A stretch of 38,884 nucleotides of DNA, taken from positions 1-38,884 of the forward strand of contig JAIXUI010000026.1 of the NCBI GenBank assembly GCA_027484125.1. Direction: 5' to 3'. The position numbers and the translations under genes were made by a program. Shown here piece after piece: positions 1 to 38,884 of the stretch (within the stretch, counting starts at the first letter, position 1; every line of letters starts with the position of its first letter). Below the pieces are notes generated by a model. It had not been told where the DNA came from and ran no database searches. It worked only from the letters and a program-made list of their open reading frames with translations. Origin of the DNA: Bacteroidota bacterium (GTDB lineage: Bacteria > Bacteroidota > Bacteroidia > UBA7662 > JAIXUI01).

Positions 1-1271
1 CCTGCCTTTTCGCGATCGCCTTGACCAATCCAGCAAATACGCGCTGGAAGTCCCTGGAATGCAATACGCTCCTGGGCCATGTCGAGCCAACGATGAAGGC
101 CTTTATCCTCCGGGAAAAGATCACGCATTAAATCATCGGTGACTTTGATGTCTTCCGGATCTCCACTGAGCGCCGCCCAGCGGAAAGGTCCTTTTCCTTC
201 ACAGAATAAAGGACGGATGTAAGCGGGTACGAAGCCAGGAAAGTCGAAAGCATCGGTAACTCCGGCTTCCAGAGCGCGTCCACGGAGGTTGTTGCCATAA
301 TCGAAAGTGATAGCACCGCGCTCTTGCAATTGAAGCATCAGGCGGATATGTTCTGCCATCGACTCATAGCTCAACTTGATGTAATGCTCCGGGTCAGATT
401 CGCGAAGCACATTCGCCTCTTCGTTGGATAGACCTTCCGGCAAATAACCCACCAAAGGATCGTGCGCAGAAGTTTGATCGGTGAGCACCTCCGGGATGAT
501 GTTGCGTTCGAGCAAGCGACGAAGCAATTTCACAGCCGTACAGATAACCCCTATGGATTTATTTTCGCCTTTGGCTTTAAAATCGAGGGCCATGTCGATG
601 GCTTCGTCGATATCGTGAACTACGTAGTCGAGGTAACGGGTTTCAATTCTTTTCTGTGCACGCCATTCCTCCACTTCTGCCGCGAGGCAAACGCCTTCAG
701 CCATGGTGATGGCCAGAGGCTGAGCACCGCCCATTCCACCTAAGCCAGCAGTAACACTGAGCGTTCCTTTCAAACTTCCGCCAAAATGCTTCTGAGCAAC
801 AGCGTTGAACGTTTCGTAAGTACCTTGAACAATGCCTTGAGAACCGATATAAATCCACGAACCAGCGGTCATCTGTCCATACATCATCAATCCTTTTTTC
901 TCCAATTCATCAAAATGCTCCCAAGTAGCCCATTTAGGAACAAGCTGGGAGTTGGAGATGATCACCCTTGGCGCATCCTTGTGTGTAGGAAGAATAGCGA
1001 CCGGTTTACCACTTTGAACCAACAAGGTTTCGTCTTCTTCAAGGTCTTTCAGCGCTTTCACGATGAGGTGAAAAGCCTCCACATTGCGGGCTGCCTTTCC
1101 TCGTCCACCGTAAACGATGAGGTCTTCCGGACGTTCTGCAACGTCGGGGTCAAGGTTGTTGTACAACATCCGAAGGGCGGCTTCCTGCACCCAACCCTTG
1201 CAATTAAGGGTAGTTCCAGTAGGGGTAACCAAAAGGCTTCGGTCGAGTTTTTCCTGAGTAATGGTCGTCAT
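1..1271 (-). CDS. hutU: Urocanate hydratase (urocanase), 5' part, cut by window edge
   Basis: Second step of histidine breakdown: converts urocanate to 4-imidazolone-5-propionate with tightly bound NAD+, in the cytoplasm. I translated this frame by hand from the ATG at 1271; 423 codons are present and the frame is open to the edge. Visible family hallmarks are [10 protein letters not shown] near residue 40, the NAD-binding [12 protein letters not shown] near 176-187, [10 protein letters not shown] near 264-273, and the urocanase signature [10 protein letters not shown] with the catalytic-region cysteine at residue 413. About 130 or more C-terminal residues lie outside the window. No other hut gene is visible. 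A possible -7 box (TAGATTTG) lies about 100 bases upstream on the minus strand at 1373-1380 but lacks a clear -33 partner. Identity is as certain as sequence reading allows. Confidence 0.97.
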
Positions 1272-1439
1272 GATGTGCCTGAAAATGTGGCGCAAAGGTC
1301 GGAATTATACGCTTTGTATGAAAGCTTTGCTTGTGCGAGTTGAACTGTTGTTTTAGTGCAATTTGAAGCAGTCAAATCTAACTTTCAGGTAATTCATGCA
1401 CCCTTGTTTTGCATTCAATTTTTATCAAAATCATATCAA

Positions 1440-1472
1440 AAAAGGGATAAACCGATTTGGAGTATCCCTTTT
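1440..1472 (-). terminator. Hairpin, probable terminator of the LruC lipoprotein gene
   Basis: A perfect 10-base inverted repeat (AAAAGGGATA / TATCCCTTTT) encloses a 13-base loop. On the minus strand the right arm runs into a T-rich tract (TTTTTTGAT), and it lies about 90 bases after the stop of the minus-strand gene at 1563. The rest of the 1272-1562 spacer holds only the leader of hutU. The stem has few G-C pairs, so termination strength is uncertain. Confidence 0.5.
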
Positions 1473-1562
1473 CGAAAATTCTATTATAATTTTTGCAAAC
1501 TAGTTACTGACGTTGAGGAGTTTTTTTTACTACTGCCATATTGCGGAACAACTAATGATCGT

Positions 1563-3599
1563 CTAATAAATGAAACTACTGTTGCGATACCCGGAGCGTG
1601 GCAGATACCAATCCGTGAACTGGGTACCGCCACTGGAGGCCCAACTTACAAACCTCAAATGTGCCGCTGAAATTTGAGTCTTTTCAATCGGATGATTGAA
1701 TGCAGCCGGAATATGAATCGCCCAAGGTAGCAACCTGCTTGTTTTGTAATAAATTCCTCTTGAAGCAACTGACTTATCTGCCCCGCTTCCCAACAGCGCT
1801 TGATTGGCTAAAGAGGTAGGCCTCATGTCGGGGAGATGAATTTCTACCGCTCTGTTCTTGTTTTGAATAAGAAATGGATTGTAAGGCGCATTGCCCAAGG
1901 TAGTGTTAGATACCGTATTGGTAAACTCGATCACTACATTAAGCGTATCAGTATTTACCCTTGCTCTTCCGCGCTCGGTGTTTACAAAGGCACTTCCATT
2001 GCGCGGGAGCACACTGTTAGCGTCGTCGAAGATAATTACCGTAGCTCTGGACTGGCCTTGCTCCGTACCATTTGCAGCATTTCTGATGTAATTGGAAGAA
2101 ATTCTAGTACCAGTAACCGACCTGATGGTGTTGGGAGCTACCGGAAGTTCGATACCAAATCCATTGGAAAAACCAGCTCCTGTAGCGTTTACCCAAAATT
2201 TACCGCGGATGTCTTTCACTTGATTAGCGGCGTTAGTGACCCGATTAATTTGATACCCTACCACCATATCGTTGAAGTCGTAATCTCCTAAACTTGGCCA
2301 TAAATCCTCAAAAGCCAGTGTAGAAACTACTCCCCAGTTGTTGTACGCACGTTGTGCATCGGTTGGATACTCATCGAACTCATCAAAGACACCATCTAAA
2401 TCTGTGTCGATGGCACGCTTGGCTGGCAAACAGTTGGTGGTATCGATGCCGGTTACCGGGTTGCAGGTAGAATAAAACACGCAGTCGTTGAAGTCATTGT
2501 CAGCACCTCCATCGCGGCGGGTATCTTCAAACCCGTAGATAAATCGATTTGATACAGCATCATGCAACAATACGGTATGTTGTCTGAGGGCAGGATTGGT
2601 TTCTGGATTAAATTCTTTTTGGGTGTAAACTATCATATTTCCAGCCGTTACACTGGGACCGCCCCGCCATCCATTGACTACCATGGCAAAGCCAATGGTC
2701 TTTCCTGCCGGAAATCTGCCCAGCCTGACTTTGTCGCCAGGGGCAATAAATCCACTGCTATTAGAAGTTTTTACATTCGGAAAAACTGCAATTAAGGAGT
2801 CAATTCCATTGGCCGAAGTGGGTGGATTGTTGGAATCAAATACGTAATAAAACAAGCTGTTGCTATTGCTGGTAACCTGGGAGACGAAAGTCACAAAAAC
2901 ATCTGAAAGCTCCCTTACCACGATGTTTCTCTGAAACGCATCATTTAAATATTGGGGATTGAAGGAAGGAACCGGGCGACGTTCCGGTAAGGAAACATTC
3001 ACCATGTTCAACAGCGACTGGGTTATTACATCTGAAGGTTGTTCTAAATAATTGGGACGACCAGTTGTGGTATTAAAAGTTCCCAAGCGAAAGGAATATT
3101 TACTTGTCATATTTCCTGTTCGCATTTGGGCAGTCATTCTTGGAAACTGATTGGGGTATTTTTCTTCAAAAGTTTGCAGGGTGCTGGGTTGGTTTCCGCC
3201 TACGGTAAAATTGAGTGCGTTTCCGGAAAGAGGCAACACCAAGTTAGGTATAAAAGAGGGCGCTTGAATCCATAAAACCGCCTCTGTAATCCTTGAGGGA
3301 AGCACAACTGGAGCATCAAAAACTCCGTTAGCATCCGATGCGCCTTCCCATAGAACCTCTCCGCCTAACTCAACGGGCTTATCCAGCAAGGCGAAACGAA
3401 TGTTGGCATAGGGCGAGTTGTCAGGAGAGTGAAACTTCAGGTTAAGTTGAAACTCCTTGGTCATCTCAAAACGAAACCCTTGAGGAACCTGAAGGTTCGC
3501 CATATCGGTATTGGCTACCGGTTGGTTGAGGTCGTCTTTAGTACAACCTGCCAAAATCCAAAGTAAAAGGAGTACAGTGAGCTGATGAATGCGTTTCAT
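1563..3599 (-). CDS. LruC/DUF4114-domain lipoprotein
   Basis: A predicted lipoprotein of 678 residues: positively charged start, hydrophobic stretch, lipobox LAGC with Cys19. A long beta-rich N-terminal region is followed by a DUF4114-like part (about 295-377) containing GFEDTRRDGG and DNDFNDCVFY. An acidic, thrombospondin-3-like calcium motif DTDLDGVFDEFDEYP comes next (about 398-413), then an LruC domain marked by FEDLWPSLGDYDFNDMVV. In the LruC family these Asp-rich motifs are thought to bind calcium; the cellular role is unknown, but such proteins are exported to the surface. The reading frame extends to a TTG at 3617, but that codon overlaps the -7 box, so I start at the ATG at 3599. It stands alone, with a hairpin downstream. 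Confidence 0.85.
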   Translation of the reverse strand: MKRIHQLTVLLLLWILAGCTKDDLNQPVANTDMANLQVPQGFRFEMTKEFQLNLKFHSPDNSPYANIRFALLDKPVELGGEVLWEGASDANGVFDAPVVLPSRITEAVLWIQAPSFIPNLVLPLSGNALNFTVGGNQPSTLQTFEEKYPNQFPRMTAQMRTGNMTSKYSFRLGTFNTTTGRPNYLEQPSDVITQSLLNMVNVSLPERRPVPSFNPQYLNDAFQRNIVVRELSDVFVTFVSQVTSNSNSLFYYVFDSNNPPTSANGIDSLIAVFPNVKTSNSSGFIAPGDKVRLGRFPAGKTIGFAMVVNGWRGGPSVTAGNMIVYTQKEFNPETNPALRQHTVLLHDAVSNRFIYGFEDTRRDGGADNDFNDCVFYSTCNPVTGIDTTNCLPAKRAIDTDLDGVFDEFDEYPTDAQRAYNNWGVVSTLAFEDLWPSLGDYDFNDMVVGYQINRVTNAANQVKDIRGKFWVNATGAGFSNGFGIELPVAPNTIRSVTGTRISSNYIRNAANGTEQGQSRATVIIFDDANSVLPRNGSAFVNTERGRARVNTDTLNVVIEFTNTVSNTTLGNAPYNPFLIQNKNRAVEIHLPDMRPTSLANQALLGSGADKSVASRGIYYKTSRLLPWAIHIPAAFNHPIEKTQISAAHLRFVSWASSGGTQFTDWYLPRSGYRNSSFIY

Positions 3600-3614
3600 T
3601 GTTGTAGGTGAACG

Positions 3615-3642
3615 CAAACATAGCCTACTGACTTTTTCGCAA
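3615..3642 (-). promoter_or_regulatory. Bacteroidota-type promoter of the LruC lipoprotein gene
   Basis: On the minus strand a TTG (3642-3640) is followed after 17 bases by TATGTTTG (3622-3615), matching the TTG-N17-23-TAnnTTTG consensus of Bacteroidota housekeeping promoters. Transcription would start near 3610, which rules out the TTG start at 3617 and supports the ATG at 3599. Confidence 0.55.
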
Positions 3643-3664
3643 ATTTTTTATTAGTTAAACGCTT

Positions 3665-3682
3665 TCAAACACTCTACAAAAA
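3665..3682 (-). promoter_or_regulatory. Shared upstream motif, copy 1 (TCAAACACTCTA)
   Basis: The plus-strand string TCAAACACTCTACAAAAA lies 66 bases upstream of the LruC lipoprotein ATG. A near-identical string (with TA inserted) lies 57 bases upstream of the T9SS protein ATG at 31454-31472. Same orientation relative to both genes. It could be an activator site or part of an alternative promoter; function is inference. Confidence 0.3.
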
Positions 3683-3701
3683 CGGTTTACTATCGACCAA
3701 T

Positions 3702-3729
3702 TTTATTCATTGAAATATCAATGAATAAA
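3702..3729. other. Perfect 12-base AT-rich hairpin between the OmpA and LruC genes
   Basis: TTTATTCATTGA and TCAATGAATAAA form a perfect 12-base stem around a 4-base loop (AATA). It lies 58 bases beyond the stop of the minus-strand PA14-OmpA gene. There is no T-run after the stem, so it is a weak terminator candidate at best; an operator is the other possibility. Confidence 0.4.
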
Positions 3730-3786
3730 GGAAGATAACAATCCTAATTGGTTGCATCCATTTAACCTAACAATCAAGGGCTAACA

Positions 3787-4929
3787 TCACCGATACAACT
3801 TAATTTCTACCCGCCGGTTTCGGTTGTGTTCTGCTTCTGTGTCGATTAGAGAAAGGGGAAATCGGCCTCCAAAGCCCTGAACTTTTAATCGCCTTGCTTC
3901 AATGCCTTTTTCTTCCAAGAAGGAGGCTACTGCCTGAGCTCGCTTCAGCGACAGTTTCGCATTGTTGGTGCTATCGCCGATGTAATCGGTATGGCCGTTG
4001 ATTTCGACTTGAATAAAGGGATAACGTTTGAGTTTGACTGCAAGACTATCTAAACCCGGAAAGGATGCCGGAAGCAGTTCGGCTTTACTTTTTACGAAAC
4101 CAATCTGTGCCGCTGTCCGTTTGCTGAGTACGATTAAGCTGTCAGGCAATGGGGCCGGTTGGGGTACCGATTTTCGCTTTAATGGCGGCGTTGTGGGTCG
4201 ATTTTGGGTTATTGCTTGCTGTTTTTCGCGCGCTTTTAACGGCTGTAGCGGTGGTTTTTGTTTGGCTACTTTTTGCTTTTTTGCTAAAGGCTGACTAGCA
4301 GGTTGTGCATTTCGCACTTGATTATCTATCGTAACTTGCTTGGGTTGTTTCTTATTAATCTTTATGGAAGATTGCTGCTCCGGAATTGGAAGCGCTTCCG
4401 ATTGAGGAGCAATTTTCTCCAAGGAAATTTGTTGATTGAACCAATCCAAAGGCACTCTTCCTTGTAGGTTACGTTTCAATGAAGCAGGCGCTTCCGTAGG
4501 CAATTCCCAGAACAGCACCAGTTCTCCCTCCAAAATTCCATTGTAATACTCCGCTTCTATTGAATAAAAGCGGTCTTTTTCGAGGTACAGCTTCTTTCTT
4601 AGCGAAACATGGTTGTTGTCTTGCCAGGTGTTGAACAGTTTTACGCCCCCAATCGAGAGTCGGAGTCCATCATCCACCTTCACGGAAAAGGTGTACATAC
4701 CACTCACCGGCACCGAAATTACCCCTTTGAATCGTGCTGAAAACTCGCTGGGACCCATACCGGGTAGAGGGCCGTTCTGCTCCCACTTGAGATCAAGACT
4801 GGGTTCCACCTTACTTCCTACCAATCGTTCAAAGTTCCGACCGGCGAAATAATCTACCTTCAAGCCTTTTTGCGCTTGTGTACTGTAGGTAAAGAGCAAA
4901 AACAAACCCACAGAAAAAAGGAATTTCAT
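3787..4929 (-). CDS. PA14 domain plus OmpA-like C-terminal domain, secreted
   Basis: 380 residues starting at the ATG at 4929, which begins a clear signal peptide (MKFLFSVGLF...TQAQ). Residues 22-145 form a PA14-like beta-sandwich, a fold that commonly binds carbohydrate (VSGMYTFSVKVDDGLRLSIGG; LEGELVLFWE). Residues 146-265 are a Lys/Gln/Pro-rich linker. Residues 270-378 are an OmpA/MotB peptidoglycan-binding domain with NGHTDYIGD (Asp315) and NRNRRVEI (Arg373), the usual diaminopimelate-contacting residues. It probably tethers a sugar-binding module to the cell wall. The frame is open upstream to 5133, but the extra N-terminal residues would hide the signal peptide and overlap the divergent gene. 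Confidence 0.85.
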   Translation of the reverse strand: MKFLFSVGLFLLFTYSTQAQKGLKVDYFAGRNFERLVGSKVEPSLDLKWEQNGPLPGMGPSEFSARFKGVISVPVSGMYTFSVKVDDGLRLSIGGVKLFNTWQDNNHVSLRKKLYLEKDRFYSIEAEYYNGILEGELVLFWELPTEAPASLKRNLQGRVPLDWFNQQISLEKIAPQSEALPIPEQQSSIKINKKQPKQVTIDNQVRNAQPASQPLAKKQKVAKQKPPLQPLKAREKQQAITQNRPTTPPLKRKSVPQPAPLPDSLIVLSKRTAAQIGFVKSKAELLPASFPGLDSLAVKLKRYPFIQVEINGHTDYIGDSTNNAKLSLKRAQAVASFLEEKGIEARRLKVQGFGGRFPLSLIDTEAEHNRNRRVEIKLYR

Positions 4930-5047
4930 GTAAGAAAGGTAAGTTGAGTTTTTATACCACAGTATGATTTTTTGATAAGCGGTAATAATCCAGCCAAACA
5001 CTTTGGGAGGAAGTAAAAAACTAAGGCTAATGGTTACTTTTAGGTAA

Positions 5048-6316
5048 ATGGAAGCATACGGGAAAATCCTACTGATTGCCATGCCGGCATTCCTACTGTT
5101 AGTGTTATTGGAGAAAGCGTGGGGCCTATACAAAGGGCATGACTACTCACCCGTTCCGGACATGATAGCCAGCCTTTGTTCAGGCATGAGCAATGTTTTG
5201 AAAGATGTCCTACAACTGGCTGTGATCATTGTGAGTTATGAGTGGTTATTCGGCAGATTGTCGAGCTTTCAACTACCAGATGGATGGTTAACGTATGCGA
5301 TTTGCTTCATCTGCCTTGACTTCGCCGGCTATTGGGTGCATCGAATTCAACATCGTGTTAACATTTTATGGAACAACCACTTGGTTCACCACAGCAGCGA
5401 GGAGTTCAATCTGGCTTGCGCACTCCGACAAAGCATTGCCTCGGTGGTTAAATTCATGGCCATTTTCCTAATTCCTGCAGCCCTTTTGGGAGTACCTCCC
5501 AAAGTCATGGCGGTGATTGCACCAATCCATTTATTCGCACAATTCTGGTATCATACCCGCCATATCGGAAAAATGGGTTGGTTAGAATATATACTGGTCA
5601 CACCTTCTCATCACCGGGTACACCATGCCCTCAATCCGGAATACATCGACAAGAATTTCTCTCAAATCTTCATTGTTTGGGATCGGTTGTTCGGAACGTT
5701 TCAGCCTGAACTTAAAGAGATTCAGCCGGTTTACGGCATTACCGACCCGGTAAGAACCTGGAATCCATTTCGCATCAATGTCCATCAGTTGAAGCGGCTG
5801 ATGCTCGACTGCTGGCATGCGCGTTCCTGGAAAGATAAAATCCGCATTTGGGTGATGCCCACAGGATGGCGTCCGGAGGAAGTTGAGCAACGATTTCCAC
5901 TGTTGAAAGTGGGGCCGAAAATGAACTTGGAGAAGTATGAATTGCGCGGTGGAAGCGCTTTTATGGGTTATTTATGGGTGCAACTCGTAGCGATGCTGCT
6001 CTTGATGTCGTGGTTATTTGGCAACCTGGGAAATATCGGCAGCCCCGGCATTTTCTATTACGGCATCTTCTTGTTTTTAGGCATTTTCGCCATAACCGAA
6101 TTGATGGATGGCAGAGCCAACGCTTGGTTATGGGAAGCCATTCGCGGTTCATGTGGTTTGGCCTTGTTGGTGGTTTATCCCGATTGGTTTGGCTTAGGGT
6201 TTTATTGGGACGCAGCCGGGATAGCTGTAGCCTTTTATTGCGGCTTCTCCTTGTTTGGCGCTTTGTGGTTTAAAGACGAAAACCATCGTTTGTTAGGATT
6301 TATCCCACAGCGTTGA
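5048..6316 (+). CDS. Sterol desaturase/fatty acid hydroxylase family membrane enzyme, alkylglycerol monooxygenase-like
   Basis: A 422-residue di-iron membrane oxygenase. The histidine clusters that bind the two irons are visible: HRIQH (98-102), HLVHH (111-115), an isolated His161, and SHHRVHH (187-193). The run IDKNFSQIFIVWDRLFGTF and the four extra C-terminal hydrophobic segments resemble alkylglycerol monooxygenase, which cleaves ether lipids, more than C-4 sterol oxidases. Several N-terminal membrane segments flank the first cluster. The gene is divergent from the PA14-OmpA gene and monocistronic as far as can be seen. Substrate is not determinable from sequence; other family members hydroxylate fatty acids, ceramides or carotenoids. 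Confidence 0.85.
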   Translation: MEAYGKILLIAMPAFLLLVLLEKAWGLYKGHDYSPVPDMIASLCSGMSNVLKDVLQLAVIIVSYEWLFGRLSSFQLPDGWLTYAICFICLDFAGYWVHRIQHRVNILWNNHLVHHSSEEFNLACALRQSIASVVKFMAIFLIPAALLGVPPKVMAVIAPIHLFAQFWYHTRHIGKMGWLEYILVTPSHHRVHHALNPEYIDKNFSQIFIVWDRLFGTFQPELKEIQPVYGITDPVRTWNPFRINVHQLKRLMLDCWHARSWKDKIRIWVMPTGWRPEEVEQRFPLLKVGPKMNLEKYELRGGSAFMGYLWVQLVAMLLLMSWLFGNLGNIGSPGIFYYGIFLFLGIFAITELMDGRANAWLWEAIRGSCGLALLVVYPDWFGLGFYWDAAGIAVAFYCGFSLFGALWFKDENHRLLGFIPQR

Positions 6317-6477
6317 TGACCTATAGCCCCTACAACAGAACCATTTCCCGGTTCAACAGCTTGCATCAACTGTAAACAAGCTCGCGCAAGGGCAATAAGT
6401 ATTGGCAATTTACTAATTGTTTAACACGCTTAGGACATAGAAATATCCATTCCATCTGATAACCTATAATCTCATTC

Positions 6478-6572
6478 AAAACGCCAATTGGGATTCATCC
6501 CTGAGACTGAAATCAACTAACCACAGTGGCCAACCATTAGAGATTGTCAAACAAGTTTGGATGATGTTAGGG
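6478..6572. repeat. Diverged 95-base repeat, copy A
   Basis: Begins AAACGCCAAT and contains the palindromic core GGGATTCATCCC, the shared runs TCAACTAACC and CAAGTTTGG, and ends in AGGG. By eye it matches 7757-7851 at roughly three quarters of positions with one or two single-base gaps. The two copies are direct repeats of equal length flanking the NYN gene. The rest of the 6317-6730 spacer holds the leader described next and nothing else I recognise. Confidence 0.7.
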
Positions 6573-6637
6573 GGATCTTTCTCATAACCTTGAAGGTTAG
6601 CTATGTATTGATCAGTAAAGAACACGGATAAAAAGAA

Positions 6638-6682
6638 ACGCCTCCTTGCGGGAGGCGTCAGACCAAAGATGCTATCTTTGGT
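6638..6682 (+). promoter_or_regulatory. Two tandem hairpins with an embedded promoter-like -7 box, NYN leader
   Basis: First hairpin: ACGCCTCC (6638-6645) / GGAGGCGT (6651-6658), 5-base loop. Second: ACCAAAGAT (6662-6670) / ATCTTTGGT (6674-6682), 3-base loop. The right arm of the second contains TATCTTTG (6673-6680), a perfect TAnnTTTG -7 box. A TTG lies 24 bases upstream (6646-6648), one base longer than the usual spacing range. Transcription would begin near 6687, giving a leader of about 45 bases. Confidence 0.45.
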
Positions 6683-6730
6683 GTTGTTCGTAGGACAAAA
6701 GTAACAAAACATTATCAAAAATTTCAAAAA

Positions 6731-7246
6731 GTGAATACAGATAAAGAAAGGGTTATTGCCTATATTGATGGATTCAACCTATACTTTGGTATGAGAGAAG
6801 CAGGCTTTGATCATTGCCGCTGGCTTGATGTAAAAAAACTGGTAGAAAGTCTCTTACAAAGCAATCAAGAATTGGTTGGAGTAAAATATTTCACCAGCCG
6901 AGTGAGTAATAATCCGGATAAACAGAAACGACAATCCACCTACATAGATGCAATAGAGAGTACTGGGGTTAAGCTATTTTATGGCAACTATCAAGATGGA
7001 TCAGAAGAGTGCAGGCGATGCGGACATATTTGGCGAACAGCCAAAGAAAAGATGACTGATGTAAACATTGCAACAGCTATAATAGTGGACGCATACAAAG
7101 ATGTTTATGATATGGCTTTGCTCATTTCCGGCGATAGTGACTTAACACCACCAATTAAAGCTGTAAATCAGCTTTTTCCGCGAAAGCGGGTATTCATTGC
7201 CTTTCCTCCCAAACGACATAACAGCTCAATGTCATTGGTTGCGTGA
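6731..7246 (+). CDS. NYN-domain (PIN-like) nuclease, cut short by an in-frame TGA
   Basis: 171 residues from a GTG start. NYN domains are PIN-like metal-dependent RNases. Acidic residues of the active site are visible: Asp13 in YIDGFNLYFG, Asp110 in MTDVNIATAII, and Asp135/Asp137 in ISGDSDLTPP. Cys94 and Cys97 (CRRC) suggest a metal-binding pair, as seen in many NYN proteins of this length. Translation stops at TGA 7244-7246 just after the conserved-looking FPPKRH segment, although 34 more codons follow in the same frame and read like the normal family C-terminus. The catalytic core is therefore present but the C-terminal strand and helix are lost unless the TGA is read through. The gene is flanked by the 95-base repeats and has no partner gene nearby. 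Confidence 0.8.
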   Translation: MNTDKERVIAYIDGFNLYFGMREAGFDHCRWLDVKKLVESLLQSNQELVGVKYFTSRVSNNPDKQKRQSTYIDAIESTGVKLFYGNYQDGSEECRRCGHIWRTAKEKMTDVNIATAIIVDAYKDVYDMALLISGDSDLTPPIKAVNQLFPRKRVFIAFPPKRHNSSMSLVA

Positions 7247-7351
7247 GGCTCAATGACTATTGGCCGAAAAAAGCTGGTGGATGCCCAATTTAGTGATGAG
7301 GTGATAAGTAAGAGTGGCTACAAACTTAAAATACCACCAGAGTGGCGATAA
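7247..7351 (+). pseudogene. Orphaned C-terminal codons of the NYN gene
   Basis: Reading straight on from the TGA gives 34 codons, starting GSMTIGRKKLVDAQ and ending GYKLKIPPEWR before TAA (7349-7351). The pattern TIGRKKL...DAQF...GY.L..P.EW is what I expect at the end of NYN proteins that contain FPPKRH. This supports a single nonsense substitution rather than a frameshift. A sequencing error or a recoded codon remain possible. Confidence 0.6.
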
Positions 7352-7756
7352 TGGATAATTATTTTATTTAAGCATAAACAACATTACTATCATTTCCCAC
7401 GCCGAACTCATTAATAAAGGCTAAAAAACAAGTGCGTTCCAAGTATTAAAAAGCTAAATGATTCAGAATTTTTCCTGCTAATAGATATTGAAAAGGTAGT
7501 ACTGTAAAACCTATTCAATTTTTCAGGTGAATCCCAAATGGGTATCGTCAATAGACAGTGCGTTTAATGAGAAGAATGCCGTTGTTATTGTCTTTATTGA
7601 TGCTCTCACAACATGGCGAGTGAAACTTGCGTGCAGACCATTATCAAGTTCACACTAGCGATATGTTTTTTGCTTCTTGAAAAAATTAATAGGATTGGAA
7701 CAAAGTAGTAACCATACTAACCGAAAACAAAAATCCAGGCAGAAGCACCTACAACG

Positions 7757-7851
7757 AAACGCCAATAGGGATTAATCCCTGTGACTAACTTCAACTAACC
7801 TCAAAAGCAACCGCTGGAGATTATGAAGCAAGTTTGGTTGATGGGCCAGGG
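7757..7851. repeat. Diverged 95-base repeat, copy B
   Basis: Direct repeat of 6478-6572, with the core GGGATTAATCCC (a perfect 12-base palindrome) and the runs TCAACTAACC and CAAGTTTGG. It ends seven bases before the stop codon of the convergent MBL-fold gene. The remaining spacer (7352-7756) shows no gene, RNA or further repeat that I can recognise. Confidence 0.7.
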
Positions 7852-7857
7852 AAGCCA

Positions 7858-8934
7858 TCACCAATTCACCCATTCCCCGTTTTGGGGATTTAAGATAGGC
7901 AGATTTTGACGATTGGCTTCGGCCAGCACCCTTTTCCAAGGTTCATCCCAAGCGTGTTTGGCTAAACTAAACTTTTCGCGATGTACGGGCATTAGCTTGC
8001 GAGCGCCCAGGTCTTGACACGCTTGAACCACTTCCTCTGGCATCATGTGGATGTATTTCCAATCATTATCGTACTGACCGCATTCCAGGAAGGCCCAATC
8101 AAAGCCTCCCATCTTCTCCCCTATCGCCTTGAAATGCTGGTCATAACCACTGTCGCCACCGAGATAAAGTTTCTTCCCTGGAGTTTCAAGCGCCACAGAA
8201 ATCCACAAGGCTTGATTGCGCTTTAGGCCTCTTCCGCTGAAGTGACGGGCAGGTAAGGCAGTAAACTTAAATCCGTCTGCAAATGCCTTCGTTTCATACC
8301 AATCCAACTCAACAATCTTGGCCGAGTCAACGCCCCAGCGCTCCAAGTGAGCTCCCGTGCCAAGACCGGTGACTATCGTCCCTGCTCGGTCTTTGATGGA
8401 CAAAATGGTTTGATGGTCGAGGTGGTCCCAATGGTCATGGGAAATGAAGAGATAATCGATAGCGGGAATATCCTCCGGACGATAACGATCAGCGCCTTGG
8501 AAGGCTTTGCCCGAAGCCATTCTAATTGGCGAGGCATAGCCGGTTAAAACGGGATCAACCAATATCTTTTTCCCGGAAAGCTGAAGGAAGTAGGAAGAAT
8601 GCCCCATCCAAACCCAACCTTCTTGGTTGGCATCCAGCGCATGTAAATCGGTGAAAGTTGACGGAATAGGCACATCAGGCAGATTTCTAGGGCTTTTATC
8701 CGTGAAAAAAGACCACATAACCGAGAAGAAATTCCGGCCTTCTACAAAATCTGGCGTAGGACTCAAGTTTTGAAACGCACCCTCCCTCCAGTTGGGCGAT
8801 TTTTGAATACGCTCCAAACGCCCACCTTCCGGCAAAGCACCAAAAGGCGCTGTTCTAAGAAAAATAAAAGTTGCCACCCCCACCAAAAGCACCAAACCCA
8901 GCAGTATAAACATCATACGTTTCAGCATTCGCAT
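7858..8934 (-). CDS. MBL-fold metallo-hydrolase, membrane-anchored, UlaG/NAPE-PLD-like
   Basis: 358 residues with one N-terminal hydrophobic segment (about 7-27), so probably anchored with the catalytic domain outside the cytoplasm. Metallo-beta-lactamase metal ligands are visible: HxHxDH as HDHWDH (166-171), His231 in LPARHFSGRG, Asp261 in YLGGDSGYD and His318 in MPVHREKF. The order and the GDSGYD and MPVH motifs match the branch that includes UlaG-type lactonases and N-acylphosphatidylethanolamine phospholipase D. The substrate could be a phospholipid or a lactone; sequence does not decide. An alternative ATG lies two codons downstream of the chosen start. The 129-base spacer to the Fic gene (8935-9063) shows no gene. 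Confidence 0.88.
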   Translation of the reverse strand: MRMLKRMMFILLGLVLLVGVATFIFLRTAPFGALPEGGRLERIQKSPNWREGAFQNLSPTPDFVEGRNFFSVMWSFFTDKSPRNLPDVPIPSTFTDLHALDANQEGWVWMGHSSYFLQLSGKKILVDPVLTGYASPIRMASGKAFQGADRYRPEDIPAIDYLFISHDHWDHLDHQTILSIKDRAGTIVTGLGTGAHLERWGVDSAKIVELDWYETKAFADGFKFTALPARHFSGRGLKRNQALWISVALETPGKKLYLGGDSGYDQHFKAIGEKMGGFDWAFLECGQYDNDWKYIHMMPEEVVQACQDLGARKLMPVHREKFSLAKHAWDEPWKRVLAEANRQNLPILNPQNGEWVNW

Positions 8935-9063
8935 CGTTAAAAACAGGTGCGAAACAACCGATTATTCTTCAACCATGCAGAAATATCTGAGGAGGAGACT
9001 TTCGATGACTATGCGAAGAGCTGAGCTGGCCGAAGCATCACTCGCTATTGAGCCAAACTCCTG

Positions 9064-10131
9064 TTACCGCCAGGCATCTCTAAGTTCATAATTTGTACTC
9101 CTTCCACCGCTTGCTTCTTTTTGTAATATATGCTTCGTAATAAGATCTTGAATATCTCTCAAAGCCGTATCCTGAGAACACTTATTTATTTTAGCCCACT
9201 TAGAACTTGTAAGCTTTCCTTCAAATCCATCTAGCAGTCTGTTTATAATTTTTTGTTGACGCTCATTTAAAATTGTAGTTGAATTTAATTTCCAAAACTC
9301 AGCTTTCTTGAGCGTTTTAGATAAAATATCTTGGGAGGATTCTATTGAATTAATCAAACATTGCAAAAACCATAATATCCAATCTGTGATATCTGAATTT
9401 CCTTTTTGTGTTTTTTCCAATATTTCATAGTACTGTTTTCGTTCAATTCTTATTTGAGCAGACATGCTATAAAAGCGTCTAAAACTTTTGTCAGAACGAG
9501 ATAAAACCAAATCTGTAATAGCCCTGGTAATCCGACCATTTCCATCTTCAAAGGGGTGAATGGTAACAAACCATAAGTGAGCAATTGCAGCTTTCATCAC
9601 TAGATCTAATTGACTTTCATTTTCAAACCAGTCTAAGAATTTTATCATTTCTTCCTCTATCCTTTCTGAACTTAGAGCTTGGAAATGCACTTTCTCTTTA
9701 CCTATTGGTCCTGAGATCACCTGCATTGGACCAGTAGAGTCCTGCCGCCAGTTGGCAACAGTTATTTTATTCAGATTACTCCATCCAGTAGAAAACAATG
9801 CTGAATGCCAGCCAAACAGCCTATCTTTTGTTAACGGAAGGTCGTAATTTCGGGTTGCATCATGCATCATTTCAACTATTCCGTCAATATGTCGTTCAGA
9901 AAATACTTCACCTGCTATTTCAATACCTAATTTCCTGGCTATCGAGGAGCGAACTTGTTCCAATTCCAAAAACTCTTCTTCAATTTCAGATGATTTTACA
10001 ACATCTAACGTAAGCGTAAATACAGGTAAGCCTGATAGAAGGCAGCGCGACAATAAGGAAACGTCCACCCTGAATACCTTTCCCACTGTTCTCAATGAAT
10101 CGCCCATTTCTCTAAATGAGTTGCCCACCAC
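9064..10131 (-). CDS. Fic family protein (probable AMPylator) with a shortened N-terminus
   Basis: 355 residues as drawn from a GTG at 10131; an ATG at 10107 is an alternative. The complete Fic core motif HPFEDGNGRITR is at 192-203 with catalytic His192, so AMP transfer from ATP to a target hydroxyl is plausible. The upstream inhibitory helix reads SSEIEE (47-52): the blocking Glu51 of the [S/T]xxxE[G/N] motif is kept but the final Gly/Asn is Glu. The C-terminus (about 290-355) is a winged-helix-like region (LTSSKWAKINKCSQDTALRD...GGRSTNYEL). Relatives carry an N-terminal DUF4172 domain of some 75 residues before this helix; only about 42 residues precede it here, with no EWPxFxWD-type opening, so the domain looks partly deleted. 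The gene is visibly AT-richer than its neighbours, suggesting transfer. Confidence 0.88.
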   Translation of the reverse strand: MVGNSFREMGDSLRTVGKVFRVDVSLLSRCLLSGLPVFTLTLDVVKSSEIEEEFLELEQVRSSIARKLGIEIAGEVFSERHIDGIVEMMHDATRNYDLPLTKDRLFGWHSALFSTGWSNLNKITVANWRQDSTGPMQVISGPIGKEKVHFQALSSERIEEEMIKFLDWFENESQLDLVMKAAIAHLWFVTIHPFEDGNGRITRAITDLVLSRSDKSFRRFYSMSAQIRIERKQYYEILEKTQKGNSDITDWILWFLQCLINSIESSQDILSKTLKKAEFWKLNSTTILNERQQKIINRLLDGFEGKLTSSKWAKINKCSQDTALRDIQDLITKHILQKEASGGRSTNYELRDAWR

Positions 10132-10307
10132 ATTATATTACTTAGCAATAATTCTTGAAGTGAGTGGCTTGTATTCGATATTTTGCCCTCTTCACCACCA
10201 TGAACAGCGAAAAACCTTAAACATGAATCAATTCTAAGATATTAAAATTTCAGCTTCCAATAAGCACCACCATTGTTAAAATGGTTTCAATTTAAGCCGT
10301 TGATGTC

Positions 10308-10315
10308 TAATTTTG
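10308..10315 (+). promoter_or_regulatory. Possible -7 box abutting the copper-cassette start
   Basis: TAATTTTG matches TAnnTTTG and lies only five bases before the GTG used as the start of the small Cys-rich gene. No TTG at 17-23 bases upstream is visible. If real, the transcript would be nearly leaderless. The rest of the 10132-10307 divergent spacer shows nothing else. Confidence 0.3.
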
Positions 10316-10319
10316 TCCC

Positions 10320-10697
10320 GTGCGAAGTTGGATAGTATTCAGTTTAACCTTACTTCTACTTGTCCCAAGTAGTGGCCACTGGATTACCTATGTATCCTAC
10401 CTTGCCAATAAAACCTACTACGCAGAAGTCCTTTGTGAGAAGAAGGACGAAGTAGAATCAACCTGTGATGGGTACTGCGCACTCAAGAAAAACCTAAGTA
10501 AACAAACTCCTGAGGAGGCTCCGATACAAGAGAAGAATCATTCCGCTAGTTTATTGATGGAATTTCTTCCCGGCAAAGCGTTTCAAGCAGTTATCGCCTC
10601 TCTTTGTGTGACTCGTCCATCCAGTTATGGCTATAGTCCTTTGCTGAGCTACTTTGATCCAAAGGAGAATTGGAATCCCCCGAAAGTAAACGCCTGA
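10320..10697 (+). CDS. Small Cys-rich membrane protein of the MbnP-associated cassette
   Basis: 125 residues from a GTG start. A single hydrophobic segment (about 5-17) is followed by YVSYLANKTYYAEVLCEKK and then STCDGYCALKKNL, placing Cys39, Cys49 and Cys53 in the exported or periplasmic part. Bacteroidota genomes carry many short proteins with the pattern C-x-NK-x(n)-C-x-G-x-C-x-L-x-K next to copper-related genes; I recognise the pattern but know no experimentally defined function. The Cys set could bind Cu(I). It is followed 44 bases later by the MbnP-like gene in the same direction. The start is uncertain because no ATG lies in frame near the N-terminus. Confidence 0.65.
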   Translation: MRSWIVFSLTLLLLVPSSGHWITYVSYLANKTYYAEVLCEKKDEVESTCDGYCALKKNLSKQTPEEAPIQEKNHSASLLMEFLPGKAFQAVIASLCVTRPSSYGYSPLLSYFDPKENWNPPKVNA

Positions 10698-10741
10698 CAC
10701 CCGGCTAACTACTTTCTTTCTCCATTCCAATTCAAAAAAAC

Positions 10742-11515
10742 ATGAAAAAAATTCTCTTGGGAGCCCTGCTTTTGGCTTCCACCAACCTGTTTACGTCTTG
10801 TAAAAAAGATGAAGACACCACCCCAACCCCTAATCCAACGGTCAACTATGGCCAATTTAAACTAGAAGTTGAACCCGTTTGGGGCCCCACCAATGGTGCG
10901 TTTAGCTTAAGCACGCCACTGGTTCATCCAAGTACAGGAGATAACATAACCTTTTCTAAGCTGATGTTTTATGTTTCAGGCTATGAACTGAAGAAAACTG
11001 ACGGCAGTATAGTAAAACGAGAAGGGCTCTATCACCTCTTAGATGCTTCTAAAACCAATGGAATGATTGTTACCATTGACAGCATTCCTGAAGGCAACTA
11101 CAGTGAAATAAGCTTCAACATTGGTGTTGACAGCACCAGAAACGTATCAGGAGCGCAAACTGGCGCACTTGACCCGGCCAATGGCATGTTTTGGAGCTGG
11201 AATACCGGATACATTTTCTTCAAAGCGGAGGGCACATCCCCACAAAGTCCGACTGGCAACTTCAGGTACCACATCGGAGGCTTTAGGGAAGTCAATAATG
11301 CTATCCGCAAGGTAACCATGAACACCGGAATTTCAGTTTTAGGCATAAGACCAAATACTTCGCCTCAACTTCATGTGATGATGAATGTAGCCAGGCTGTG
11401 GCATGGAGGGATATTAATGGCCAATGTCAACAATATTCACATGCCAGGACAGGCTGCTATGGACATGGCAACCCGTTATCAGGCAGCATTTGTTCTTGAC
11501 CATATCCACAACTAA
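10742..11515 (+). CDS. MbnP-like copper-binding lipoprotein
   Basis: 257 residues with a lipoprotein signal ending at Cys20 (LFTSC). The body matches the MbnP domain pattern: NITFSKLMFYVSGYEL, the YHLLDAS run, IPEGNYSEISFNIGVDSTRN, then GALDPANGMFWSWNTGYIFFK and FRYHIGGF. MbnP partners the MbnH di-haem enzyme in methanobactin producers, where an oxidised Trp helps to bind copper; homologues in Bacteroidota lie in operons without methanobactin genes. Here no MbnH-like cytochrome is present, so the copper role is inferred from family and from neighbours. Candidate ligands are the conserved-looking His and Trp residues in YHIGGF, LWHGG and the C-terminal LDHIHN. It lies between the Cys-rich small protein and the CESCGC outer-membrane protein. 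Confidence 0.82.
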   Translation: MKKILLGALLLASTNLFTSCKKDEDTTPTPNPTVNYGQFKLEVEPVWGPTNGAFSLSTPLVHPSTGDNITFSKLMFYVSGYELKKTDGSIVKREGLYHLLDASKTNGMIVTIDSIPEGNYSEISFNIGVDSTRNVSGAQTGALDPANGMFWSWNTGYIFFKAEGTSPQSPTGNFRYHIGGFREVNNAIRKVTMNTGISVLGIRPNTSPQLHVMMNVARLWHGGILMANVNNIHMPGQAAMDMATRYQAAFVLDHIHN

Positions 11516-11516
11516 A

Positions 11517-12476
11517 ATGCCTTGGAGTATTCCATTACTTTTGCGTTGGGGAAACCCAACGCAGAAGCTTATATGGCTTTGGATGATCGTTTTCTTCGGT
11601 CTTAACATTTCCAAATCAAAAGCCTGTGAGTCGTGTGGTTGTGCAGCTCCTTTACAAATTCCTGGCATTTGGCCTTTAAGCAGTGGCAATATGCTGGGAT
11701 TAAGGCTCGCATCAAATCGATTTAATCATCCAACCCTAATGGCTAATCGGCTTGGCGATGCAATAGTAGAATACGATACCTATCTACAATATGAACTTTG
11801 GTACCGCTACATGCCTTCCGCTCGGTGGCAATGGACTTTTTCTCTACCATTTCGCCAGAATAGGAGGCATACGAATAAAGAAACTATCCAATTAGCAGGC
11901 TTGGGTGATGCCCATGCACAATTGAGCAGAAGAATTTGGGTCTCTAATGACACTACCAAAATCAGGCAGAGCTTATGGTTTGGTGCAGGAATACAAATAC
12001 CTACCGGCCCATTTATGCAACGAATGCCAGATCTGCAACAATGGCCTCAAGCATTTCAAACCGGAAGTGGAAGCTATGCCCTCAACTTTCTGTTGTTCAA
12101 CAGCTGGGTGATGGGCAATTGGGGCTGGTCAGGACAAGCCAGTGCTCGTTTTAACGCTACCAATGAGGTTGATTATCGCAGAGGAAACTTTTACCAACTT
12201 CAATGGAGTGGTTGGTGGAATACGAAATTGAACAGAACTGTCCAGCTCGCTCCTCAGCTTGGATTGGGCGCTGAATTTTGGGGAAAAGACGAAGAGTATG
12301 GAAAAACACAGCCATTAAGTGGAGGGCAGAAATTAATGGCATTCGTAGGAACAGACATTCGCTATCAGCGTTACCTCCTCCGCCTGCAACTTAGCACCCC
12401 ACTTTACCAACAAGTCTATACCAGCGGCCCAACCAATGCCCTTCGCCTCGAATTCGGCCTAGGAGTATTGTTGTAA
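11517..12476 (+). CDS. Outer-membrane beta-barrel protein with N-terminal CESCGC motif
   Basis: 319 residues from the ATG one base after the MbnP stop, so the two genes are almost certainly co-translated. A hydrophobic export segment (about 18-32) precedes ACESCGCAAP with Cys37, Cys40 and Cys42. The rest shows alternating aromatic/polar strands typical of a barrel (WQWTFSLPFRQNRR, SLWFGAGIQIPTG, LEFGLGVLL end). Proteins with a mature N-terminal CxxCGC in this phylum are commonly paired with MbnP-like genes; I infer copper binding at the barrel entrance. ATG codons upstream would overlap the MbnP gene, and Met23 is a possible later start. An 8-base hairpin (AATTAGCT/AGCTAATT, 12475-12510) covers the stop codon. 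Confidence 0.72.
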   Translation: MPWSIPLLLRWGNPTQKLIWLWMIVFFGLNISKSKACESCGCAAPLQIPGIWPLSSGNMLGLRLASNRFNHPTLMANRLGDAIVEYDTYLQYELWYRYMPSARWQWTFSLPFRQNRRHTNKETIQLAGLGDAHAQLSRRIWVSNDTTKIRQSLWFGAGIQIPTGPFMQRMPDLQQWPQAFQTGSGSYALNFLLFNSWVMGNWGWSGQASARFNATNEVDYRRGNFYQLQWSGWWNTKLNRTVQLAPQLGLGAEFWGKDEEYGKTQPLSGGQKLMAFVGTDIRYQRYLLRLQLSTPLYQQVYTSGPTNALRLEFGLGVLL

Positions 12477-12733
12477 TTAGCTAAACTATAGGTTCTGAAA
12501 AGAGCTAATTCTTGAAGCAGATTCGACTTATCTTGCTTTTTCATTGAATAGCCTTATTAGTTACGCTTGAATTAATCTTAAAAATGAAAAGTTTATGTGA
12601 AGGCAATTACTCCAGACCGCTCAATAACCTTGATTCAATCCCCGTCCTTTGTTTTCAAAGTGCCTCCCCACTTTCCATCTTCCAAAACGTTAATTTTTAC
12701 ATTCCGTTGCAGACCTTAACAATCCCCTAACCG

Positions 12734-12761
12734 TTGGGCGTGGTTTAATCCTGCACCTTTG
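12734..12761 (+). promoter_or_regulatory. Promoter of the TonB-dependent receptor gene
   Basis: TTG (12734-12736), 17 bases, then CACCTTTG (12754-12761), one mismatch from TAnnTTTG. It lies about 20 bases before the ATG at 12783, giving a short leader. The presence of its own promoter separates the receptor from the copper-type cassette. The remainder of the 12477-12733 spacer holds only the small hairpin over the preceding stop codon. Confidence 0.5.
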
Positions 12762-12782
12762 GGCTAGATTTTTTTAAGGTAT

Positions 12783-15224
12783 ATGAAGAATTTGTTTGGT
12801 TTTTGGGGGATTGTTTGTGCAATTTTTGCTTTTCAGCTTAATGAAGTCGCAGCACAAAGTGCAACGGCGAAAGCTCAGATTTCGGGTAAGGTGCTCGACG
12901 ACAAAGGGCAACCGCTGCAAGCCGTGGTGTTGCGCTTGCAAAAAGCATCTGACAGCAGCTTGGTGAAGGTAAGTGTGAGCGAAGCCAACGGACAGTTTGA
13001 GTTTCTGGGGATTGTTCCGGGTAAATACTTCTACGCCGCTTCTCTCCTCGGCTTTAAGACCCTACAAAGCGTTCCATTCGACGTAGTTGCGCCTTCTACC
13101 CTCCTGCCTGAATTCCGCATGGAAACTCAAGGTCAGAAGTTAAAAGACGTAACCGTGAGCGTGAATCGTCCGCTGGTAGAGGTAAAAGCCGATAAAATGG
13201 TGCTCAATGTAGAGAACAGCATCAATGCCACCGGCTCCTCCGCTTATGAATTGCTGCAGAAAAGTCCGGGAATCACCATCGACAACAATGACAACATCAG
13301 CATGAAAGGGAAATCCGGAGTGCGCATTTACATCGATGGCAAAATGAGCCAACTAGATGGCGCCGCCTTAACCGCCTTTCTGAGAGGGTTAAACGCCAGC
13401 GATATTGAGTCCATTGAAATGATTTCCAATCCTTCAGCAAAATATGATGCTTCCGGAAATGCCGGAATATTGAACATCAAACTCAAAAAGAATAAGAAAA
13501 TAGGCACCAACGGCAGTGTTAGCGCTGGCTTTACCCAAGGCGTAACCCCAAAAGGCAATGGGAGTTTGAATCTCAACTACCGCGACCAAAAGAAAAACTT
13601 GTTTGGGAATGTCAGTTACAACGATGGAATATGGGCCAATACCCAGGAATTTAATCGTAAACAAAACGACACGATCTATGATTTAAACAGCCTAAGCCAA
13701 TGGAGAGGCCGTGATTTAAATTTTAAGCTAGGCGCAGATTTCTTTTTAAATGCCCGCCATACCCTTGGGGTTATGGTGAATGGGATGATTCAAAATTCCA
13801 CTTGGAGCAGTGTTAGCAACACTAAAATCTCTTATGCTCCCACTGCCGATTTTCAACGGACCTTGTTGGCAAGCAACGTACAGCCCGGTACAAGAGACAA
13901 TTTAAACGCTAATTTGAATTACAAATACAGCGATACCAGCGGAAGAGAATTGAATGCCGACGTAGATTGGGGTTATTTCAGAGGAACCGGCAGAAGTTTT
14001 CAGCCGAATGATTATGTAAGTCCGAGCGGGCAACTGTTGTATCAAGTCATCAACCGCAACAACATGCCCACCGACATTGACATATATACCGCCAAAATGG
14101 ACTATGAACAACCGCTTTGGAAAGGAAAATTTGGCCTAGGAGCCAAAACGGCCTATGTGCAAACCCGCAACACCTTCGAGTTTTTCCAAGTATTAAATGG
14201 ACAAGACTTTTTGGTGGCCGACAAGAGCAATCGATTCAATTACACCGAGCATGTTAGCGCACTTTATACCAATTACAACCGTCCCTTGGGAGCCAAATGG
14301 AGCTTTCAACTTGGGTTGCGCATGGAGCACACCTACAGTTTAGGCGATTTAATTCGTGCCGACGGAATCAAGCAAGCAGACAATCAGGTGGAACGCAATT
14401 ACACCGACCTCTTTCCTTCCGGAGCGCTAACCTACAATCTCAATCCCAAACACAGTTTTAATCTTACATACAGCCGTAGAATTGACCGGCCCACCTACCA
14501 GGATTTAAACCCATTTGAAAACAAGCTCGATGAGCTAACCTATCAAAAAGGCAATGCCTTCTTACGTCCGCAATACACCCAAAATGTGGAGCTCACACAC
14601 ACCTTTCTAGGAATGATGAATACCTCCATCAACTACTCGTATGTGAGTGATTTCAGCACCATGATTACGGATACCTTCCGCAATGCCACCTACATCCAAC
14701 AAAGGAATTTAGCCACCCAGCAAATTATCGGGTTTTCAATTGGAACGCCGATTCCTATTAATTCTTGGTGGAATGGCTACCTCAATTTATGGGGAAACCA
14801 TCAGCGGTTCGACGGGAGCTTCCAATCCGGCGCCATCAATTTGAATTTCGAAACCTATGGTGCTTATATGCAACAAACCTTCAACCTTGGAAAGCAATAT
14901 CAAGCTGAATTGAGCGGTTGGTTCAACGGTCCGGGCGTATGGGGAGGTACCTTTAAATCGAAGCCGCAGGGCGCGTTGGACATTGGCATCATGAAACAGT
15001 TTTGGAATAAACAGGCTAGCCTTAAAATTTCATACACCGACATCTTCTTTACAGCCCCCTGGCGCTCAACCAGCGAATATGCGGGTACCATCATCAACGG
15101 TCGCGGCACATGGGAAAGTCAAACCTTACGGGTCTTCTTTAGCTGGAACTTTGGGAATAACCAAGTAAAAGCCAGCAGAGACCGAAAAACAGGCTTAGAA
15201 AGCGAGAAAAACAGGATCAAATAA
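12783..15224 (+). CDS. TonB-dependent receptor, OMP_b-brl_3 type with carboxypeptidase-regulatory-like domain
   Basis: 813 residues. Signal peptide to about residue 24 (NEVAAQS). Residues 31-105 form a CarboxypepD_reg-like domain (ISGKVLDDKGQPLQAVVLRL). Residues 120-235 form a plug domain (SSAYELLQKSPGITIDNN; VRIYIDGKMSQL; IESIEMISNPSAKYDASGNAGILNIKL). Residues 236-813 form an outer-membrane barrel of the OMP_b-brl_3 type (SFNLTYSRRIDRPTYQDLNPF is characteristic). Such receptors import metal complexes, peptides or glycans using TonB energy; the ligand is unknown. Its position just after the MbnP cassette makes a metal ligand possible but not shown. No SusD partner is present, arguing against a polysaccharide locus. 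Confidence 0.9.
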   Translation: MKNLFGFWGIVCAIFAFQLNEVAAQSATAKAQISGKVLDDKGQPLQAVVLRLQKASDSSLVKVSVSEANGQFEFLGIVPGKYFYAASLLGFKTLQSVPFDVVAPSTLLPEFRMETQGQKLKDVTVSVNRPLVEVKADKMVLNVENSINATGSSAYELLQKSPGITIDNNDNISMKGKSGVRIYIDGKMSQLDGAALTAFLRGLNASDIESIEMISNPSAKYDASGNAGILNIKLKKNKKIGTNGSVSAGFTQGVTPKGNGSLNLNYRDQKKNLFGNVSYNDGIWANTQEFNRKQNDTIYDLNSLSQWRGRDLNFKLGADFFLNARHTLGVMVNGMIQNSTWSSVSNTKISYAPTADFQRTLLASNVQPGTRDNLNANLNYKYSDTSGRELNADVDWGYFRGTGRSFQPNDYVSPSGQLLYQVINRNNMPTDIDIYTAKMDYEQPLWKGKFGLGAKTAYVQTRNTFEFFQVLNGQDFLVADKSNRFNYTEHVSALYTNYNRPLGAKWSFQLGLRMEHTYSLGDLIRADGIKQADNQVERNYTDLFPSGALTYNLNPKHSFNLTYSRRIDRPTYQDLNPFENKLDELTYQKGNAFLRPQYTQNVELTHTFLGMMNTSINYSYVSDFSTMITDTFRNATYIQQRNLATQQIIGFSIGTPIPINSWWNGYLNLWGNHQRFDGSFQSGAINLNFETYGAYMQQTFNLGKQYQAELSGWFNGPGVWGGTFKSKPQGALDIGIMKQFWNKQASLKISYTDIFFTAPWRSTSEYAGTIINGRGTWESQTLRVFFSWNFGNNQVKASRDRKTGLESEKNRIK

Positions 15225-15244
15225 CCCTTGAATACGAAAAACGA

Positions 15245-15295
15245 ATGGTTGGCATGGGCATTCTAATGAGAGAAGAGGGAATTCCCATCCACCAT
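15245..15295 (+). other. Long imperfect hairpin 20 bases after the TonB receptor gene
   Basis: The arms at 15245-15263 (ATGGTTGGCATGGGCATTC) and 15279-15295 (GAATTCCCATCCACCAT) pair over about 16 bases with bulges, around a purine-rich loop. No T-run follows, so it is not a standard intrinsic terminator; it may mark or protect the 3' end of the transcript. Confidence 0.35.
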
Positions 15296-15346
15296 TTGAA
15301 CACCATTATTGACCCATTTGCACTAATCATCTCATGAGTCATTTTG

Positions 15347-15560
15347 GGCGTGTCCCCGGCCAGACTCTACAATTCCCCCCTTTCCACTCCGATTAAGCTC
15401 TACAGCGTCGGGGCCGGAGCCGGGCCGTCGCCGGGGTTCCGTGTGTCAGTGCGGCGTCTCCAGCTTGTTGTCCTATACCATGAAACATGAACCATTCACC
15501 ATTTATTAGCCGCCCTGCCACACCGCGCAAGCGCGCCCGCTAGTCCCTCACGCAGGCAGC
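15347..15560. repeat. GC-rich intergenic element, possibly a dispersed Bacteroidota repeat
   Basis: A block far richer in G and C than its surroundings, in a stretch without a gene. It opens GGGCGTGTCCCCGGC. CCCCGGC (15354-15360) is complementary to GCCGGGG (15430-15436). It contains nested short GC inverted repeats and a CGCGCAAGCGCG hairpin (15518-15529), followed by TAGTCCCTCACGCAGG. Intergenic elements with a GGGCGTG...CCC opening and a TCCCTCACGC tail recur in Bacteroidota genomes; this match is from memory and needs a search. Boundaries are approximate. Apart from the 34-codon frame listed separately, the 15561-15895 stretch shows a 7-base hairpin (CAACCAT/ATGGTTG, 15848-15872) followed by TAGGAGG, and no gene. 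Confidence 0.4.
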
Positions 15561-15625
15561 GTCCCAACCTCGCCGCCCAAAATGAACCTTCAAGTGTTGT
15601 TGCTTCCCGCTCAATCTTCCCCTGC

Positions 15626-15730
15626 CTAGGTCCGGATCTGGTCATAACCGTTGTCCCACAATTCAAACATGAGGTAACGCATCGGGTAAACTTTTTCTGT
15701 ATCCTTGATTGGTGGATTGTGTTGGTCCAT
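15626..15730 (-). CDS. Possible 34-residue small protein
   Basis: An ATG-to-TAG frame on the minus strand, beginning MDQHNPPIKDTEKVYPMRYL and rich in charged and aromatic residues (MFELWDNGYDQIRT end). The composition looks more protein-like than random intergenic sequence, and it might be a small protein or the remnant of a larger one. There is no convincing promoter or ribosome binding site. I do not recognise it. Confidence 0.2.
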   Translation of the reverse strand: MDQHNPPIKDTEKVYPMRYLMFELWDNGYDQIRT

Positions 15731-15913
15731 TTGTAAAAAAAGACTTACAAAGCCCCTATTTTTTGACAAAAAAGCGGATTTAATGCTGTTTTGAATACCA
15801 GATGGCTGTCACTTTTTAAAAATAGTGTGAAGAGTTTACAGGGCTTTCAACCATCTGAAATAAATATGGTTGTAGGAGGTAAATTTTCCCAATAAGTGAT
15901 TCCATTAAAATTG

Positions 15914-16663
15914 ATGAAGCATTTTCGCCAACGCTTTTCACCTTTTCTCCTCCTAAGCTTTTTCATTTTCCAGCCTTTAATTTCTAAAAGCCAGCAAAAC
16001 CTGTTTAACATTCCATCGGGAGATATAACAGAGAAGAACAAATACTTCTATCAGCACCAACTCAATGTATATGCTAGCAGTTTTGAATCGAAATCTCATG
16101 GAGTTTTCGGGCTAGGCAGTGGTTGGGATGCGGGCTTAAACTTGGTTGGAAAAAGTATTTATTTCGGCAACTACCTCGATTTCAAACATAACGACTCCCC
16201 TAAGCGAGGAGCCTTATATCCCTGGTTAATGGGAACGCTTCAAAAGCAGTTTCATGTAAATAAAAAATTTGATTTAAATGCCGGAATTCAAGCCGGATAT
16301 AACCTTACCGACCAATTCAATGCTAAAGCATTCAGTCATTTTCTGTATGGCTTAGGTGTATGGCATTTCAAAAAAGGAAGCCGTTTGGTTGGAGGTATTT
16401 ACCACAGTACACCCAGATTTATAGGTCCGGGAAACACTATTGGAATTATGGCGGGCTATGAACTCAAGCTCTCGAAACGCTTTTACTTAATGGGCGATTG
16501 GGTTTCTGGACGTAACGACGCATCCGTGGCAGTTATCGGCGCTATGTACAACGCAAGTAAACGCGTTCAACTTTGCGCAGGGTGGCAAATTCCCAATCCA
16601 GGGGCTCCCAAACCTATGGCATTAGTGCTTGAGCTCAACTTATTAGGATGGAATTTGTATTAA
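15914..16663 (+). CDS. Outer-membrane beta-barrel protein of unknown function, upstream of TerC
   Basis: 249 residues starting at the ATG at 15914, which opens directly into a signal peptide (MKHFRQRF...LISKSQQ); a GTG six codons upstream is possible. The mature part has amphipathic, aromatic-rich strands (YPWLMGTLQKQFHVN; FDLNAGIQAGYNLTDQF; LVLELNLLGWNLY end) as in an 8-10 strand outer-membrane barrel. I do not recognise a named family. It ends four bases before the TerC start, so both are surely co-transcribed, which suggests an outer-membrane partner for whatever TerC exports or for a linked stress response. A GGAGG sequence at 15875-15879 is too far upstream to act as its ribosome binding site. 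Confidence 0.7.
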   Translation: MKHFRQRFSPFLLLSFFIFQPLISKSQQNLFNIPSGDITEKNKYFYQHQLNVYASSFESKSHGVFGLGSGWDAGLNLVGKSIYFGNYLDFKHNDSPKRGALYPWLMGTLQKQFHVNKKFDLNAGIQAGYNLTDQFNAKAFSHFLYGLGVWHFKKGSRLVGGIYHSTPRFIGPGNTIGIMAGYELKLSKRFYLMGDWVSGRNDASVAVIGAMYNASKRVQLCAGWQIPNPGAPKPMALVLELNLLGWNLY

Positions 16664-16667
16664 TAAG

Positions 16668-17384
16668 ATGGAATTAAGTTCAGAAGTATTGCTTAGCCTT
16701 CTCTCGCTTACAGCGATGGAGCTGGTTCTTGGAATCGACAATCTTATTTTTATTTCGATTCTTACGGCTAAACTTAAGCCACAGGAACAAGAAAAAACCC
16801 GCAGAACCGGAATTCTGCTTGCAGTGATAACTCGAATTGGGTTGCTATTTGCCATCACTTGGATTATGGCTTTAAACGAACCTTTGATGCACTTAGGCAA
16901 TTATTCGCTCACCGGAAAAGACCTTATTCTATTTCTTGGTGGAGCATTCCTTATAGTCAAAACTTGTATAGAACTTTGGCATAAACTCAATCCGGCAAGC
17001 AACAAAACGACTGCGAAGAAAACCTTTGCCAAAGCCAGCATGGTGATTATTCAAATCATTATGATTGATTTGATATTTTCCGTTGACTCCATCTTAACCG
17101 CTGTTGGATTGGTGGATGACGTCAGGCTGATGGTAGCCGCAGTTATTTTATCCACCATTTTTATGTTGATGATGGCCAATAGCCTTCATGCGTTTATTGA
17201 AAAATATCCAGGCTTCAAATTAATGGCTTTGCTATTCCTGATTATCATTGGCGGTTACCTGATATTGGAATCGTTGCATCTGCCAGTTTTGAAAGCGTAT
17301 TTGTATTGCGCTATGGTCTTTGGGTTGGTGTATGAAATCATGCATATCCGTTATCGCAAGGTCAACGAGCATTCATCCAATTAA
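16668..17384 (+). CDS. TerC-family integral membrane protein
   Basis: 238 residues, seven or so membrane segments. Conserved acidic pairs lie within membrane helices: MELVLGIDNLIFISIL (Glu18, Asp24) and MIDLIFSVDSILTAVG. TerC/Alx/YkoY relatives export manganese or support metal-loading of exported proteins, and some confer tellurite resistance; for this branch a Mn(II) or divalent-cation export role is the best inference. The LysE-like fold is consistent with the length. The last codons are eight bases from the stop of the convergent menC gene, with no terminator between them, so the two transcripts must overlap. Confidence 0.9.
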   Translation: MELSSEVLLSLLSLTAMELVLGIDNLIFISILTAKLKPQEQEKTRRTGILLAVITRIGLLFAITWIMALNEPLMHLGNYSLTGKDLILFLGGAFLIVKTCIELWHKLNPASNKTTAKKTFAKASMVIIQIIMIDLIFSVDSILTAVGLVDDVRLMVAAVILSTIFMLMMANSLHAFIEKYPGFKLMALLFLIIIGGYLILESLHLPVLKAYLYCAMVFGLVYEIMHIRYRKVNEHSSN

Positions 17385-17392
17385 CCTCGGTG

Positions 17393-18433
17393 TCAAATCC
17401 ACCAGAGGTGTTCGTCTTTCACCAACATGGTTGGCTCAGGATTCTCGTCGAACATGCGACCGGTTCCAAGCCCTTGGCGCTCTGTTACGTTTTTAGCTGA
17501 AACCCATTGTGCGATAGCGGCAAGGCCCGGATTCGCTTCCAGTGCAGAAGTGACCCACCAGCCAATATTTCGTTTTCTCGCTTCTTCAATCCAGGCATCG
17601 CTGCCTTTGAAACCACCCAAAAGCGTAGGTTTGAGAATGAGATAGGCCGGTTTTATTTGATCCAACAAAGCCGCTCGGTCTTGGCAGCCTATCAGTGATT
17701 CATCCAAAGCAATAGGAATTGGTGAAAGCATACATAAAGCGGCCAACGCCTTGTTTTCACCGGCCTTCACCGGCTGTTCGATGGAATGAATATCGAATTC
17801 TGCTAAACGGTCCAGCTTACCCATGGCCTCACGCGGGTGAAAAGCGCCGTTGGCATCGAGCCTAATTTCGAGTTCTTCAGCGGGATAGCGTTCTCGAAGT
17901 CTTTTCAACAAAGCACATTCAGCGTCAAAATCGAGGGCTCCTACTTTGAACTTAAGGGCGCGAAAGCCTTCGTTCAGCAGACTTTCCGCTTGACTTTCCA
18001 TGTCCTGAATGCCGCCCATCCAAACCAATCCATTGATAAGAATGCCCTTTCCTGACTGAAACGAACTATCGAACCACTGGAAACGCTTTCCGGTAAGAAA
18101 ATTCAATGCCGCCATTTCTACACCCATGTTCAAGGCAGGCTGGCACTGCAACAACTGTTCGAGTGCCTCCCAATCACGGTTCGAAAACGCCTGTAAAAAA
18201 CCATCGGGGAAAATCCCGGCCTCGGTCCAAGTATCGAGACTTAATCCTGGCAGAGGGGAAGCCTCACCCAGACCTTGATGGTCAAAATCCGGATGACTGA
18301 TGGTCAAAAAAAACGCGGTACGCTGAAGAAGCGTACCGCGTGAAGTAGTCCCAGGACGCCTGAAAGGCATCTGATGAGACTGAATTTGAATGTTTGAACC
18401 TTGGGGAAGAAGCTGAAGAGCCTTAAGACTCAT
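17393..18433 (-). CDS. menC: o-Succinylbenzoate synthase (enolase superfamily), menaquinone pathway
   Basis: 346 residues. It dehydrates SHCHC to o-succinylbenzoate on the way to menaquinone. Enolase-superfamily active-site residues are visible: Lys161/Lys163 in KFKVG, Asp193 in RLDANGAF, Glu219 in SIEQPV, Asp244 in IALDES and Lys268 in LILKPTLLGG. The N-terminal pattern MPFRRPGTTSRG is typical of Bacteroidota MenC. The related alternative, a dipeptide or N-acylamino-acid epimerase, is less likely given that N-terminus. The start overlaps the end of the upstream NYN-CSD gene by 11 bases, implying translational coupling. A strong terminator-like hairpin sits inside codons 31-43. No other men gene is in the window. 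Confidence 0.9.
   Translation of the reverse strand: MSLKALQLLPQGSNIQIQSHQMPFRRPGTTSRGTLLQRTAFFLTISHPDFDHQGLGEASPLPGLSLDTWTEAGIFPDGFLQAFSNRDWEALEQLLQCQPALNMGVEMAALNFLTGKRFQWFDSSFQSGKGILINGLVWMGGIQDMESQAESLLNEGFRALKFKVGALDFDAECALLKRLRERYPAEELEIRLDANGAFHPREAMGKLDRLAEFDIHSIEQPVKAGENKALAALCMLSPIPIALDESLIGCQDRAALLDQIKPAYLILKPTLLGGFKGSDAWIEEARKRNIGWWVTSALEANPGLAAIAQWVSAKNVTERQGLGTGRMFDENPEPTMLVKDEHLWWI
18306..18341 (-). terminator. Intrinsic-terminator structure inside the menC reading frame
   Basis: On the minus strand a perfect 12-base GC-rich stem (ACGCGGTACGCT / AGCGTACCGCGT) with a 5-base loop runs directly into eight T residues. It starts 82 bases after the stop codon of the NYN-CSD gene. 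It lies within codons 31-43 of menC, in sequence that encodes the expected TSRGTLLQRT part of MenC. It therefore looks like either a terminator for the upstream gene or a translation-dependent attenuator of menC. Confidence 0.6.
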
Positions 18434-19487
18434 AAGAATCTAACTCTGTTTCAAGTTCTACTCTTGTAGCTTTTCCGTTTGGTTTTTCAGAGGAAGAAGG
18501 ATCTGGAGCGATGATTACTTCAAATCTTACACGCATACCCACTTCGAGGTCTTGGAAATCCATGGAAGTAAGGTCTGAGAGGTGGAAGAAGAAGTCACCG
18601 GCGGTGGTTTGGATGAAACCGTAGAACTTCTCACGGTGAAGGCGCTTGATGAAGCCGGTTAAAATCTGTCCTGAGTCAGGCATTCCTTCAATGTGTTCCA
18701 ACATACCATCGGCCACAAACTCGTTCACATCACGCTCTTTGAGGCGGTTGTATTCTTCAATACAAGAGGGGCAATAGAACTTACGACCTTTGCGGATGAA
18801 GGCATCGGAGTAAACCATTTTATCGCCTTTATGGAAAGGAGAGCGGCATTCCAAGCGACGCATTTCGATTTTCAGCTCCAGCCTGTCGAGGATATCATCG
18901 AGCCAGATTAAATCGAAATCACGAAGTTTCTGAGCATCCTTACGATCGCGGAATTCAGCGGGGCAGCTTTTCTTAATGGAAGCAATTACAATTCGCTTTC
19001 CGAGCTTACGAACGGCCTGAATTGCCGGGATAAAGTCTTTATCACCCGCCACAATCACCGCAATATCAAAAGCATTGGGAATAGCAGAAAAATACAACAT
19101 TTGAGAAGCGAGGGCAATATCAACGCATTTCTCTGTCGGCTCGAAATCGTCGAACTGATCACGATCCTTTCTACGAAGGCGGCGTCCTCGGTAATCAATG
19201 GGATAAACTTCTACTTCAAAATGGAATTCTTCTCTGAGAAGCTCAAAGAAATCTCTCCTACGTTCAACTAAATGCTCATCTACCATTTGGTAATGAATAG
19301 CATTCGAGCCAAACAACATGGTTCTGACGACATCGCAACCTACACCTGTCTCCTGCTCAATGGCGTTAGCTAATACCTTAGGAAGCTTGCCATAATCGAT
19401 GACAAAGTTTTGTCCAAAAGCTTCGGTGAGGTGTTGTTGGTTGGAATAAAGCCAGGTACCATCAATAAAAAACATCAACTTCAACAT
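18423..19487 (-). CDS. NYN/PIN-like nuclease with Zn-knuckle and cold-shock domain
   Basis: 354 residues. A NYN domain (about 1-200) shows Asp9 in MFFIDGTWLY, Asp123 in CVDIALASQM and Asp149/Asp151 in IVAGDKDFIP, the acidic set of a metal-dependent RNase. A Cys/His segment follows (Cys214, His219, Cys239, Cys242 in RKFYCPSCIEEY). A cold-shock/OB domain comes last (about 276-325), with the RNP-like KFYGFIQT and DFFFHLSDL. The whole reads as an RNA-binding nuclease, LabA-like. It probably acts on cytoplasmic RNA; target unknown. It overlaps menC by 11 bases. The leader carries a long dyad (19536-19564). This layout seems complete and intact, unlike the NYN gene at 6731. Confidence 0.85.
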   Translation of the reverse strand: MLKLMFFIDGTWLYSNQQHLTEAFGQNFVIDYGKLPKVLANAIEQETGVGCDVVRTMLFGSNAIHYQMVDEHLVERRRDFFELLREEFHFEVEVYPIDYRGRRLRRKDRDQFDDFEPTEKCVDIALASQMLYFSAIPNAFDIAVIVAGDKDFIPAIQAVRKLGKRIVIASIKKSCPAEFRDRKDAQKLRDFDLIWLDDILDRLELKIEMRRLECRSPFHKGDKMVYSDAFIRKGRKFYCPSCIEEYNRLKERDVNEFVADGMLEHIEGMPDSGQILTGFIKRLHREKFYGFIQTTAGDFFFHLSDLTSMDFQDLEVGMRVRFEVIIAPDPSSSEKPNGKATRVELETELDSYES

Positions 19488-19535
19488 ATACTAATTTTAA
19501 ATGTGTTGTCACTTAAACTTGCCTGCGTGGTGCAT

Positions 19536-19564
19536 GTACTTGTTCAGAGCTCTGAGATAAGTAC
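19536..19564. promoter_or_regulatory. 29-base dyad in the leader of the NYN-CSD gene
   Basis: GTACTT-GT-TCAGAG and CTCTGA-GAT-AAGTAC are inverted repeats broken only by a 2/3-base internal mismatch; the centre TCAGAGCTCTGA (19544-19555) is a perfect 12-base palindrome. It begins 49 bases upstream of the start. It could be an operator, or an RNA hairpin by which the RNA-binding product controls its own mRNA. Confidence 0.4.
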
Positions 19565-19817
19565 TAGCAAAAAAGCTTAGGCGAAAGTACAATAAAGGAA
19601 CATAAGCGACTATCAAACAATTTTCGTTTTTAAAACCCTTAACGGATTCGAATTCTACCCATTAGTTACGACCAGACATAAAATATAACAAATTCATTAT
19701 AGTAGCGTTTTTTTGCCGGCGGTTAAATTCACTTGATATGAGAAAAACCGGCTCAATTAGCCTGATTTTTAAAACATTATATAATTATTTAAATCCTCAA
19801 AAAGGAAAACAAAATCG

Positions 19818-19879
19818 AGGGCGGCTTTTCAAGTAGAGAAAATTCTCAACCAGTGTGCAGAATCAGCTTTTGCCGCCCT
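19818..19879 (-). terminator. Two-tier hairpin after kbl, possible operon terminator
   Basis: AGGGCGGC (19818-19825) pairs with GCCGCCCT (19872-19879), enclosing an inner hairpin GAGAA/TTCTC. On the minus strand the outer stem is followed by TCGATTTTG, a weak T-tract, about 50 bases after the kbl stop. The rest of the 19488-19929 spacer shows only the leader dyad and AT-rich sequence. Confidence 0.35.
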
Positions 19880-19929
19880 GAAACTTGTTTGAACAATTTA
19901 AGAGTTAGCCACGAATATTTAACAATTGC

Positions 19930-21123
19930 TTAAGCGATAACTTGGAGCTTACGGCCCACTTTGGTGAAAGCTTCAATGGCTTTATCAAGCATTTCGATGC
20001 TGTGGGCTGCTGAAAGCTGCACTCGAATCCTCGCTTGTTCTTTAGGAACTACCGGATAGTAAAAGCCAATCACGTAAACTCCTTCTTTAAGAAGCTCATC
20101 GGCCATCACTTGAGAGAGTTTAGCATCGTACAGCATGATGGGAACGATGGCTGAAGCACCGTCTTTGATGTCAAAACCGGCTGCTTTAATACCTTTTTTG
20201 AAGTGATTAACATTATGCTCTAATTTGTCGCGCAGCTCGGTGGTTTCGCTGAGCATTTTGAACACTTCGATGGAGGCTCCAACGATGGAAGGTGCTAAGG
20301 AGTTAGAAAAAAGGTAGGGGCGAGAACGTTGGCGCAGCATGTCGATAATTTCGCGGCGACCAGTAGTGTATCCACCCATGGCGCCACCTAATGCTTTACC
20401 GAGTGTTCCGGTGATGATGTCAATCTTGCCTAAAACGCCGCATAACTCCGGGGTACCACGACCTGTAGCACCAATAAATCCGGCGGCGTGGCATTCGTCC
20501 ACCATGGTCATAGCTTGATAACGATCGGCTAATTCGCAGATTTTATCCAATTGCGCTACATAACCATCCATAGAGAAAACCCCGTCGGTGACCACCAAGA
20601 TGTGGCGATGGCCGGCAGCTCTGGCTTCTTTCAGTTTAGCTTCCAAATCGGCCATGTCGTTGTTGGCATAGCGGTAGCGGGCCGCTTTGCACAATCTCAC
20701 TCCGTCGATGATGGAAGCGTGGTTCAGTGAATCGGAAATGATGGCATCTTGTTCTCCCAAGAGTGGTTCAAACACGCCTCCATTGGCATCAAATGCCGCA
20801 GCGTATAGGATGGTATCGTCAGTGCCATAAAAGTGAGCGATGGCGCCTTCCAATTCTTTATGTATGTCCTGGGTTCCGCAAATAAAACGAACACTCGACA
20901 TTCCAAAACCGTGGGTGTCGATGGCTTTTTTGGCGGCTTCTATCACCCTTGGGTGTGAGGAAAGTCCGAGGTAGTTATTGGCGCAAAGGTTAATGACTTC
21001 ACTGCCGTCTTCTAAGGTGATGAGGGCATCTTGCGGAGAGGTGATGATGCGTTCTCTTTTGTAGAGACCGGCTTCCTCAATGGCGATTAACTCTTTTTGA
21101 AGGTCTGATTGAAGGGTGTACAT
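19930..21123 (-). CDS. kbl: Glycine C-acetyltransferase (2-amino-3-ketobutyrate CoA ligase)
   Basis: 397 residues, the normal length. A PLP enzyme of the alpha-oxoamine synthase family that splits 2-amino-3-ketobutyrate with CoA to glycine and acetyl-CoA, the second step of threonine breakdown. Visible are NNYLGLSSHPRV near 50, the PLP-stacking region SLNHASIIDG near 132-141, MVDECHAAGF (Asp209, His212), and Lys243 in TGTLGKALGG, which forms the Schiff base. The related serine palmitoyltransferase and KAPA synthase are less likely, given the N-terminal pattern and the near-full-length match to Kbl. No tdh is adjacent. It is the last gene of the minus-strand operon, 16 bases after ansA. Confidence 0.93.
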   Translation of the reverse strand: MYTLQSDLQKELIAIEEAGLYKRERIITSPQDALITLEDGSEVINLCANNYLGLSSHPRVIEAAKKAIDTHGFGMSSVRFICGTQDIHKELEGAIAHFYGTDDTILYAAAFDANGGVFEPLLGEQDAIISDSLNHASIIDGVRLCKAARYRYANNDMADLEAKLKEARAAGHRHILVVTDGVFSMDGYVAQLDKICELADRYQAMTMVDECHAAGFIGATGRGTPELCGVLGKIDIITGTLGKALGGAMGGYTTGRREIIDMLRQRSRPYLFSNSLAPSIVGASIEVFKMLSETTELRDKLEHNVNHFKKGIKAAGFDIKDGASAIVPIMLYDAKLSQVMADELLKEGVYVIGFYYPVVPKEQARIRVQLSAAHSIEMLDKAIEAFTKVGRKLQVIA

Positions 21124-21139
21124 GGTAATTACTGAAAGT

Positions 21140-22168
21140 TTAAACGGTTATTTCTCCAGCCCAATTTTGCAAAAAGGCTTGTCTGATGCCTTCCGCATCG
21201 GCGCCTTCGCCGAGTAAAATCATGAGCTTAGTGAGGCAAGCTTCGAAGGTGATGTCGAGTCCGGAAATACAGCCTAATGCCACCAAAGGGGCGCTTACTT
21301 CGTATTTGCCCAGCTCCACGGAGCCGCCTAAACATTGGGTAAGCACTACTACGGCTACTCCTCTATCGACCAAGGTGGCCAGCAGTTTATTCAGCCAAGG
21401 CTTTGAAGGAACATTGCCTGAGCCGAAGCTCTCAACGATGAGGGCTTTCATCTCCTGATCGGCGAGCAAACTATTGGCAAAGTGCTCACTGATGCCTGGA
21501 AAAAGTTTAAGCACGCCAATCTGATTGCCAAACTTGGTCCTGACACTTAGCGATTGACGGCCTCGTTCACGGATGTAAGAATGGTTGTATCGAATTCGGG
21601 TTGCTGCTTCTGCCAAGGGCGGATAGTTAGGCGATTGAAAGGCTTCGAATTTTTCTGCGTTGAACTTCTTCGATCTGTTTCCTCTAAGCAATAGGTTGTC
21701 GAAGTAAATGCAGACTTCCGGCACCAAGGGTACACCATGTTCGTAAGCCGAAGCGATTTCAATGCTGGTAATGAGGTTTTCACGGGCATCGTTGCGAATC
21801 ATGCCAATAGGCAGTTGAGATCCTGTGATGATTACCGGTTTGGATAATGGAGTAAGCATAAAGCTCAAGGCCGATGCGGTGTAAGCCATGGTGTCGGAGC
21901 CGTGAAGAATGACGAATCCGATGTAACGGTCGTAATTATCATGAATCAATTGCGCCAACTCTACCCAATGTTCAGGGGTGACATTAGAAGAATCGATGGG
22001 TTGAGCGAAGGAAATGGATTCAAGTTCTAGATCAAACTGCTGAAGTTCCGGCATCAGGGTGCTGATTCCGTTAAAATCAAAAGGTACAAGCTGACCATGC
22101 TTAGGATGGCGTACCATTCCGATGGTTCCACCGGTGTATATGAGCAGTAATGCTGGCTTATTGCTCAT
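21140..22168 (-). CDS. ansA: Type I (cytoplasmic) L-asparaginase
   Basis: 342 residues, no signal peptide. It hydrolyses asparagine to aspartate and ammonia. Both catalytic threonine motifs are present: YTGGTIGM (Thr15) near the N-terminus and LHGSDTMAYTASAL (Thr93, Asp92). TGSQLPIG and NDARENLITS are also typical of the type I enzymes. The start overlaps the tatD stop by the four-base ATGA (22165-22168), so the genes are translationally coupled. The tatD-ansA pairing is common in Bacteroidota. Confidence 0.93.
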   Translation of the reverse strand: MSNKPALLLIYTGGTIGMVRHPKHGQLVPFDFNGISTLMPELQQFDLELESISFAQPIDSSNVTPEHWVELAQLIHDNYDRYIGFVILHGSDTMAYTASALSFMLTPLSKPVIITGSQLPIGMIRNDARENLITSIEIASAYEHGVPLVPEVCIYFDNLLLRGNRSKKFNAEKFEAFQSPNYPPLAEAATRIRYNHSYIRERGRQSLSVRTKFGNQIGVLKLFPGISEHFANSLLADQEMKALIVESFGSGNVPSKPWLNKLLATLVDRGVAVVVLTQCLGGSVELGKYEVSAPLVALGCISGLDITFEACLTKLMILLGEGADAEGIRQAFLQNWAGEITV

Positions 22169-22932
22169 ATTCCGTACAAGTTAAATGCGTTTGCGGTGGT
22201 CTGTTGGGCCAAGGTTTCCACGGAATGTCCGGTGATTTGGGAGAGCTTCTGAATGACTTCCACAATATAGGCACTTTCGTTTCGCTTCCCCCTGTGGGGT
22301 GTTGGCGCCAACCAAGGCGCATCGGTTTCAAGCACTAACTTGTCCAGTGGCAGGTGGGCAATCCAGGCATCCAATCCGCTTTTCTTGAAGGTTAATACAC
22401 CTCCAATGCCAATGTAAAATCCCAAGTCGAGCACTTTTTTTGCTTGCTCTAAGTCTCCGGAAAAGCAGTGAAAAACGCCTTGAGGTGATAACTCAGGGTG
22501 GGCACGTAGGACGTCTATGAGTTCGTCGTTGGCATTTCTACTATGTAGCACCATCGGCAAGTTATGCTGATGAGCCAAAGCCATCTGCTTCACTAAGGCG
22601 TCTATTTGCTGAGGTAAGTTATCCTGACGCCAGTATAAGTCGAGGCCAATTTCACCAACAGCACAGAAAAAGCGACGTTCAAGCCATTCTTCAACCAGGG
22701 CCAATTCATGCTCAACATCTTCTTCCCTCACGGAGCAAGGGTGTAATCCCATCATTGGAAAACAGATACCGGGGTATTGGGTTTCGAGTTCCAACATGGG
22801 TTGAATGGTGGAACTGTCCACATTGGGCATAAAAAAACGACTCACCCCTGCGTCCATTGCTCGCGCCATCATGGCAGCCAGGTCTTCTTTAAATTCGTCG
22901 GCGTAGAGGTGGCAATGGGTATCGGTAATCAT
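22165..22932 (-). CDS. TatD family metal-dependent hydrolase
   Basis: 255 residues. A TIM-barrel metal-dependent hydrolase/DNase. Metal ligands are visible: His6 and His8 in DTHCHLY, Glu in VGEIGLDLYW, His in MVLHSRNA, His in VFHCFSGD, and Asp in LETDAPWLAP. The family comprises 3'-5' DNases and D-aminoacyl-tRNA-editing-like hydrolases; the true substrate here is open. It overlaps the deacetylase gene upstream and ansA downstream by four bases each (ATGA). Confidence 0.93.
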   Translation of the reverse strand: MITDTHCHLYADEFKEDLAAMMARAMDAGVSRFFMPNVDSSTIQPMLELETQYPGICFPMMGLHPCSVREEDVEHELALVEEWLERRFFCAVGEIGLDLYWRQDNLPQQIDALVKQMALAHQHNLPMVLHSRNANDELIDVLRAHPELSPQGVFHCFSGDLEQAKKVLDLGFYIGIGGVLTFKKSGLDAWIAHLPLDKLVLETDAPWLAPTPHRGKRNESAYIVEVIQKLSQITGHSVETLAQQTTANAFNLYGI

Positions 22933-23585
22933 GAAGGGATGGATCTGAATTGAAAGCCGCGTTTACTGAAGTTTTCCAAAATGGCCGGCAGCACCACCCT
23001 GAGGTTGGGCCAAGCCTTAACGCTATCATGGAAGACGAGTATGTCGCCGCTTTTGGTCTTTTTTAATACAGTTTGAATGATGTCCTGAGGATCGAGTTCG
23101 GCGTTGTAGTCGCCTGTTACCAAATCCCAAAGTACGATGCGGTATTTTCTGCTAAGTACCGCAGCTTGATGTGGAGTAATTCTGCCGTAAGGTGGCCGAA
23201 AGAGTGTAGTACCTACCTTTTCGGCGGCTAAATCGGCATTCGCGAAGTACGTTTCCGGGGTTGTTTTCCAGCCATTGAGGTGATGTTCGGTATGATGGCC
23301 TACGCGGTGTCCTTCTTCCAGCAGTCGCTCGAAGATTACCCTATGGCGCTCCACATTCTCACCTACACAGAAAAAAGTGGCTTGGGCTTGATAAGTTTGA
23401 AGGGTTTCAAGCACCCAGGGTGTTACTTCAGGAATGGGGCCGTCGTCGAAAGTGAGGTATAGATGAGGTTCACCTTGTCGGTCAGGCCACCAAAAGTGTG
23501 GGGTAATCCAGCGAGCTAATGCAGGCATGCGTAATCGAGCAACCGATTTAATGCCCACCACTTGAACCCACCGTCCTGCGGTCAT
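22929..23585 (-). CDS. Polysaccharide deacetylase (NodB homology) family protein
   Basis: 218 residues. A NodB-type carbohydrate esterase that removes acetyl groups from glycans such as peptidoglycan or chitooligosaccharides. Motifs in order: LTFDDGP (Asp47/Asp48), the metal-binding HTEHH (His98/His102), RPPYGR, and LVFHDS near the end. No clear signal peptide is present, although a short hydrophobic stretch lies near the N-terminus, so the location is uncertain. It overlaps purN and tatD by four bases each. An envelope-modifying enzyme inside a purine and amino-acid operon is odd, but seems to be a matter of shared expression rather than of pathway. Confidence 0.9.
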   Translation of the reverse strand: MTAGRWVQVVGIKSVARLRMPALARWITPHFWWPDRQGEPHLYLTFDDGPIPEVTPWVLETLQTYQAQATFFCVGENVERHRVIFERLLEEGHRVGHHTEHHLNGWKTTPETYFANADLAAEKVGTTLFRPPYGRITPHQAAVLSRKYRIVLWDLVTGDYNAELDPQDIIQTVLKKTKSGDILVFHDSVKAWPNLRVVLPAILENFSKRGFQFRSIPS

Positions 23586-24148
23586 TGCTTCAATAAAGAG
23601 GCTATAACTTCCGGATAATGTTGGTATTCCAACTCATGTATGCGAGCGGCAAGGGAGGCTGGCGTGTCAGTATCGAACACGGGACAAGTAAATTGAGCGA
23701 GTATGGCGCCTTCGTCGTAGGCTTCGTTCACCTGATGAATGGTGATGCCTGAGGTGGTTCTTCCTGCTTGAATGACGGCCTCATGCACATGCGCTCCATA
23801 CATGCCTTTTCCGCCAAATTCAGGAAGCAGGGATGGATGAAGGTTCACGATGTTAGAAGCATAAGCTTGAATGATAGCCAAAGGTATCTTCCAGAGAAAT
23901 CCGGCTAAAGCGATAAAGTCAATACCTTCTGACTTTAACGTATGCAGGAGCATTTCCGGATATTGCCAAGAGCGCTTGCTCACCATCACAAGTGGAACGC
24001 GGTGTGTATGCGCAATTTGTACTACGCCGGCTTCCGGCTTATTACAAACTATCATAGCCACTTTGGCCTGGCGCTTTCCAGTAAAATATTTAATCAGGTT
24101 ATCGGCATTGGTACCTGAACCAGAAGCGAATACAGCGATTTTTATCAT
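23582..24148 (-). CDS. purN: Phosphoribosylglycinamide formyltransferase (GART)
   Basis: 188 residues, usual length. It transfers a formyl group from 10-formyl-THF to GAR in purine synthesis. Visible are the N-terminal FASGSGTNADNL phosphate-binding loop (8-19), VNLHPSLLP with Asn102 and His104, and Asp145 in NEAYDEGAIL, the catalytic triad. It overlaps the lipoprotein gene upstream and the deacetylase gene downstream by four-base ATGA junctions. Confidence 0.95.
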   Translation of the reverse strand: MIKIAVFASGSGTNADNLIKYFTGKRQAKVAMIVCNKPEAGVVQIAHTHRVPLVMVSKRSWQYPEMLLHTLKSEGIDFIALAGFLWKIPLAIIQAYASNIVNLHPSLLPEFGGKGMYGAHVHEAVIQAGRTTSGITIHQVNEAYDEGAILAQFTCPVFDTDTPASLAARIHELEYQHYPEVIASLLKQ

Positions 24149-25647
24149 AAACCAAACTCGTCTTTCAACTTGGCAAAGAACTGCCCGATGTTGTTTTGGT
24201 TGTTAAGTTTATGAAGCTCTAACGTAGAGAAAATGATTTCGGAACCGGTGGTAGCATTGGCCCGGATAGCCATTACACAAGAAGGGCCGGTCCATGCGGA
24301 GAAGTTAGCAACGCCTATCCTTCTGATAATGCGGCCATTGTAAAGCGGTTGAGCACCTCCTATCAATTTCATGGGGCGTACTACCGGTTGAAACTGGCTG
24401 TATTGGAGTTGTGGCCAACCGTTTTGCAGCGGCTGACAAGTGGAGGTATCTACCATGATAAAGGTAGAACCTGTAGGTGGAGTAAGTAAACTGTCGATTG
24501 GGGTGAAATCGTAGGCTTGTTCTTTGGGGCTGGTAGCGCCGGAAACGAAGGTACTCATCAACACTTTTCCGCCTTTGTTCAATAAATCGGTGAGGGTGTT
24601 GGTGCCATATGCCAAGCTGAAGTCTGCATCCTGTCCGTACCAAATAACGGTTTTGAACAAGGAGAATATCAGCGACTGGGTTCTGTTGGAAGCGGCGAGA
24701 TTTACGAATCTTCCTCCTTCTTTCTCCAATAAATTCAGCGTATCCAAGCTACTTACTCCACTGGTGGCTAACTGCTGGCGATAGAAGGTGTTCAAATCTC
24801 CATAACCAGCTGCAGTATTGTTATAGGCGTTAACCAGCAAAACTTGACTGGTTGGTTTTCTTACATAGATGGTATTTGCTGCCACCCATTTGGATTTGGC
24901 AAGGCTTAAATCAACTACGCGGATGTATAAGGTATTGGAGTCGTTAAGCTTTAGGCCGTTGAGTTTATCTTGAAAAGGAATCTGGAAACTGCCGGGAAAA
25001 ACGTTACAATCGGTGGTGTTGCCGGTGAGGTTATTTCCCTGGATTATCATGCTACGCTGCACTCCGGGGATGATCAGAGGCGCCACAGTGGTGTCGTTCA
25101 AACAAAACTCAAAAGAACCTATGTTTTCTAAACCGTCATCGTCTTGAGCTTCCCAAGCATATCGAATGACCGGGAAGGACGTTTTCGGGTTTCCGCCTGC
25201 GAGCGGGTTTCCATTATCGGGGAGATAGGTAAAGTTGACGGAAGGCGGCGCATTTCGAGAAGGATAACCCAATGTAGCTGGTTTGGGATCGCGTGCACCA
25301 TCGTTATCAACCGCACGAATTGCGATTCTAAAGTTGAAAGTATCAACACCAGCCGGAATGGTCAGTAAGAAAATGCTATCGTTTTGGGTGGTAAACTGCC
25401 AAACGGTAGAAGGCCCGAGGATGCTGTCGAAAGTAAATTCGTAACCGGTAACCAAACCATCTTCATCATCGCCCCACCAGCGAAGGTGCAGCCGTGTACC
25501 GAGGCGATCATTGCCGTTGAGGATGATGGTATCGGCAGTTAAGCGGGTAACCGGTGGTTTGTTGGGAGAAACATCTCCGTTGAAGTCGGAGGCACAGCCC
25601 GCCAAAAGTCCGGCGAGTGCCAGCATCAGCAAATAGGTCAGACGCAT
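24145..25647 (-). CDS. Lipoprotein of unknown function, first gene of the purN operon
   Basis: 500 residues from the ATG at 25647; the three codons above it begin with a TTG inside the -7 box. A lipoprotein signal ends at Cys18 (LLAGCAS). The mature part has at least two fibronectin-like or Ig-like beta modules (LRWWGDDEDGLVTGYEF; RYAWEAQDDDGLENIGSFEF), then a region that looks alpha/beta (VLLVNAYNNTAAGYGDLNTFY; KTVIWYGQDADF; LLNKGGKVLMSTF), which recalls a glutamine-amidotransferase-like or Rossmann fold without catalytic motifs that I can name. A surface protein at the head of a purN-containing operon is unexpected. I do not recognise a family. Confidence 0.72.
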   Translation of the reverse strand: MRLTYLLMLALAGLLAGCASDFNGDVSPNKPPVTRLTADTIILNGNDRLGTRLHLRWWGDDEDGLVTGYEFTFDSILGPSTVWQFTTQNDSIFLLTIPAGVDTFNFRIAIRAVDNDGARDPKPATLGYPSRNAPPSVNFTYLPDNGNPLAGGNPKTSFPVIRYAWEAQDDDGLENIGSFEFCLNDTTVAPLIIPGVQRSMIIQGNNLTGNTTDCNVFPGSFQIPFQDKLNGLKLNDSNTLYIRVVDLSLAKSKWVAANTIYVRKPTSQVLLVNAYNNTAAGYGDLNTFYRQQLATSGVSSLDTLNLLEKEGGRFVNLAASNRTQSLIFSLFKTVIWYGQDADFSLAYGTNTLTDLLNKGGKVLMSTFVSGATSPKEQAYDFTPIDSLLTPPTGSTFIMVDTSTCQPLQNGWPQLQYSQFQPVVRPMKLIGGAQPLYNGRIIRRIGVANFSAWTGPSCVMAIRANATTGSEIIFSTLELHKLNNQNNIGQFFAKLKDEFGL

Positions 25648-25653
25648 AAGCTG

Positions 25654-25661
25654 CAAAAGTA
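25654..25661 (-). promoter_or_regulatory. -7 box of the lipoprotein-purN operon
   Basis: TACTTTTG on the minus strand is a perfect TAnnTTTG, ending only six bases before the ATG at 25647, so the transcript would have almost no leader. No TTG at the expected distance is visible, so the site is tentative. Confidence 0.35.
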
Positions 25662-25790
25662 AGAAAGCAAGCGCACTATATGTCCCGACTTTGCTTCATT
25701 GGCCATGAAGTTTGCTTTAAGTCTTAAGTAAACCGTGCGTTAATTTTACCTCATACGGATTCACTCCTTTAACTTCGCGCCCAATTCGGC

Positions 25791-27230
25791 ATGAAAAAGT
25801 TATTTGTCTTACTCATTACAGGCTTGTTCTTGGTATCCTGTGGTTCTACTGAGAAGCTCTATGCGCCCAATCCGGTTAAAAAACTGCCCGTTGCTCCGGA
25901 GGTTCCGGCTTCTGTTATCAACCTTCCTCTTAGCTTGAAAATTAAAGAGCTGGAAAATAAACTGAACGCCACTTATCCTTCTGTTTTGTACGAGGATAAC
26001 GACTTCGACAACAACAACGGCGACAACCTCATCGTGAAAGTTACCAAAACCGACACCTTAAGGCTGAAGATCATTCAAGATGTGGTTTATGTGGATGCGC
26101 CTATTCAGGTGTATGTAAAAGGACGTTTGAAGAAAGATTTCGGCGAGGTTTTCGGACAGAGCTTGGGTATAGAAAAAACCCAGGACGCCAACTTCCGCTT
26201 GGTGGTGCATGTTAAAAGCAAACTGGGCATTACCCCCGACTGGCAACTCAGCACCAAAACCGAAACTTCTTTCGATTGGGTAGAAAAGCCTAGTTTGAGC
26301 ATTGCCGGATTGAGCATTCCTATTGGTCAGTTTGTTCAGAATAAGGTCAACGACCAAATCCGCAACCTCTCCGGCACGTTAGACCAGGAAATAACCAAGC
26401 GATTAGACTTAAAATCGAAGGTAGAGCCGGTTTGGCAGAGCATGTTTGTTCCGAGAAAAGTGAACGAGCAGTACAATGCTTGGCTGCTGTTGACGCCACA
26501 ATCCATTGGCTTAACACCTTTACGCACAGACCGCGACAATCTCTTCTTGAATTTATCTATACGCACCGGTGTAGAAGTGGCGGTTGCGGCTCAACCTCGT
26601 CCGGTGAAGCCTTCTCCCCTGCCGAAACTGCGCACGGATTTGCCTGCCGACTCCAGCTTCAACCTGCAATTGGTGGCTAATTTATCGCATGAGGAAACTT
26701 CCCGACAGCTCAACACTTTGTTTGCGGGCAAGGAATACACGTTTGAAAACGGCAAACACAACATTTTTGTAGAAAGCCTTCAACTCAGTGGCACCGGCGA
26801 AAAAATGCTGGTTGGGGTGAAGTTTAAAGGGAAAGTAGCCAAAGGCGGATTAATGCGCCAAAAAGTGAGTGGTGAAGTTTGGCTGGCTGGCAAACCGGTT
26901 GTTGATACCGCAAGCGGTGAACTTCGTGTGAAAGAAGTGGACTTTGAATTAGAAAGCCGCAACTTCTTCGCAAAGTCTGCTCAGTGGATGTTCAAAGGAA
27001 AAATAGAGAAGGAAATACAAGAGAAGATGGTATTTCCGGTGAAAGCCAAGTTGGAAGAAGTACGACAAATGGCCGAAGCCGCGGTGAACAGTCCCATGCT
27101 TGGCGATAAAGTAAAATCAAGTGGCAAGATAAGACGCATCACCCCGTCCAACATCCGTTTCACCGACAACGAAGCTTTAATCCTGCTTCAAATCGACGGC
27201 CTGCTGAATGTAAAACTCCAGAAGTTGTAA
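25791..27230 (+). CDS. DUF4403 family lipoprotein
   Basis: 479 residues with a lipobox ending at Cys17 (LVSCGS). The body shows the repeated beta-rich pattern of DUF4403: SVINLPLSLKIKELENKLN near the N-terminus, WLLLTPQSIGLTPL in the middle, and NIRFTDNEALILLQIDGLLNVKL at the end. DUF4403 proteins resemble the lipid-binding tubular BPI/SMP-like fold and may carry hydrophobic molecules in the envelope; that role is an inference of the family, not shown here. It converges on the T9SS gene across a shared terminator. Confidence 0.87.
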   Translation: MKKLFVLLITGLFLVSCGSTEKLYAPNPVKKLPVAPEVPASVINLPLSLKIKELENKLNATYPSVLYEDNDFDNNNGDNLIVKVTKTDTLRLKIIQDVVYVDAPIQVYVKGRLKKDFGEVFGQSLGIEKTQDANFRLVVHVKSKLGITPDWQLSTKTETSFDWVEKPSLSIAGLSIPIGQFVQNKVNDQIRNLSGTLDQEITKRLDLKSKVEPVWQSMFVPRKVNEQYNAWLLLTPQSIGLTPLRTDRDNLFLNLSIRTGVEVAVAAQPRPVKPSPLPKLRTDLPADSSFNLQLVANLSHEETSRQLNTLFAGKEYTFENGKHNIFVESLQLSGTGEKMLVGVKFKGKVAKGGLMRQKVSGEVWLAGKPVVDTASGELRVKEVDFELESRNFFAKSAQWMFKGKIEKEIQEKMVFPVKAKLEEVRQMAEAAVNSPMLGDKVKSSGKIRRITPSNIRFTDNEALILLQIDGLLNVKLQKL

Positions 27231-27242
27231 GAGGTGGAGTGT

Positions 27243-27284
27243 ACCAACAAAAAAGCCCCGGTTTCCCGGGGCTTTTTTGTTGGT
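27243..27284. terminator. Bidirectional intrinsic terminator between DUF4403 and T9SS genes
   Basis: A perfect 19-base stem (left arm 27243-27261, right arm 27266-27284) encloses a TTTC loop. The GC core GCCCCGG/CCGGGGC is flanked by A6 on one side and T6 on the other, so it works as a terminator on both strands. It sits 13 bases from each neighbouring stop codon. Confidence 0.92.
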
Positions 27285-27296
27285 GGTGCTGCTCAA

Positions 27297-30200
27297 TCAC
27301 CAGCTAATTTTTCTGACTTCGGTTTGGCTTGTGCCTTGAATGCGAAGCATGTAAACGCCAGAGAGTAGGTTTAAGTTTCTTACCAAACGTCCGGTTTCGG
27401 CCGGGTTAATTTCTTCCCAAACTTTTCTTCCGTTCACATCAAACAGGGTAAGCGAGGATAGTTTATCGGAGCCCCAGTTTTCTAAGGTCAGGTAGCCGGA
27501 GTTTGCCCACACTTTAAGTTGGGCAGCGTTCATCACCTGATTGCCTGGTGGAGTAGTTGGTGAAGGTCTGAAGTGGAGCACCAATCGTTGCTCGTCGGTA
27601 CCGGCTTCCAGCTGAAGCGCGATGGATTTGTCGGTCACCAGCGTAAAACGATTCAGCTTTTTATCTTCCAACCAGATTTCGGCGTCTTTCCAGTTTTCTT
27701 TCTTCTGAAGCTGGAATTGGGCCATTCCGGCTTTAGCCGCCATTACCCCCAGTGGCACTTGAACAACTTCTGTTAAAGCTCCAAGACCCTGAATGTCATA
27801 AGCTTTTCCATTCAGAAGTGAATAAACCTGCAAGTCAGACTGACCGAACATCTTCTTCGCATCCCACATCGGGTCGTATTGGTTGGTTGCTCTGGAGTCG
27901 AAGCCGATGAGGGTGGTAGAAGTACGTTGTACATTGCTCAAAGCGAAGAATGCTCTAGCTGTTTCCTCTGCTTGCTGACGGAAGAGACTTGCAGAACTTG
28001 CTTTCCGGGACTGATTTCGGAAGCGGGCTTGAGCACCTACTGCTTCAACAAAGAATCCCTGACTGGATGGAATATCGAATGCACCAGAGGTGAGGTTTCT
28101 GGCTACGTAATCAGCTCCGCTGACGTTATTCTGGGCATTAGCAGCACCATATACGAAGGGCCGATCCCAGAAATATACTGCTCCGTTGATGCGACCTGCA
28201 TTATCGAGAAGGAATGCCTGTCCATCTATGCCGCTTGGATAAGGGTTGCCTAAGAGGTTCCAGTCGTCGTTGGCACCGGGATTCATTACCAAAGTTACGT
28301 CGGTATTGGAGCTGTTGGCAGTTCCGGAGAACTCGACCAAGCCTGAGTTGGAAGCGGTATATCCCATGCCAAAACTCATGGGCGTATTGGAAGGAAGGTT
28401 CGCGCCAAAGGCGGAAGGCATCCAGGATTGGTTGGATGCGTCGAATCTTCTTAAATCGCTGTTGCCTAGAACACCCACCGTACTTCCGGCAACCGGACTG
28501 CTCCAGAAGTTGTATCTCAGGTTAGAAGTGCTGCCTTGTCGGCGAACTTTAAGGGTTCCATTGAGGCTTCCGCCACCTCCTACTACTGCATCTTGGTCAA
28601 GTAGTGAGGCAAAATCCTCCAGCCGGACTGTACCACCGGAAGCTACATTCAATGCTGCACTTCGAATACTGAGCGTTTGTCCTCCATTAACTTGAAGTAA
28701 TCCTGCCACATTTCCGCCATTGGTTACTGTGAGGTCAGCATTCAGGGAAAGAGTTCCGCCATTGGCAATTTGAACTGCGCCAACACTTCTGTTATCAGCC
28801 AGTGTAACAGCAGTCCCGGCATCTACCCGAACAAGGGCAGGAGGATTTAAAGCGGTCCACTCAGAGGCTTGAGTGAAGTTTGAACCGGAGTAACGCAAAG
28901 TTCCGGTAGATGGGTTGTATACAGGAGCTAAACTTCCCAATACATTGGATTCAATAGTTCCTCCAGGGGCTATGGTTAGGGTTCCTGCTACTGAAAATGA
29001 TCCATTTCTAACGAGCAGGCCTGTTCTTAATTCAAGAATAGCATCTTGTTGAATTTCTACATCATAAACGCTATGATCAACATTTTGAACTGAGGATGTA
29101 AGTCCTTCAACCCTTAATTTACCTTGGCTAACCATTACATTGAGGTTACCTCCGCCTATAAGGCCATCACCTTCTAAGGAGCCGCCGTTGAAAACGATGC
29201 GGGTTAAACTATCTGCACCAAAAGTTCCACTAAAATTTAAGACTGCCAAAGTAGATGCTCTAAGACTACCTGAATTAAGCAGTAAATCACCACGAAGTGT
29301 TAACCCACCAACCAAGCTAACAATAGCAGGGCGATGGAGGTTGAGATGACAAAGCGGACCCGCAGGCGCAATTGTTTGGGCTGCAGTACCACTTCCACCC
29401 AAAATAAAAGTGGAGCCTTCTAAACCAGAAAGGTTTGACCCTGACAATGAGCCGTTGAGCTGCAGGGTGGAGTTAACGCCCAAAACCATATTTCCTGAAG
29501 TAAGATTGAGCGTCCTGTTTATCGTTCTGTTTCCTGTAGTGGTTAAGGTGCTGCCGCCTGAAACAGTCACATTTCTAACGCTAGTAAAGCTTTCCGGCCA
29601 TTCTAATCCGGGAGAGGTGTTTACCGCATATTCCAGATTGACAGAGTCGGTGAACGTGGGACTTTGAGCCAAACTTCCACCAGCTCTCAAAATGCTTGTT
29701 CCGGCTGCCATGGTTAGAACTTGTCCACCATGGCTCAACGATCCTTGAAGTAGATTGAGATTGGCATTGATTTGAACGGGGCTGGTGAGGGTAAGTCCGG
29801 CTGCATTGTCTAACACCATAGTAGTAAAAATTTCCCCTAATGCACTTGCTTTTCCAGCTTGCTGGGCAGCACTGCCTCTGAAAATTACCGAGCGAGTGTT
29901 GGTTAATAAGCTGGAGGTTGCACCAGCTACATAGTTTCCTTGAATTACTAGGTTTCCACCGCTTTGGTTAGATAAACCTAAGGTCCCGTTTAGGGTAAGA
30001 TTTCCTCTTACAAAAGCTTCATTGGTATGACCATTCATACCAATAGTGGTTCCGCTGTTGATAATCACATTCCAAGGCACACCAGGCCCTGAGCTGCCTG
30101 GCAGCCATTCGTTAAATCGATTGTAATCGGAATTGTATTGCAGCGTTGCACCTGTTTGATAAGTTAGTGGACGAGTGAGAAACCCTCCTCCATTGATTCT

Positions 30201-31397
30201 TAGTAAACCTGACACCGTAGAACCTGTTGGAACATCCAACTCACCACTGATGTGCACATCGTTAAGCGCAACTGCATTTCCTGAAAACACTGCCCTTCCG
30301 GCTAGGCTGAAAAGGCTTCCTGAAGGACTTGAAAGGGTTCCATTGTTGATGATCACCCCGTTGTTGGGCACCGTAATGGTTCGGGTATTGCCATCACTTG
30401 TTACCCAAGTAGCTCCCGACTGAATGGTTAGTGAACCAACGTTGGCATTGGTATCAAGCGTAACAGTATGACCGGCAGCGATGGTAACAGTGGCATTGTT
30501 TCCTGGAATTACACCTGCACTCCAGGTTGCAGGATTAGACCAGTTGCCCGAACTGATAGAATTCCAAACTAAAGCTCCGACTGTATAGCTGTAATTCAAC
30601 CCACCATTATTCAGGAAACGCAAAGTAACCATATCGAAGTTGGAGGAGGGATTGTTAACTGTGGTGCTCAAAACATAGTACTGGACAGTGGTATTTTGTG
30701 AAAATCCTGGAATAGTAGCAGTTCCTGATTGACCATTTACGTTTACAGGAACCAGCTGAGAAGTAGTAAAATTATTGGTGGTGTAACGGACGTAAAAGAG
30801 TTCCTGAGGCGAAGGAGTGGCAGAAAAAGCCAGATTTACGGTTACACTTTGATTAGCACCAATGGAGCCGATGGAAGGAGATTGGCTCCAACCCGACATG
30901 GTAACAGGCGGATTGGCGGTGTACATAAAAATGGCGCTGGTGTTGGCGTAGCCATTATCTCTCCAGTTCATGGTGTACGTACCCGCCGCGCCAAAAGTGA
31001 TGCTGTTGTTGGCACCTCCACCGGTGAAATTGTAGTTTTGGACTGTATTCAACTGAACCGTGGTATTTCTCCATCCGTTGTTCCAAGGTCCACTTGCCGG
31101 TCCACTAGTAAATAAGAACTGGTACGAGGTGTTAGGCGTTACATTTCCCCCAGAGCTTTGACAATTAATGGCCGTTTGCCAACGACGGTCACCGGTAGTA
31201 ATGAGACTAATTTGACCAGCCGGCACCAAGGTTGCACTCCTGAAAACCGACCCTGCGGCAGGATAGTTGGTCCAGCCATTCCAGTCTCCAGGCATATTCA
31301 GCCCCTCTGGTGCGAAAATCTGTGCAAATGCCATGAAGGGCATGCTCAAAAGCAATGTAAAGAACCCCCAATAGTTCGAGTTAAGGTGTTTTTTCAT
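27297..31397 (-). CDS. Giant secreted protein with T9SS type A sorting domain
   Basis: 1366 residues from the ATG at 31397, which starts a signal peptide (MKKHLNSNYW...FMAFAQ); a longer frame reaches 31427 but lacks a signal at its end. Residues 27-160 resemble a starch/carbohydrate-binding-like beta-sandwich (MPGDWNGWTNYPAAGSVFR). The middle is a long series of Ser/Thr/Gly/Asn-rich, beta-helix-like strands, with a G8-like segment (GNWSNPATWSAGVIPGNNAT). The last 75 residues (LKVWANSGYL...VYMLRIQGTSQTEVRKISW) form the T9SS type A C-terminal sorting domain. The product is therefore exported by the type IX system and attached to the cell surface or released; adhesion or glycan binding is likely. 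The shared motif at 31454-31472 lies upstream. Confidence 0.88.
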   Translation of the reverse strand: MKKHLNSNYWGFFTLLLSMPFMAFAQIFAPEGLNMPGDWNGWTNYPAAGSVFRSATLVPAGQISLITTGDRRWQTAINCQSSGGNVTPNTSYQFLFTSGPASGPWNNGWRNTTVQLNTVQNYNFTGGGANNSITFGAAGTYTMNWRDNGYANTSAIFMYTANPPVTMSGWSQSPSIGSIGANQSVTVNLAFSATPSPQELFYVRYTTNNFTTSQLVPVNVNGQSGTATIPGFSQNTTVQYYVLSTTVNNPSSNFDMVTLRFLNNGGLNYSYTVGALVWNSISSGNWSNPATWSAGVIPGNNATVTIAAGHTVTLDTNANVGSLTIQSGATWVTSDGNTRTITVPNNGVIINNGTLSSPSGSLFSLAGRAVFSGNAVALNDVHISGELDVPTGSTVSGLLRINGGGFLTRPLTYQTGATLQYNSDYNRFNEWLPGSSGPGVPWNVIINSGTTIGMNGHTNEAFVRGNLTLNGTLGLSNQSGGNLVIQGNYVAGATSSLLTNTRSVIFRGSAAQQAGKASALGEIFTTMVLDNAAGLTLTSPVQINANLNLLQGSLSHGGQVLTMAAGTSILRAGGSLAQSPTFTDSVNLEYAVNTSPGLEWPESFTSVRNVTVSGGSTLTTTGNRTINRTLNLTSGNMVLGVNSTLQLNGSLSGSNLSGLEGSTFILGGSGTAAQTIAPAGPLCHLNLHRPAIVSLVGGLTLRGDLLLNSGSLRASTLAVLNFSGTFGADSLTRIVFNGGSLEGDGLIGGGNLNVMVSQGKLRVEGLTSSVQNVDHSVYDVEIQQDAILELRTGLLVRNGSFSVAGTLTIAPGGTIESNVLGSLAPVYNPSTGTLRYSGSNFTQASEWTALNPPALVRVDAGTAVTLADNRSVGAVQIANGGTLSLNADLTVTNGGNVAGLLQVNGGQTLSIRSAALNVASGGTVRLEDFASLLDQDAVVGGGGSLNGTLKVRRQGSTSNLRYNFWSSPVAGSTVGVLGNSDLRRFDASNQSWMPSAFGANLPSNTPMSFGMGYTASNSGLVEFSGTANSSNTDVTLVMNPGANDDWNLLGNPYPSGIDGQAFLLDNAGRINGAVYFWDRPFVYGAANAQNNVSGADYVARNLTSGAFDIPSSQGFFVEAVGAQARFRNQSRKASSASLFRQQAEETARAFFALSNVQRTSTTLIGFDSRATNQYDPMWDAKKMFGQSDLQVYSLLNGKAYDIQGLGALTEVVQVPLGVMAAKAGMAQFQLQKKENWKDAEIWLEDKKLNRFTLVTDKSIALQLEAGTDEQRLVLHFRPSPTTPPGNQVMNAAQLKVWANSGYLTLENWGSDKLSSLTLFDVNGRKVWEEINPAETGRLVRNLNLLSGVYMLRIQGTSQTEVRKISW

Positions 31398-31453
31398 ATT
31401 CGCAGTTTGTAGTTTGAATATAACCACTGCTTAGAAAATTTGTTAATATTTTA

Positions 31454-31472
31454 TCAAACACTCTATACAAAA
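31454..31472 (-). promoter_or_regulatory. Shared upstream motif, copy 2 (TCAAACACTCTA)
   Basis: TCAAACACTCTATACAAAA lies 57 bases upstream of the T9SS protein ATG and matches the copy at 3665-3682 apart from a TA insertion. Neither a clear -33/-7 pair nor any other site is visible in the 31398-31519 leader. Confidence 0.3.
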
Positions 31473-31519
31473 TCATGTAGGCGTAGAGATAAAAAACAAA
31501 CCGTTAGCAGTTGTTTGGC

Positions 31520-33007
31520 TTATTCTCTGTACTGAATTTTGAAAAGCCCCCGTTTCTTTCGTTTTACGCCGGGAAGTAATAGGGTTTTCTCGTTTAAGAT
31601 AAAGGCATCTCCAGGTATGATAGCAGCGTCTGTTAAATCAGGACTGAGGGTGATGCGAGGGGATATTTCACCTAAACTATTCACGGTAAACTGTAAAACG
31701 CTGGTCTTACTTCTGCCATCTTCATTGAAAATGAACCTCAAATTATCCCTTTGGGGAACCATAAGGAAAGAATTCAGATACAAATCGTTGACCGAGACTT
31801 GAGATTTGGGTAAAATAAGATTCCAATCAATTGTTCCATCTGGATTAAGAGAAAGCAAGACAATCTCTTCAAAGTAGTGGTAGGTAACAGACTGCTGAAC
31901 AGGGAAACCCTGAGAATAGGTTACATACGTTTGGGTTTGCTCATATTCAGACTCTAAAACCAGGATAGAACCACCATCAGACCTCGCTACTACATGCCTA
32001 ACTTGATAATCGGCTAGGTCTTTTTCTTTTCTCGAAGACTTGTAGCTATTGAGTTTAGACTCAAAATCCTGATTGAAACGCTGAAAACCGATTCGTTCGA
32101 GTTGAAAGGTGTCGGAACCTATGGTGGCGGTAAAGGCACCGCTGATGCTAGACCGTGTGCCTGAAGAAGTTAATCCGGTGAGGAGGATTTTATGATTCTT
32201 TTTATCGAGAGCTAAGCCAGCAACATTAAGAAAATCTCTTAATCCGGTAATCATGACCCTTTCTACAGTTCCGGTATATCGGTCAGTTCGGTAAAGCGTG
32301 TACTTAAATCTATCAGGACTTGAATTGGGAAGCGTACGGTCGAAGGAATGAATTAGCATCAAAAGGTTTCCATTTTCATCGAAACTCATGCTTCTTACAT
32401 CATAGACAAGGCGGGCATCTTCAAGGCTAAATTCGGCTTGTTGTACTGGTTGAAGCTGATTACTTAAAAACTTTACGGTAAGCTTAGCGGGCAAATCCTG
32501 CTGTTGTTCCTGATAGTGAACTGCCGCATACAAGCCTAATTCATCTTCCTGAATCACCTTAAACAAAGATCTTTCTGGCGATTCTATTTGTTGACGGTCA
32601 AACACCGTTTGTGCTGGGGCAAATGGGCTATTGTCGAAAGGAACGTCTAAGCTGAATAAGCCGTGGCGGTTGCTTGTTCTATTAAACAGTGAAAAGAACA
32701 CTTTTAGATGGTCGCCTTCTACTGTAACTTCTTCGATTTCCAAATCCTTCTCGGTAAATGGCAGTTTTTTGCTGAAAAGTTGCTGAAGACCATAAGAGTA
32801 GCGTTCAATCACTCGCTCTTTAGGGCTCGACATATAAACGAAAAAGCTTTTGTTGTCGGCTCCTATTACCTTATACTGATTGAATTTACGACTGTCTTTC
32901 GAAAAAGACATCCATGTGGCCAATTGCCCATGAACAGTGCCGGATAGCAGGTATAAAAGCGGAAATAAAACCACTACTTTATTAACCAAATGACAATACC
33001 TGTTCAT
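31520..33007 (-). CDS. Secreted protein of unknown function coupled to a histidine kinase
   Basis: 495 residues. Signal peptide MNRYCHLVNK...SGTVHGQ. The mature part alternates short beta strands with repeats of the type NGNLLMLIHSF, NHKILLTGLT, GGSILVLESEYE and RDNLRFIFNEDG, which suggests a beta-propeller of six or seven blades. I cannot assign a named family. It starts four bases after the stop of the upstream sensor kinase gene, so the two are co-transcribed; it may be a periplasmic ligand-sensing partner. No terminator is visible after it. Confidence 0.7.
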   Translation of the reverse strand: MNRYCHLVNKVVVLFPLLYLLSGTVHGQLATWMSFSKDSRKFNQYKVIGADNKSFFVYMSSPKERVIERYSYGLQQLFSKKLPFTEKDLEIEEVTVEGDHLKVFFSLFNRTSNRHGLFSLDVPFDNSPFAPAQTVFDRQQIESPERSLFKVIQEDELGLYAAVHYQEQQQDLPAKLTVKFLSNQLQPVQQAEFSLEDARLVYDVRSMSFDENGNLLMLIHSFDRTLPNSSPDRFKYTLYRTDRYTGTVERVMITGLRDFLNVAGLALDKKNHKILLTGLTSSGTRSSISGAFTATIGSDTFQLERIGFQRFNQDFESKLNSYKSSRKEKDLADYQVRHVVARSDGGSILVLESEYEQTQTYVTYSQGFPVQQSVTYHYFEEIVLLSLNPDGTIDWNLILPKSQVSVNDLYLNSFLMVPQRDNLRFIFNEDGRSKTSVLQFTVNSLGEISPRITLSPDLTDAAIIPGDAFILNEKTLLLPGVKRKKRGLFKIQYRE

Positions 33008-33011
33008 AGCC

Positions 33012-34190
33012 TCAACTCCATTTATACAAAGGAAAGATAATCCTGAAAGTGGTGCCTTTACTTGGCTTGCTTTCTTTTACAAAGATTTTTCCACGGTGGT
33101 AATTCTCAATAATGCGCTTGGCTAATGTTAACCCCAATCCCCAACCTCGTTGTTTGGTGGTAATACCTGGCTTAAAAATGCTTTTCACAAGATTCGCCGG
33201 TATTCCTTTCCCTGTGTCGATAAAGTCGATGTAAGCGTTTGCTCCTTTTTGTGATACTCGAACAACTATTTCTCCGAAACCTTCCATAGCGTCCACAGCA
33301 TTCTTGGCTAGATTTTCTACTACCCAATCAAACAGAGGTTTGTTGAGTGCAACCATGGCGCCTTCAGACTGATCATCGAGGGTCACTTTAACATGGGAAG
33401 GCACTCTTGCCCGCATATAGGCCAAACTTGTCTCTAAGGTTTCACCCAAGTTGGTAGGCTCCAATTTGGGAATGGAGCCTATCTTACCAAAACGGTCGGT
33501 AATGGTGCTTAATCGTTGAATATCACGCTCAATTTCGGCTATCATCTCACCATCTTCTTCCCTACCCAGTACTTTCAAGTATTCTACCCAAGCCATCAAC
33601 GAACTTATGGGGGTCCCCAACTGATGCGCGGTTTCCTTCGCCATGCCCACCCAAACGAAATCCTGCTCATAATTCCGAGCCATGTGAAATGCGAGGTAGG
33701 AAACGAGTAAAAACAACCCAATTACACCGATTTGAAAATAAGGATAGTAGCGGAGTTGGTACAAGAGGTCAGAGTCGCTGTAATAGATGTAATTGGTATA
33801 ACCTCCTTCGAGTGGCATGGAGATAGGCGCATGTTGAGCACGCATCACTTCAAGAAGGTCCATGAGATAATTCTTGCGATTGGCTTTTTTCTCCGCGATG
33901 TTCCGGTATTCAATAATTTTCAGGCTATCATCTACAACAATTACCGGGATATTGTCGATGGTCCTTATATAGTCCAGGAGGAAGTTTTGGTTGATGACTA
34001 CGCCATCAATCGGGGTAGAAAGTTCCTTGATCGCGCGTGCAAACATGTTCATTTTGCTTTGCTCTTCCCGTTCGATGTCTTTCACAATTCGATTGGTATA
34101 GAGAATAGACAAGGCACCAAGTACCATGGCTATAAGCAGAAGCGCGAGCTTCCAATACGACTTCTTGTAATAAATCGATTTGATTAACAT
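33012..34190 (-). CDS. Membrane sensor histidine kinase
   Basis: 392 residues. Two membrane segments (about 13-32 and 153-171) enclose a periplasmic sensor of about 120 residues. The phospho-acceptor H-box is AKETAHQLGTPISSLMAW with His189. Then follow the N-box VVENLAKNAVDAM (Asn293/Asn297), G1 DTGKGIP (325-331) and G2 GWGLGLTL (349-356), a full HATPase_c domain. The AHQLGTP form of the H-box is common in Bacteroidota kinases. There is no response regulator in the window, so the output partner is elsewhere. A 71-base spacer separates it from the DUF6029 gene upstream, so it may share that transcript. Confidence 0.92.
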   Translation of the reverse strand: MLIKSIYYKKSYWKLALLLIAMVLGALSILYTNRIVKDIEREEQSKMNMFARAIKELSTPIDGVVINQNFLLDYIRTIDNIPVIVVDDSLKIIEYRNIAEKKANRKNYLMDLLEVMRAQHAPISMPLEGGYTNYIYYSDSDLLYQLRYYPYFQIGVIGLFLLVSYLAFHMARNYEQDFVWVGMAKETAHQLGTPISSLMAWVEYLKVLGREEDGEMIAEIERDIQRLSTITDRFGKIGSIPKLEPTNLGETLETSLAYMRARVPSHVKVTLDDQSEGAMVALNKPLFDWVVENLAKNAVDAMEGFGEIVVRVSQKGANAYIDFIDTGKGIPANLVKSIFKPGITTKQRGWGLGLTLAKRIIENYHRGKIFVKESKPSKGTTFRIIFPLYKWS

Positions 34191-34261
34191 GCCTGATGCG
34201 AATAACGCGCAAAGGCAGCATTATTTCACCCAGTTACCCTAATCCGGGCAATTTTGTGGCG

Positions 34262-35854
34262 TTAAAAAGTAGAAACGAGGGTAAATCGGAAGCCGTTAAA
34301 GGCTGGCTCAACCCTGCAGACCCCACCAGTACAAATTACACCTTGTACCTGGCGGACATATCCACCAGTGAGTCGGCTTCTTCCAAAGTTTACCGCTCCA
34401 AAAACCGTCCAATAATGCACCCTACGGTCAGCATTTTTATTTCCGTAGTTCCACATATCCATCACAGACAGCGAAAATTTTGGAGCCACATTGTATTCTA
34501 CCAAGCCCCACAACCAAGAACCCAAGTCTTGCTGTGTGGACATGTGTGAGAATTCCATACGTAGTGATTTCTTCCTGTTGATCTTATAAACAAATTCAGT
34601 AAACGGAGTCCAAGTATGAACCATTGAGTTAGCCACTCCTTCGTAAACGGTTTGGTTGTAAATCTGACGTTGTAATCCGGCAGTGGCAGTAAACGACTTA
34701 CTCAGTTTGAACTTGCCTTCGATGTTAAATTCTTGGTACAACCTTTCACCATTCGGACGTTTAACGTCGGAATAATTAATCTGGATCGTGTGTTTTTTGG
34801 CAACGGTCATCACCACATCGGCCATTAATCCACGTTCTCCAACCAACTGAGTAGCCGGCGCATAGCGGCTGGTTAATCGCCAGGTGTTCATCTTCACTGA
34901 AGGCGGAATAAAGTTGATGAGTCCATTGTTGAGGGCCTCATTCGGATTCACCCTAAAATCGAAGAAATCGGTGCTTTTGTACTGAATGCTGGCACCAAAG
35001 CCGGGTTGGGAATAAGAAAGGCTGCCATACATCACTTGTCCATCTCGATTCACCAATCGGCTAGTGGCATCATAACCGGCTTCTCTGGTCTTTCCGGCAT
35101 ACTCTAAATTCATGGTAAACCGCTTGTAGTTGACCGCAGCATAAGCCGAGTAGGCCCAAGTGTTGGCCATAGGCACAAACCGGTCGGCTACCGGAAGATT
35201 GTTGATGTTGTTGACTACTGTATTGAGTGAATTGTCATCGAGCGTACGGTTTACAATCCCAAAGCCAGGTTGGATGTTGAGGTCTTTCCCAAGATTCATG
35301 GCTCCTTCCAAGTTGATTCCTTTAATGATATCGGAATAGGTGCCGAACTGAAACTTCTGCTTTCCGGTGAAGGCTTTTACGCGCCATTGATCGGAAATAT
35401 CATACTTCAGCCTAATGCCTTGCATGGCGTAATCCAGGTTCTGCCCGCGTCCTTCATAAGCCCGGAATATAATGCCCGAGCCAATTTGGTCGTAGAAGTA
35501 GCCCAAGGTTACGTCGAGCTTCTCAATTTTCTTCCTAACAAACCAAAAACCGAGTCCTTGGCCTGAAAAAGCAGCACGCGGATTGCGGAGTCCGGAATTA
35601 TTAAACAAATCAAAGCGCACCCCTGCACTGAAATCTTTATCCGTATAATTCACGGTCAACCAGCCTTCAGTGGATGAAAGCTGCCTTTTGTACTGAGGTG
35701 GAACTGTAGCTTCCGGCCCAAGTACCACCGTATCAAGCAGATAAAAATTTTGATAGATCTCTATATCGCCGGTTATCTTGCCTTGCGACAAGACCACAAA
35801 TGGAGTTAAAAGACTTAAGAAGAATAAAAAAAACTGGCGTCCAGATAAGCGCAT
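34262..35854 (-). CDS. DUF6029 family outer-membrane beta-barrel protein
   Basis: 530 residues. Signal peptide MRLSGRQFFLFFLSLLTPFVVLSQ. The mature part is a series of amphipathic strands ending in a C-terminal Phe (FNGFRFTLVSTF), as in outer-membrane porin-like barrels. The opening GKITGDIEIYQNFYLLDT and later GQNLDYAMQGIRLKYD, and SLSYSQPGFGASIQYKS, match DUF6029. Function unknown. It is divergent from the TlpA-like thioredoxin gene; I see this kind of pairing as typical, but without a shown functional link. Confidence 0.85.
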   Translation of the reverse strand: MRLSGRQFFLFFLSLLTPFVVLSQGKITGDIEIYQNFYLLDTVVLGPEATVPPQYKRQLSSTEGWLTVNYTDKDFSAGVRFDLFNNSGLRNPRAAFSGQGLGFWFVRKKIEKLDVTLGYFYDQIGSGIIFRAYEGRGQNLDYAMQGIRLKYDISDQWRVKAFTGKQKFQFGTYSDIIKGINLEGAMNLGKDLNIQPGFGIVNRTLDDNSLNTVVNNINNLPVADRFVPMANTWAYSAYAAVNYKRFTMNLEYAGKTREAGYDATSRLVNRDGQVMYGSLSYSQPGFGASIQYKSTDFFDFRVNPNEALNNGLINFIPPSVKMNTWRLTSRYAPATQLVGERGLMADVVMTVAKKHTIQINYSDVKRPNGERLYQEFNIEGKFKLSKSFTATAGLQRQIYNQTVYEGVANSMVHTWTPFTEFVYKINRKKSLRMEFSHMSTQQDLGSWLWGLVEYNVAPKFSLSVMDMWNYGNKNADRRVHYWTVFGAVNFGRSRLTGGYVRQVQGVICTGGVCRVEPAFNGFRFTLVSTF

Positions 35855-35948
35855 CCTACTTTTCCGTTATTATTGGATGCAAGAACGAAAATCTACTCCA
35901 CCTTATCAAAAAAGGCAAGGTCTTTGCGTTCACTTGGCAACTAAGATT

Positions 35949-36458
35949 ATGAAACGATTTGTTTTTTTTAACGTTTTGCTGGCATTGATGCTTCAATACA
36001 GCCCGGTATCAGCTCAAGATTCCAAAGGAGATGTGATGCCAGAAGTGAAATTGACGAACTTGAAAGGTGAGCAGATTAATCTCGCCAGCCTCGTCAAAAA
36101 CAACAAGCTTACTGTAGTAAGCTTTTGGGCTACTTGGTGCTCGCCTTGCAAAAAGGAACTCACCAATATTGCCGAGCTCTACCAAAACTGGAAGAAGGAT
36201 TATGGGGTAGAAGTGGTGGCCATTTCCACTGATGATGCTAGAAATAAAGACCGGGTAAGGGCTTATGCCGAAGGAGTAAACTGGCCGTTCGTAATTCTTT
36301 TAGATCCCAATGAAGACATGAAGCGCTCATTAAACTTCCAGTCTATTCCTTACACCCTCCTAATCGATAAAACAGGCAAAATTATCTACCGCCACAATTC
36401 TTACGTAGAAGGCGATGAATTCATCCTCGAGGAGAAAATCGTCAAAGAGTCGAAGTAA
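35949..36458 (+). CDS. TlpA/ResA-like thioredoxin-fold oxidoreductase, exported
   Basis: 169 residues from the ATG at 35949, which begins a signal peptide (MKRFVFFNVL...SPVSAQ). The frame is open upstream to 35778, but that part is antisense to the DUF6029 start. The thioredoxin motif is WATWCSPCKKE with Cys64 and Cys67, and the cis-Pro loop is FQSIPYTLLID (Pro134). Such proteins reduce disulfides in the periplasm, often for cytochrome c maturation or envelope protein quality control; the exact target is open. The gene ends just before a strong terminator. Confidence 0.9.
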   Translation: MKRFVFFNVLLALMLQYSPVSAQDSKGDVMPEVKLTNLKGEQINLASLVKNNKLTVVSFWATWCSPCKKELTNIAELYQNWKKDYGVEVVAISTDDARNKDRVRAYAEGVNWPFVILLDPNEDMKRSLNFQSIPYTLLIDKTGKIIYRHNSYVEGDEFILEEKIVKESK

Positions 36459-36477
36459 ATACGTGCTCTTCTGAATG

Positions 36478-36505
36478 AAAAAAGCCGCCCATGGGCGGCT
36501 TTTTT
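36478..36505. terminator. Bidirectional terminator between the TlpA and phosphopantetheinyl transferase genes
   Basis: AAAAAAGCCGCCC (36478-36490) and GGGCGGCTTTTTT (36493-36505) pair perfectly over 13 bases. A-runs and T-runs at both ends let it work in both directions. The stop codon of the minus-strand gene (36504-36506) overlaps the edge of the stem. Confidence 0.9.
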
Positions 36506-37067
36506 ATTGATTATTGAGATAAGAGGCTACACAGAACAGATGGTCATTAACTGAATGGTAGTGCAATTGAGCCAACCGATCCGGGGTTCCTTCCCTTCGG
36601 ATATGGCCTAAAGTAGGAAAACCCTCTCTTTCAGCCGCATTGGTACCCAATTCTCGCCTAAAATCGAGGCCTCTGTTGCTATCTAGTTTATACAAAGCTT
36701 CACGAGCGGTCCACAATGCTGAAAGCTGAAGCAAACCTTGCTGCGCCCATTCACATTCTTCTCTAGTAAAAACACGGTCTTTGATGCGAAGCAAGCGTGG
36801 ATGTGGCGCTTCTACATCCATCCCAATTTCAAAAGGGGCCAAAGCAACCGCAACCATACATGGTGCATGGCTGATGCTGAGTTTTAGGGTTGTTTGAGCA
36901 AGAAATGGTTTCCCTGTAGGCAATTTTTGCAATTGACTTGTTGCTCCTGGTAATGCTCGCTCCAATAAACCACGGGCAGCATCAGAAGCTTCACCAGGTA
37001 ATAACGGCTGCTCGAAATAAGTCCACCACAACCTATATCCGTTTTCTTCGAAAATCCCGCTGCTCAT
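36504..37067 (-). CDS. 4'-Phosphopantetheinyl transferase superfamily protein (Sfp-like)
   Basis: 187 residues. It transfers phosphopantetheine from CoA to a Ser of acyl- or peptidyl-carrier proteins. The Mg-binding EIGMDVE (Asp84, Glu86) and the W-x(2)-[KR]-E-A-x(2)-K motif LWTAREALYK (Trp119 to Lys127, with Arg in place of the usual first Lys) are present, after the substrate-like KLSISHAPC. It is shorter than full-length two-repeat Sfp but within range for Bacteroidota members. No carrier protein or synthase lies nearby. It is divergent from the WD40 gene with a 24-base gap. Confidence 0.9.
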   Translation of the reverse strand: MSSGIFEENGYRLWWTYFEQPLLPGEASDAARGLLERALPGATSQLQKLPTGKPFLAQTTLKLSISHAPCMVAVALAPFEIGMDVEAPHPRLLRIKDRVFTREECEWAQQGLLQLSALWTAREALYKLDSNRGLDFRRELGTNAAEREGFPTLGHIRREGTPDRLAQLHYHSVNDHLFCVASYLNNQ

Positions 37068-37091
37068 CTGTTTCTTTGTGCGAAGTTAATC

Positions 37092-38021
37092 ATGTCTGTT
37101 ACCGTTGAAGGAATAACTAAACTCGAAGGCCATGTGGATAGCCTATACGCACTGTCTGGAGGCCTAGAACCGCATAGCCTCTACTCCGGTGGTGGCGATG
37201 GCTACATTGCAGAGTGGGACATTCGCCAACTTCGCGATGCCCGATTGCTAGTAAAAGTGCCTGCATCGGTTTATGCCTTCAACCTACTTTCTTCTTTAAA
37301 AATGCTGCTTATAGGAACTCGTAATGGCGGGTTTCACTTGGTGGACTTGAAAGAAAGAAAAGAAAAAAGATTGCTCAAATGGTCCGATTCGCCCATCTGG
37401 GCAATGATTACATGTGAAGAAGCCGGCTTTATCGCCTTGGCAGGAGGCGACGGATTTCTCACCTTGCTGCCGATGAATCGATTAGACGAGCTTACTGCCG
37501 CCATTCGAATTCCGATTAGCACTGCGGCTATCCGCTCCCTCAGTTGGGACGGCACTCAAGGCACGCTTTACGCGGGCGCAAGCGATGGCCATATTTATGC
37601 GTTACAACTAAATTCAAAAAACATCACCCAACCTACTCACTGGTCAGCTCACCGATTTTCGGTGTTTTCGCTCTTGCTTCAACCTGACAAACAACGCTTG
37701 ATCTCCGGTGGCCGCGATGCTTTACTTCGAACCTGGCCACTAACCAATGCATCCGATCCGCTGTTTTCCGCACCAGCACATTGGTACACCATCAATCACT
37801 TAATCTTTAGCCCTGACCAACAATGGCTGTTGTCAGCATCCAGAGACAAAACCATTAAAATCTGGAATGCCGACAACCTCGAACTACTCAAGGTGATGGA
37901 CTGGGAACGCTACGGCATTCACACCCACAGCATCAACCGCCTTTGTTGGCTCGGTGATTTCGTTTTCTCCGCCGGGGATGATAAAAAAATTGGGGTTTGG
38001 TCCGTAAAAATGGAAGCATGA
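37092..38021 (+). CDS. WD40 repeat protein
   Basis: 309 residues, roughly seven repeats and hence one full propeller. Clear blades include SLYSGGGDGYIAEWDI, LLIGTRNGGFHLVDL, TLYAGASDGHIYAL, RLISGGRDALLRTWPL, WLLSASRDKTIKIWNA and VFSAGDDKKIGVWSV. There is no signal peptide, so it is cytoplasmic and likely a protein-protein platform. Its stop overlaps the methyltransferase start by the four-base ATGA at 38018-38021, so it may act with that enzyme. Confidence 0.93.
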   Translation: MSVTVEGITKLEGHVDSLYALSGGLEPHSLYSGGGDGYIAEWDIRQLRDARLLVKVPASVYAFNLLSSLKMLLIGTRNGGFHLVDLKERKEKRLLKWSDSPIWAMITCEEAGFIALAGGDGFLTLLPMNRLDELTAAIRIPISTAAIRSLSWDGTQGTLYAGASDGHIYALQLNSKNITQPTHWSAHRFSVFSLLLQPDKQRLISGGRDALLRTWPLTNASDPLFSAPAHWYTINHLIFSPDQQWLLSASRDKTIKIWNADNLELLKVMDWERYGIHTHSINRLCWLGDFVFSAGDDKKIGVWSVKMEA

Positions 38022-38740
38022 AACAAGACCAAACCGACATCAGGAATTTTTACGATGACTTTGCCGCCGCCCAATTAGAAAACGGCGTCAATGAAAGGCT
38101 TTATGCTTGTTTCAAGCGACTCAAAAAATTGGGCATTGCGAAGGCAGAACATGTACTTGAACTTGGCTGTGGAGTGGGTTCGTTTACTGGCTTGCTACAG
38201 TCGGTCTTGCCTGCCGGAGCCCTAGAAGCGGTGGATTTGAGCCCTGCTTCTATCGAGTTGGCGCAAAGCAGAATTGGCGCCTCGGCTAAATTTACCGCTG
38301 CCGACATCCTTCACTACCAACCTCATGCGCCTCAATTCGATATCATCATCCTGCTGGATGTAATCGAACATATACCTTTAGAACAGCATGATGAACTTTG
38401 GAAACATTATGCGCCAAAGTTGAAAACCGGCGGAAGATTGGTCATCAACCTGCCTAATCCGGCTTACTTGGAATGGGAACAAACCCAAAAGCCTGAGCAA
38501 CTCCAGATTCTGGATCAGCCTGTACCTATAAACCAACTGCTCCGTCAGCTTTTTCAAACAGGATTAACCTTACTTCAATTCGAAACTTATACCATTTGGT
38601 CTGAAAATGATTATCACTTTATCGTTTTTGAAAAAGCCCCTGCTTACGAGGAAAAACTCATTCGGAAGTCAGCACCATTTTTGACTAAACTTCAACTCAA
38701 AGCCCATCATTATTGGTTGAAATGGCGATTCCGCTACTAG
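38018..38740 (+). CDS. Class I SAM-dependent methyltransferase
   Basis: 240 residues from the ATG at 38018; the frame continues to 37997 but that lies inside the WD40 gene. Motif I is VLELGCGVGSFTG (46-58). Then come EAVDLSPASIELAQ with the acidic residue that contacts the ribose, FDIIILLDVIEHI, and GGRLVINLPNP, as in UbiE/small-molecule methyltransferases. The substrate is not determinable. It is translationally coupled to the WD40 gene. Confidence 0.9.
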   Translation: MKQDQTDIRNFYDDFAAAQLENGVNERLYACFKRLKKLGIAKAEHVLELGCGVGSFTGLLQSVLPAGALEAVDLSPASIELAQSRIGASAKFTAADILHYQPHAPQFDIIILLDVIEHIPLEQHDELWKHYAPKLKTGGRLVINLPNPAYLEWEQTQKPEQLQILDQPVPINQLLRQLFQTGLTLLQFETYTIWSENDYHFIVFEKAPAYEEKLIRKSAPFLTKLQLKAHHYWLKWRFRY

Positions 38741-38772
38741 ATGAATTGCATTAACCTTATTGTTCGCCGTCA

Positions 38773-38794
38773 TTGTAAAAATGACACCTTACAA
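38773..38794. promoter_or_regulatory. Inverted repeat upstream of the AraC-like gene
   Basis: TTGTAA (38773-38778) and TTACAA (38789-38794) form an inverted repeat with a 10-base spacer, eight bases before the start codon. It may be an operator, but short AT-rich dyads arise by chance. Nothing else is seen in the 38741-38802 spacer. Confidence 0.2.
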
Positions 38795-38802
38795 AATTGA
38801 CA

Positions 38803-38884
38803 ATGGAGTTAAACCCGAAAACATATGAACCAAATATCGAACTAACAGAGTTTGTCAAACGATATTGGACACTAGACGGTGAAA
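38803..38884 (+). CDS. AraC-like regulator N-terminus, cut by window edge
   Basis: 27 codons from ATG 38803, open to the edge: MELNPKTYEPNIELTEFVKR and then YWTLDGE. The pattern P-x(2)-L-x(2)-FV-x(2)-YW-x-L is that of the DUF6597-type N-terminal domain of Bacteroidota AraC-family regulators. An in-frame stop lies just upstream, so the start is settled. The DNA-binding part lies beyond the window. Confidence 0.6.
   Translation, partial: MELNPKTYEPNIELTEFVKRYWTLDGE

Follow-up and report, generated by a model that had tools for sequence, protein, structure and literature searches.

The menC gene of a Bacteroidota bacterium carries the hairpin and the T run of a strong intrinsic terminator within its codons 31-43. 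This structure is found on the minus strand of a window of 38,884 nt (the whole stretch of DNA that we have analyzed), where menC overlaps the gene that precedes it. This first gene of the pair, NYN-CSD, codes for a putative nuclease. Chance codon use does not explain the menC hairpin. Its best explanation is that it is a real Rho-independent terminator, at which the NYN-CSD transcript would end in vivo, inside the next gene. We consider it somewhat probable, judging from the sequence, that this ordinary intrinsic terminator works as an intra-operon attenuator of menC, with read-through set by the proximity of the ribosome.

The minus strand from 18341 to 18306, followed by a G, reads 5'-ACGCGGTACGCT TCTTC AGCGTACCGCGT TTTTTTT G-3'. 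The two features of an intrinsic terminator are present: A stable G-C rich hairpin and a U-tract directly 3' of its stem. The hairpin (18313..18341, minus strand, menC codons 31-40) has a perfect stem of 12 bp, eight of them G-C, and a loop of 5 nt. The T8 run (18306..18313, minus strand) covers the codons for A-F-F-L, and its first T closes the stem. An earlier note on this DNA had described this 12-base stem and the eight T residues, which we can read directly, and had placed them in menC codons 31-43, as borne out by the ORF coordinates. Within menC the stem covers nt 92-120, beginning at offset 92. It is separated by 81 nt from the stop of NYN-CSD, one less than the 82 given in that note. 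The RNA fold of the hairpin has an energy of -21.8 kcal/mol (z = -7.3), and none of 200 shuffles is equally stable. On the plus strand the palindrome has no T run behind it, so terminator action is possible only in the direction of menC. A search of the window against Rfam matches no family. The hairpin stretch is single-copy in the genome, which rules out a repeat element.

The menC gene (17393..18433, minus strand), a vitamin K (menaquinone) gene, codes for an o-succinylbenzoate synthase of 346 amino acids, as indicated by the ORF call, a profile match and alignment. The protein matches TIGR01927 above the cut-off. The hairpin codons align without any indel to the conserved MenC block TSRG.L..[KR]..[FWY][FY][IL] (45 of 58 relatives have the block aligned), therefore they are real coding sequence, as had been proposed from the fit of the residues to the MenC pattern. 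A wrong menC start is ruled out: The hairpin codons lie within the conserved block, and the next in-frame ATG (M22) also precedes the stem. A translated ORF thus runs across the terminator on the same strand (menC codons 31-43), as a translation-dependent attenuator requires. The organism also has menD and menB, near each other on another contig (C28) and away from menC, which makes it plausible that menC belongs to a working pathway. MenC is therefore probably needed, and strong termination would have to leave substantial read-through.

The gene upstream of menC, NYN-CSD (18423..19487, minus strand), was identified by its ORF call and its domains: Both a NYN and a cold-shock domain (CSD) are found in the protein. 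According to the ORF calls, its end overlaps the start of menC by 11 nt (18423..18433, minus strand), the same overlap as noted before, which may allow translational coupling. The promoter of the operon is likely to be in the intergenic stretch 5' of NYN-CSD (19488..19929, minus strand). The Bacteroidota-type promoter motif TANNTTTG has no match on the minus strand from 18433 to 19930. Only weak matches to NYN-CSD are found, in just 5 of 60 relatives, so its pairing with menC looks private to this lineage.

Several comparisons bear on the possibility that the menC hairpin is due to chance. The score that we have used is a sum over pairs (G-C 3, A-T 2, G-T 0.5), and at least six T in eight are required. 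Weak terminator sites in the neighbourhood are at chance level, with 13 found in a generic scan and 14.2 expected from shuffles. Sites with the score of the menC hairpin are a different matter: There is one in the window, and none in 400 dinucleotide shuffles of it. When codons are shuffled synonymously within genes (1,289 ORFs, 1.41 Mb of coding sequence), none of 48 rounds yields a terminator as strong inside a coding sequence: The top score is 28.5, compared with 32 for the menC hairpin. If the peptide is kept fixed and codons are taken at random with the frequencies of the genome, equal strength is reached in about 2-3 of every 100,000 versions. The menC hairpin ranks 20th by energy among the 221 terminator-like hairpins of our genome sample, and the 19 that are more stable all lie outside coding sequences.

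The structure is not shared by other menC genes. It is absent from all 56 of the other Bacteroidota menC genes that are readable at the homologous codons, which can form an average of 5.4 of the 12 possible pairs. A scan of other menC loci from Bacteroidota (308 kb) finds no early terminator inside a coding sequence, and only 7 intergenic ones. These relatives are distant, with at most 47% protein identity, and among them the structure is not kept as would be expected of a conserved regulatory element. Since the other menC genes do not have the structure, nothing points to long-term selection at the locus. In Runella menC (L042 and L045), the TSRG block is partly self-complementary, with 11 and 9 of 12 pairs when G-U is counted, and has no T run.

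Canonical intrinsic terminators are widely used by this genome. Our sample covers 1.88 Mb, 56% of the genome, and contains 168 terminator-like hairpins outside called coding sequences. The distances from stop codon to stem peak sharply at 18-24 nt (55 of 155, in L067-L206 plus the window). Distances below 12 nt account for 13%, and this distribution is consistent with ribosomes masking close hairpins. A Rho-less genome which depends on intrinsic terminators is ruled out, as Rho is present. Runaway transcription is not favoured as a background: Few terminators lie less than 12 nt from a stop, and the phyla listed as runaway do not include Bacteroidota (PMC13323073). The window also contains a hairpin (27253-27274) whose tail is T-rich on either strand, likely a bidirectional terminator between convergent genes.

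As a rule, a terminator within translated codons would be expected either to be suppressed or to be disfavoured by selection. Using our own ORF calls, we have found 12 strong hairpins in the 1.88 Mb that are located in the initial 300 nt of called ORFs, and these cases were curated by hand. Three of them belong to over-extended ORFs. The truA (L107) and rimP (L098) hairpins are located in leaders, judging by the start of the recognisable protein, and the L069 site is directly 3' of a tRNA-Phe. The nine others, menC included, look genuine after curation. They are found in downstream co-directional genes, at 25-214 nt from the preceding co-directional stop, and most of these gene pairs overlap or nearly abut. 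Besides menC, they correspond to a retropepsin-like gene (L174:19240-19265), ppx/gppA (L147:16973-16998), a gldE/CNNM-type gene (L105:6194-6219), a TPM gene (L177:14641-14666), three genes coding for signal-peptide or membrane proteins (L143:6068-6091, L138:7613-7632 and L174:7862-7886) and one further downstream co-directional gene (L198:1022-1049). For four of the nine (menC, ppx, gldE and TPM), the hairpin codons are covered by a profile match.

In a subset of 1.62 Mb, synonymous shuffling leads us to expect about 0.5 early hairpins inside coding sequences with a score of at least 20, and 11 are observed; 8 curated hairpins are left in the same subset when the three artefacts are removed. 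The excess of early hairpins over shuffles is solid. The gldE and L198 cases are weak evidence, because an equally good hairpin arises in 2-3% of the synonymous codings of their peptides. As a control, the same scan finds three early sites in 450 kb of E. coli, two of them outside annotated genes and one, in ftp, real but weak, therefore we cannot call the rate found here unusual for a bacterium. The ftp site of E. coli MG1655 (L218:11492-11515), in the gene after ompC, is a weak terminator-like hairpin in signal-peptide codons. A terminator-like hairpin is also found late in a gene coding for a POT-family transporter, in codons 475-487 on the sense strand (L184:5356-5384).

If the menC hairpin acts as proposed, a polymerase which starts upstream of NYN-CSD would largely produce RNA with NYN-CSD only, ending near 18306. 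MenC would be made only from the read-through fraction: In the simplest outcome, there would be abundant NYN-CSD message and reduced menC message. This attenuation would apply under any promoter, since a polymerase that makes full-length menC mRNA must cross codons 31-43. A ribosome which begins at the overlapping menC start, close behind the polymerase, would keep the stem from forming, so tight coupling of transcription and translation would give more read-through and lagging translation would give less. The overlap of stop and start may pass on a ribosome which is already near the polymerase. From these features we infer that termination occurs in vivo, that a fraction of transcripts reads through and that this fraction depends on translation. 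The earlier note had already read the hairpin as a translation-dependent attenuator. The strong terminator structure, the true menC codons, the departure from chance, the overlapping gene pair and the stop-to-stem distances of 18-24 nt in this genome agree with that reading; the features of a leader-peptide-type attenuator are absent. The longest pairing of a competing antiterminator within 300 nt upstream of the hairpin is 7 nt, and no run of rare or single-amino-acid codons, which could act as control codons, is found at the menC locus.

The dependence on translation may be weak. In E. coli, a terminator placed 30 nt into an ORF is only about 10% less efficient when the ORF is translated, because the newly started ribosome has not yet caught up; terminators within approximately the first 100 nt of an ORF retain most of their efficiency, and suppression is greater for those located deeper in the ORF (Li et al. 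2015, PMC4824070). The main rival to a ribosome-tuned attenuator is therefore a nearly constitutive partial terminator, which would set a fixed ratio of NYN-CSD to menC and hardly respond to ribosomes, because one that starts at menC would not yet have reached the polymerase by nt 120. The E. coli results point in this direction, as does the lack of both antiterminator and control codons near the hairpin. Nevertheless, the menC stem (nt 92-120) borders on the zone where E. coli terminators escape the effect of the ribosome (PMC4824070), and the stop-start overlap could supply a ribosome already close behind the polymerase. We think a constant brake of this kind rather unlikely. We favour an attenuator tuned by ribosome proximity, on account of the position of the stem at the edge of the protected zone and of the close ribosome which the overlap may hand on.

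Other explanations give the hairpin a different role, or no role. It might be a coincidence: A conserved peptide which is readily coded by self-complementary sequence, with ribosomes that always suppress the hairpin, so that it has no effect. The absence of the structure from relatives and the 11 of 12 pairs (G-U counted) of the Runella block would fit such a coincidence, which we find improbable given that so few synonymous versions of the peptide (2-3 per 100,000) are as strong and that the further embedded hairpins are well above shuffles. The hairpin might also act mainly after transcription, either as a processing site or by stabilising the 3' end of the NYN-CSD mRNA once this has been processed. 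Situated 81 nt past the stop codon, a stable hairpin could indeed shield the upstream message, but a stabiliser requires no T run, and a T8 right after the stem is the hallmark of a terminator: A mainly post-transcriptional role is very unlikely. It had also been suggested that the NYN-CSD protein could feed into the switch; it would bind the hairpin via its cold-shock domain and govern read-through into menC as a feedback. This has a general plausibility, as both domains are present and CspE-type cold-shock proteins are able to melt terminators (reviewed in PMC7858274). On the other hand, no feature of the sequence indicates a specific interaction, and the CSD scores 28.4 bits, far under the CspE equivalog cut-off of 120, which leaves a very slender chance for such feedback. 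As for transcriptional slippage, a hairpin followed by eight T could assist it on the T8 run and lead to shortened products. Every frame change of one or two bases ends at 42-50 amino acids with no domain, so the probability that we give to slippage is practically negligible.

The presence of similar embedded signals in a few other genes suggests a simple way to turn down the second gene of an operon. A wider proposal, which we consider doubtful, is that early-codon terminators in the second genes of tight operons form a genome-wide sensor of the coupling between transcription and translation. If this were true, the downstream gene would be made only when ribosomes keep pace with RNA polymerase. 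In the case of menC, attenuation would mean that the output of a second gene may depend on a terminator which the ribosome must outrun. A natural terminator of such strength, together with the eight other candidates, provides a concrete operon case which is easily tested. Confirmation would provide a signature of intra-operon attenuation at the level of codons, and other Bacteroidota could be searched for it.

Some known systems resemble the menC case. In the E. coli frd-ampC region, the terminator of the upstream gene is found in the leader of the downstream gene. As proposed for menC, one terminator there both ends the message of the first gene and attenuates the second, but the one in frd-ampC is a leader terminator, while that of menC is inside the coding sequence. 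Leader-peptide attenuators, such as those of pyrBI and the amino-acid operons, share with the proposed mechanism that the proximity of ribosome and polymerase would decide whether the terminator forms. They differ in that the menC terminator is within a structural gene, with no leader peptide. Rho-independent terminators within coding sequences have been predicted in many genomes. A terminator of this type within a coding sequence has been tested in E. coli (Li et al. 2015, PMC4824070), where ORF-internal 3' ends have also been mapped (PMC7815308). The likeness to the menC terminator is close: A G-C rich hairpin and a U-tract in a translated ORF, with an effect expected to follow the position of the ribosome. 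Compared with the tested terminators, the menC case, read from sequence alone, is a natural one: It lies near the beginning of menC, the downstream member of two overlapping genes, and belongs to a small set in a single genome.
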